NCBI GenBank assembly: GCA_030611585.1
Contig: JAUWPM010000004.1
Span: 1 to 50,923 of the forward strand
Source of the DNA: Methanosarcinales archaeon
GTDB taxonomy: Archaea; Halobacteriota; Syntropharchaeia; Alkanophagales; Methanospirareceae
Reading direction: 5' to 3'
DNA length: 50,923 nucleotides
The position numbers and the translations under genes are program-made. Positions 1-50,923 of the stretch are shown here, in pieces. Below the pieces are notes generated by a model. That model ran no database searches and was not told the DNA's origin. It was given only the letters and a program-made list of their open reading frames with translations. Each line of letters opens with the position of its first letter. Positions within the stretch are counted from its first letter, which is position 1.

Positions 1-575
1 CGCTTGCAGAGGTAGAAGATAAGGTGGATAACTGCAATAAAGCAATCAAAGCGTATAAGGAGGCTCTTAAGGTAAGAACATTTGAACGCTTCCCAATGCA
101 GTATGCTACAACGCAGAACAATCTGGGACCTGCGTACAGAACGCTTGCAGAGGTAGAAGATGAGGTGGAGAACTGCAATAAAGCAATCAAAGCGTATAAG
201 GAGGCTCTTAAGGTTTATACGTTTGAACGCTTCCCAATGGATTATGCAATGACGCAGAACAATCTGGGAACTGCTTACAGCACGCTTGCAGAGGTAGAAG
301 ATAAGGTGGATAACTGCAATAAAGCAATCAAAGCGTATAAGGAGGCTCTTAAGGTAAGAACATTTGAACGCTTCCCAATGGATTATGCAATGACGCAGAA
401 CAATCTGGGAACTGCTTACAGCACGCTTGCGGAGGTGAGAGATAAGGCGGAGAACTGCAAGAAGGCGATAAAAGCTTATGAAGAAGCCCTTAAAGTTTTT
501 ACAAAGGAAGATTTTCCTGAAGTTTATCCGTTAGTGGAAAGCAATCTTAGAGGTCTCCTTAAATTTTGTGATTGA
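1..575 (+). CDS. TPR-like tandem-repeat protein, 5' truncated by window edge
   Basis: Frame open to window start; 47-aa units NCNKAIKAYKEALKV..FERFPM.YA.TQNNLG.AY.TLAEVED repeat about 3.7 times; TPR-like A/Y/L spacing. Confidence 0.8.
   Translation, partial: LAEVEDKVDNCNKAIKAYKEALKVRTFERFPMQYATTQNNLGPAYRTLAEVEDEVENCNKAIKAYKEALKVYTFERFPMDYAMTQNNLGTAYSTLAEVEDKVDNCNKAIKAYKEALKVRTFERFPMDYAMTQNNLGTAYSTLAEVRDKAENCKKAIKAYEEALKVFTKEDFPEVYPLVESNLRGLLKFCD
24..575 (+). repeat. 141-bp near-identical tandem repeats within the TPR gene
   Basis: aactgcaa(t/g)aa recurs at 30, 171, 312 and 453, exactly 141 bp apart. Confidence 0.9.
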
Positions 576-651
576 ATAATCAGGGACCCTTAGCGGATAC
601 GCATCATTACCTGATGACAAATAAGTAAAAATAGAATACTTTACCATAGTC

Positions 652-2436
652 TCATCTCCTATGCGCCACTCCCACCAATTCCCCGATGTTCTTATACCCC
701 TGAGCTTCAAGATACTCTCTCAATTCCTTTTTCATCCCCGAAAAGACGTCAACCCCTTCACTCACCAGTGCGCTACCCACCTGGAACAACTGCGCACCGT
801 TCCTCGCATAGTCTATCACGTCCTGAGCGGTAAATATACCGCCAACCGCGATTATCGGTATCTTCAACTCCTCGTAAAGCGCGAAAACGATCTGCTTACC
901 GCCAACCGTCAGATCCTTACCGGATTTACCACCGTAGCCCGTAGGATTGCCCAGAAATGGTATGTCACGCGTTTTATCAACTGGTCGTGCCATTACAGTA
1001 TTAATAGCCGTGATTGCATCCGCACCCGCCCGTTGCGCGGTCAGTGCCAATCCCGCAGGGTCGCCCACATTCGGTGAGATCTTCACTGCAACTGGTTTCT
1101 GATGCACAATCTCTTTTACCGCTTTTACTATGCTGGTCAGCAGTTTAGTGTTATGTTCAATCGCTGCGAACTCCGTATGCGGGCACGAAGCGTCAAATTC
1201 GAGCATGTCTACGGAATAGTCTTTAGCGATCTTCGCTACTTCGCTGCATTCCTCCACGCTCTTGCCCATAATGCTCAGGATCAACGGTACATCGGCATAT
1301 TTCGCATCATCTATCTCCAGCTTGAAATTCTTTATCCCTGGATTTGGAAGCCCCATTGCATTCACATAACTCTGCGGTGCAATTTCAATAAAAGTCGGGT
1401 TCGGGTATCCTTCGCGCTCTTGCAGTCCAACCGATTTTGTAACGACTGCGCCCGCACCTGCGACTGCATACCGGTACAATAACATACCGGAAACGCCAAA
1501 ACCCGCGGCATTCGCAATTGGATTGGGGAAATCAATCCCGCAGACTTCTGTTTTTAATAACGGCTCGTATTCCGGCGTGAAACGTGCAGGTGGCGTTGAC
1601 AAGAGCTCATCCTCTTTTCCCGTGCTTACATTCGGGTTAATAGGGATTCGTTTACCGCTCTTCTCTCGCTTCCATCTGCCGAATTCCGTGCTTTCAAGCG
1701 CTTCGGCATCAAAAACCGGGCCGTCTTTACACACGCGATACCCACCGAGGTCACAAGCGCCACAAGCACCACAGCCGCATTTGATTATTCGTTCTACCGA
1801 AACCTGTGTATGGATTTTCTCCCTTCGCGTAAGCTCGCACACATGCTTCAGCATCAGTTCGGGCCCGCAGGTTAAAACCAGGTCAAGGTGTTCTTCTGAC
1901 GCCAGCAGCTCTTCCAATAGCTCTGTGATTAACCCTCTATAACCCTGAGAGCCGTCCTCAGTAGCAACTCTGACTTCGCAGCCCAAATCGCAAAATTCGT
2001 TTACGTACAGCATATCCGCACTACTTTGCGCGCCTTCTAAGACGACAACGCGCTTATCTAATTCCTTCGCTTTGGTAGCGGCAAACCGCAACGGTGCCGC
2101 GCCATACCCACCGACAATCATGCAAATGCTCTCACCTTTAAGTGTGAACCCCGTGCCGTAGGGACCTCGTAAACCAATTAAATCTCCCACCTCTTTTTGA
2201 TGCAGGCTGTGAGAGCAGTCGCCGACGTCTGCAATTGCAAGTTCCACTTCTCCTTCTGGCGATGCGTGAGCAATTGAAATCGGTATCTCGTCCACGCCCG
2301 GATTCCAAACCATCATGAATTGCCCTGGTTTGCTCTCTTTAGCGATCTCCTTCGCGTTAAAGGTGAATGTTTTTATATTGCTGCTTTCTCTTTTTAGCTC
2401 TGCTATTTTATGCAGTGTTGGGATATTGAGGGACAT
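652..2436 (-). CDS. pyrKD: Fused dihydroorotate dehydrogenase electron-transfer subunit (PyrK) plus catalytic subunit (PyrD)
   Basis: N-terminal FNR-like domain with CGCGACGAC Fe-S cluster motif; C-terminal PyrD: NPIANAAGFG, DASCPH, AINTV, GGIFTAQD. Confidence 0.88.
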   Translation of the reverse strand: MSLNIPTLHKIAELKRESSNIKTFTFNAKEIAKESKPGQFMMVWNPGVDEIPISIAHASPEGEVELAIADVGDCSHSLHQKEVGDLIGLRGPYGTGFTLKGESICMIVGGYGAAPLRFAATKAKELDKRVVVLEGAQSSADMLYVNEFCDLGCEVRVATEDGSQGYRGLITELLEELLASEEHLDLVLTCGPELMLKHVCELTRREKIHTQVSVERIIKCGCGACGACDLGGYRVCKDGPVFDAEALESTEFGRWKREKSGKRIPINPNVSTGKEDELLSTPPARFTPEYEPLLKTEVCGIDFPNPIANAAGFGVSGMLLYRYAVAGAGAVVTKSVGLQEREGYPNPTFIEIAPQSYVNAMGLPNPGIKNFKLEIDDAKYADVPLILSIMGKSVEECSEVAKIAKDYSVDMLEFDASCPHTEFAAIEHNTKLLTSIVKAVKEIVHQKPVAVKISPNVGDPAGLALTAQRAGADAITAINTVMARPVDKTRDIPFLGNPTGYGGKSGKDLTVGGKQIVFALYEELKIPIIAVGGIFTAQDVIDYARNGAQLFQVGSALVSEGVDVFSGMKKELREYLEAQGYKNIGELVGVAHRR

Positions 2437-2572
2437 TTTATCTGGTTTTTATAAATTTTTGCGTTATTCGGGCATTCTCTTCCTTGGTTTTGTTTGGATA
2501 TTTCCTATAGAGAACTATGTTGAAAAGCTATTTAACTTTTTCCTTCTCTCATCCTATTGTTCCTTACAGAAT

Positions 2573-3409
2573 ATGACCGACGCACTCAGACATTTCATCG
2601 AAACGTACTACATTCATCCTATAACCTATGACACCGGCTATAATCCGGTAAATACGGTCACGTGGGCGTTAGTACTGGTATTATGCGTGTTTTTAACGTT
2701 GAAATTACTGAAGAAGCTCGACGTAAAGATAGACCACCGTTTTATCGCTGCCGTATCGCCTTACATAATTGTTGGCGCGAGCCTACGGGTAATGGAAGAC
2801 GCGGAATTATTTGCACCCCCGCTGAGCTACCTGCTGATTACCCCCCTAATTTCCTTCCTTATATTCTTCTGCTGCCTTGCCATTCTCATACTGTCGGTTC
2901 GGCTAAGTAGAATTAGGAATTATGATTACACGCGGGTTTTTGGTCTGACCGGCGTACTGTGGTCAATCGCGAACCTGACGATTCTCTTAGTAAAGGAAAC
3001 GGTAATTTTGCCCTGGGTTCTTTTCGCCGTCGTCGGTATTGCCGGGGTACTCGTAAGTGTAATTTACGCGATTGCTGCAAAATTTGGTATTCATTTTCTC
3101 TTAGACAAGCTGAATGTCGCCGTGTTAGCTGCTCATCTGCTTGACGCTTCTTCCTCTTATATCGGGATTGACATGCTCGGTTACTCTGGAAAACACGTAA
3201 TCGAAGGGTTTATCGTTAAGTATACGGGCACCGCAGCCGGAATGTTCCCTCTCAAACTCGGAGTGCTTGTCCCGATATTGTACGTGCTGGATACGCAATT
3301 TACCGGGGATGAGGAAATAGAGTTGAAAAATCTCGTTTTGCTGACGCTTATCGTTATTGGGCTCGCACCTGCCGTGCGCAACACCCTCAGGATGTTTTTA
3401 GGTGTTTAG
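2573..3409 (+). CDS. DUF63 family multi-TM membrane protein (start moved to ATG 2573)
   Basis: YYIHPITYDTGYNPVNTVTWA, SPYIIVGASLRVMEDA, LDASSSYIGID are DUF63-like; many TM segments. Confidence 0.8.
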   Translation: MTDALRHFIETYYIHPITYDTGYNPVNTVTWALVLVLCVFLTLKLLKKLDVKIDHRFIAAVSPYIIVGASLRVMEDAELFAPPLSYLLITPLISFLIFFCCLAILILSVRLSRIRNYDYTRVFGLTGVLWSIANLTILLVKETVILPWVLFAVVGIAGVLVSVIYAIAAKFGIHFLLDKLNVAVLAAHLLDASSSYIGIDMLGYSGKHVIEGFIVKYTGTAAGMFPLKLGVLVPILYVLDTQFTGDEEIELKNLVLLTLIVIGLAPAVRNTLRMFLGV

Positions 3410-3492
3410 TGTTTAATTGCATGTGTTTGCTCAGGATAGTGCGAAATCTACCGCAAAAATGTCCCGCCATATCATTAACACCCTAAAAAAGC

Positions 3493-3506
3493 GAAAAGTT
3501 TAAATA
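3493..3506 (+). promoter_or_regulatory. Archaeal BRE/TATA-like promoter upstream of lipoprotein gene
   Basis: gaaaagtttaaata about 35-45 nt upstream of the ATG, followed by RBS gaggaggt. Confidence 0.55.
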
Positions 3507-3541
3507 CTCTCTTAATACAGGTTTATGAGGAGGTAAAAGAA

Positions 3542-4246
3542 ATGGTAGAAAAATCGAAAAAATGGACACTATTTGTCGGGTTACTTCTTATCGGGGTAAT
3601 CGTAAGTGCTGGCTGCATCGGTGACACGCCAACAGAGGAAGGAGAGGCATCACAAGCATCAACCACTGAAACATCTACTGCAACATCAAGTGACGGGGGG
3701 ACATCGTTAAGTGACATTTTTGGTAAGGCAAAAGGCATAACTTCTGTCAAATATGACATGGTGATGACAAGCCCCGGAGAGCCATCAGTGACATCCACGG
3801 TATGGATGAAAGGGGATAATATGAGAATGGAAATGACAGCGGAAGGGCAGAAGATGATCACAATAATGAACGGAAATAAGCAAGAGATGTATATGTATTA
3901 TCCTGGAGAGAACATGGCAATGAAAATGGATTTCAGCCAGGCTCCAGAATCAGCCGTAGAAGAAGCTGTGTCTATCGAGCAGTATAACCCAACGGTTATC
4001 GGCACTGACACAATAGATGGAAAGCTCTGCACCGTCGTTGAATATGCTTCCCCTGAAGGAAGTGCAAAGATGTGGATATGGCAAAAGCACGGGTTTCCTA
4101 TCCGAATGGAAATAACGACACCTGAGGGTACATCGAGGATGGAATTTAAGAACATAGATTTCGGCGACATCCCTGACAGCATGTTTGAACTGCCTGCTGA
4201 TGCAGAGATAATGGAAATGTCGAGTGGTATGCCTAACATGCCTTGA
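3542..4246 (+). CDS. Secreted lipoprotein, LolA/DUF4412-like
   Basis: Signal peptide plus lipobox VSAGC; S/T-rich linker; beta-rich domain with WMKGDNMRMEM repeats. Confidence 0.65.
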   Translation: MVEKSKKWTLFVGLLLIGVIVSAGCIGDTPTEEGEASQASTTETSTATSSDGGTSLSDIFGKAKGITSVKYDMVMTSPGEPSVTSTVWMKGDNMRMEMTAEGQKMITIMNGNKQEMYMYYPGENMAMKMDFSQAPESAVEEAVSIEQYNPTVIGTDTIDGKLCTVVEYASPEGSAKMWIWQKHGFPIRMEITTPEGTSRMEFKNIDFGDIPDSMFELPADAEIMEMSSGMPNMP

Positions 4247-4288
4247 AGGTATGTAGAAAGAAGAAAGTAAAAAGGAGGTAAGTAAAAA

Positions 4289-4648
4289 ATGGAGAAAACA
4301 TCTATGGGTATGGATGAGAATATAGAAGGGCTTCTGTGCTATGTCCTGGGCTGGATAACGGGCATTGTCTTCTTAGTGCTGGAGAAGGAGAACAAGTTCG
4401 TTCGGTTTCACGCAATGCAATCTATCGCAACGTTTTTAGCGTTGACAATTGTAGCAGTTGTAATCAGCATGATGAGCAGCGCTTTCTTGTGGGGATTTAG
4501 TGGACTTTGGATGATCTTTTCGCTCATCAACATGTTGATAGGGCTATTGGGACTAATACTCTGGCTAATACTGATGTTCAAGGCATATCAGGGCGAGATG
4601 TATAAGCTGCCGATTGTAGGAGACTTTGCCGAAAAACAGATAGGATAA
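4289..4648 (+). CDS. UPF0132/DUF4870-like small membrane protein
   Basis: LCYVLGWITGIVFLVLEKENKFVRFHAMQSI; three TM segments. Confidence 0.75.
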   Translation: MEKTSMGMDENIEGLLCYVLGWITGIVFLVLEKENKFVRFHAMQSIATFLALTIVAVVISMMSSAFLWGFSGLWMIFSLINMLIGLLGLILWLILMFKAYQGEMYKLPIVGDFAEKQIG

Positions 4649-4684
4649 AGGAGGAAATAACCAAATCCTCCTCTATTTTTTATT
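4649..4684 (+). terminator. Stem-loop followed by T-rich tract
   Basis: AGGAGGA-aataaccaaa-TCCTCCT followed by ctattttttatttt. Confidence 0.5.
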
Positions 4685-4890
4685 TACACAAAATCTGGCG
4701 CGGAAGATGTGACCGCTGCCGTCGTTATCACGGATTGTGCGTTCTACACCTGGGAATGGACGGCAGCATGGGCGGTTCCTTCTCCTTTATTTTTTGTTAT
4801 TACACTCGTCAAATCGATAAGTAATTGGATTGACATATGATAAACAAGGCTTATCAAGCAAAGAAGCGCAGTTCTCTAACTGATTTAACT

Positions 4891-5682
4891 TTAAATCCAT
4901 AACTCCGCTAATTTTACAAACTCCTCTGGAGTTAATTCCTCCGGCCTCTTATCCAACTCCGCGAGCGCCAAGCTTCCCGAAGAACTCGCTTTAAAAATAG
5001 TCCTCATCTTCTTTCTCCTATGGTCAAACGCCGCAGTGACGAACTCAAAAAACTTATCTTTATCCTCTACCAACCTATTTTCCCCCTCTTTCTCCTTCAA
5101 TCGCACTATCGCAGTTTTGACAGGTGGAGATGGATAAAACGCATCGCGATGAACGAGCTCAAGAATTTCAATCTCTGCAAGCGCCTGCGAGATGACTGAT
5201 AACCGGCCGTACGATTTCGATCTGGGTTTTGCAACCAATTTCTGTGCAAACTCTTTCTGATATAACAGCACCGCAAGCCCGAAACCCGCCGGATGGAGCA
5301 GCAGTTTGTACGTGATCGCCGAGGACAACGAAAAAGGTATGCTCGCAACGACTTTATCAAAATCCGGTAACGCTATTTTCATAAAGTCCCCCTCTATTAC
5401 CTCCGTTATGCTTTCTTTACCCTCATCTCTCACTCTTAATAACTCACACAGTTCCTTGTCTTTCTCCACTGCATACACCTTCTTCGCTTTTCGCTCCAGT
5501 TTCTCGGTAACGCTTCCCACTCCTGCCCCGATCTCCAGCACCACGTCACCACGCTCTACACCTGCATACTCCACCATTCTCGATGCCACGCCGTCATCAA
5601 CCAGAAAATACTGCCCAAGACTTCTCGTAGCTCTTATGCCACGCTCGATAAGGATTTTTTTAACGTCCATTTCACCGGTCAC
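4891..5682 (-). CDS. ksgA: 16S rRNA dimethyladenosine transferase
   Basis: RATRSLGQYFLVD, VLEIGAGVGSVTEKL, VASIPFSLSS; KsgA/Dim1 family. Confidence 0.9.
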   Translation of the reverse strand: MTGEMDVKKILIERGIRATRSLGQYFLVDDGVASRMVEYAGVERGDVVLEIGAGVGSVTEKLERKAKKVYAVEKDKELCELLRVRDEGKESITEVIEGDFMKIALPDFDKVVASIPFSLSSAITYKLLLHPAGFGLAVLLYQKEFAQKLVAKPRSKSYGRLSVISQALAEIEILELVHRDAFYPSPPVKTAIVRLKEKEGENRLVEDKDKFFEFVTAAFDHRRKKMRTIFKASSSGSLALAELDKRPEELTPEEFVKLAELWI

Positions 5683-5691
5683 CTACATTAA

Positions 5692-6657
5692 TTACAGTTT
5701 CATCCCACGATTGGGTTTCCACACTAATTCCCTTTCTTTCGTTTTCAAGCCGCGATAATCACCGTCCAAACACTTCTGCACAATATCCACCAGGTAGTCC
5801 GTCCTTGATTGAAGGTACAATCGCGCATCTTCATAAATCCCCTCTTCACTCGTGGCTATCGCACCCGCATATTCACTCAGAATGTTTTTATACGTACTCA
5901 AGAATCCGCTCTCAAAGTCCACCTTGCCCCGGGTTATTCGTTTTATTTCTGCAACGACTTCTGGATGTGGCGGTAAAAACAGCGGCACGCCCAACAACCC
6001 GTACCGATCGGGATCGTGCTCGTAATGAGCTTTCAAAAAGGCATTAAGCGCAAAGCGTTGCATCTTCCGCGCGACCACTTCCTCCTTCTCCTTGACATAA
6101 ATCGGCGCGGTGAGTTCCAATGGGAGCTTCTTTATTTTTACCCTCGCCGATGGCTTTTCCGCATCTATTCGCCTCCTCGTTCTGTCCACAAGTTCCGCAA
6201 ACAACAATGAATAGTCCGTTTTGTGTATATGCGAATGCGTATCCTCATGCACCAACCGGGTGAGCATAAACCTTAGAACGGCGAAATCGTACGCACGATA
6301 ACACGTTTTTAGCAGCCCCACCCTTGTCTTCGCCAGCTCGTAATTCTCAATCAATATGTGAGCGGTATCGGACTTTATCTCGAACTCTGAGAAGTACTGA
6401 TTCGTCAAATGCCGCTCGATCGTTGTCCGTCCCGCACGAACAGCCTCGTGCAATCGTTCCCCTATCCAGGTCTGTGCTCCGCTCATCCCGATCGCAGTTT
6501 CAAACTCCGGAATGAAACTCTCAATCTCCTTGAGCAGTGCTAAAAATGATTCGGTAGATACCCCATTCGCACGATTGATCGACTGAAAAGGTTCCGCATC
6601 AGCTTTTTCAATCGTTAATTCCGACTCATCGGTTAATTTTAACTTCATTGCATACAC
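5692..6657 (-). CDS. Hypothetical protein
   Basis: Long ORF adjacent to ksgA; family not recognised. Confidence 0.6.
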   Translation of the reverse strand: MYAMKLKLTDESELTIEKADAEPFQSINRANGVSTESFLALLKEIESFIPEFETAIGMSGAQTWIGERLHEAVRAGRTTIERHLTNQYFSEFEIKSDTAHILIENYELAKTRVGLLKTCYRAYDFAVLRFMLTRLVHEDTHSHIHKTDYSLLFAELVDRTRRRIDAEKPSARVKIKKLPLELTAPIYVKEKEEVVARKMQRFALNAFLKAHYEHDPDRYGLLGVPLFLPPHPEVVAEIKRITRGKVDFESGFLSTYKNILSEYAGAIATSEEGIYEDARLYLQSRTDYLVDIVQKCLDGDYRGLKTKERELVWKPNRGMKL

Positions 6658-6705
6658 AATCTTAAAATTTCCTTCTTCTTTGATTAAAGCCTTTTTACGT
6701 CTGAT

Positions 6706-8655
6706 ATGAAAGAGTCAATGAGCAGCGTGGACATAGCAGCGATCGTTACCGAACTGCAAGAGCTTGTAGGCGCACGACTCGTGAAAGCCTATCAGCAGGG
6801 TAGAGACGAAATACGGCTAAAACTGCATCAAAAAGATAAAGGCTCGCTTGATTTGATTATCGAAGCGGGAAGGAGGATTCATCTTACCAGGTATAAGCGA
6901 CCATCACCTCGAATGCCTTCTAACTTCGCCATGTACATCAGAAAACATCTTGGTGGTGGTCGGATAGCACAAATTCGACAACTCGAGTTTGACCGGATAG
7001 TGGAGCTAACGGTCGAGCGCTGGGATAAGAAAATCAGATTAATCGCCGAGTTGCTGCCGCGTGGTAATCTCGTGCTCATTGACGAAAACGGGGATATTAT
7101 GCTGCCGTTGAGAAGAAAGAGCTTCTCGACACGGGAAATAAAAGTACGGACGAAATACGAACGCCCCCCGTCACGAGAGAATCCGTTGATCATGAGCGAG
7201 CTGGAACTGACACTGACAAATCTCTGCAAATCCGCTGCTCAGGATAAAGATGTAGTACGGCTTCTTGCGTCTTCGTTGAGCTTAGGGGGATTGTATGCGG
7301 AAGAAGTATGTGAAAAAGCGGGGGTTGACAAGAATAAGAAGGCTAACGAACTCTCAGAAACCGAAACGAAATCCATTCATGGAGCAATACGAACGCTCTT
7401 AGAGCCGATCCTCTCACAGGATAAAGATAAATCACTGTTGAAAGCGCACATCGTATTGGATGCTAAAGAGAAGGTGGACGTGCTTCCTTTTGAGTTGAAC
7501 ACGTATAAAACCAGAGAGAAAGAGTTTTTTACTTCGTTTAACGACGCTGCGGACGAATTTTTCACCATGCAAATAGCAGAAGCGGTGGAAGAGCAGGCAA
7601 AGACCGAGCACGAGAAGGGGATTGGGAAGTACGAACGAGTTCTGAACGAGCAGCTCGATGCGCTTCAGAAATTCGAACGAAAAGAGGCGGAATGGATAAA
7701 GAAGGGCGAGTTGATCTACGCACGGTACGTCGAGATCGAAGAGCAACTGCGTGAAATGGTTAAAAAACGAAAGGTAATCACGTTGACACTGCCGGACACT
7801 GACCTCCCGCTTGAGATTGATACTTCGGTTTCGTTACAGAAGAATGCGAGTGCATATTACGAGCGTGGAAAAGTATTTAAGAAAAAGAGAGCGGGTGTGG
7901 CGCGTGCGATAGAGGAGACGAAGGAGCGGATAAAGACGGAGAAGGAGAAGGAAGTACGTATTGAGGAGGAACTCATCCCGGAGAAGAAAGAAGTCAGACT
8001 AGAAAAAGAGGAGTGGTACGAGAAGTTCAGATGGTTTGAGACTTCGGATGGCTTCCTTGTCATCGGTGGTAAAGACGCAACGACCAATGAGATACTGGTG
8101 AAGAAATATATGGATTCCGACGATCTATTTTGCCATACGCAGGCGGAGGGTGCGCCGGTGGTCATAGCGAAAACCGGTGGGAAGGACGTTTCCGAGCAGG
8201 GTCTACGTGAAATAGCGCAATTTGCTACTTCGTATTCCAATCTCTGGAAATACGGGTTCTACGAGGGTGAATGTTATTGCGTTACCGGTGACCAGGTGAG
8301 TAAGACACCGCCGTCTGGCGAGTACATAAAGAAAGGAAGCTTTGTGGTGCGTGGTAAGAGGAAATATTTCAAAGCGGCGTTAGGGTTGTGTATCGGTGTT
8401 AAAGGGAATAAATTGGTTGCCGTTCCGTCCACCGATTCGCAAAAGGAAATGCTGGATTCGTTCGTAGAACTCGAACCGGAAGGCGAGTTAGAGAAGAACG
8501 AGCTGGCAAAGGAGATTGTGAAGTTCTTCGTTGAGCATGCGAAAGAGGAAAAGAAAGAGGAAATTAAACGTAGAGCAACGTACGAGAAAGTGCTGAGGTT
8601 CTTGCCGCCGGGGAAGTCAAGGATAAAAGGGAGTTATCCGAAGCGGCAAAAGTGA
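6706..8655 (+). CDS. rqcH: RqcH/NEMF/Tae2 family ribosome quality control protein (NFACT)
   Basis: SVDIAAIVTELQELVGARLVKAYQ N-terminus; KFRWFETSDGFLVIGGKDATTNEILVKKYM NFACT-R domain. Confidence 0.9.
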   Translation: MKESMSSVDIAAIVTELQELVGARLVKAYQQGRDEIRLKLHQKDKGSLDLIIEAGRRIHLTRYKRPSPRMPSNFAMYIRKHLGGGRIAQIRQLEFDRIVELTVERWDKKIRLIAELLPRGNLVLIDENGDIMLPLRRKSFSTREIKVRTKYERPPSRENPLIMSELELTLTNLCKSAAQDKDVVRLLASSLSLGGLYAEEVCEKAGVDKNKKANELSETETKSIHGAIRTLLEPILSQDKDKSLLKAHIVLDAKEKVDVLPFELNTYKTREKEFFTSFNDAADEFFTMQIAEAVEEQAKTEHEKGIGKYERVLNEQLDALQKFERKEAEWIKKGELIYARYVEIEEQLREMVKKRKVITLTLPDTDLPLEIDTSVSLQKNASAYYERGKVFKKKRAGVARAIEETKERIKTEKEKEVRIEEELIPEKKEVRLEKEEWYEKFRWFETSDGFLVIGGKDATTNEILVKKYMDSDDLFCHTQAEGAPVVIAKTGGKDVSEQGLREIAQFATSYSNLWKYGFYEGECYCVTGDQVSKTPPSGEYIKKGSFVVRGKRKYFKAALGLCIGVKGNKLVAVPSTDSQKEMLDSFVELEPEGELEKNELAKEIVKFFVEHAKEEKKEEIKRRATYEKVLRFLPPGKSRIKGSYPKRQK

Positions 8656-8690
8656 TGCCGGTCATTCCCGTAATAAATTGCAATTAATAA

Positions 8691-8853
8691 ACCACGAGCT
8701 TCCACGAGATTAACACAAGAAAACAGAAAATAAAATATTGACGCAGATTACCGCAGACCAGAGGAAAGGAGCAATGCCGTTAAGAATGGCCCACCTGCTC
8801 TGCCCAACAAAAAGAAAAAATCCGTGAAAATCTGTGTAATCTTGTGGTTTAAT
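8691..8853. repeat. Degenerate inverted intergenic repeat (ccacgagattaacacaag ... tctgtgtaatcttgtggttt)
   Basis: Left arm 8691-8720 and right arm 8820-8853 are complementary; similar motifs recur elsewhere in the window. Confidence 0.6.
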
Positions 8854-8992
8854 AATAAAGAAATCGTTTATTGAAAATGAGGTTGAAGGAAATGAAGAGT
8901 AGCAGTCGGCTAAAGGGTGGTATATACGAAGTAAGTTTCGGATTTCCTTCCAAATTGGATGGATATGCGACATTGATGTCGGATATACCGAA

Positions 8993-9012
8993 GTTAGGTG
9001 CAATTGTGGCAC
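8993..9012 (+). repeat. Left 20-bp inverted repeat bracketing AbiH-like gene
   Basis: gttaggtgcaattgtggcac; reverse complement matches 9943-9962 with one mismatch. Confidence 0.9.
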
Positions 9013-9065
9013 GCTTTGTAGAAGAGACTAACTGAAAGTATTGGTTGTACGAGAAAGGCGGTAAT

Positions 9066-9902
9066 ATGCAAAAACAGTTTTTATTAATAGGAAACGGGAT
9101 AAATCTCCATGGTACTACTAATGACTTTTCGTCTGAAGCTATCGCTCATCGATTTGGTGAAGTAATTCAAAAAAGAATATCAAACCATAATGATAAGGAA
9201 TTTGCATATTTTGATGGAATCAATAAAGAACTAGAATTTGAAGGGTATAAAAACAATATAGAACTACTGGCTTACGATGTTTATGAATTTGTATGTACAA
9301 AATATAAGAAGTGTGAAAAGAAAGATTTATCTGAAAATGATGAAATGAAGTTCATCTCACTGATTAAAAATATGGCTATAAACGCAATGTTTTTTAGAGA
9401 CAGTAAATTCATCGAAAAAGAAGTACCTGAAAAATTAGTCAGGAAGATTAGTTTATATGTAAACGTATTAACACTTAACTATTTTGAATACTGGGATAAA
9501 AACAGTATTTGTATACATTTACATGGGAAAATTAGAAGGCCATTTTACTCTGAGTTAAGACATGCAGAAACAGAAGAACTAATATTTTCTCCTGCATTTA
9601 ATAATATCACTAAGACAGCTGTTATTAACCTAGGATGCTATCCTTCCGACCGATTGTATCCATCAGAAGACTTATATCCCAAAGAGCCGAAAAAATTGTA
9701 TAAAGACTTAGATAATATTCAAAGAATCGAAGTATTCGGGGTGTCTCCTTATGGAGACGATGAGTTAATAGAAAAATTAAATATGATCGAAAAAGTTAAA
9801 ATATTCGTTTATAATAGTGAGAAAAATCACAAGGAAATATCTGAGTGGAAGAAAAGAGTTTCTTCTGCAGAAATTGTTGATGGCTCAAAATTTTACATTT
9901 AG
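9066..9902 (+). CDS. AbiH/SIR2-like putative abortive-infection protein
   Basis: FLLIGNGINLHGTTNDF (compare AbiH GNGFDL..GL.T.Y.DF), LTLNYFEYWD, IHLHGKI, VFGVSPYGDDELIEKL. Confidence 0.6.
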   Translation: MQKQFLLIGNGINLHGTTNDFSSEAIAHRFGEVIQKRISNHNDKEFAYFDGINKELEFEGYKNNIELLAYDVYEFVCTKYKKCEKKDLSENDEMKFISLIKNMAINAMFFRDSKFIEKEVPEKLVRKISLYVNVLTLNYFEYWDKNSICIHLHGKIRRPFYSELRHAETEELIFSPAFNNITKTAVINLGCYPSDRLYPSEDLYPKEPKKLYKDLDNIQRIEVFGVSPYGDDELIEKLNMIEKVKIFVYNSEKNHKEISEWKKRVSSAEIVDGSKFYI

Positions 9903-9942
9903 AAAATATAGTATATCTGTATTAATATCTTACGTCTTATAG

Positions 9943-9962
9943 GTGCCACAACTGCACCTAAC
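9943..9962 (-). repeat. Right 20-bp inverted repeat bracketing AbiH-like gene
   Basis: gtgccacaactgcacctaac. Confidence 0.9.
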
Positions 9963-10092
9963 ACCATGTTTACGCTTCGCCGCGAGTACGCGGCTCGGTC
10001 ATCGCATCGTGGGTATGCACCCGCTCCGCTTCGGGCACGTTGGGGCTCGCCTGTGGTCGCCCCAACGTCGTAAACATGAAAATGTTATACGA
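9954..10092 (+). other. Candidate attC-like foldback recombination site
   Basis: R''-like GCACCTAAC (9954-9962), L'' GTTTACG (9968-9974), internal hairpins (ccgcg-agta-cgcgg; gttggggc..gccccaac), L' CGTAAAC (10069-10075), R'-like GTTATAC (10084-10090). Confidence 0.4.
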
Positions 10093-10228
10093 CATTTATA
10101 TCAGTCATGGATGCAATCCAAATGTCAAACGAGAGAGGTTGATGGAACGATGGGTTACTTAACTGAACACGCATGTGTATAATCTGGGGGGTTAATAATT
10201 TCCAGAATGCCTTTAATTAGCAGCACGT

Positions 10229-13200
10229 CTAACGTCTAACAATTTCAATCTCTTCTTTCGTCAGTCCATAGAGTTCATAAACCATCGCATCAATCTCGCT
10301 ATCTGTTTTATCAATCTCGTTCTTCAAGGCAATGATTTTTTGCCGGTAATCTTCAAAGTACTGCTTTATTTCACCGGTTTGTTTCGGTGAAAGGTTCTTA
10401 TTCTCTTTGGGCAGTTTCTTTTTGAGTTCTGCGAAAAACGCTTCTTCGTCCAGCTCATAAAAAGATTCTAACTTTTTTGATTGCTTTTCTAACCCGTATT
10501 GAATTTTGAGCCAGTCTAAATACTCGTTTTGTGTCTGGTGGAATTGCTTATTTAAATATAGCATTCGGTCGGCTTTTTCTATAAAGGGTTGTTGGGCGTC
10601 TAATGAAATAATCTTTATTGGTATTGCATCAAGATTTTGCTTTGTTACAGTAATGGTATAAGTTGCATCCATCGAAAATTTTTTACGATAGTAATAATTA
10701 ATAAGTTTAGAATTAAGTAGGCACAACACAAATTTTAAATTGGACTTATTATTTTTTAGGATAAGGTTATTTAGTGAGTTAAATGTATAATATTTTTCAT
10801 TATCATAAGTACAAATTAACTTCGATGAAACTCTTTGAATCAATATTTTTTTTGATAAAAATGTTTCTTCTTTCCTTGGTCTGTGTAACACATCTCTGTC
10901 ATAATTGATATAATTGCCACTCCAATTGAAGCCATATCTATGAATGTCCGGGGCTTCTAATAGCTTTTTATATTTTTCAGTTAATCTCGATTTTGATATG
11001 TAACGTTTCTTATCTGCTTTTGTTGCAATACCGTTAAGTACATCCACAATTTTGGCTAATTCTATTTGGTCAGTTTCCAACTTATTAAATAAAGTTTTAT
11101 CCGCTTCATCAATTTTATAAATAAATCTTGTTTCTGGATTAGCTTGAAACTCACATTGCTTAACAATATAGGTTTTAGAATCGTTTTCTTTTATCTGATT
11201 GAATATCACATTATTATTTCTATCAAAATGATTGTTAATAATTATGGTAACAGTTTCCGCTGTAACGTTTTCAAAAACTCCAATACCATAAATATTTATT
11301 TCTTTAATGTTATAATTTTTATAAAGATATTCTCTAATTGCGGAATAGGTGCTTGTTCTAATAAACGTTTCAGGTGTTATATATCCTAAAAAAGCATTTT
11401 TACTTAGTAATTTACTTAAGGATAACTCTAAAAAAACACTGTATAGATTAATCTTACCTTTATTATACCGGTATTTTTCCCAAATATAGTCCTTTATATT
11501 ATTGATATATGAAGAACCTCTTGTAAATACATACGGCGGATTCCCAATCACCACATCAAACTTAAACGGAAATTCTTTTTCCCACTCAAACGCTTTAGGA
11601 TCAATAGATATATCATCAATAAGCGAATTCCCGCATTTAATATTCTCATCCAGAGCGGTAAGTTCTTTATGCTTGCTGGCTGTTTTGAGCCAAAGCGAAA
11701 GTTTGGTAATCTCCACCGATTCAGAATTTAAATCAACACCATAAAGATTGTTACTCAAAATGTTTTTATCCACATCAACCAAACTATGCGTGCCTCGTTT
11801 CAGCTTTGCTATTTCTTTATTTACTTGTTGCCCTTCTCTGTACAAATAGTCAAACGCTTGATTTAAAAACGCTCCGGAACCACAAGCAGGGTCGAGAACT
11901 TTTATAGTTTCTAATCTTCTTCTGTACGCATCCCAAAAATCTAAATGTCGTTTTATATTACCGTTGTAGGCTCTCTTTTTAACTTTTACCGATTCATAAT
12001 CCTTTCCGATTAGTTCAGGTAAGTCGTAAAATCCCAGTTCCTTTTTCTGGTCTTCCAGCCAGCCACCGATGGCTTCCTCCACAATATAGTGGGTGATATA
12101 TTCAGGCGTATAATAAATCCCTTCTTTTTTGCGCTTACCATTTTTCTTATCAAGGCGTTCGCCATTGATTTCCGCTTTAATCTCCTCTAAATCGGAAATG
12201 GACTGCTCAAAAATATGCCCTAAAATATTAACGTTTAAATCGGTGTCAAAATCATAATCCGTAATCTTTGCCAGCTCTTCAAAAACCGCATCATTGAGTT
12301 TGAGTGTGTCAAGTTCATCATCGGGTGCAAAAAGCCCACCATTGAATTTGTTGATGTCGTGTTCCGGTTTCCCGTCGTTAATAGCTTTAAAAAGCGCCTG
12401 GATAAAAGTCCAATTTTTATCTTCCAGTTCTATAATAGCGTTTCTTGCCTGTTCTAAAGTACCCCTAAAAATCCTTGTCGGTAGCAAACCCTTATCCTCA
12501 CAGAAACAAACGAAAATAAAACGGTCTAAAATCTTCTGCGTCTTTTCCAGTAAGAGCATTTCGTCTTTTTCGGGATTGTTCTTCTTCAGATGTTCAAAAA
12601 GATAGTTTCGTGCTGCTTTGTATTCTCCATAGAATTTATGAGATATCTTCTCCTCTTCCTCTGTGTTGCTCCGATAAAGTTTTTCAATCTCACTTTCACC
12701 GTCTTTAGCAATCAGATTCTCTTTAGAGAGCAAATAATAAAACTTTTTGAACGTTTCCGGTTCTAAGAGTTTTTCGATTGAAAACACTTCGTATTCATCC
12801 TGGGTTGAACGATGATAAAGTCGTAGTTCTTTAAAATTGGAAACAATAACCCATTTACAGGTCTTTCCTACTTCTGGAGCGTACCCAAAAGCCTGCTGAA
12901 CTGGAGTTCGTTTATCATTCCTGCGGTGTTGGGGTGAATCTAAATCAGTATTAGCATCTTTGAGTTCAATCACCGCCCGTATGTCTTCTTGCTCGTTTGA
13001 GAAATACCCTAATGCCCCATCTGCTCGGTTGGTGGTAACTTTCATCTTTTGCTGGGGAATCATATTCCACGCTTCCGATCCACCAATCACGCCCTGGTAA
13101 CCCAACACACTCACGAAAAAGTCATCCAAAAATTTCTGGTCAATGGAAGTCTCTTTAATATTGTCCAACTTCCCGCTTTGAAGAGATTGAATCCATTTCG

Positions 13201-13306
13201 ATATAATTTCCTGTTTTTCTTTTAGATTTGGGACAGAAGAAGCTCCGATTCGGATCAGGACTCTGTTAAGCGTTTTTTGATTGAAAATATGTTTTTGGTA
13301 CTTCAT
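10229..13306 (-). CDS. Type IIG restriction-modification enzyme (Eco57I-like, m6A methyltransferase)
   Basis: N-terminal PD-(D/E)XK-like RADGALGYF..AVIELK; VLDPACGSGAFL; FDVVIGNPPY; C-terminal specificity region. Confidence 0.88.
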   Translation of the reverse strand: MKYQKHIFNQKTLNRVLIRIGASSVPNLKEKQEIISKWIQSLQSGKLDNIKETSIDQKFLDDFFVSVLGYQGVIGGSEAWNMIPQQKMKVTTNRADGALGYFSNEQEDIRAVIELKDANTDLDSPQHRRNDKRTPVQQAFGYAPEVGKTCKWVIVSNFKELRLYHRSTQDEYEVFSIEKLLEPETFKKFYYLLSKENLIAKDGESEIEKLYRSNTEEEEKISHKFYGEYKAARNYLFEHLKKNNPEKDEMLLLEKTQKILDRFIFVCFCEDKGLLPTRIFRGTLEQARNAIIELEDKNWTFIQALFKAINDGKPEHDINKFNGGLFAPDDELDTLKLNDAVFEELAKITDYDFDTDLNVNILGHIFEQSISDLEEIKAEINGERLDKKNGKRKKEGIYYTPEYITHYIVEEAIGGWLEDQKKELGFYDLPELIGKDYESVKVKKRAYNGNIKRHLDFWDAYRRRLETIKVLDPACGSGAFLNQAFDYLYREGQQVNKEIAKLKRGTHSLVDVDKNILSNNLYGVDLNSESVEITKLSLWLKTASKHKELTALDENIKCGNSLIDDISIDPKAFEWEKEFPFKFDVVIGNPPYVFTRGSSYINNIKDYIWEKYRYNKGKINLYSVFLELSLSKLLSKNAFLGYITPETFIRTSTYSAIREYLYKNYNIKEINIYGIGVFENVTAETVTIIINNHFDRNNNVIFNQIKENDSKTYIVKQCEFQANPETRFIYKIDEADKTLFNKLETDQIELAKIVDVLNGIATKADKKRYISKSRLTEKYKKLLEAPDIHRYGFNWSGNYINYDRDVLHRPRKEETFLSKKILIQRVSSKLICTYDNEKYYTFNSLNNLILKNNKSNLKFVLCLLNSKLINYYYRKKFSMDATYTITVTKQNLDAIPIKIISLDAQQPFIEKADRMLYLNKQFHQTQNEYLDWLKIQYGLEKQSKKLESFYELDEEAFFAELKKKLPKENKNLSPKQTGEIKQYFEDYRQKIIALKNEIDKTDSEIDAMVYELYGLTKEEIEIVRR

Positions 13307-13339
13307 AAAATTCCCCCTTCATTCGGTTTTTTAAATCTA

Positions 13340-13759
13340 TTAATATATTATGTTCTTGTATTTGTTCTGCCACTTTTTCTTCTTTCCCGGGCTTTTCACC
13401 ACCCCTGCCTCCTTCAATACTCTGCCTACAAAAGATATTGAGACACTTTTGTCTGTTTGGACTTCATAATTTTCCTTTACCATCTTTGAACCGATAAAAT
13501 AGCTGTCTTCTTTCTCTAAGTCTTTTCTTATATTTATAATTTGCTGTTTTGTTTCCGGCGTGTATATTCTTGATTTTTCCTTTTTCCAGCCTCTGTTGTC
13601 GGTTGATATTTCGCTCTCATCCATCTGCACCCATTTACCTACACCATCCTTGCTTGCCAGTAAATACTTGGCTATTTTACGGTTACTCCTGCCTTTCTCG
13701 TGTAGTTCTTTTGCCTTCTTACGTTTTAGGATTAATAATTCTTTTTTCGTTTTGGACAC
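13340..13759 (-). pseudogene. Transposase N-terminal HTH fragment without catalytic domain
   Basis: Homeodomain-like ELHEKGRSNRKIAKYLLAS followed by winged-helix ETKQQIINIRKDLEKE..VSISFVGRVLKEAGV; no DDE region follows. Confidence 0.55.
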
Positions 13760-13890
13760 TTTTTTACATATGGTTTCTTTACCTATAAAAGCGTCCTATT
13801 TCTATGTGGAAAATAACCATTACCCGACAGAATGCAAGGTTCCGTCATGCGATGCTCTAAACTTTCCTTAAAAGCTTTTAAAAGAATACC

Positions 13891-13937
13891 TGTTTTTCTT
13901 TTAGCACAGGTTTTCTTTTTGTAAAAAAGAAAAAGTG
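13891..13937 (-). repeat. Dispersed repeat copy (core AGAAAACCTGTGCTAAAAGAAAAAC)
   Basis: Reverse complement matches 24859-24905 over about 47 bp. Confidence 0.85.
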
Positions 13938-13941
13938 TGTT

Positions 13942-14223
13942 ATGATCAGAAAAGAGGAGATAGAGCACATCGGCTGGTTAGCAAGGCTGAAGCTGAGCGA
14001 AGAGGAGAAGGAACTGTTTGAGCGGCAATTGAGCTCGATATTGGATTATTTCGCCGTGTTAGACGAGTTGGACACCACGAATGTCGAGCCCACCTATCAC
14101 GTAATCGGCATAACTGATGTGGTCAGAAAAGACGAGCCGAAGGAGTCGTTAGAGCAGTCCGAAGTGCTGCGTAATGCACCCAAGAAGGAGAAAGGGTACA
14201 TCAAAAGCCCGCGGATATTATGA
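13942..14223 (+). CDS. gatC: Asp/Glu-tRNA amidotransferase subunit C
   Basis: [49 protein letters not shown]. Confidence 0.92.
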
Positions 14224-14388
14224 TTTCTTCCTGAATTCGGTATAGCCGCATTTCCCACAGGAATACCGGTCTTTATGTTCCGCTAAAAACACTCCGGCAC
14301 CGCACCGTGGGCACATCTTCCGCTTCCTCCGTGCCTTCACCTTTCCTTTCTCCTTAACCAGTTCGTAAAATTCATGTATTGCTGCCAT
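14218..14388 (-). CDS. rps27ae: Ribosomal protein S27ae (56 aa, absent from ORF track)
   Basis: Translated by eye: [56 protein letters not shown]; zinc ribbon, next to rps24e. Confidence 0.9.
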
Positions 14389-14418
14389 TTTTACCTATTC
14401 TCCTTTCCCTTTCCCTTC

Positions 14419-14730
14419 TCATTTCTCTTTCGCTTCCTCTGACCCTGAACCGCCGAAGTTCCTCTTTAATATATGTTCCCGCTCTATCTCTTTCAGCCTA
14501 TCTTCACTCTCGTATACCTTCACATAGCCGACGGTCTCTCTTTTCCCGAACTCCGTCCTCATCTTATCTATAACGAGGAGGTTTGGGCTGCACTTAAGCG
14601 CTTTTACCAAGGCATTCCGCGTTTCTGCCCTGCTCGGTGAAGCCCCTTCTTCTTTATGCTGCAGCTTAAAAAGGACTTCTTTCCTTCTCAACAACTGATT
14701 CTCATTCTCTTTTGTTATCTCTATTTCCAT
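14419..14730 (-). CDS. rps24e: Ribosomal protein S24e
   Basis: MEIEITKENENQLLRRKEVLFKLQHKEEGASPSRAETRNAL..RTEFGKRETVGYVKVYES. Confidence 0.9.
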   Translation of the reverse strand: MEIEITKENENQLLRRKEVLFKLQHKEEGASPSRAETRNALVKALKCSPNLLVIDKMRTEFGKRETVGYVKVYESEDRLKEIEREHILKRNFGGSGSEEAKEK

Positions 14731-14741
14731 CTTATCATTCC

Positions 14742-14927
14742 TCACCTCACTTTCAATGCATACTTTCCCGCTTTCTTTATTTCTAATTTCTTCGCGATCT
14801 CCGACTCTTTCGCATCTATTATCATGACATACCCACTCCAGTCCGTGCTCATCGAGTTCGAGCCGCAGGTACACATCGCCTTTCCACTTTCCACCATCTT
14901 ATGACAGTCCCTACACGCTTTTTCCAT
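14742..14927 (-). CDS. spt4: Transcription elongation factor Spt4 / RpoE''
   Basis: MEKACRDCHKMVESGKAMCTCGSNSMSTDWSGYVMIIDAKESEIAKKL. Confidence 0.92.
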   Translation of the reverse strand: MEKACRDCHKMVESGKAMCTCGSNSMSTDWSGYVMIIDAKESEIAKKLEIKKAGKYALKVR

Positions 14928-15607
14928 TATCTATGCTTTTCCTTTTTCTTCTTCCCTTTCTTTTCCTCTTTCTTCTTCTCTTCTTTATCTTTATCCTTAT
15001 CTGTATCCTTATCTGTATCCTTAGCCTTATCTTTCTCTTTTGCTCTTTCCCTCTCCTTATCCTTCTCCCTATCCTCCTCTATCCACTCTAATTTGCCTAA
15101 GCCTGGCTGCCGCATCGTTAAACCTATCTTGCTATCACTCGGATCCCGCTCGTTGAGCGAAATAGCAACTATTCGTGCCCGCAATTTATCTCCCTCGCCC
15201 AACGTTCTGCCGGTATCCCTGGTAACGAGCTTCGCGCCCTTCTCATCATACGAGATGTACTCGTCAGTAATCTGACTGATGTGCAATAACCCATCTAATG
15301 GGCCTATCTCCACGAAAGCGCCAAATTCCACTATCTCCACCACTTCCCCTTCTACTATCCCCTGCATCGTTGGTCTGAACACGAGCGCATCAAAAACGGT
15401 TTCATAATAAACGCCGGCGTCTCCTATCAATATCCGTCCTTCTTTTATGTCCACGATGTCCAGGATCGCAATGAGCATCCCCAGCTTCTTATCCAATCGC
15501 CCTTCCAGCTTCTCCTGTAGCATCTCCGTCACGACAACCTGCAAATCGTCACCCAACCGTTCTGGTGGTACCCTTACGACATCTACCGCTCTTATTTTTA
15601 CGTACAT
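14927..15607 (-). CDS. rpoE1: RNA polymerase subunit E' (Rpb7-like) with charged C-terminal extension
   Basis: MYVKIRAVDVVRVPPERLGDDL; S1 domain GEVVEIVEFGAFVEIGPLDGLLHISQITDEYI; K/D/E-rich tail. Confidence 0.92.
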   Translation of the reverse strand: MYVKIRAVDVVRVPPERLGDDLQVVVTEMLQEKLEGRLDKKLGMLIAILDIVDIKEGRILIGDAGVYYETVFDALVFRPTMQGIVEGEVVEIVEFGAFVEIGPLDGLLHISQITDEYISYDEKGAKLVTRDTGRTLGEGDKLRARIVAISLNERDPSDSKIGLTMRQPGLGKLEWIEEDREKDKERERAKEKDKAKDTDKDTDKDKDKEEKKKEEKKGKKKKEKHR

Positions 15608-18012
15608 TTTCCAATCCGCTTCTCTACTTCTGCAACATTTAACCTTGTGGATATTACGGCATCCGAGTTCAGTGAGATCGAGTCTATTCCGCATTCCACT
15701 AAGAACTCCGCAAATTCCGGGAAATCGCTCGGTGCCTGTCCGCAAATTCCGATCTTCCTTCTTGGCTCGTGTTTATGCGCAGCCTCTATGACGTGCTTCA
15801 CCAGCCGCTTCACCGCTTCGTTCCTTTCATCAAATAGGTGTGCTACTAAGTCCGAATCCCTATCCAAACCTAACGTCAGTTGCGTCAGGTCATTCGAGCC
15901 TATGCTGAACCCGTCGAACACGTCTGCAAATTCATCTGCCAAAATAACGTTCGATGGGATCTCACACATCACGTACACTTCCAATCCTCCTTCGCCTTGT
16001 TTCAAGCCAAACTCTTCCATAGTTCTTATTACTTCCCTGCCCTCTTCCGGCGTCCTGCAGAATGGGACCATCACTTTCACATTGGTCAGCCCCATCTCCT
16101 CCCTTACTTTCTTTATTGCTTTGCATTCCAACGCAAATGCGGGTTTGAATTTCTTGTCGTAATACCGAGAAGCACCTCGCCAGCCCAGCATTGGGTTGTT
16201 CTCCTCCGGCTCGTACAGATACCCCCCAAGTAAGTTTGCATATTCGTTCGTCTTAAAGTCTGATAATCGCACGATTACGTCATTGGGATAAAATCCTGCG
16301 GCTATCTTCCCTATGCCCATCGCTAAATTATCAATGAAGAACTGCACTTTGTCCACGTACGATGCGCTCCGCTCGTCTATCTTCTTAATTACGCTTGCAA
16401 TCTTCCCGTCCTCTTTCGCTCGGCTCTTCAACTGCTCGTAGTCTATCAGCGCCAGCGGATGTATGCCGACATAAGAATTGATGATGAACTCCTCACGGGC
16501 TAATCCCACGCCGTCATTCGGAATTTGACCGTGGACAAACGCATTTTCCGGTACTCCGGCATTCATCATTATCCGGGTACGGGGTCTTGGCAGGTTGTCC
16601 GTCGTCAGCGTATCCACCCGGTATTTCAACTTCCCCTCGTATATCCGCCCTATACCCTCAGAACAATCTACGGTAACCTCTTTTACACCTTTTAAAATCT
16701 CCTGACCATTATCCGTCCCGATTACACAGGGTATTCCCAGCTCCCGTGAAATTATAGCTGCATGGCAGGTTCTCCCGCCCTTGTCCGCGACAATCGCACC
16801 TGCTATTTTCATTATCGGCTCCCAGTCCGGGTCGGTCATCTTCGTTACTAAAACCTGCCCGGGCTTGAATTTCCGGATGTCGCTTGCATCTTCTATTACC
16901 GTCACCTCTCCAGACCCGATCTTGTGACCAACCGCCTCACCTTGAACGAGCAATGTGCCTTTCTCCTCAAGCACGTACGTCTCTAAGCCCGCGAGATCTT
17001 TCTGCGAATGTACCGTTTCCGGTCTCGCCTGGACGATGAAGAGTTCATTGGTTATCCCATCCTTTGCCCATTCGATATCCATCGGCAGGCCATAGTGGTC
17101 TTCGATAATGCACGCCCATCTGCCGAGCGTGAGCACCTCATCGTCACTCAGCACGAACCTTCTCTGCTCTTCTATCGTGATTTCTTTCTGTTCGGTTCCA
17201 GTTCCAGCTCCAGTCTCCTTATAAACCATCTTCTTTCTCTTCGAGCCCAGTTTCCTCTCTACAATGGGTCTGAAACCTTTCTTCAACGTCGGCTTAAAGA
17301 CGTAAAACTGGTCAGGATTTACCGTGCCCTGCACGACGTTCTCGCCTAACCCGTATGCGCCCGTTATGTAAACCGCATTTCGGAAGCCCGATTCTGGGTC
17401 TATGGAAAACATGACACCCGCGGACGCCAAATCAGAGCGAACCATCTTCTGCACGCCAACAGAGAGATACACGCTGAGATGGTCAAATCCTTTATCAACG
17501 CGATAGGAGATCGCTCTGCCAGTGAATAAAGAAGCAAAACATTCCATTACCTTTTCCACTAATTGATCTTCTCCTCGTACATTCAGATAAGTCTCCTGCT
17601 GCCCCGCGAAACTCGCCGTCGGCAGGTCTTCTGCCGTTGCACTGCTTCTCACCGCAACGTCCACATTCTTACCGTATCTCTGCTCCATCTCGCGATAAGC
17701 TGCCCTTATCTCTGCCTCAAGGTCCCCTGGACATGGTGCATTTTCTATCAGCTCCCGTATTTTACGACCTCTCGTGGACAAATTCTCCATATCGTGCGTA
17801 TCCAAATCCGCCAGAGCCTCTCCGATCTTCTCACGTATGCCCGCCTTTTCTATCACGTATTTATACGCATCCGCAGTAATGGCAAACCCTGAAGGAACGT
17901 TCACACCCTGCACCAGCAGATTCCTTATCATCTCTCCGAGAGACGCATTTTTGCCCCCAACTAAGGCTACGTCTCCTGTCCCCACCTCTTCAAACCACTT
18001 TACGTATTTCAT
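15598..18012 (-). CDS. ppsA: Phosphoenolpyruvate synthase
   Basis: VGGKNASLGEMI; GGRTCHAAIISRELGIPCVIG phosphohistidine motif; FSIGSNDLTQLTLGLDRDS. Confidence 0.95.
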   Translation of the reverse strand: MKYVKWFEEVGTGDVALVGGKNASLGEMIRNLLVQGVNVPSGFAITADAYKYVIEKAGIREKIGEALADLDTHDMENLSTRGRKIRELIENAPCPGDLEAEIRAAYREMEQRYGKNVDVAVRSSATAEDLPTASFAGQQETYLNVRGEDQLVEKVMECFASLFTGRAISYRVDKGFDHLSVYLSVGVQKMVRSDLASAGVMFSIDPESGFRNAVYITGAYGLGENVVQGTVNPDQFYVFKPTLKKGFRPIVERKLGSKRKKMVYKETGAGTGTEQKEITIEEQRRFVLSDDEVLTLGRWACIIEDHYGLPMDIEWAKDGITNELFIVQARPETVHSQKDLAGLETYVLEEKGTLLVQGEAVGHKIGSGEVTVIEDASDIRKFKPGQVLVTKMTDPDWEPIMKIAGAIVADKGGRTCHAAIISRELGIPCVIGTDNGQEILKGVKEVTVDCSEGIGRIYEGKLKYRVDTLTTDNLPRPRTRIMMNAGVPENAFVHGQIPNDGVGLAREEFIINSYVGIHPLALIDYEQLKSRAKEDGKIASVIKKIDERSASYVDKVQFFIDNLAMGIGKIAAGFYPNDVIVRLSDFKTNEYANLLGGYLYEPEENNPMLGWRGASRYYDKKFKPAFALECKAIKKVREEMGLTNVKVMVPFCRTPEEGREVIRTMEEFGLKQGEGGLEVYVMCEIPSNVILADEFADVFDGFSIGSNDLTQLTLGLDRDSDLVAHLFDERNEAVKRLVKHVIEAAHKHEPRRKIGICGQAPSDFPEFAEFLVECGIDSISLNSDAVISTRLNVAEVEKRIGKCT

Positions 18013-18099
18013 AATCTGCTCCAGATTTGATTTGCAAACATCTAAAAAAGGATTCTAATAAATTTTGTGCTTTTGTATATAAATAGGATTATTGTACTT

Positions 18100-18190
18100 G
18101 TTTACCGCGGAGCCCGCAGAGAACACAGAGAAGAATCCGGGAAATCATTTTCGTCATCTCCGCGCTCTCCATGATCTCGGCGGTATACAA
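18100..18190. repeat. Degenerate inverted GCAGAGAACACAGAG-type intergenic repeat
   Basis: ttaccgcggagcccgcagagaacacagag ... tctccgcgctctccatgatctcggcggta, partly complementary arms. Confidence 0.6.
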
Positions 18191-18207
18191 ATTACCTTTC
18201 TCCCTCA

Positions 18208-18984
18208 TTATTCAGCGCAGGAATGATTATTGATAACACCCTGGAGTTCAACTCTGCATGTATAGAGTGGATACGCGATTAAATACGCAAACGCACCGCC
18301 GTGAAACATTATTCCAACATCGGTACAATGAGCAATCAGCTCTAAATTCGCAATGGAGAGAAGAACAAAAAAGAGGAGCATCATCCACCCTCTCTTCTGA
18401 CCAACCCTAACAACAGTGGTGCTCGAATTCCCCAAATCTTCCTCGTAATCGTTTATTTGATGCGTGAGTAAAGCCCCGCAGCCAACTATCATAAACAGGG
18501 ACGCGATTAACAGAGTAAGCGTATTTAAAACGCCTCCTGCCAGCGTAAATCCCGCTAAAAAGGGGAACACACCAAACATCAAACCGTGAGTTATTATATC
18601 CACAATAAGCCGTTCTTTGAGCCTTATGTACCTCATTGAATAGAGCGTGAAGAAAGCAATACTTAACCCCGTGAATAAAAGACCGATTGGGCTTAAAAAG
18701 CAGGAAAGTGCGATCGGAATTGCGAGCAGCAGACTCATGAGCATAAAAGTTCCTTTTTTCGTTACCTTGCCCGTTGAGAGCGGATTTTTACCCAGCATGA
18801 CTTTTTGCGTATGCCGTCTGTCTATTTCAATGTCGAAATAGTTGTTTATGACGAATCCGTAGCCGATCACGCAGAAGAAGATTACGCCGACTGAGATAAG
18901 AATGGGCGGCGTAGCATGCGCTAAAACCGCGCCTATAAGTGGGACAAGTGTATAGAACTTTATCCATTCTCTGACCCGCAGCAT
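18208..18984 (-). CDS. UbiA-family prenyltransferase
   Basis: NNYFDIEIDRRHT (NDxxDxxxD-like), multi-TM, HQINDYEED. Confidence 0.85.
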   Translation of the reverse strand: MLRVREWIKFYTLVPLIGAVLAHATPPILISVGVIFFCVIGYGFVINNYFDIEIDRRHTQKVMLGKNPLSTGKVTKKGTFMLMSLLLAIPIALSCFLSPIGLLFTGLSIAFFTLYSMRYIRLKERLIVDIITHGLMFGVFPFLAGFTLAGGVLNTLTLLIASLFMIVGCGALLTHQINDYEEDLGNSSTTVVRVGQKRGWMMLLFFVLLSIANLELIAHCTDVGIMFHGGAFAYLIAYPLYTCRVELQGVINNHSCAE

Positions 18985-19202
18985 CCTGAAGTATTCTTTT
19001 ACCTTCGTTTTTTCACTCCCTTATCCCTTTCATTATACTTAGTATATACTGGTTCATATATATGCATAAATAGCTTCATATAAAGACTTAAAGATAATTA
19101 AGAATAGTGCCGATTCTGACAGGCACGATTGGAACGGTCTAAGAACTCTGTGATCTCCGCGCTCTCGGCGGTGACTATATCTTTAGACAGTCAGTGCCGC
19201 TT

Positions 19203-20927
19203 TTACATCTTTCCATGCCGCAGAATGGAGAATAACAGCCAGAAGCCCAATATCCCCGCTCCGAGAAAACCGATGATGCCGATAACCGGTATTTCGTGCC
19301 ACCTGGGCGGAACACCGGAAAGAACAATAAGGGCAGAACCGATCACGAGCGAAGCTAAAACAATTGCAAACACCAAACGATTGTTGGTCTGGTCGAAGGT
19401 TTTGAGCATTGGGTCAAGACCCTTGTGCTCGAATTTAATCGTTGCCTCGCCCTGTTTTATCAGTGCTAATATCTCCCTCGCTTCGGCTGGCAGGTCACGC
19501 ATCAGCAAGCTCGCTTCAGTGGCAGAGTGATAGAAATCTTCGATTAGCCTCAGGGGACTCATGCGCTCCCGGATTAACTTTTCGGCAAACGGTTTGGCAT
19601 GTTTTACCGCATTAAATTCGGGGTCCAGTTCTCTGCCCACGCCTTCAATGGTCACCAGCGCTTTTGCAAGCAGGTAGAAGTCCCTAGGCACTTTTAGGCG
19701 ATGTCCCGCGACCACGTTCATAATGCGGTGCAGCAGGCTTCCTATTTCGAGTTCTTCAAGCGTACAATAAGCATAAACTTCGATAAGTTCCGCAATATCG
19801 GATTCTAACTTCCCACTATCTACCATTTGTCCATGTCCGTATCCGGACGCGGATAATTTCAAAATGGTTTTCGTGATTTTACGCTCGTCCTTATTTATAA
19901 TCCCGATGAGCACGTCAGCCAGGTCTTCTCGATGCCGTACTGACAGAGCCCCCATCATTCCGTAATCGAGGAAACATACAACGTTGTCTTTCAGTACCCT
20001 GATGTTTCCCGGATGGGGATCAGCGTGGAAAAAGCCGTGCTCAAATATCTGTTTCAAAATAAGGTCGGCGCCTCGTGCTGCCACGACTTTCGGATCAATG
20101 CCGGAGTCTTGAACTTGCGCATCTGCTTTTGTAATATCCGAGACCTTTATCCCACCGATAAACTCCATTGTCAGGACTTTACCTGAGGAGAACTCACGAT
20201 AGACCTGAGGCACGTGAATGGTCGGGTCAGACTGGAAATTGTTCGCAAAACGCTCGATATGCGCCGCCTCGATTCTGAAGTCCTGCTCCTTCTTGATTAC
20301 CCGTGCAAATTCCTCCACTATTCCCACGGGGTCCACAATCTCCAGTTCCTTGAGATGTCTCTCGACAAGAGTGGCAACGTGGAGCATTATCTCCAGATCC
20401 ACCTCAATAATTCGGTCAATTTCCGGACGCCGAACCTTGATTGCTACTTCTTCGCCATCGGGCAATACCGCTTTATAGACCTGTGCAATGGAAGCGGAAG
20501 CGATGGGGGAATCCGGCAAATCCTTGAAAATGCGGTCAACAGGACTGCCCAATTCCTCTTCGATGATCCGTTTAGCATCTTCCGTCGAAAATGGTGGTAC
20601 GTCCTCTTGAAGTTTCTCCAGTTCGGTGATAAGCTCTTGCGGTATCATATCCGGTCGGGTGCTCATAATCTGACCGAATTTGACGAAAGTTGGTCCCAGC
20701 TCCTCCAGAGCCATTCGCACCCGTTCCCAACGAGAGAGAGCCGCTATCTCCGCGGCGGCTTTGCTTAGTATGAAGCCCTTGCCCATACCGAATTCGAGAT
20801 GTTTTTGTAACTCCAGCTTCGCTAATACGTCTCCAAAACCATACTTTACTAAAATCGCGATTATCTCGCGATAGCGGTTGACATGGCGATACGTGCGGCT
20901 TATCACACCGATCTTGCGAATCGGCAT
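19203..20927 (-). CDS. UbiB/ABC1/AarF atypical kinase
   Basis: KLQEDVPPFS, ASIAQVYKA, EVAIKVRRP, GFFHADPHPGNIRV, FLDYGMMG; two C-terminal TM helices. Confidence 0.92.
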   Translation of the reverse strand: MPIRKIGVISRTYRHVNRYREIIAILVKYGFGDVLAKLELQKHLEFGMGKGFILSKAAAEIAALSRWERVRMALEELGPTFVKFGQIMSTRPDMIPQELITELEKLQEDVPPFSTEDAKRIIEEELGSPVDRIFKDLPDSPIASASIAQVYKAVLPDGEEVAIKVRRPEIDRIIEVDLEIMLHVATLVERHLKELEIVDPVGIVEEFARVIKKEQDFRIEAAHIERFANNFQSDPTIHVPQVYREFSSGKVLTMEFIGGIKVSDITKADAQVQDSGIDPKVVAARGADLILKQIFEHGFFHADPHPGNIRVLKDNVVCFLDYGMMGALSVRHREDLADVLIGIINKDERKITKTILKLSASGYGHGQMVDSGKLESDIAELIEVYAYCTLEELEIGSLLHRIMNVVAGHRLKVPRDFYLLAKALVTIEGVGRELDPEFNAVKHAKPFAEKLIRERMSPLRLIEDFYHSATEASLLMRDLPAEAREILALIKQGEATIKFEHKGLDPMLKTFDQTNNRLVFAIVLASLVIGSALIVLSGVPPRWHEIPVIGIIGFLGAGILGFWLLFSILRHGKM

Positions 20928-20930
20928 TTT

Positions 20931-21359
20931 CTATTCTTTCTTCTTCTCTAAGACCTCTTTGATGCCACCAAGAAAGCCTTTTACCACTCCTTTCACCACT
21001 TCTACCGTCTTGTCGCCCGCTTCTTTTGTAGCGTCCAGAGCAGCTTCCGCAGCGTGTTCCGTCAGCCCAGCGGCTTTGGCACCCGCCTGCTTCGTACCTT
21101 CGATTATGCCCTCGACAGCCCTTTTGACAATCTCAGAAGTCTCCACCTTTGCCTTCCGTGCGCCTTCGATTGTACCTTTCATTGCATCTTTAGCCACGGA
21201 TTCCACTTTCTCCTTTGTTACTTCAGCTCCTTCCAAAGCCTTCTTAACGGCGTCTCGGGTAATCTCACCCGCCTTCTCTTTTATGTCTTCTCCCTTCTCA
21301 ACCGCGTTCACCACCGCTTCTCTAACGGCTTTTGTTACCTCACTCTCTTTTTCTTCCAT
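20931..21359 (-). CDS. Amphipathic-helix, LEA-like E/K/A-rich protein
   Basis: Heptad/11-mer-like EKVESVAKDAMKGTIEGARKAKVETSEIV; 3 bp upstream of ubiB-like gene. Confidence 0.6.
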   Translation of the reverse strand: MEEKESEVTKAVREAVVNAVEKGEDIKEKAGEITRDAVKKALEGAEVTKEKVESVAKDAMKGTIEGARKAKVETSEIVKRAVEGIIEGTKQAGAKAAGLTEHAAEAALDATKEAGDKTVEVVKGVVKGFLGGIKEVLEKKKE

Positions 21360-21586
21360 GATTTCTACCCCCTTTAATTATGACAAAGGGCGTAATAATA
21401 GAAACGTTTTATGCAAAACGCTTTATCCGCCTGTTCCATTCAACCCGGATGACACCGCAAAGTTTACACTTTATTTATGGCTTGAGAAAAGTTGAATCGT
21501 TGCTAATCTGGGAGTTTGGCAAGGAGTATGTGTTTAGCGGAGGCGAAAATTTAGAAACCACGAGATTTCACGAGATTAACACTAAA

Positions 21587-21629
21587 ACTTTTTAGGAAAA
21601 AGTTTTATCAAAAACGCTTTGCGGAAAAT
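21587..21629. repeat. Second dispersed repeat (aaactttttaggaaaaagttttatcaaaaacgctttgcggaaaa)
   Basis: Near-identical to 50528-50570. Confidence 0.75.
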
Positions 21630-21632
21630 AAT

Positions 21633-21678
21633 GTTTCTTTCTTAGCACAGGTTCTTTCTTTGGAAAAGAAAGAAAGTG
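21633..21678 (-). repeat. Dispersed repeat copy (tttctttcttagcacaggttctttctttggaaaagaaagaaag)
   Basis: Shares TTAGCACAGGTT core and purine/pyrimidine hairpin with other copies. Confidence 0.75.
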
Positions 21679-21698
21679 TTTTGTAATCTCGCGATCTA

Positions 21699-22085
21699 CT
21701 AAAAAAGCCCAGCCTTTATTTCCAGAACCCGGGTGACTTCATCCAGTATTCCCTGCATTTTACCTTTTACTTTCTTCCATGCCTCCCGAATCGGAACCGC
21801 GGTATAAACGTATTTAAGCCTTTTGCCCTGTTCTACCCGTTTAATTATGAACCCTTTCTGGTCTAATCCCCGGATATACTTCCGGATTGTTCGTTCCGAG
21901 AGATTTATCCGGTCTTCAATCTGTTTTATCGTCAACGACGAGTTCAGTAAAAGATCGTAAATTTTGATTTCTATTGGCTTAAAATTGAGAAAGCTCAAAA
22001 TAGCACTCAATAATTCTATCGGCTTCTTCCCTTCTTTTAGTGACTTTTCTATATCCGCGATAGCACTCCGTTTTGCCATTTCCAT
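21699..22085 (-). CDS. Winged-HTH transcriptional regulator
   Basis: LLNSSLTIKQIEDRINLSERTIRKYIRGLDQKGFIIK. Confidence 0.75.
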   Translation of the reverse strand: MEMAKRSAIADIEKSLKEGKKPIELLSAILSFLNFKPIEIKIYDLLLNSSLTIKQIEDRINLSERTIRKYIRGLDQKGFIIKRVEQGKRLKYVYTAVPIREAWKKVKGKMQGILDEVTRVLEIKAGLF

Positions 22086-22133
22086 ATTTGTACTATGAAC
22101 AAATTACTATATAAAAGCTTCATAGGTATGAAC

Positions 22134-22943
22134 TTAACGAAGCGCAGGTACAAACACACGCACAAGAGGACTGCAAATATAAACTGCTATTGACGCAACG
22201 ATAATGGCTACGGGATAAACAAACGGCAGAGAGAAGAGATAGAAAAAGAACAGCGTGAAAAAAATAAGCCCTGCCGGTATCACTATCCGCTTATCCCTTA
22301 TATTTCTATACCTTATTCTGCTGGTCATCAAGAAGCATAAGATGCCCATTAGACCAATCAGAAGGGAAGCGCTGGAATAAGACGGAAACGGCAACGGCAA
22401 CTCGAGAGTCAGGAGCAGGAACGAAGCTAAAAAAATCGCGCTGCCGGTAATTGGGAATCCTTCAAAATACCCTTTTTCTTTTTCCGAAAGAAAACCGGTG
22501 CTAAAAGAAAACCTGGTTTCTTTGGTAACGCTTTCTTTAGCGTCGAACCGCGCAAGCCTTAACATCCCGCATATTACATACGCGCCGCAGAATGCCAGTA
22601 CAACGTTAATATACATAGCGGGAACCGCGAAATAGTCCTTAATAAGTACATAGATAATAATCGCGGGTGCAACGCCAAAAGAGAGCATATCGGCAAGCGA
22701 ATCGAGATATTTACCTAATGGGGAGCTTTCTACATTTCTCGCCACCATACCGTCCAATCCATCAGCAACTACCGCGAGTAAGATCAATATACTCGCGTTT
22801 TTAAGCGCCTTTTCGGTTATATTAGTGCCCGAGATTACAAATAATATCGCTGAGAAGCCGAATAACGCATTGAGTATGGAGAATAAATCGGGCAGTTTTA
22901 TCTGCTTTATGATACTATCATCAGAATAATCAGCTTTGTTCAT
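22134..22943 (-). CDS. pssA: CDP-diacylglycerol/archaeol serine phosphatidyltransferase (PssA-like)
   Basis: DGLDGMVARNVESSPLGKYLDSLADMLSFGVAPA CDP-alcohol transferase motif; GYFEGFPITG. Confidence 0.88.
   Translation of the reverse strand: MNKADYSDDSIIKQIKLPDLFSILNALFGFSAILFVISGTNITEKALKNASILILLAVVADGLDGMVARNVESSPLGKYLDSLADMLSFGVAPAIIIYVLIKDYFAVPAMYINVVLAFCGAYVICGMLRLARFDAKESVTKETRFSFSTGFLSEKEKGYFEGFPITGSAIFLASFLLLTLELPLPFPSYSSASLLIGLMGILCFLMTSRIRYRNIRDKRIVIPAGLIFFTLFFFYLFSLPFVYPVAIIVASIAVYICSPLVRVFVPALR
22471..22515 (+). repeat. Dispersed repeat copy inside pssA coding sequence
   Basis: cctttttctttttccgaaagaaaaccggtgctaaaagaaaacctgg aligns to 24861-24907. Confidence 0.75.
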
Positions 22944-23941
22944 TTTTTTGATTTATGATGCGCTTTTCCCTTATCCCTGCCCAGATAGACGAACCGATCT
23001 AATCTCCTGCTGAAATCGCTCCATACCCCCTCTTTACCTTTTGCCGCCTCATGCTTCTGTACCTGCAGGAATTCCCTGAGCTGAGCATCGAGCATATCCG
23101 CATAACATAAAGCTTCGGCTTCTGCAAACAGGGGCTTCACCGGGGAGCCCCATTTACCGTACCTATGATGGCTCAATATGAGATGCAGCAATCTAAGCCT
23201 GAGTTCCTCCGGGAAACCCGTTATCCCTTTTATTTTATCGTCCACCATTCGATAGCCCAAGACGATATGGTCTATAAGCCCGCCTTCTTCTGTTACGTCT
23301 ATCCGGAATGTATATTCATACGCTGCCGTTTTCCCTACATCGTGCAGGATGGCACCCGCAAGCAGCAGATCACGGTCAAGTTCGGGGTAGAGCTTACAGA
23401 CGGTTTCGCATACCTCCATAACAGACTGAGTGTGCTCTATCAGTCCGCCGATATAATTGTGATGGTGAATTTTAGCGGCAGGTGCTTTTTTAAAGGAACT
23501 TACAAAGCTGGGGTCGTTGAGGAACGAAAGAACCACACGCTTTAAATAATCGTTCTCCATACTCTCTGCCGTTCTCAATATTTCGTCGAACAGAAAGTCT
23601 ATATCTTTCGACGTCATTGGCAAAAATTCCGCGAGGTCGTACGGTTCGGTGCTTATTCCGATTCCGCTGGGCTCGAAGATTAACTGTAAGCGACCTCTAA
23701 AGGATTCCACCACGCCCTTTACACGAACGACGTCGCCGGGCTCGAATAGAGCTGCGACTGCCTCAGCGTTCTCCCAGCACTTCGTCCATATACTGCCCGT
23801 GCTGTCGCCCAATTTCACCTGCAGGTAGTAACCTTCTTTCGTGATAAATTCCTTTAACTCCTTCTCCATGACTATGAAAGAGGAATCTACGGTGCTACCA
23901 GCCTTTAAATCCCTTATCCTTTTATTTTTTGTTTCACTCAT
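22940..23941 (-). CDS. OB-fold plus HD-domain nuclease (YhaM-like 3'-5' exoribonuclease)
   Basis: OB domain DSTGSIWTKCWENAEAV; HHHNYIGGLIEHTQSV..AGAILHDVGKT. Confidence 0.85.
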   Translation of the reverse strand: MSETKNKRIRDLKAGSTVDSSFIVMEKELKEFITKEGYYLQVKLGDSTGSIWTKCWENAEAVAALFEPGDVVRVKGVVESFRGRLQLIFEPSGIGISTEPYDLAEFLPMTSKDIDFLFDEILRTAESMENDYLKRVVLSFLNDPSFVSSFKKAPAAKIHHHNYIGGLIEHTQSVMEVCETVCKLYPELDRDLLLAGAILHDVGKTAAYEYTFRIDVTEEGGLIDHIVLGYRMVDDKIKGITGFPEELRLRLLHLILSHHRYGKWGSPVKPLFAEAEALCYADMLDAQLREFLQVQKHEAAKGKEGVWSDFSRRLDRFVYLGRDKGKAHHKSKK

Positions 23942-23986
23942 TTTCCAGCCCCATCTGCAATTACTTACAAATCGGTCAGTGCAATT

Positions 23987-24793
23987 CTATCTCTGCTCCA
24001 GCTCCATCATCATCTCGTCCATTGAATATATCCCACTTCTTTCTTTCCCGTTAATCCATTCAATGGCTTTTATCGCACCCTGAGAGAACGCTTCTCGGCT
24101 GTGTGCACGGTGTGTTATCTCCAAACGCTCTCCTTTGCCCGCATATAATACTGTATGTTCGCCGACGATGTCGCCAGCTCGCACTGCGTGTATTCCAATC
24201 TCGTCATCCGTTCGCTCTCCGGTTATGCCCTGCCTGCCGTAGACGAAAGCCGTTTTCCCTTTTATGTACTCAGAGAGGATCTCAGCGGCTTTTACCGCCG
24301 TTCCGCTCGGCGCGTCCTTTTTATGCGAGTGATGCATCTCTATGATTTCCATGTGATACTGATATGCCTGAAGCTGTCGTGCGGCTTCTGCAATCAACTT
24401 CCAGAAGACGTTCACACCGATAGAGAAGTTAGGGGATATAATAGCGGGGACACAGTCTGTTATAGCGTCTTCCAGCTCTTTGAACTGCGATGCTGAAAAT
24501 CCCGTTGTGCCCACCACGAGTTTCACGTTGTTGCGAGCGGCGACTTTAACGTTTTCCAATGCTGCCGTAGCGTTAGTAAAATCCACGAGCACATGAGGTC
24601 TAACCTCTTTTAACACGTTCTCCATCTCATCAGGACTTGATACTTTTATTCCCGGCGTTAGCTCTTCTCCCACGTCGTGTAGGTCGAACCCCGCAACCAA
24701 TTCCATATTGTCGTTTTCTAAAATGCCCCGCACTACTTGATTGCCCGTTCGCCCCTTTGCTCCTGCTACCGCAACTTTCAGTTTTATTGCCAT
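23987..24793 (-). CDS. dapB: 4-hydroxy-tetrahydrodipicolinate reductase
   Basis: VAVAGAKGRTGNQVVRGI; VVGTTGFS; EIIEMHHSHKKDAPSGTAVKAAE. Confidence 0.95.
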   Translation of the reverse strand: MAIKLKVAVAGAKGRTGNQVVRGILENDNMELVAGFDLHDVGEELTPGIKVSSPDEMENVLKEVRPHVLVDFTNATAALENVKVAARNNVKLVVGTTGFSASQFKELEDAITDCVPAIISPNFSIGVNVFWKLIAEAARQLQAYQYHMEIIEMHHSHKKDAPSGTAVKAAEILSEYIKGKTAFVYGRQGITGERTDDEIGIHAVRAGDIVGEHTVLYAGKGERLEITHRAHSREAFSQGAIKAIEWINGKERSGIYSMDEMMMELEQR

Positions 24794-24858
24794 GGTTAGT
24801 CAATTAAACATTGCTCGTTTTTGTTTATAAGGTGTAGTTATAACCACAAGATTACACA

Positions 24859-24905
24859 ACACTTTTTCTTTTTTACAAAAAGAAAACCTGTGCTAAAAGA
24901 AAAAC
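24859..24905 (+). repeat. Dispersed repeat copy (ACACTTTTTCTTTTTTACAAAAAGAAAACCTGTGCTAAAAGAAAAAC)
   Basis: Identical to reverse complement of the 13891-13937 copy over about 47 bp. Confidence 0.85.
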
Positions 24906-24937
24906 CAAGAGGATGTTTTTAGTCAAGGTTTTTACTT

Positions 24938-26035
24938 TTATCTCCGCGTCACGATGCTCACCACGTCTCCATCTGCAAGCACGTGCGAAAGCCCGACACG
25001 CTGGCCACCGTACTTCGCGGACTTACCCCAGATACGTGCGTATCGGAATTTCTCAACGAAATCGCGGTGAATGGTAGAGCAGACGTCAGCCATCGTAGAA
25101 TCCCGTTTTATCACCAGTGGATTCTCCATATCCGCTAATCCACCCTGCGGCTTCATATATATGCAGATGAATTTGAGTTCGTTATAGACTCTTTCTTTCA
25201 GTGCTTCAATATTCGTGCTGGTGGCTGCGGAGATCGTCACGGCGTCGGGGAAACGCTCCATGAGCGTCATAAGCTGCTCAGAACTTACCAGATCTATCTT
25301 GTTAATGACCGTGAGTGCACGGATGTATTTCCGGTTTCCAATAACCACGTCAATAAGGTCATCGAGGGTGATGCGTTCTCGAATGAGAACCTCTGCGTTG
25401 TGTATTTTGTATTCCGCTAACACCGCTTTGATCATTCTATCATCGAATTCGAGTTTAACGGTGCTGTTTACTGTGATTCCGCCTCTGCTTGCTTTATGAA
25501 TGACAACCACCGGAGGTCGGGTATTGATTCGAATGCCGGCATCGTATAACTCCTTTGTCAATATATCGTACTGCTGCGGATGAAAGACGTCCACGAGGAT
25601 AAGAATGAGGTCCGCGTTTCGCATCACCGATAGTACCACTTTGCCGCGCCCTCGTCCTGATGCTGCACCCGAGATAAGCCCTGGAAGATCAAGAAATTGC
25701 ATCCGTGCACCTTTGTAGAGGAGCGTACCAGGGATCACCTCGAGCGTAGTGAAATCATAATCGGCAACCTCGGCATCGGTGCCGGCAAGGCAGTTGAGCA
25801 GCGTGGATTTGCCGACTGACGGAAACCCCACCATAACGACAGTAGCATCGCCGGATTTTTTTATTGCATATCCTTCGCCTTTGCCCGCGGATTTTGCAGT
25901 GGCTCGTTTCTGCATGTCCTCCTTCAGTCTGGCGAGTTTCGCTTTCAGCCGCCCGATGTGGTGCATTGTCGCCTTGTTGTAGGAGGTCTTCCTTATTTCG
26001 TCCTCTATGTTCTTAATGTCTTCTTCGATAGTCAT
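24938..26035 (-). CDS. DRG-type (Obg/TGS) GTP-binding protein
   Basis: VGFPSVGKSTLLNCLAGTDAEVADYDFTTLEVIPG; IQ-type TGS C-terminus HRDFVEKFRYARIWGKSAKYGGQRVGLSHVLADGDVVSIV. Confidence 0.95.
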   Translation of the reverse strand: MTIEEDIKNIEDEIRKTSYNKATMHHIGRLKAKLARLKEDMQKRATAKSAGKGEGYAIKKSGDATVVMVGFPSVGKSTLLNCLAGTDAEVADYDFTTLEVIPGTLLYKGARMQFLDLPGLISGAASGRGRGKVVLSVMRNADLILILVDVFHPQQYDILTKELYDAGIRINTRPPVVVIHKASRGGITVNSTVKLEFDDRMIKAVLAEYKIHNAEVLIRERITLDDLIDVVIGNRKYIRALTVINKIDLVSSEQLMTLMERFPDAVTISAATSTNIEALKERVYNELKFICIYMKPQGGLADMENPLVIKRDSTMADVCSTIHRDFVEKFRYARIWGKSAKYGGQRVGLSHVLADGDVVSIVTRR

Positions 26036-26135
26036 TCTGGCGAGGTGATGTAACTTGGTGGATCAACGAAATGTAAATAACATAATCAATTTTTGGTAAA
26101 TATCAAATTTCTGGATGTCGTTTTAGTAGGCTACG

Positions 26136-27353
26136 TTATTTCGTAGCTTTAAGTACCTGCTCCAACTTCTCCGCGGCATACTTGTGGTCAAACTTCTCTG
26201 CTAATGCTAAGGCGTTCGCGCTAATCTTCTTCCTCGGCTCGACATCCTTTAACAACATAATTACGTACTTGGAGAAAGCCACATAATCGTCAGTCACGAA
26301 CATATCTTCACCATTTACAGGATTTATACCAAAAGTAGCCCGCCGAGTGGCAACTACGGGCACTCCACAAGCCATCGCCTCTAAGAGCTTCCCCCTAAAA
26401 CCCGTGCCCAACTCAATCGGTGCCACAAACACGTCGCTATTCCAGTAAAACCGCCGCACATTCTCGTCATCCCCTCCTTCCCGGACGGTTATATTTTCAC
26501 TTCTCAAATCCAGAAGTTCTTGAGGTGGATTGAACCCAATTGCATAAAACCTTGCATCCGGGACTTCCTGCCGGATTCTATCCCAGCAATGGTTGATAAA
26601 GTTCTTCACGGCATCCACATTGGGATAATGCTGAAAATTGCCCAGGTAAAGAATATTTTTAGTGTTCCTTCCCCATGACTTCTTCCTCGGCGGCGTGTAA
26701 AATGCCGTGTCTACTCCGTGAGGCACTACTTTGATCTTGTTCTTCAATCCTGGAGCATAGCTTATCAGAATATCGCCATCCTCCCTGGTTAAAGTTAAAA
26801 TCCTATCTGCAACGTCGTACATCTTAAATTCGTAATTAAATAGCTCTTTTATTGTCTCTTCACTAACGTCCTCTCCTTTTGCAGCTCTTAGTTCAAGCGC
26901 CTTTGTATAACATTCGTGTACCGAAATCACAGCCATGGTATCTGCCGGAATGATGCTGCGATTCGCCTCTTCTATGTACTGCCCCATCATTGAATATTCT
27001 GCGATAACCGCATCAAAATGCTTCTCCTTCAAAGTCAATTTCAGTGCAGCTTCAATTTTTTCGTCATAAGCTCCGTCTCCGGTTAAGAAGCTCTTCGGTC
27101 TATTCAATCGTTTATAAAGTGCTTCTGTTTCATCATGGGGTCGTTCTCTGGCAGAATCAATTCTGATAATCTTTTCACAGTACGGCTCAAGACTTTTATC
27201 TTTCCGGTCTGCCCCGGTATAAACGGGGGCGATCAGGGTTATCTTATGCCCCATCGAAGACAGGTTCTTAATTCGGTGATAAATGAGGATTGGTCCTCCA
27301 ATGATGTCCGCGCTGGGGAACAGCTTTGGTAAGAACAGTATATTCATTTTCAT
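26136..27353 (-). CDS. Glycosyltransferase group 1 (GT4-like)
   Basis: YLGNFQHYPNVDAVKNFINHCW; PIELGTGFRGKLLEAMACGVPVVATRRATFGI. Confidence 0.88.
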   Translation of the reverse strand: MKMNILFLPKLFPSADIIGGPILIYHRIKNLSSMGHKITLIAPVYTGADRKDKSLEPYCEKIIRIDSARERPHDETEALYKRLNRPKSFLTGDGAYDEKIEAALKLTLKEKHFDAVIAEYSMMGQYIEEANRSIIPADTMAVISVHECYTKALELRAAKGEDVSEETIKELFNYEFKMYDVADRILTLTREDGDILISYAPGLKNKIKVVPHGVDTAFYTPPRKKSWGRNTKNILYLGNFQHYPNVDAVKNFINHCWDRIRQEVPDARFYAIGFNPPQELLDLRSENITVREGGDDENVRRFYWNSDVFVAPIELGTGFRGKLLEAMACGVPVVATRRATFGINPVNGEDMFVTDDYVAFSKYVIMLLKDVEPRKKISANALALAEKFDHKYAAEKLEQVLKATK

Positions 27354-28627
27354 TGCACCCCTTTACAAATAATATCCCTCATTCGTGAACGAATATCTTC
27401 TTGACTTGTAAACCGCATCAATCCCCGCCACCGTTCTTGCAGTTCACACAACTTTTGAAAAGGGTCGAATTTTGGCACTGCATCAGTTTTAGCAATGGCG
27501 ATGTTATTTAATGTCTCTACACTGCCTTCTCTGTCACCCTGTGCGAGATACTCCTCGGATAACAGTTTGCACGCCTGCTCAATCTTCTCTTCAAGGTTGG
27601 ATTTCAGAAAACACCCGGGGTAGGGATCAAAATCCTCCGGATAAACCTTTTGCATTCCTTCAATCTCCTTTTGCGTTTCAATCTTTGCTCGCTCGTAGAT
27701 AAAACGATAGATGTCTTCTCTAAACTGCATCCAGGTAGTATGCGCCCTTGGCGGTGGAAGGTGCATAATGGAAAGTTGATTATCGAGGAAGAAGGAAAAA
27801 CCAAGCATCCTCGCATTTATCAAAAAGTCTATATCCTCGCCTCTCCGGACATTCGGGTCAAAAGGAACGACTGTAAAGAGATTGCGATGGATAACCATAT
27901 TTCCACCAAAAACAAAAGGCGTCTCTTTCAACCTCGGTTCGGTTCCAATGATTTTATCAAATGCTTCGTTCATCCTCTCAGATTGATCCCAATACTTCAT
28001 CCAGGGGCGATACGGTTTTTTAACGTGGTAGTCTCCATCTGGCTGGAGATAATATCCCGCCACTGCGTTGATGGTTCTTCCGCCAATTTCCCGGCCAATA
28101 AATTCTTTGGCGTTCAACATGAATTTCGGGTCTTCAAAGACTTCGTCATCGTCAATAAGCACCGCAACATCTGAACCCAGAACGTGCGGAATGAACGTGC
28201 AGAGATTTCGAATGTTAGAATAGCCACGAAGTTGGAGAAGGTCAATATACTCTTTCCCACCCTCACGACGCAATAGGTCGTGTATCTCCATAAGACGAGA
28301 ATGCCCAAACAGCATTACTTCTACTCCCGGATTGGCAGACTTGATGATACGGGCAACTTTTTTATCAACCTCGGATTCGATCTCCTCTGCGGTAGCGACT
28401 GTAATTATTACTAAGTCAAAATCTTTATCCTCCAGCCCCGATATGCTCTGTATCGCTCTGAATAAAGTGCCTTCTGTATCTAAAGGCGTTGGATGGTCAT
28501 AGATGGCGTCTCCTTCCTTATAGCCTGCGTCGCTTTCTCTTCCCCAATACGAGGGGATTGCCATTGTGAGTTTCATAATGTAACCTTTTATTGAAGCAAC
28601 ACAATAATTAGGTACTAATACTTTCAT
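27350..28627 (-). CDS. Glycosyltransferase GT2/GT-A-like
   Basis: VAVLIDDDEVFEDPKFM DxD-like motif; RRGEDIDFLINARMLGF; 4-bp overlap with downstream GT4. Confidence 0.7.
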   Translation of the reverse strand: MKVLVPNYCVASIKGYIMKLTMAIPSYWGRESDAGYKEGDAIYDHPTPLDTEGTLFRAIQSISGLEDKDFDLVIITVATAEEIESEVDKKVARIIKSANPGVEVMLFGHSRLMEIHDLLRREGGKEYIDLLQLRGYSNIRNLCTFIPHVLGSDVAVLIDDDEVFEDPKFMLNAKEFIGREIGGRTINAVAGYYLQPDGDYHVKKPYRPWMKYWDQSERMNEAFDKIIGTEPRLKETPFVFGGNMVIHRNLFTVVPFDPNVRRGEDIDFLINARMLGFSFFLDNQLSIMHLPPPRAHTTWMQFREDIYRFIYERAKIETQKEIEGMQKVYPEDFDPYPGCFLKSNLEEKIEQACKLLSEEYLAQGDREGSVETLNNIAIAKTDAVPKFDPFQKLCELQERWRGLMRFTSQEDIRSRMRDIICKGVQ

Positions 28628-28701
28628 TCCTTTTTATTCGATAGATATAAGTAAAATAGGAATGGAATGCAAAGGATAAAGATAAGGAGGTAAACGTAGA
28701 G

Positions 28702-29028
28702 ATGGAATATATATACGCTGCATTGCTCTTGCATAACGCCGACGTGGAGGTCACCGAGGACGGAATAACCAAGATACTGAAGGCTGCAGGTGTAAAGGCA
28801 GATACGGGTAGAGTGAAAGCACTGATTTCCGCTCTGAGCGGTGTGGACATAGAGGAAGCGATGGCGCAAGCACAGCCGGCTTATGCTCCTGCGGCAATGG
28901 TGCCAGCAGCGGCACCGGCTCCCGAAGCGGCAGAGACGGAAAAGAAAGAGAAGGAAGAGAAGACGGAAGAGGAGGAAGAAGAAGCAGAAGAAGCGGGTAT
29001 GGAAGGGCTATCGGCATTATTCGGGTAA
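28702..29028 (+). CDS. rpl12: Archaeal ribosomal protein L12/P1
   Basis: MEYIYAALLLHNADVEVTEDGITKILKAAGVKAD..EEEEEAEEAGMEGLSALFG. Confidence 0.95.
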   Translation: MEYIYAALLLHNADVEVTEDGITKILKAAGVKADTGRVKALISALSGVDIEEAMAQAQPAYAPAAMVPAAAPAPEAAETEKKEKEEKTEEEEEEAEEAGMEGLSALFG

Positions 29029-29159
29029 GCTAAACCAAGCCTTTCCTCGGTCTTTCTTTTTTTTAAAAAACTGCTTTTCAAAACTTAGCGACGGGACAAT
29101 TAATTTTTTAAGTCCCTATATCTCACTTTCTTTACTTAGTTAGTTAGTAAGTAACTTAT

Positions 29160-29234
29160 GCTCCGGTAGTGTAGCTCGGCCAATCATCTCGGCCTTTCGA
29201 GCCAAGGACTCGGGTTCAAATCCCGACCGGAGCA
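29160..29234 (+). tRNA. tRNA-Glu (UUC)
   Basis: Acceptor GCTCCGG/CCGGAGC, T-arm TCGGG-TTCAAAT-CCCGA, anticodon loop CTTTCGA. Confidence 0.93.
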
Positions 29235-29279
29235 ATATTTTACCCGTAGATTCGTTATCGAGTGTGTCGAAAAGAGGAG

Positions 29280-29867
29280 ATGGAACGTATAGAAAAGAGA
29301 ATAGAGGCATGCAAGCGTTGCGAGCTGTGGCAAACGAGAACCAATCCGGTCGTCGGTGCGGGCTCGTTATCCGCAAGAATACTGTTCGTAGGCGAGGCTC
29401 CGGGCTACTATGAAGATTTGAAGGGCGAACCATTTGTGGGCAAAGCGGGGAAGGTGCTCGATGAATTATTGGCTTCGATTGCGTTACAACGAACCGACGT
29501 TTATATAGCCAACGTCTTAAAATGCCGCCCACCCGGGAATAGAAATCCCACAGCGGATGAGATACGTGCGTGCACACCTTATTTAGATGCGCAACTGGAG
29601 ATTATTCAACCGGAGATTATTGCTACTCTTGGCAACTTTTCGTTGTCATATATCTTCGATAAATTCGGGTTACCAAAGGATAAAATAAGTAGAATACACG
29701 GCACGGTATTTACGGTAAGCACCATTGCGGGTATCAAAATCAAAATTAGAAAGGTCATACCGTTGTATCATCCAGCAGTGGCTACGTACAATCCAAACAT
29801 GAAAGAGACATTAATTGATGATTTTAAGGTGCTGGCTGGTAGTTTACGCTATGACCTGCACCTTTGA
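29280..29867 (+). CDS. Type-4 uracil-DNA glycosylase
   Basis: CKRCELWQTRTNPVVGAGSLSARILFVGEAPGYYED..GEPFVGKAGKVLDELL; YIANVLKCRPPGNRNP. Confidence 0.93.
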   Translation: MERIEKRIEACKRCELWQTRTNPVVGAGSLSARILFVGEAPGYYEDLKGEPFVGKAGKVLDELLASIALQRTDVYIANVLKCRPPGNRNPTADEIRACTPYLDAQLEIIQPEIIATLGNFSLSYIFDKFGLPKDKISRIHGTVFTVSTIAGIKIKIRKVIPLYHPAVATYNPNMKETLIDDFKVLAGSLRYDLHL

Positions 29868-31238
29868 TACCATAAGAGAAGGTGAGACGACATTATAAAT
29901 CTGCCGTGTATCGTCCCCAATCATTTCTACATGGTTCAATATCTCTTGCATGTTTCCTGCGATCATTACGCCCTTAACGGGGAACAAATCGCCGTTTTTA
30001 ATGCCAAAAGCATTCTGTGCAACGACGGAGAAATCGCCGGATGCTCTTGAAGCGGTGTGTGCACCTATCACGTCGTTTATGAAGAGCCCCTCCCGAATAT
30101 CGCCGATGAGTTCAGCCTTAGAAGCTCTGTCACTTCCTGCTCTTTCTTGTACGATAAAATTCGTTGCCCCGGGAGCTGGCAAACTGTCGAAGCCCCTTAG
30201 TGCGTTGCCCGTGCTTTCTACGTGGTCTTTATTGGCAGTATAAGAATCGTATAGAAAATTCCTGAGCACGCCCTTGTCCACTATGGTTGTAAGTTGGGAA
30301 GGGACACCTTCACCGTCCATCTTTCTGCTGTTCACCCCTGACGGCATCGTGGCATCGTCAACAATAGTAATAATTTCGGAAGCTATCGGCACGCCCTTTT
30401 TGCCATGATAGGGCGATTGCTTTCGCTGCACGTTCTCGGCGCTCAGTTGTGGAATTAGGGTGTACGCGAAGAGGCTTTGCACTGCCTTGGGAGCAAAGAC
30501 GACAGGAAGCTGCATCGTTTTTAGCTGCTTACCGCCTAAGCTGTCCACGGCTATTTTTACTGCCTCCCTGCCTATCCAGCCAAAGTCAATATCACCAAGC
30601 ATTCTGCTTACCTTACTCTCGTATCCCGATATTTCCTCGCCGCTACTGCTGTCTTCACTTGCCACTACCGCTATCCCTGCGGAGACGTACGTGCCGGCAT
30701 CACGCGTTTCGATACCTTCAGAATTCAAAATGAAAGTTTCATCGAAACCCGCAGCAAAGCCCCCCTCTGTTGGTGTGCATCGAACACCTTTTTTCACTTT
30801 ATGCTCTTTCATTCCCGTTAGCATCTCTTTGCAATACGCTATCGCATCCTCGCTACCGCCCTCAACGCTGCTAAGAAGGGCAACTATTCTGCGATCAAAC
30901 GTCTTTTCGGGTTCCTTGTAGCCCTGCTTTGACGTTTCTGCCATGGGTGCAGATAAACCCGGGAAATAGTTATCTCGCTCTGATACCCGCGCTTGTTTTA
31001 GCGCATGCGCAACGCATTCTTCTATTTTTACCTTTTCTAAAGCGGTGGTGTATGAAAAACCTATCTTGTTTGATATTACAACGCGCACGCCAATACCGGT
31101 GCTTTTAATATGCTTCACCTTCTTCACTTCCTCACGTTCGAGGTCAATGCTTAACACATCGCTTCGTTCTCCGTAGATCTCTGCCTGGTCGCAGCTTTTC
31201 AACGCCAGTTTTAGTCCTTTATGCATGAAGTCGAGCAT
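29844..31238 (-). CDS. TldD/PmbA family metalloprotease
   Basis: DGEGVPSQLTTIVDKGVLRNFLYDSYTA; DFSVVAQNAFGIKNGDLFPVKGVMIAGN. Confidence 0.92.
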   Translation of the reverse strand: MLDFMHKGLKLALKSCDQAEIYGERSDVLSIDLEREEVKKVKHIKSTGIGVRVVISNKIGFSYTTALEKVKIEECVAHALKQARVSERDNYFPGLSAPMAETSKQGYKEPEKTFDRRIVALLSSVEGGSEDAIAYCKEMLTGMKEHKVKKGVRCTPTEGGFAAGFDETFILNSEGIETRDAGTYVSAGIAVVASEDSSSGEEISGYESKVSRMLGDIDFGWIGREAVKIAVDSLGGKQLKTMQLPVVFAPKAVQSLFAYTLIPQLSAENVQRKQSPYHGKKGVPIASEIITIVDDATMPSGVNSRKMDGEGVPSQLTTIVDKGVLRNFLYDSYTANKDHVESTGNALRGFDSLPAPGATNFIVQERAGSDRASKAELIGDIREGLFINDVIGAHTASRASGDFSVVAQNAFGIKNGDLFPVKGVMIAGNMQEILNHVEMIGDDTRQIYNVVSPSLMVSKVQVIA

Positions 31239-31251
31239 TTATTATCCTACC

Positions 31252-31503
31252 TCACCCAATGACACTTTCATAAACATAAGTCCGACCAATTGGCTTATAC
31301 AACTCTGTGGTTCTCTGTTTGAGTTCTGACCTAATCTCTCCTATCTTTTTGTGAACTTCTTTTGTATAAAATTTTTCACCGCACTTCTCACATACGCCAG
31401 CTCTGACTCTCAAGATTGCCACATCGTTTCCTCCTTTAACAATCTTCTCCACTTCTTTTTCTACTACTTTTCCCCCGCAAAGGGGACAGATTGGCGTTAA
31501 CAT
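31252..31503 (-). CDS. YgiT-type zinc-finger antitoxin-like protein
   Basis: CPLCGGKVVEKEVEKIV..AGVCEKCGEKFYTKEV. Confidence 0.8.
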   Translation of the reverse strand: MLTPICPLCGGKVVEKEVEKIVKGGNDVAILRVRAGVCEKCGEKFYTKEVHKKIGEIRSELKQRTTELYKPIGRTYVYESVIG

Positions 31504-31504
31504 T

Positions 31505-31819
31505 TTATCTTCTCCTTATCTTATAGTCTATCCATCTATCAGGGTCTGGAATATATCCAGTTATGGCAATTGCGATGTCATGTTCAGCAGAATACGCCCA
31601 AACACTGTGTATATGCCTCCCTTTTTGGTCTTCTCCATGCACAAGACAGCTCGGGAAGGGTTTATCATCTGCATAATCTTCGATTGTCTCACCGTGTAAG
31701 ACGGAATAAAACAAATCTTTGTCCAGTATCTCATCATTTGCGAGTTCCTCATCTGCATGGTCTGTCATGTTAATCCTCCCTTTTGTTACCGCTGATTTTA
31801 TCTTTTCTAGTATATCCAT
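31505..31819 (-). CDS. DUF4258 family toxin-like protein
   Basis: RINMTDHADEELANDEI..DLFYSVLHGETIEDYADDKPFPSCLVHG; directly upstream of YgiT-like gene. Confidence 0.8.
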   Translation of the reverse strand: MDILEKIKSAVTKGRINMTDHADEELANDEILDKDLFYSVLHGETIEDYADDKPFPSCLVHGEDQKGRHIHSVWAYSAEHDIAIAITGYIPDPDRWIDYKIRRR

Positions 31820-31885
31820 TTATAATTTATCACCATTTAAAAGCTTTTGCCTCTTTATAAACGTCTGCATGTTACTGCGTTTAAC

Positions 31886-31916
31886 AAGAAAACCTGTGCT
31901 AAAAGAAAAACATCAG
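31886..31916 (+). repeat. Dispersed repeat copy (aagaaaacctgtgctaaaagaaaaacatcag)
   Basis: Same core as the 24859 copy; downstream AGTCAAnGTTTTTA also shared. Confidence 0.8.
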
Positions 31917-31954
31917 GAATATTTCAGTCAATGTTTTTAACGAATGTAAAAAAA

Positions 31955-32066
31955 TTGTGTGTAAATCCGTGTCTTAAAATTATATTTTGTTGACGCAGAT
32001 TAACACAGATGAAAAAGCCCCAAAAGAAAAAAATCGGTGTAAATCAGTGTTAATCTGTGTCTTAAA
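31955..32066. repeat. Degenerate inverted GACGCAGATTAACACAGATG-type repeat
   Basis: ttgacgcagattaacacagatgaaaa ... tcagtgttaatctgtgtctt. Confidence 0.65.
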
Positions 32067-32099
32067 GAGAAGGCAGTTATACTTTATGGACAATAAAAA

Positions 32100-32912
32100 A
32101 TGTTAAGGATAAAAGAAGGCGAACTTGTGCATTTGATAGACAGAAAAGGCAGGAGATACCATATTTTATTGAATGCCGGGTCCTCTTTCACGTTCCGCCA
32201 CGGGACAATTTCGCATGACGAAATAATCGGGGTGGAGGACGGAAGCGTCGTAAAATCGTGCTACGGTGAAAAGTTATTGGTCTTCAGACCGACGTTAGCA
32301 GAATACATCGGAAAGATGCGGAAAGGGTCGCAGATAATATATCCGAAGGACATTGCGGCTATTTTAATGCTTGCGGACATATTCCCGGGTGCAACGGTAT
32401 TAGAGGCGGGGATAGGCTCTGGAGCGCTTACCATGGCGTTGCTGCGTGCTGTGGGCACTGAAGGGAAGGTGGTGTCGTACGAGAGGAGGGGGGAGTTCTT
32501 GAAGATCGCGAGGAGCAATATCGAGTCGTTCTTCGGTACGGTAGAAAGTGCGGGAAAAGAAGGTTCCGGGGAGTTAGTGGTGAAGGAAAAGGACGTGTAC
32601 GAGGGCATAGACGATAAAGAACTGGACAGAATCTTATTGGACCTTCAGGAGCCGTGGAGAGCGCTGAAGCACGTAGAAGAATCGCTTAGAAACGGTGGAA
32701 TCCTCCTTTGCTACAACCCCACAGTGCTGCAGATCTACAAGCTTTCAAAACGGTTAGAGTTGAAGTACGCGGAAAGCTTTCGCGTTATGGGCATTTACGA
32801 GATTGGGATGCGCGGCTGGGAGGTTAAAGGGAGAAGCATACGTCCGGAGCATAGAATGGTTGCTCATACGGGGTTTATATTTGTAGCGCGGAAATGTGCG
32901 CCGGTAGAGTGA
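32100..32912 (+). CDS. trmI: tRNA (adenine-58/57-N1)-methyltransferase TrmI
   Basis: QIIYPKDIAAILMLADIFPGATVLEAGIGSGALTMALLRAVG. Confidence 0.92.
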   Translation: MLRIKEGELVHLIDRKGRRYHILLNAGSSFTFRHGTISHDEIIGVEDGSVVKSCYGEKLLVFRPTLAEYIGKMRKGSQIIYPKDIAAILMLADIFPGATVLEAGIGSGALTMALLRAVGTEGKVVSYERRGEFLKIARSNIESFFGTVESAGKEGSGELVVKEKDVYEGIDDKELDRILLDLQEPWRALKHVEESLRNGGILLCYNPTVLQIYKLSKRLELKYAESFRVMGIYEIGMRGWEVKGRSIRPEHRMVAHTGFIFVARKCAPVE

Positions 32913-33307
32913 AAACTCTCGTAAACGTGCTCTTTGAGTTCGGTTAAGCTGGTAGAGAAGAACAAATGGCTTTTACATGAACAATCGGTGCATCCGAAAC
33001 GAGCTATGGACTCTAATCGCATACTCAAGTTCGCAGCGATTTCGCATTCTTTCCGCGCCTCCGTTTCTGCGAATACTACTTCCCTTACTTCCACCCCCGG
33101 ATTTGCCAGGAAATAATCTATATGCCAGTGTAACTTCTTATTATTGCCAACGTCACGCAGATGTCTTCCTATTCTTCGTTCTAATCCCGATAGCGCAGAA
33201 CCGGCATACGCATAAAAGCCTTTTTTAAAGGCTATGCACCCTATTTTACCTATCTCTATTTCTCTATCCTCGCTGTTTTCTATGATTAGCACGTAAGTCC
33301 CGTTCAT
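32864..33307 (-). CDS. DUF123 GIY-YIG-like protein
   Basis: GTYVLIIE..FKKGFYAYAGSALSGLERRIGRHLR..KKLHWHIDYFLA. Confidence 0.88.
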   Translation of the reverse strand: MNGTYVLIIENSEDREIEIGKIGCIAFKKGFYAYAGSALSGLERRIGRHLRDVGNNKKLHWHIDYFLANPGVEVREVVFAETEARKECEIAANLSMRLESIARFGCTDCSCKSHLFFSTSLTELKEHVYESFHSTGAHFRATNINPV

Positions 33308-33309
33308 CT

Positions 33310-33342
33310 GTTTTCTTTTAGCACAGGTTTTCTTTAAAAAGA
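33310..33342 (-). repeat. Dispersed repeat copy (ttttcttttagcacaggttttctttaaaaagag)
   Basis: TTTTAGCACAGGTTTTCTTT core. Confidence 0.8.
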
Positions 33343-33373
33343 GCTAATCAAATACCATTATTATATAGAACCG

Positions 33374-34294
33374 ATGAAAGAGCGCATGGAGCAGGTGGAG
33401 CAGATAGGAAGGTTAAAACGAGAGAAGAATGCGATTGTTTTGGCGCATAATTACGAAAGGGCGGAGGTGCAGGACATAGCGGAGTTCGTTGGTGACTCCT
33501 TAGAGCTTGCGCGAATAGCGATGGATACGGATGCAGATATAATTATCTTCTGCGGCGTTAATTTCATGGCGGAAACCGCTGCGATATTAAATCCCGATAA
33601 AAAAGTCGTTATTCCCGACGTCTGTGCGATCTGCCCGATGGCACAGCAATTGCCTCAGGACGTCCTGCGTGCGGCGATGCGTGAGCATCCCGATGCCGAC
33701 GTGGTCCTCTACGTAAATACACTTGCAGAAAGTAAGGCACTTGCAGACTGCATTTGCACTTCGGCAAACGCACCGGAGATAGTGCGAGCAATGGATACTC
33801 CAACCGTATTATTCGGGCCGGATCGCAACTTAGCATATTACGCGCAGAAGGGAACGTCAAAGATGATTGTCCCCGTGCCGGAGCATGGGAACTGCCCGTC
33901 ACATCATCAAATCACTCTTGAAGACCTGCTGAAAGCGAAAGACGCACATCCACGGGCGAAAATCATGGCTCATCCGGAGTGCATTCCCGAAGTCCAGGAC
34001 AGGGCTGATTACCTCGCGTCCACCAGTGGCATGGTGAAGATTAGCAAGGAAGTGGAGGACGAAGAGTTTCTGATCGGTACTGAGATCGGGCTTCTGCATC
34101 GGCTGGAAAAGGAAGCGCCGGACAAGAGGTTTTATCCGCTCTCTACTACTGCGGTCTGTCCACAGATGAAGATGTGCACGTTAGAGAATATAGAAGCAGC
34201 CTTAGAGCACGAGAAGCCTGAAGTCGTTCTTTCACCTGAAATCATGGATGCTGCGAGAAAGCCCATCGAGCGGATGCTTGCGCTATCTCACTAA
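33374..34294 (+). CDS. nadA: Quinolinate synthase
   Basis: IVLAHNYERAEVQDIAEFVGDSLELARIA; FCGVNFMAETAAILNPDKKV; CPQMKMCTLENIEAAL. Confidence 0.95.
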   Translation: MKERMEQVEQIGRLKREKNAIVLAHNYERAEVQDIAEFVGDSLELARIAMDTDADIIIFCGVNFMAETAAILNPDKKVVIPDVCAICPMAQQLPQDVLRAAMREHPDADVVLYVNTLAESKALADCICTSANAPEIVRAMDTPTVLFGPDRNLAYYAQKGTSKMIVPVPEHGNCPSHHQITLEDLLKAKDAHPRAKIMAHPECIPEVQDRADYLASTSGMVKISKEVEDEEFLIGTEIGLLHRLEKEAPDKRFYPLSTTAVCPQMKMCTLENIEAALEHEKPEVVLSPEIMDAARKPIERMLALSH

Positions 34295-34377
34295 CCTTTC
34301 TTTGAAAAAGGAGTTTATGGGACAATCAGGAAAAATGTATATGCCGACGTTTACTTTAGGATACCAGGAGGTAAAAA

Positions 34378-34848
34378 ATGAACGCTAAAAAGAGTGATAA
34401 TAAAGGTGAGAAGAGAGCGATGGACATAGCTATCTTTAACAAATTATTCTCTACGGGGTATTTTTCGCTAATTTTAACAGCGGTACTACTTTTTTGCTTT
34501 GTAGCGATGGTGGGTGCAACTAACGCAACGAATGCGACTTCAGCACCAACTAAGACGATTCCTGAATACGCGGCAATAATTGCGGTTATTGTGATACTCG
34601 CAACCTTCTTATACTTAATTCATCTTGGCTATAAAGCAGATGACAAGCTTGACAAGGGTGAGATGCGGAGAGCCATTGCGGGGACGTTCGTCGTGGGGTT
34701 CACCGTGCTACTGATTTTATCGCTTACTTATGATTGTAGTTATAGAAGTGAAATTGTCATGATGTATATCGAACTCGTTGGCATCGTTATCGGCTTCTAT
34801 TTCGGTCAGAGAACCGCGGAAACAGCAAAAGGAGGAGGACACCAATAA
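34378..34848 (+). CDS. Hypothetical membrane protein
   Basis: Three to four TM segments; strong RBS aggaggt. Confidence 0.6.
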   Translation: MNAKKSDNKGEKRAMDIAIFNKLFSTGYFSLILTAVLLFCFVAMVGATNATNATSAPTKTIPEYAAIIAVIVILATFLYLIHLGYKADDKLDKGEMRRAIAGTFVVGFTVLLILSLTYDCSYRSEIVMMYIELVGIVIGFYFGQRTAETAKGGGHQ

Positions 34849-34857
34849 GCGAGCGCA

Positions 34858-35946
34858 TCACAAACTCTTCAACGCCGCCACAACCTTCTCATTCTGCTCC
34901 TGAGTCCCCACGCTAATCCTGATGAACGAATCACCCGCACCTCTGAATGAAGAGCAATCGCGCACGGTTATCCCTTTTTTTAACAACGCATCAAATACTT
35001 CACGTGCCGTCCGTGGCGACACGTCAACGAGCACGAAATTTGCCTCTGACAGGTAAACCGTGAACAGCCCTTGCAGATTCTGCTCAAGATACGCCCTTCC
35101 TACCTGCACCAACTCGATACTTCTGCGTAAGTGCTCTTTATCACTCAGAGCTGTGAGTGCAGCAGTTAGTGCGACGTTGTTAACGGTGAAGGGCAGCGCA
35201 ACTTTATTATAAATGCTTGCCAGCCATTCTGGTATGACGGCATAGCCAACCCTTAGTCCTGCGAGCCCAAACGCCTTTGAGAAGGTTCTTAAAACGAGGA
35301 CGTTATCGTATTCATTCACCAAATTCACCAACGACTTATCTGCAAATTCCACGTACGCTTCGTCTATAGCCACCATTGCCGTCGGCACGGATTCTGCTAT
35401 CGCACGCACGTCACCCTCAGCCATGCAGTTTCCAGTTGGATTGTTCGGCGAGGAAAGGAAGATCATGCGTGTCTTGTCGTTACACGCGGAGATCAATGCC
35501 GCGGCGGGTATGCCAAAGTTATTATCCCTGTCTCGTGGTATGTACCGTGGCGTGCCGCCGGCTATTTTTACCAGTGACTCGTAGAGCGAGAACGTGGGCA
35601 CCGGTATCAGCGCTTCCGCTTCATCGCCGTTACCAATAAAAATCTTGACCAGCGTATCTAACACGCCATCTATACCCGCACCTATAACGATTCTATTTAC
35701 GTCAACGCCGGCATAACGTGCAATCTCTTCTCTGAGCGATTCCTCGTTTCGCTCCCATGGGTACACGCTCAACTTTAAGTCACCCGCTTCTAATCGTCCA
35801 ACGATAGCGCGTACTACCTCTGGACTGGCTCCTAACGGGTTTTCATTCGAGCTTAGCTTTATCGCTCCCTTGACTGACTTACCCGGTTTGTATTCTGTTA
35901 TATCTTCCACCGACGGTCTTACAGGTACACGCATTCTGATAGTCAT
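34858..35946 (-). CDS. hisC: Histidinol-phosphate aminotransferase
   Basis: KLSSNENPLGASPEV; FLSSPNNPTGN; VLRTFSKAFGLAGLRVGY. Confidence 0.95.
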   Translation of the reverse strand: MTIRMRVPVRPSVEDITEYKPGKSVKGAIKLSSNENPLGASPEVVRAIVGRLEAGDLKLSVYPWERNEESLREEIARYAGVDVNRIVIGAGIDGVLDTLVKIFIGNGDEAEALIPVPTFSLYESLVKIAGGTPRYIPRDRDNNFGIPAAALISACNDKTRMIFLSSPNNPTGNCMAEGDVRAIAESVPTAMVAIDEAYVEFADKSLVNLVNEYDNVLVLRTFSKAFGLAGLRVGYAVIPEWLASIYNKVALPFTVNNVALTAALTALSDKEHLRRSIELVQVGRAYLEQNLQGLFTVYLSEANFVLVDVSPRTAREVFDALLKKGITVRDCSSFRGAGDSFIRISVGTQEQNEKVVAALKSL

Positions 35947-36069
35947 TTGGCACTATGAATAGATATAAGAGGGCGATTAAAAGAAAAAAATTGAGAGGAA
36001 CATAATAGTTAATTAAGCTCCATAACAATATTCTCATTTGCAAGAGTAAACGTAAGAAATGACATTTAG

Positions 36070-39000
36070 ATGATTATGACGGATGAAACAAAGCATTCGG
36101 TAAAAATGAATCCTGCAAATATCGTTAATAGCCTAATAAAGGATATTAGGGAACGTTTGACGTTAGACGGTAAGAACAGGGTTTTTAACGAAGGGGAGAA
36201 ACTCCACTCTGAGTTTATGAAGGATAGAGCGGAGGCAGAAGCATTTACGCGGGAATTCCTGATTGACAAAATTTTCGATGTGCTGGAGCTGGAGAAACTG
36301 CCAGAAAAATCTTTCTATACCCCTGGTAGTCATCGAAGCGTAGATTACCGGATTAAAAGCAAAAGAGGTAGATTCTTGGTTGAAGCGAAGCCGTTGAATG
36401 CAGATTTAGAGAAGGGTAAAGATAGTGCCGTTAACCAAATAAAAGGCTTGTTTAGACTTGCGGAAGTGAAAGAGAACTATGATTTTGGTGTGGCAACAGA
36501 TGGATTGAGATGGATATTCATTGACAGAAACGAAGAAATAGTGAGCGATTGGAGATTAGAAGAGCAGTTTGACCAGATAAAGGAGTTCCTGGTTGGTAAA
36601 GAGAAAGTTGTCTCGCCTAAGACGGAAGAGGAGATAAGCAAGAAGTTTTACGGCTGGTATAATGCGCTTTTGCACGGTGGCAAGTACAGGGATCACGAGA
36701 ACAAGCAGAAGACGATTTCTGAAGCTGATTGTTTAGTCAACACCGTCATTGGCGTGCGTGATTTGGAAGAGCGGGAGCAGATAGCTCAGGTAGTGATGAA
36801 CCGGCTGATATTCATCAAGTTCTTACAATCCAAAGGCATTATCGGGGAAGATGTGCTCGAATATCTATCTGAAGTGAAAGAGGATGAACTCACACCCAAA
36901 TTGCGGCAGTTGTTTTTCGGTGTTCTGAATACGCCAGAGGATCAACGACAGGATATTAATGAACGGTTCAAAGATATCCCATACTTGAATGGGAGTTTGT
37001 TTACTCATATTGAAGTCGAAAAGAGAAATTTGGATTACAAAGTAAAAGCGGAGATTCTGAAGAAGGTAATAGAGTTTTTAGACAGTTTCAAGTTCGTGCA
37101 TAAGGAGCAGCTTGGTAACGGTGATTCCATAGACCCGGAAATACTGGGCTATATCTTTGAACGTGCAATGACCACCACGGACCGAAAGGGAACCGGTGCG
37201 TATTACACGCCCAAACCGATAACAAAATATATCTCGGAGAATACGATCTACCCGTACATAATAGACAAAACAAATCAAATTCTTAAGACTGAGAAGGGCT
37301 ACAGGGAGACAGAACTGATAAAAGACATTGAAGAGTTGTTTATTCTGCCGGCAACGACCTTGAAAGAGATTTGGGACAAGATAATTCAGAAAATAAGAGT
37401 TCTGGATAACGCATGTGGTTCCGGTGCGTTCTTGCTTGCTGCGGCGAACATCCTGTTTGCGTTGAACAGGAAGATAAGTGACAAATTAGGAGCAGAGAAT
37501 CCAGATACTACTTTGAAGATGTGGATCTTAGTCAATAACCTCTACGGGGTTGACATAAATCCGAACGGCATAGAGATAGCAAAGCTGAGGCTCTGGCTGT
37601 GGCTTGCCGACTCTTACGAGCCGGGGTACATAAAACCATTGCCAAATATTGATTACAACCTCCGGGTGGGGAACAGTCTGATCGGCTACGTGGACCTGAG
37701 CGAGTTCAAGGAAACGAAACTCAACCTCTCGGATTTTCTTTGGAATGAAGAAAAAGACACGCTGGATAACCTACTCAAAGAGAGGAATGACTTAATCCGC
37801 GAGTATAAAATAACCTGGGGTGAAGAAGCAAAGGATTTAAAAAGTAAAGTACACGAGTTCGACGAGAAGATAAGTAATCTGCTGAATGCCGAGCTTTACA
37901 AGAAACTGAGAGAGAAGAAGATAACGATAAGCAAGGAAGCGTTTTTGAAATTAAAGCCATTTCATTGGGGATTTGAGTTTTATGAAGTCTTTGATTTGGA
38001 GAAGCCGAAAGAAGGACGGGGGTTTGACGTGGTTATTGGGAATCCGCCATATGTGAGACAGGAAAAAATAAAAGAGGAAAAGCCAATATTTGAAAAGTTG
38101 TATCCAGAAGTTTATACAGGTATTGCAGATCTCTGTGTCTATTTTGTTAAGAGGAGTTTAGATTTAGCAAAATCAGGATGCTATCATTCTTTTATTATTA
38201 CAAATAAATGGATACGGGCAGGATATGGCGAAAAATTAAGGAAATATCTGACAGAAAGTATAAGCATTAATGAAATTGTAGATTTTAACGGTATCCGAGT
38301 TTTTGTGGGTGCAACGGTCGATGTTTTAGTGTACAAATTTAAAAATGCCCTTCCTGAAGAGAATGATTTAAGATATTGTGCGTATAAAGATACCTCTCTA
38401 TTACATATTGAGAAAAATATTGAGACGGACGGTTTTGATATTGAACAGGAAACACTAAAACAAGGATGGAGTTTTTATCCAAAAGAGGTTTTAGAAATTA
38501 AGAAGAGGATTGAAGAAGTCGGAAAACCGTTAAAAGAATGGGATGTTAAAATTAACTACGGAATCAAAACGGGTTTTAACGAGGCTTTTATAATTACGGA
38601 AGGAAAAAAAGATGAGTTAATAAAAAAAGATCCCAAAAGTGCAGAAATAATAAAACCCATTTTAAGAGGCAGAGATATTAGAAGATATGGCATTGATTGG
38701 AAAAATTTATACATTATTTTTGCAAGACAAGGAGCTAATATAGATAACTATCCAACAATCAAGCAGCATTTATTTAAATTCAGAGAAAGATTAGACCCCC
38801 GACCAAAAGATTTTACCGGAAAGTGGAAAGGTAGAAAACTTGGCCCTTATAAATGGTATGAAATTCAAGACAATATCGCATATTATGAAGAATTTGAAAA
38901 AAACAAAATTGTTTGGCCTATGGTTTCATCAAATTCTTCAATGTTTTGTTTGGCTCAAGAGGGAGTTTATCTTAATAATAAATGTTATCTTATAACAGGA

Positions 39001-39489
39001 AATAATATAAAATACGTTCTGAGTATTCTTAATTCAAAAGTTGCTTGGTGGTTTTTTAATACCCGAGAGGCTAAATTAGGTTCTAAAGGTTTAGAGATCA
39101 GAAAGGAGGGTGTAGCCTCTTTCCCGTTACCAAAAATACCGCAAAATCAAACCCCTTTCATTAACCTCTGCAACTACATGCTGTTCCTGAACGAAAAAGA
39201 AGAACTAAGAAAATCCGAAAAGGAACTTATTGAATTCATTGATAAGCAGATTATTGATTCCTTAGTTTACGAACTCTACTTCAGAGAAAAATTTGAAGAG
39301 GAAGGTTTGAAAACGAATCTTGTTGGACTTGTTGAGCCTTATTTGAGGGATATTGGAAATTTTAAAACCAAAGAAGAGAAGTTGGAAGCGATAAAAGAAG
39401 TTGTTGCGAAGATCAAGAGTGACAAGGGAGTCAAGAAGGAGATAGAGAAGATAAAAAGTCATAAGTGGGTGAAGGTCATAGAAGGTTGA
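36070..39489 (+). CDS. Type IIG restriction-modification enzyme (second copy, distinct)
   Basis: PD-(D/E)XK-like VDYRIKSKRGRFLVEAK; VLDNACGSGAFLLAAANI; FDVVIGNPPYVRQEKI; TaqI-like specificity C-terminus. Confidence 0.9.
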   Translation: MIMTDETKHSVKMNPANIVNSLIKDIRERLTLDGKNRVFNEGEKLHSEFMKDRAEAEAFTREFLIDKIFDVLELEKLPEKSFYTPGSHRSVDYRIKSKRGRFLVEAKPLNADLEKGKDSAVNQIKGLFRLAEVKENYDFGVATDGLRWIFIDRNEEIVSDWRLEEQFDQIKEFLVGKEKVVSPKTEEEISKKFYGWYNALLHGGKYRDHENKQKTISEADCLVNTVIGVRDLEEREQIAQVVMNRLIFIKFLQSKGIIGEDVLEYLSEVKEDELTPKLRQLFFGVLNTPEDQRQDINERFKDIPYLNGSLFTHIEVEKRNLDYKVKAEILKKVIEFLDSFKFVHKEQLGNGDSIDPEILGYIFERAMTTTDRKGTGAYYTPKPITKYISENTIYPYIIDKTNQILKTEKGYRETELIKDIEELFILPATTLKEIWDKIIQKIRVLDNACGSGAFLLAAANILFALNRKISDKLGAENPDTTLKMWILVNNLYGVDINPNGIEIAKLRLWLWLADSYEPGYIKPLPNIDYNLRVGNSLIGYVDLSEFKETKLNLSDFLWNEEKDTLDNLLKERNDLIREYKITWGEEAKDLKSKVHEFDEKISNLLNAELYKKLREKKITISKEAFLKLKPFHWGFEFYEVFDLEKPKEGRGFDVVIGNPPYVRQEKIKEEKPIFEKLYPEVYTGIADLCVYFVKRSLDLAKSGCYHSFIITNKWIRAGYGEKLRKYLTESISINEIVDFNGIRVFVGATVDVLVYKFKNALPEENDLRYCAYKDTSLLHIEKNIETDGFDIEQETLKQGWSFYPKEVLEIKKRIEEVGKPLKEWDVKINYGIKTGFNEAFIITEGKKDELIKKDPKSAEIIKPILRGRDIRRYGIDWKNLYIIFARQGANIDNYPTIKQHLFKFRERLDPRPKDFTGKWKGRKLGPYKWYEIQDNIAYYEEFEKNKIVWPMVSSNSSMFCLAQEGVYLNNKCYLITGNNIKYVLSILNSKVAWWFFNTREAKLGSKGLEIRKEGVASFPLPKIPQNQTPFINLCNYMLFLNEKEELRKSEKELIEFIDKQIIDSLVYELYFREKFEEEGLKTNLVGLVEPYLRDIGNFKTKEEKLEAIKEVVAKIKSDKGVKKEIEKIKSHKWVKVIEG

Positions 39490-39492
39490 GAG

Positions 39493-40494
39493 ATGGAAAC
39501 GCAAAACACACGGAGAAGACATAAAATAGGGGGCATCAGTATATTTACGAACGAATATGAATTGTTAGATGGTTCAAAACAACGATTGGTTCAACAAGTA
39601 GCAGATGGTTCAATTATAAAACGATTTGAGAAAACTCCGGTGCCTATTAAACCAACGGATGTTGTATGCCCCCATTTTCTCGAGTTGAAGTGGGCTTATG
39701 GCTGTCCCTTTAATTGTGCATGGTGCTATTTGAAAGGCACATTTAGATTTCTCGAAACAAAGACAAAACCAGTCTTTAAAGATAGAGAAAAGGTTAGATT
39801 GCATACAGAGACGCTTTTCGATACAGCGCAATATCCAAAAGAAATTCTTAATACCGGTGAGCTTGCTGATTCTCTTATGGACGAAAATGGAAAAAATCCT
39901 TTTTCAAAATTTATAATCCCTCTGTTTGAAAAACAAGATAGACACAAAGTTTTGTTTTTGACAAAATCTGATAAGGTAAAACATCTATTAGAGATAGAGA
40001 TACATAAACAGGCAATAATAAGTTTCAGTTTGAACACACGGGAAAACGCTGAAAGGTGGGAGATAGGGGCTCCACAAGTTATAAAGCGAATTGAAGCAGC
40101 AAAGGCAGTCTCAGATGCAGGCTATGAAACGAGGATAAGAATAGATCCCATGATTCCATTTCCAGAATCGAAATGGGAAGGAGATTATAAAGAACTTATT
40201 GACCAGATATTCTCAAAATTCAGACCGGAAAGAATAACAATAGGCTCGCTTAGAGGTTTGCAGAGCACCATTAATGGTGCAACTGATAGATCATGGGTAG
40301 ATTTTTTCGGAGAAAAATCAAACTGGGGTAAGAAAATAAAAGGGAATCTCCGATATACTATGTACACTACTGTGGTAAACTATCTCAAGGAAAACTATAA
40401 TTATACCAACGTTGCGTTATGTAAAGAAACAAAGACAATGTGGGAATCATTAGGGATGGATTATATAAAGATTAAATGTAATTGTATATGGTAA
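39493..40494 (+). CDS. SPL-like radical SAM protein (three-Cys-motif partner of TcmP)
   Basis: CX3CX2C in WAYGCPFNCAWCYLKGTF; KVLFLTKSD; ISFSLNT; RIRIDPMIPF. Confidence 0.82.
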   Translation: METQNTRRRHKIGGISIFTNEYELLDGSKQRLVQQVADGSIIKRFEKTPVPIKPTDVVCPHFLELKWAYGCPFNCAWCYLKGTFRFLETKTKPVFKDREKVRLHTETLFDTAQYPKEILNTGELADSLMDENGKNPFSKFIIPLFEKQDRHKVLFLTKSDKVKHLLEIEIHKQAIISFSLNTRENAERWEIGAPQVIKRIEAAKAVSDAGYETRIRIDPMIPFPESKWEGDYKELIDQIFSKFRPERITIGSLRGLQSTINGATDRSWVDFFGEKSNWGKKIKGNLRYTMYTTVVNYLKENYNYTNVALCKETKTMWESLGMDYIKIKCNCIW

Positions 40495-41594
40495 AAATGC
40501 CACTACCAGATGATTCGTGGGAAAAGTGGAAGTATAAAGAGCATACAAAAGCAAAGCATGAGATACTGAGTAAGTATCTTGGTGGATGGATTAAAATACT
40601 AGGTAAATCCCACGATTTAAATATTTTTGATTGTTTTGCTGGACGTGGAAGATTTTCAGAGGGGGAAGAAGGTTCGCCCCTTGTTATAATTAAAACTATA
40701 GCAGAGATTCGAGAAAAAATGGGACGGCAGAAAGAGGCAAGTTGCATCTTTATTGAAATAAACGATAGCAATTTTCAAAACCTTCGAGTAGAAATAGACA
40801 AAGAAATAAAAAACTCATCTCAAAGATATGATGGTTGGTTGAATGTTGAATTTCATTGTGATGAATTCGCAAATGTAGCCAGCGGAATCATAGATGAATA
40901 TAGTGAAAGGCTCGCTCCTTCATTCTTTTTTATCGATCCATTTGGCTTTAGTGGTGTTCCATTTGAGGTAATTAAAGACATCCTTTCAATTAAAAGAACT
41001 GAAGTGTTTATGACCTTTATGGTTCGCGATGTTAATAGATTTTTTAAAAGTTCAAAGCATAGAATTAGTATTGAAGAGCTATACGGTATGGATAATGTTC
41101 AGGATGTATTACAAAATCAATATCCCAATTTACCAAGAGAACAAGCTTTGCTGAGATTATACAGAGATCAGCTCCACGAAAGTGCTAATGTAAAATATAC
41201 CCTTCCATTTAAAGTAACCGCAGATGAGAGATTGCAAACTACTTACTACCTCATTCACGCCACCAATCATCCAATGGGATGTGAGTTGATGAAAGAGATA
41301 ATGTATAAAGCAGGAACAGAAGGAAGATTTGGATATTTCGGTCCTGCTAAAGGGCAGTTAACATTAACACAAATCTCAGGAATACCAAAACTTAAAGAAT
41401 TTCTATTAAATCGATTTGAAGGAAGAACACTTTCTTATCGAGACATAAGATATGAAACGCTCATGGATACAGAATTTATCAAACAACATTATCGCAAAGC
41501 ATTATTGGAATTAGAAGAGGAAGGGAAAATTCAAATTGCCGGAAAGGGTCCGAAAGGGGGGTTACCCGATAAAGCTCAAGTTACTTTCCTTTAA
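40488..41594 (+). CDS. tcmP: Three-Cys-motif partner protein TcmP-like
   Basis: DDSWEKWKYKEHTKAKHEILSKYLGGWIKILG; IFDCFAGRGRF; FFFIDPFGFSGVPFEVI; overlaps upstream radical SAM gene. Confidence 0.82.
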   Translation: MVKMPLPDDSWEKWKYKEHTKAKHEILSKYLGGWIKILGKSHDLNIFDCFAGRGRFSEGEEGSPLVIIKTIAEIREKMGRQKEASCIFIEINDSNFQNLRVEIDKEIKNSSQRYDGWLNVEFHCDEFANVASGIIDEYSERLAPSFFFIDPFGFSGVPFEVIKDILSIKRTEVFMTFMVRDVNRFFKSSKHRISIEELYGMDNVQDVLQNQYPNLPREQALLRLYRDQLHESANVKYTLPFKVTADERLQTTYYLIHATNHPMGCELMKEIMYKAGTEGRFGYFGPAKGQLTLTQISGIPKLKEFLLNRFEGRTLSYRDIRYETLMDTEFIKQHYRKALLELEEEGKIQIAGKGPKGGLPDKAQVTFL

Positions 41595-41645
41595 TATCTA
41601 TTCAAAGGAAGAACTCGAAATGAAAGCGATGAAAGGTGAATAAAA

Positions 41646-43031
41646 ATGCCCAACAAAAACACCAGAATGGAAGAATCACAGCAGATAGAATTCAAGAAAT
41701 CATTAGCAGAAAGGAAAGGAATTCTTGAAACAATTTCAGCATTCGCGAATTCTAATGGCGGGAAGATTTTTGTTGGAATAGAAGAGAACAAAGACGGTTC
41801 CGTAAAGGAAATAGTTGGAATTAGAATCAAGGGAAAAGAAATTGAGAACCTGAGTAATGAGATCAAGCAGAATACAGACCCTGTGATTTATCCCTCTATT
41901 GAGGTAAAGGAAATTGAAGGGAAATCCGTTCTGGTTGTTGAGGTAAAAGAAAGCCAGGTAAAGCCGGTATTTGCCAAGATAGATAAACTCCCTGTGGTGT
42001 TCAAGAGGGTCGGAAAGACGAATCAGAAGGCAGATGTGAATGAACTGAGGCGAATTATCTCCGATGGGAAGGAATTTCTGTGGGATTCTCAGATATGCGA
42101 GGAAGCGAGTTTAGATGATATTGATTGGGAGAAGCTTAGATGGGCCTTGAGGAAGGCAAAGACAGAGAGGAACTTGGATATTGATTTAGAGATTCCCGTA
42201 AAAGAGGCGTTAGAGAAATTAAACCTGATAAAGAATGGAAAATTGACGAATGCTGCCATTTTAGTGTTTGGAAAAGAGCCACAGAAATTCTTCTTGCAAG
42301 GAGAGGTGAGGTGTGCCAAATTTAAAGGTACCAGGGCAGTCAAACCCTTTATTGATATGAAAGTCATTCCGGGGTCCAGTTATGAGCAAATTGATGATGC
42401 GGAAAAATTCGTTTTGAATAACATCCGGAAGGCAGCGTGGACCGTTTCCGGTCAGGTGGAAAGGGAAGAGAGATGGGAATATCCACCGGATGCAATAAGG
42501 GAAGCAATTACTAATGCGGTGGCTCATAGGGATTATTCTTCTACAGCAAATGTCCATGTTTCAATCTTTGACGACCGAGTGGAGGTATGGAATCCCGGGA
42601 AGTTGCCGGAACCATTAACACCAGAAGACCTGAAGAAAGAGCACAAGTCAATTCCAATTAACCCATTAATTGCACATGCACTATTTCTGATAAAATACAT
42701 CGAGAGATGGGGAACTGGAACGAATGATATTATAAGATATTGTGCGGACTCCGGATTACCAGAACCTATCTTCAAAGAAGATGCTGGCGGGTTTGCGGTT
42801 GTACTTAGAAAATCTAAGATTCCTGAGTTATCTGAGTTAGACCTAAACGAAAGACAAAAGAAAGCCATCGAATACCTCAAGGAACACGATAGGATCACGA
42901 ATAGAGAATATCAGATTCTATGTCCTATAGTTACGAGAGAGACCCTGAGGAAGGATTTGAGTGATTTAGTAACTAAGAAAATTATAGTTAAAAGAGGTGT
43001 TAAAAGAGGTGTTTTTTATGAGTTTATATAA
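41646..43031 (+). CDS. AlbA_2/Schlafen-like plus HATPase_c_4 putative regulator
   Basis: QQIEFKKSLAERKGILETISAFANSNGGKIFVGIEE; YPPDAIREAITNAVAHRDYS; ERWGTGTNDIIRYC; C-terminal HTH. Confidence 0.88.
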   Translation: MPNKNTRMEESQQIEFKKSLAERKGILETISAFANSNGGKIFVGIEENKDGSVKEIVGIRIKGKEIENLSNEIKQNTDPVIYPSIEVKEIEGKSVLVVEVKESQVKPVFAKIDKLPVVFKRVGKTNQKADVNELRRIISDGKEFLWDSQICEEASLDDIDWEKLRWALRKAKTERNLDIDLEIPVKEALEKLNLIKNGKLTNAAILVFGKEPQKFFLQGEVRCAKFKGTRAVKPFIDMKVIPGSSYEQIDDAEKFVLNNIRKAAWTVSGQVEREERWEYPPDAIREAITNAVAHRDYSSTANVHVSIFDDRVEVWNPGKLPEPLTPEDLKKEHKSIPINPLIAHALFLIKYIERWGTGTNDIIRYCADSGLPEPIFKEDAGGFAVVLRKSKIPELSELDLNERQKKAIEYLKEHDRITNREYQILCPIVTRETLRKDLSDLVTKKIIVKRGVKRGVFYEFI

Positions 43032-43064
43032 ATATGCCAATTATATGCCAACTATATGCCAACT
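43032..43064 (+). repeat. Three 11-bp tandem repeats after the AlbA_2 gene stop
   Basis: atatgccaatt atatgccaact atatgccaact. Confidence 0.9.
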
Positions 43065-43088
43065 ATCACAAGTGTTTAGTAAGGGGTT

Positions 43089-44144
43089 ATGGGAGGGGAA
43101 ATAAAAATGTTCAACCCAAATTTCGGCTACACGAGTAAAATAGTGAGGCTGCTCACTAGCATATCAGCATCGCGAGAGATAATTCTCAATTCGCCCATGA
43201 TTCCGAAATGGGAAGTTCACTTAAGGCACGAAGCCATGATCCACAGTGCCCATTCCTCTACGAGTATCGAGGGGAACAGGTTATCTTTAGACCAGGTAAG
43301 CGATTTAGCCTTTGGACGAGAAGTAATGGCAACTCGTAAGGACAAGCAGGAAGTTTTGAATTATCTCAAGGTACTGGAGAATCTTGACAAATTAACCGAA
43401 GGCGACAAAATTACCGAGCAGGGCATACTGAACACCCATCGAATGCTAACCGCAGAAACATTGGAAAACGCTTCTGATTGCGGAGCTTATCGAACTCGCT
43501 ACGTTGTAGTTGGGAACAGGCTAACGGGCGAGATTATTTTCCGACCACCGGAGAATGAAGAAGTGCCAAGATTGGTTAAAGAGCTAGTTGAATGGTTAAA
43601 TTCCGAGGAAGCCAAAGAACTTGACACTATTATCGCGGCGGGCGTGGCACACTATGAATTTGTCAGAATACACCCCTTTGTCGACGGAAATGGGCGAACC
43701 GCAAGGGTTCTTGCAACACTAATACTTTATCTACGCGGGTTTGACACTAAACAGTTCTTCTGCATTGATGACTACTACGATTCTGATAGACCGGCGTATT
43801 ACAGAGCGTTACAAAGCGTCAATCAAAAAACTCTGGACGTGACCAAGTGGCTGGAATATTTCGCTGAAGGCGTAGCAGTAAGCATTGATGCGGTAAAGGA
43901 AAGGGTAGTAAGGCTCAGTAGCGAGCGATTAAGAAAAGCAAAAAGAGGGCAGATTGCTTTAACTGAGCGACAGATGCAGGTTGTGGAGTTTATCAATACC
44001 GCAGGCAAAATCACCAGTGGGGACATTCAAAAAATGTTCGAAATATCCAGGCAAGCAGCCCATAAAGAGATTACGAAGTTACTGGAGTTAGATATCATCG
44101 AACAAAAGGGCGCTGGGAGAACTACCCACTACATCATGAAGTAG
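43089..44144 (+). CDS. Fic-domain protein with N-terminal inhibitory motif and C-terminal winged HTH
   Basis: HPFVDGNGRTAR; inhibitory-helix-like STSIEGN; C-terminal GDIQKMFEISRQAAHKEITKLLEL. Confidence 0.92.
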   Translation: MGGEIKMFNPNFGYTSKIVRLLTSISASREIILNSPMIPKWEVHLRHEAMIHSAHSSTSIEGNRLSLDQVSDLAFGREVMATRKDKQEVLNYLKVLENLDKLTEGDKITEQGILNTHRMLTAETLENASDCGAYRTRYVVVGNRLTGEIIFRPPENEEVPRLVKELVEWLNSEEAKELDTIIAAGVAHYEFVRIHPFVDGNGRTARVLATLILYLRGFDTKQFFCIDDYYDSDRPAYYRALQSVNQKTLDVTKWLEYFAEGVAVSIDAVKERVVRLSSERLRKAKRGQIALTERQMQVVEFINTAGKITSGDIQKMFEISRQAAHKEITKLLELDIIEQKGAGRTTHYIMK

Positions 44145-44179
44145 GTTGACGCAAAGGTTGACGCAAAGGTTGACGCAAA
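44144..44179 (+). repeat. Three 12-bp tandem repeats at the Fic gene stop
   Basis: ggttgacgcaaa x3, in frame with the Fic gene beyond its TAG. Confidence 0.9.
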
Positions 44180-44235
44180 TGTCGCGCTCTATCTCAGTCC
44201 GAGATTTTTTTCCACGCAACAATTTTCTCGGGAGT

Positions 44236-44310
44236 TACTTTTACGAGCTGTACGGGCTGACGCCAGAGGAAATTGCCGTCGTGGAGGGAAACTCGAAGCA
44301 AGATAGATAA
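44236..44310 (+). pseudogene. C-terminal remnant of a type IIG-like RM gene
   Basis: YFYELYGLTPEEIAVVEGNSKQDR* resembles MVYELYGLTKEEIEIVRR* at the C-terminus of the 10229-13306 gene. Confidence 0.65.
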
Positions 44311-44431
44311 ACTCCCTGTGGCGTTCAAGAGGGTCGGAAAGACGAATCAGAAGGCAGATGATATTGATTGGGAGAAGCTTAGATGGGTCTTGAGGAAGGC
44401 AGAGGCAGAGAGGAACTTGGAAAATGATTAG
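44300..44431 (+). pseudogene. Partial duplicate of the AlbA_2 gene with an 81-bp internal deletion
   Basis: KIDKLPVAFKRVGKTNQKAD|DIDWEKLRWVLRKAEAERNLEND*; near-identical to 41976-42036 joined to 42113-42174. Confidence 0.88.
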
Positions 44432-44504
44432 CTATATTTTCGGGTGGAATGGATGCGATTGACTGTATCTTACTGCCTCATTACTATTACTGTTCCGCCA
44501 ACTA

Positions 44505-45395
44505 TTATTTCTTCCTTCGCTCTTTCTCAGCCTTCCCAGCCTCTTTCTTCTCTTTCTGCATCTGACGAATCAAGTCCACACCCGCCGGGTCTAACGACTT
44601 CGCATCTATAAAGTCCCACTGCCGTGCGCTTTCAAATACCTCCTTACCAAAATCAGTGTGCACGATCACGGTTGACGCACCCGCCGGTGAGCCGATCGAG
44701 CCAACGCTGAGGTCCGAGAACCGTCCGGTCAGATCTTCGCAGATCTTACAGCCATCCCGTTCCTTACCTTCGCAGAACAGCCCGACTCGTAATCGCACAA
44801 CAGACGAGAAATTATGTGCATTGTGCGTGCTGCGCCCCACAACGAGCATCTTCTCGTACGCAGCCATCTGGCACGGCGTTCCCACTATAGCGACAGACCA
44901 GAGCCCGTAGTTCAGAATGGCATCCGCGATACCCGTCAGTGCCGCTGCCGATTCGTAGGTGCCGCCTGCGCTCTCAATCAACCCTGCCTTATTCATCGCA
45001 ATGCGCACCTCCGGCATCGCGCCTTCCTTATCAGCAACGGTTACCGCGCCCTCCACGAGCGCATCGGCAAGTGCAGATGCAAGCAATGACGTAACCACTC
45101 CGCCATCCGAACACGCATTCTTTATCTCCTCATCTTTACTCACAACTTCATAAATCTCTTCCACGCCTTCCCGTAACTCCAGCTTCTCTACTCGAGGGCA
45201 TTGATAATAGCAGTAGCCGCAATTCACCGGGCACTGCAGCCCCTCGCCTATCACTGGCCTTTCCGCAGAGAAATCCATACTGAGATAACCGAGATCGAGC
45301 AACCTGCACGTAGTAACACAACCACCGCACAGTGCGCATTTACCCTTATCTATCACTTCTCTCTCCAAATCGCTGAAATCCTTTCTCTCCTCCAT
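44505..45395 (-). CDS. FrhB/FdhB-like coenzyme F420 oxidoreductase family protein with N-terminal Fe-S cysteines
   Basis: CALCGGCVTTC; ACSDGGVVTSLLASALADALVEGAVT; AIVGTPCQMAAYEKM. Confidence 0.88.
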   Translation of the reverse strand: MEERKDFSDLEREVIDKGKCALCGGCVTTCRLLDLGYLSMDFSAERPVIGEGLQCPVNCGYCYYQCPRVEKLELREGVEEIYEVVSKDEEIKNACSDGGVVTSLLASALADALVEGAVTVADKEGAMPEVRIAMNKAGLIESAGGTYESAAALTGIADAILNYGLWSVAIVGTPCQMAAYEKMLVVGRSTHNAHNFSSVVRLRVGLFCEGKERDGCKICEDLTGRFSDLSVGSIGSPAGASTVIVHTDFGKEVFESARQWDFIDAKSLDPAGVDLIRQMQKEKKEAGKAEKERRKK

Positions 45396-45480
45396 TTTCC
45401 AGTCCTTCCTTCTGTCTTGTTTTGTTTAGTTGGTTTAACTAATACCATAACCATGCCGCCCGGCATATAAAAAGTTTCAT

Positions 45481-46398
45481 TCACGTTCCTTTCATCATTT
45501 CTATTATCTCGCACGCCTTGCAAATGCTTGATGCTGATGCGTCGCCACATCGTTCACACCGCAAAAGCTTTTTATCTTGTTGCGCTCTCGGCAGAAATTC
45601 CGATAGCCGTTCGTAGCCTCGCATCACCGAATATTTTGTCCCCGGATACTTTCTCTCAAACTCGTTCAGCATCTTCTTCACCGTGAACCGGAAAGAACGC
45701 GTAGCGTAAGGGCAACCGGCGGTGATTATCGGTATGCCCACTAAAATCGCATACAGTGCAACTTCCTTCTCCGGCACGGCTTGTAACGGTTTAATTCGCG
45801 GGACGAACTCCGCTCTACGTCCGTAAAGCCGTCCTAAACGCGCTATGTCACCGCGTAGATAATTGATTAAAATCGTCTGCACTTCGTCGTCTAAGTTATG
45901 CGCAGTTGCAACCTTCGTAGCGCCCAACTCCTTCGCTTTTCGGTCTATCAGCTTCCGCCGCAGGACGCCACAAAACGTGCACGGCGCCTGCTCGAATTTC
46001 TTTGATACGATCTCGTCAAGCGTAAACCCGAACTCCTGCTCAAAAGAAAATCGATAAAAATTTATCCCCAACCCCTTTGCTACCTTTTCCGCATTTCTGA
46101 GCGTTATCGAACGAAATCCGCTTATCCCTTCATCCACCGCAATCGCAAAGAATTCCAGATCGTTTCTATTATGAAATATCTTTTTGAAGATATAGAGAAG
46201 CGCAGAGCTGTCCTTTCCACCGCTCAGCGCCACCGCAATCTTATCCCCGCGCTCTACCATCAACTGCTTCCGCATCGCCCTTTTTACCTTTCGCTCTACG
46301 TCCTCAACGAAATGGGCTTCGCATAGGTGCAGTCCCGAGTATTTCTGATGGACGATTGCGGTATTATTGCATTTGCCCTTGCTGCATCTGCATCTCAC
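45481..46398 (-). CDS. ncsA: tRNA 2-thiolation protein NcsA/TtuA-like
   Basis: VALSGGKDSSALLYIFKK; CTFCGVLRRKL; ATAHNLDDEVQTILINYLRGD; zinc cysteines at both ends. Confidence 0.9.
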   Translation of the reverse strand: MRCRCSKGKCNNTAIVHQKYSGLHLCEAHFVEDVERKVKRAMRKQLMVERGDKIAVALSGGKDSSALLYIFKKIFHNRNDLEFFAIAVDEGISGFRSITLRNAEKVAKGLGINFYRFSFEQEFGFTLDEIVSKKFEQAPCTFCGVLRRKLIDRKAKELGATKVATAHNLDDEVQTILINYLRGDIARLGRLYGRRAEFVPRIKPLQAVPEKEVALYAILVGIPIITAGCPYATRSFRFTVKKMLNEFERKYPGTKYSVMRGYERLSEFLPRAQQDKKLLRCERCGDASASSICKACEIIEMMKGT

Positions 46399-46468
46399 GG
46401 TCAGTCACTTTGTATTCGTATATTCTCAGAAGATACTAAATCCTAAGGGTTATAATGTTAATTTTGAG

Positions 46469-48601
46469 ATGAGTAATGAAACGGAAACGCATTTGGATAT
46501 AAGTGGTATTTTCAATCCTGAGAGCATAGCAGTGGTAGGAGCAACACCAAAAGAAGGAAAAATCGGGAATACTCTGCTTAAAAATATAAGCTCATTTAGA
46601 AGGGGTAAAGCGAAAGATAAAGATAAAGCGAGAGTGAGAATTTATGCGGTAAATCCAAAGTATGCTGAAATTTTTGATGTTAAGTGCTATCCGTCAGTTT
46701 CACGAATTGAAGAAGCAGTGGAGCTTGCTGTTGTAGCAGTTCCTGCAGTAAGCGTTCCAGAAGTCCTTGAGCAGTGCGGGGAAAAAGGGATAAAGAACGT
46801 GGTTGTTATCTCTGCGGGCTTTAAAGAGGCGGGGAGGGAAGGCGCTGTGCTCGAATCCGAACTTATCAGAATAAGTAATGAATACGGCTTAAATCTCGTG
46901 GGTCCAAACTGTTTGGGAATATTAAACACGCATGTCGGCTTAAATGCTACATTCGGTAAAACTATACCAGCGAGGGGAAATGTAGCGTTCTTGAGCCAAT
47001 CCGGAGCTTTCGCGTTGGCCGTTATTGACTGGGCAAAAGAGGCGAATGTGGGCTTTAGTAAGGTTGTTTCCTTAGGTAACAAAGCGGTTCTCGACGAATG
47101 CGACTTTATAGAATTCCTCGCTGAGGACGATGAAACGGAAGTGATAACGATGTATCTCGAGGACGTTAGAGATGGCAGGAGATTTATGGATGTTGTGAGG
47201 CGGATCACGAAAACAAAGCCGGTGGTAGTGATGAAGAGCGGGAGGACAGAAGCGGGAGCGAAAGCAGCTTCGAGCCATACGGGAAGCATAGCGGGCAGTT
47301 CCGAAGCTTTCAGCACGGCGTTTCAGCAAGCAGGCGTGGTGGAAGTGAACTCAATTAATGATCTGTTTGATTTCTCGCTTACACTGTCGAGAATCCGTGG
47401 CATAAAGGGCGGAATAGCGATTGTAACCAATTCGGGAGGACCAGGGGTTATGGCTGCCGATGCGATAGAAGAATCCGGGCTTGTGCTTGCTGCTTTTAAT
47501 AGAGAGACGATCGAGAAACTCCGTGATTTGAGGGTTGCGAATTTTTATAATCCCGTTGACATAATGGGGGATGCCGATTCGGATAAATTCGGAACCGCTC
47601 TTGGTATCGTAGCAGCCGACGAGAATGTGGGTGCAATAATCGCTATACTCTCGCCAACCGCGCCGATCGAATTCGACAAAGCCGGGGATTATGTGCTGGA
47701 CTTGACCGAAAAGAAGCCGATTATCCCGGTGTTTATGGGTGGTGAGACGGTTATGCAACCGGTGGAACGGTTTAAAAAGCGTGGTATCACAAACTACTTC
47801 GACCCTGTAAGAGCAGTAAAAGCACTCTACGCAGTCGCGAAATATAGTGCGAGTAGGGAGAAAGTATATGCTCCACCGCCTTACTTCAAAGTTGATAGGA
47901 ACGCCATTGAGAAGTTAATGGAGCTTATAGAAAGAGAAGAACCAAAACTGGGCATAGGGGCCGATGGATTTAAAGTGTTAGAAACGTATGGGATTCCAGT
48001 GCCTTCGTATGGCAAGGCGGAAACGGCAGAGGAAGCACTTGAAATCGCAGACCGGATAGGCTACCCCGTGAGTATGAAAATTGTTTCTCCGGATATAGTT
48101 CATAAGACGGACGTAGGTTGTGTAAAGCTGAACGTGGAAAGAGAAGGAGTAAAAGAAGCGTTCTTTGAAATCCTGCACCGGGCTGAGAAATACACAAGTG
48201 CGGGGCGAATAGATGGTATTCTTGTTCAGCAGATGGTTGCGGGGGGAAAGGAAGTGATAGTGGGTATGAAGCGAGACACGCATTTCGGACCGTTGATAAT
48301 GTTTGGACTGGGCGGTATTTACGTGGAGGTCTTCAAAGACGTTTCGTTCAGAATTGCACCGCTGAGTAAGGAAGATGCAATGGAGATGATTAAAAGCGTT
48401 AAGGCTTACAGGTTATTACGGGGTGTAAGAGGGGAGCAAATGTCAGATATAGAATCGTTAGTAAATGTTTTGCTCAGGTTTTCACAGCTCTGTATGGACT
48501 TCCCGGAGATACTTGAAGCTGATTTGAATCCGGTTAAGGTATTTGAGCAGGGCAAAGGTTGCTGTGCAATAGATTTGAAGATGGTCCTACGAACAAGATG
48601 A
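46469..48601 (+). CDS. acd: Acetate-CoA ligase (ADP-forming), alpha-beta fusion
   Basis: IFNPESIAVVGATPKEGKIGN; VGPNCLGILNTH; SSHTGSIAGS; ATP-grasp KVLETYGIPVPSYGKAETAEEALEIADRIGYPVSMKIVSPDIVHKTDVGCV. Confidence 0.94.
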   Translation: MSNETETHLDISGIFNPESIAVVGATPKEGKIGNTLLKNISSFRRGKAKDKDKARVRIYAVNPKYAEIFDVKCYPSVSRIEEAVELAVVAVPAVSVPEVLEQCGEKGIKNVVVISAGFKEAGREGAVLESELIRISNEYGLNLVGPNCLGILNTHVGLNATFGKTIPARGNVAFLSQSGAFALAVIDWAKEANVGFSKVVSLGNKAVLDECDFIEFLAEDDETEVITMYLEDVRDGRRFMDVVRRITKTKPVVVMKSGRTEAGAKAASSHTGSIAGSSEAFSTAFQQAGVVEVNSINDLFDFSLTLSRIRGIKGGIAIVTNSGGPGVMAADAIEESGLVLAAFNRETIEKLRDLRVANFYNPVDIMGDADSDKFGTALGIVAADENVGAIIAILSPTAPIEFDKAGDYVLDLTEKKPIIPVFMGGETVMQPVERFKKRGITNYFDPVRAVKALYAVAKYSASREKVYAPPPYFKVDRNAIEKLMELIEREEPKLGIGADGFKVLETYGIPVPSYGKAETAEEALEIADRIGYPVSMKIVSPDIVHKTDVGCVKLNVEREGVKEAFFEILHRAEKYTSAGRIDGILVQQMVAGGKEVIVGMKRDTHFGPLIMFGLGGIYVEVFKDVSFRIAPLSKEDAMEMIKSVKAYRLLRGVRGEQMSDIESLVNVLLRFSQLCMDFPEILEADLNPVKVFEQGKGCCAIDLKMVLRTR

Positions 48602-48689
48602 GAGTATAACAATAAATTCTTTTGATAAACCTTTTCTTTCTAAGAAAAGGTTTTTTAGTAAATGTTTCTTTTAAAAAGAAAAGTTCAAG

Positions 48690-49757
48690 ATGAAAAGCCT
48701 ACTTGTATCATCCGTGGAAGAGTATTCAGGAAAGAGTGCGGTGATAATCGCCTTAGGGCTGATACTGCGTGATAAGGGCTTCAAAGTCGGCTACTTCAAA
48801 CCTTTTGGCGTGGGAACCACCCGGATAGGAGGCGACCAGCTCGTTGACGAAGATGCATACAATACCGCATGCGTGTTGGATACCGGAGACGATATGGAAG
48901 ATGTATGCCCAATCAAACTCGACAGCCCGTACGTGGAATTTATTTGTTCCGCGGCAGCAGACCCTGAGGAATTAAAGAAGAGAGTTAGAGATTCGTACAA
49001 TAGAATCTCCGCAGATAAGGATATAGTCCTTGTGGAGGGCGCAGTAGAGTATAAAGTAGGAAGGGCTTTGGGACTTTGTGACCCTGACGTTTCATCCGCA
49101 CTGGATTTAGAAGTACTCATGGTGGTGAAATACACGAACGATTTCGTTATTGACCGGATTCTGACTGCGAGAGAACTCTTCGGCGAACGGCTTAAGTTCG
49201 TTCTATTCAATCAACTCGCAGGCTATAAGAAGACGTATATCGAGAGTATCGTAGAGAGATTTTTAAAACCAAACGGTATGGATCTGATTGGTGTATTGCC
49301 TCATGATCCGCTTCTTGCCGGTTTGTTTGCAACTGAAATCGCCGATGCTTTGAATGGCGAATGGCTTGTTAAGCCTAAGCCCGGGGAAGACGTAATTATC
49401 GAGGAGTTCTTGATCGGTGCGATGTCCCCACCGTCAGCATTGAAATATTTCAGACGTGTGAGGCAGGCGGCATTGGTAACCGGTGGAGACCGGGCGGATT
49501 TGCAAAATCTCGCATTGGAGACGGGAAATATAAAATGCGTTCTGCTGACCGGTAATTTAGAACCGCCGGGAACGATGCTGGGAAAGGCAGAAGAGAAAGG
49601 CGTGCCGGTTATCATGGTTGCGGACGATACGCTCACGACGGTGGAGAAATTGGATGAGGTATTCGGTAAAGCGAGGATAAAGGGCGAAGTGAAGATAAGG
49701 AAGATTAAAGAACTTGTCGAACGGTTTGTTGATTTAGAGAAACTGCTGGATGCTTGA
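48690..49757 (+). CDS. BioD-like N-terminal plus DRTGG-domain protein
   Basis: LLVSSVEEYSGKSAVIIALGLILRDKGFKVGYFKPFG; VTGGDRADLQNLALETGNIKCVLLTGNLEP. Confidence 0.85.
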   Translation: MKSLLVSSVEEYSGKSAVIIALGLILRDKGFKVGYFKPFGVGTTRIGGDQLVDEDAYNTACVLDTGDDMEDVCPIKLDSPYVEFICSAAADPEELKKRVRDSYNRISADKDIVLVEGAVEYKVGRALGLCDPDVSSALDLEVLMVVKYTNDFVIDRILTARELFGERLKFVLFNQLAGYKKTYIESIVERFLKPNGMDLIGVLPHDPLLAGLFATEIADALNGEWLVKPKPGEDVIIEEFLIGAMSPPSALKYFRRVRQAALVTGGDRADLQNLALETGNIKCVLLTGNLEPPGTMLGKAEEKGVPVIMVADDTLTTVEKLDEVFGKARIKGEVKIRKIKELVERFVDLEKLLDA

Positions 49758-49906
49758 AATCACCCAACACCACTCTGCTGAAGTGCCAGATAAATATCCC
49801 GCAACCCGGTCGTGTCGTAATGAATTGAACTGCGATCGCACCTAAGACAAGCCCCATCATCCGCGTGTAGAATATATAAAGCCTGAAACTTAGGTACTTA
49901 CATACA

Positions 49907-50536
49907 ATGACCGAGCGAAAAATAGACGCAGTCCTATTCGACCTTGATGGCGTACTGATAAACTCATTTGAATGCTGGTATCAAGCTTTTAGTAAAATGT
50001 TACGGGCGTACGGTAAGGAAGAGCTAAGCAGAGAGGAGTTTGAAGAGAAATGCTGGGGTCCTGACCTGAGGCATAACCTGGCTGCGTTGAATCTGGGTGA
50101 AGATGCCGCACGGCGTTGCGTACGTGAACAACTGAACTTGATAGAGCTTATAGAGCTGTTTCCCGATGTAAGAGCGGTATTGCATCGTATAAAAGAAGAA
50201 TACAAGCTTAAGGTGGGGCTGGTCACGAATACGCCGAGAGAGAACGTTAACAGAATATTCGAGCATTTTAAACTCTCTAACCATTTTGACGTGATTCTTA
50301 CTGGTGATGACGTGAAACGAGGTAAGCCGGATGCGGAAATCGTGGTAAAGGCATGTGAGCGGTTAAACGTGAAGCCTGAGCACGCGATACTTGTGGGCGA
50401 TACAGAAACAGATTATCAGGCGGGTAAAGCCGCCGGTTGTTTCGTGGTGGGTGTGGGCGCGAAATCGGCGGGTGACATGCAAATAGAGAAGCTTGATGAA
50501 CTGTGCACTAAACCCTTTTCTTTAAAACTTTTTTAA
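49907..50536 (+). CDS. HAD-superfamily phosphatase (phosphoglycolate phosphatase-like)
   Basis: DAVLFDLDGVLINS; GLVTNTPRENV; GKPDAEIVVKACERL..ILVGDTETDYQAGKAAG. Confidence 0.9.
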   Translation: MTERKIDAVLFDLDGVLINSFECWYQAFSKMLRAYGKEELSREEFEEKCWGPDLRHNLAALNLGEDAARRCVREQLNLIELIELFPDVRAVLHRIKEEYKLKVGLVTNTPRENVNRIFEHFKLSNHFDVILTGDDVKRGKPDAEIVVKACERLNVKPEHAILVGDTETDYQAGKAAGCFVVGVGAKSAGDMQIEKLDELCTKPFSLKLF

Positions 50537-50570
50537 AAAGTTTTATCAAAAATGCTTCGCAGAAAAGAAA
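50528..50570. repeat. Second dispersed repeat copy overlapping HAD gene 3' end
   Basis: aaacttttttaaaaagttttatcaaaaatgcttcgcagaaaa, similar to 21587-21629. Confidence 0.75.
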
Positions 50571-50648
50571 AGCGTTTTCGGAAAAGAAAAAAACTCTTTA
50601 AATATTTCTTCTACAGGTTTGGGTTTTCTAATCAGGAGATGTGAAAAC

Positions 50649-50923
50649 ATGGATAAAAAAATACGAGCGTCTGTTCCTGCTAAGGTGATACTCTTTGGCG
50701 AGCATTTCGTGGTGTACGGAAAGCGAGCATTAGCCGCCGCTATAAACCGTCGGCTTGCGGTCGAGGTCTCGAGCAGAGAAAAGAGCGGGTATCACGTAAA
50801 GATAGAGAATATCCCTACGTTTGGAATAGAGCTTGATTTAGAAGCGAGGAAAGGGGGAGATAGAAAAGTGCTTCCTTATAAGGATTACAGCGCGGCATCA
50901 AAAGCACTTGCGTATGTCAGAGG
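50649..50923 (+). CDS. mvk: Mevalonate kinase, 3' truncated by window edge
   Basis: MDKKIRASVPAKVILFGEHFVVYGKRALAAAINRRLAVEV. Confidence 0.9.
   Translation, partial: MDKKIRASVPAKVILFGEHFVVYGKRALAAAINRRLAVEVSSREKSGYHVKIENIPTFGIELDLEARKGGDRKVLPYKDYSAASKALAYVR

Follow-up and report, generated by a model that had tools for sequence, protein, structure and literature searches.

The association of TcmP with three-Cys radical-SAM (rSAM) proteins is already recognized: in NCBIfam, TcmP takes its name from its partnership with three-Cys-motif proteins, and PDC-M30 and PDC-M41, two phage-defense candidates in PADLOC, consist of TcmP and a Gp37/Gp68 (DUF5131) rSAM protein. Our literature search found PDC-M30 in surveys only, and no paper on the function of TcmP, DUF5131, or PDC-M41. 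Of the 32 P. aeruginosa strains with PDC-M30 in one survey, 68.8% were resistant, a genome correlation (PMC10855318); the candidate also appears in a second survey (PMC11878078). In S. meliloti, the TcmP gene SMa2243 is listed beside SMa2245 (Hna), a proven defense gene (PMC12445080). The S. meliloti locus recovered here (L188; pSymA, 1254220–1259881) has an arrangement consistent with that listing: an 845-aa gene occupies the position expected for the Hna helicase and lies together with a Gp37/Gp68-type rSAM gene and two copies of TcmP, the second of which is 78 bp from it and on the same strand.

In the prophage lysogeny region of Gordonia temperate phages, TcmP follows the immunity repressor, and a convergent, unannotated neighbor of Gp37/Gp68 size and then the integrase come after it; the lysogeny region of a phage is a typical place for protection genes expressed during lysogeny. 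At four loci on Pseudomonas plasmids (L189–L192), the Gp37/Gp68–TcmP pair adjoins a site-specific recombinase, as if it were transposon cargo, and in L192 the neighboring DNA-binding protein is named Tn4652 cointegrate resolution protein T.

The window, i.e. the whole 50,923-nt stretch of Methanosarcinales archaeon DNA analyzed here, holds the same two genes as PDC-M30 and PDC-M41, namely TcmP (component A) and an adjacent three-Cys rSAM protein (Table 1). Whereas the PDC-M30B and PDC-M41B models match Gp37/Gp68 (DUF5131), the window partner resembles spore photoproduct lyase (SPL) and has four extra invariant Cys residues; it matches no PADLOC family at E ≤ 0.1, so that a different rSAM partner stands in place of PDC-M30 component B. 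Neither fusions nor allele exchange are described for PDC-M30 or PDC-M41 in the papers found. New here are the SPL-like partner variant and, as the surprising part, the exchange of TcmP beside a constant rSAM gene.

Table 1. Features of the rSAM–TcmP locus and its neighbors, in window coordinates.
Feature	Coordinates	Strand	Evidence or remark
Type IIG (Eco57I/TaqI_C) restriction-modification gene	36070..39489	+	Context; recurrent, not obligatory
rSAM protein, SPL-like subfamily, 333 aa; constant component	39493..40494	+	PF20903, TIGR04070
Extra invariant Cys, C59	39667..39669	+	51/52, one gapped
CX3CX2C cluster motif, C71/C75/C78	39703..39726	+	52/52 paired relatives
Glu123, aligned with catalytic Cys140 of SPL	39859..39861	+	Profile and pairwise alignment to 4fhg/4fhc; E in 52/52
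Extra invariant Cys, C310 (ALCKET)	40420..40422	+	51/52, one gapped
C-terminal Cys-Asn-Cys, C329 and C331	40477..40485	+	Both Cys in 51/52, one gapped
Exchanged segment relative to ANME-1 GoMg2 (L084); TcmP replaced, flanks conserved	40493..41580	+	blastn, breakpoint alignments
TcmP, class I methyltransferase-like, C-terminal winged helix; variable component	40497..41594	+	TIGR04474, PF22560, PADLOC PDC-M30A, fold
TcmP motif I, DCFAGRG (predicted SAM-binding loop)	40629..40649	+	D48 51/52, G54 51/52
TcmP motif IV, DPFG (as in Trm1)	40935..40946	+	D150 52/52
GMT-like winged-helix domain of TcmP	41382..41540	+	PF22560 37.9 bits (GA 27)
AlbA_2/Schlafen protein with recG-C-like domain; context	41646..43031	+	Domain match
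Fic protein (SoFic-like); context	43089..44144	+	Profile matches

The rSAM protein scores 54 bits against the SPL family PF20903 (GA 27) and 70.3 bits against TIGR04070, below the equivalog cut-off of 400, and its similarity to SPL is limited to about residues 66–245, with the N- and C-terminal regions unaligned. Its place in the radical SAM superfamily is given by the invariant CX3CX2C motif together with the partial TIM barrel modeled for a natural rSAM fusion (L102), a fold that matches SPL, SuiB, and anSME. When the L102 model was searched with Foldseek, the best solved match of the rSAM half was SPL (5e-11), and SuiB, anSME, and SkfB followed at 1e-6 to 1e-4. The window protein has the CX3CX2C core fold in common with SPL but departs from it in the unaligned termini, in the extra Cys residues, and at one position of the core: Cys140 of GtSPL (4fhc, FEAACTSD), the catalytic hydrogen donor, aligns with Glu123 in the rSAM motif NTGELADS, within a GtSPL alignment that spans residues 66–240. 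This Glu and the TIGR04070 score lead us to reject an assignment as an SPL repair enzyme. The four extra Cys (C59, C310, C329, and C331) are missing from two other aligned classes of rSAM partner. Radical SAM mobile pair proteins A and B (TIGR04470 and TIGR04471) are matched weakly by the partner rSAMs, far under the equivalog cut-offs.

TcmP matches TIGR04474 with 192.5 bits (cut-off 53) over positions 1–261 of the 263 in the model, and the PADLOC model PDC-M30A (PDLC04567) with 149.9 bits over 14–352. Sequence search returned no solved structures for it. An AlphaFold2 model built with 47 homologues (pLDDT 90.8) retrieved class I methyltransferases in Foldseek, a BFVD fold search yielded generic methyltransferases only, and the Rossmann-like fold with motifs I and IV assigns the protein to the class I SAM methyltransferase fold. 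Seven residues (K23, D48, G54, G62, S63, L99, and D150) are retained in at least 51 of 52 alleles, and their retention across exchange suggests that TcmP alleles stay active. Over the winged-helix region the occupancy is 0.45–0.73, a large share of the paired TcmP alleles being short and without it.

Among methyltransferases, the best Foldseek match of the fusion model was Trm1 (3axs, E 1e-6), the tRNA m2,2G26 methyltransferase. An hhalign comparison aligned motif I (DxxAGxG in both) and the DPFG of motif IV with a probability of 77% (E 2e-5), over 92 columns only; a smaller, 12-sequence TcmP profile gave 4%, and unrelated controls gave <1%. PF02005 (Trm1) did not appear in the Pfam scan of TcmP, nor was there a full-length profile match. 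On these alignments the link to Trm1 is moderate; it would be a remote one, TcmP having a different tail and the rSAM linkage.

The first-pass annotation of this DNA had described an SPL-like rSAM protein with a CNCIW ending, seen as an extra Cys pair, followed by a methyltransferase-like TcmP protein at 40488–41594, and the profile matches, folds, motifs, and conserved C-terminal cysteines above bear out that description. Its step from SPL likeness to a damage module is weakened, since an invariant Glu stands where SPL has its hydrogen-donor Cys140. The upstream reading frames are as it gave them, with the type IIG stop at 39489 and the rSAM ATG at 39493 separated by 3 nt. For the downstream junction it had placed the TcmP start within the end of the rSAM gene. 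The TcmP frame indeed has an ATG at 40488, where the last 7 nt of the rSAM gene begin, and another at 40497, 2 nt past the rSAM stop (366–369 aa depending on the start); the two nearest TcmP relatives begin at the residue equivalent to 40497 (MPLPDD...), and the overlap is therefore perhaps unused. From this alignment of starts we prefer 40497, with 40488 possible.

Both composition and distribution point to acquired DNA. GC content is 0.355–0.38 in the stretch holding the pair against 0.446 in the left flank and 0.469 in the right, and an rSAM gene of the window type was absent from all seven congeners searched. The kinship of L049 and L084 places the genome in one family with ANME-1 GoMg2. 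In the congener that matches both flanks most closely (G235), the flanks lie on different contigs, and no empty site is definable. Elsewhere in the window, a second Eco57I/MmeI-type restriction-modification gene (10229–13306, minus strand; GC 0.347) lies amid housekeeping DNA of GC 0.45.

A survey of 84,980 species, each represented by a single genome, used the rSAM profile alone, blind to TcmP, and recovered 80 loci from ANME-1, Methanoperedens, Thermoplasmata, Asgard-related archaea, Chloroflexota, Zixibacteria, and WOR-3. TcmP was adjacent or fused at 57 of them: downstream on the same strand (24), upstream (11), convergent (11), or fused into a single chain with TcmP N-terminal to rSAM (11). 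Where the genes are separate, they typically overlap or lie a few to tens of nucleotides apart. Among the other loci, 12 have a contig end within 1.2 kb and 11 were scored as full flanks without TcmP; closer inspection showed that five loci have parts of TcmP at the contig end, that the TcmP of L124 is disrupted, and that L140 retains a remnant, which leaves about seven full-flank rSAM loci of the 80 with no trace of TcmP. A strong rSAM relative is present in 12 of 394 genomes of the phylum, and in ten of the 12 it has an adjacent TcmP. Such linkage across phyla, on both sides and both strands and as fusions, is more than chance.

The reciprocal view gives the same result, since none of the 36 archaeal TcmP loci examined is without a three-Cys protein, either next door or fused (Radical_SAM 32/36, DUF5131 20, SPL 14). 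This mix of partners, together with a fusion of TcmP to a different rSAM class that adjoins a type IIG gene (L058), means that TcmP partners with several rSAM classes in a many-to-many relation. A model of a natural fusion (A3) has confident domains (pLDDT 89) and no confident interface (pTM 0.63), and we accordingly claim no rSAM:TcmP interface.

Five loci (L105, L118, L138, L144, and L146) carry two tandem window-type rSAM paralogues that share a single TcmP. In L094 and L114, which lack an adjacent TcmP, the rSAM proteins are headed by FFKxKRPWSxIKD, which resembles the N-terminus of fusion L122 and is possibly a TcmP remnant or a docking peptide.

TcmP is replaced in place by unrelated alleles beside a near-constant rSAM gene. 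The exchanged alleles are 20–30% identical, compared with 80–95% for the accompanying rSAM genes, and the breakpoints lie at the gene ends. Across the 52 paired loci, partner similarity is weakly correlated (Mantel r 0.18, p 0.001); where rSAM proteins are at least 90% identical (12 locus pairs, non-independent), TcmP identity is below 35% in 10. Methanoperedens shows four TcmP allele types beside rSAM proteins that are 91–95% identical. In one comparison (L119 and L123), the upstream gene, rSAM, and two downstream genes are 78–89% identical in nucleotides and TcmP is 22% identical; homology breaks off 2 nt short of the rSAM stop-codon end and returns for the last 15 nt of TcmP.

The window itself takes part in this pattern. 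Against the ANME-1 GoMg2 locus (L084), blastn finds 81.8% identity up to 40492, nothing inside the exchanged segment, and 82.4% over 41581–41648, and the proteins are 82% (rSAM) and 29% (TcmP) identical; the left breakpoint again falls 2 nt short of the rSAM stop-codon end, and the right one precedes the end of the TcmP stop by 14 nt. Homology is also lost within 7 nt of the rSAM gene end in L131/L134 and L137/L141. Conversely, L134 and L136 have TcmP proteins that are 63% identical beside rSAM proteins that are 50% identical, and such related alleles beside divergent rSAMs argue for exchange rather than fast divergence alone. In a second rSAM class, proteins that are 70–78% identical are partnered by both long and short TcmP, and in the Pseudomonas transposons no exchange was seen (TcmP 78%, rSAM 91–94%).

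Two further observations concern the upstream DNA. About 17 codons from the 3' end of the window's type IIG gene can be recognized before the GoMg2 rSAM gene (L084, 1–121), where the type IIG frame is closed shortly upstream, so that just a remnant is visible. L090, L091, and L092 are apparently one locus, with a common upstream gene and rSAM and a variable block between them that holds, respectively, a type IIG gene and TcmP, a different Eco57I-type gene and TcmP, or a TcmP–rSAM fusion alone.

Obligate-like pairing, fusion, fold, conserved active-site residues, and in-situ allele exchange are all computed here. Beside them we set a tentative mechanism, held with somewhat less than even confidence, in which the two proteins would together modify nucleic acids as a module of genetic conflict, most likely of anti-virus defense, with TcmP as the exchangeable specificity component. 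SAM binding, nucleic acid as the substrate, the order of steps, and defense itself are parts that we infer, and target recognition by TcmP is suggested by its variability alone. The rSAM protein would be the constant catalytic component; TcmP would use its methyltransferase fold, helped in many alleles by the winged-helix tail, to bind both SAM and the target. Given its Trm1-like DPFG and winged helix, TcmP probably methylates the amino group of a base, and the rSAM partner would then act on that methyl group or base. Whole-allele exchange of TcmP, under viral selection, would alter the target or evade viral inhibitors.

Two known systems work in comparable ways. In wybutosine synthesis, the radical-SAM TYW1 step acts on the methyl group set by Trm5; Trm5 with TYW1/Taw1 offers an analogy only, that of a methyltransferase followed by a radical-SAM step, and TYW1 is of a different radical-SAM family. 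In type I restriction, HsdS specificity alleles are exchanged beside a constant enzyme, again an analogy of a constant enzyme with a swappable specificity gene for which we claim no homology, and TcmP carries catalytic motifs whereas HsdS does not. A more specific version, in which the constant SPL-like enzyme of an immune system, with its four extra invariant Cys, would carry out new radical chemistry on a nucleic-acid base and the swappable TcmP methyltransferase would pick the target, is in our judgment doubtful; if true, it would be specificity-swapping as in type I restriction but with radical chemistry, across archaea and many bacterial phyla.

The genomic surroundings were also considered. 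Eco57I-type genes flank 4 of the 57 paired survey loci, in addition to the window and L058. Relative to control genes farther off in the same loci, genes of restriction-modification type are mildly enriched near the pair (top type IIG model 4 vs 0 and mad2 model 6 vs 1, each of 108 genes, pair-flanking vs control). This minority linkage excludes the restriction-modification gene as an obligatory third component, and the first-pass annotation's inclusion of the type IIG gene in the module is weakened, although its frequency exceeds that of the control. The neighbors of window-type pairs are mostly ordinary metabolic genes, so island clustering is modest. A close homologue of the AlbA_2/Schlafen gene lies directly upstream of the pair in L086 (3465–4955), and AlbA and Fic homologues occur near the rSAM gene of L094. 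The defense context proposed by the same annotation is plausible in view of PDC-M30 and PDC-M41, the Gordonia lysogeny region, the Hna neighbor, and the low GC, and its two-enzyme pairing is supported as a conserved functional pair. It was right about the pair, the fold, and the Cys pair, and had missed the fusions, the PADLOC status, the many-to-many partners, and the exchange of TcmP.

Among other explanations, abortive infection survives best, and we consider it unlikely. Here, upon infection, the pair would modify host tRNA, rRNA, or a nucleotide and so halt growth, with TcmP as the variable sensor or target-binding part; the Trm1-like motif points to RNA, and the phage lysogeny-region location and the Fic and AlbA_2/Schlafen neighbors are in keeping with this. 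Against it, there is no toxin–antitoxin layout and no immunity gene, and the 11 single-chain fusions give no obvious off-switch.

Modification of a protein, as in RiPP pathways, appears improbable. The rSAM protein would act on a peptide or on TcmP itself, and TcmP would methylate the peptide; rSAM enzymes and methyltransferases are common together in RiPP clusters, the four extra invariant Cys could bind an auxiliary cluster, and SuiB, anSME, and SkfB are among the structural matches. SPL is nevertheless the better structural match, many TcmP alleles have a winged helix, and the short or overlapping junction between the genes leaves no room there for a precursor.

It is very improbable that assembly or binning errors created the exchange pattern, or that TcmP merely evolves fast beside a slow gene. 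The loci are mostly metagenome-assembled and TcmP outpaces rSAM in Pseudomonas, but the recurrence of breakpoints a few nucleotides from gene ends in several unrelated assemblies makes an assembly artefact unlikely, and the conservation of DNA on either side of the exchange in ANME-1 and Methanoperedens and the L134/L136 alleles also speak against this explanation. Least probable of all is DNA damage repair of the SPL type assisted by TcmP: among solved families SPL is the closest, yet the Glu at the catalytic position is invariant, the similarity is confined to the central region and far under the equivalog cut-off, allele exchange is unusual for repair, and a Gp37/Gp68 protein may just as well take the partner role beside TcmP.

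TcmP and its three-Cys rSAM partners are spread over archaea, bacteria, plasmids, and temperate phages. For the reading that we favor, a nucleic-acid-directed module in genetic conflict, the fusions, the several rSAM partner classes, and the in-place TcmP swaps yield a testable hypothesis, namely that TcmP sets the target. If this is right, the pair would amount to an immune system that modifies its target by radical-SAM chemistry and can exchange its specificity.
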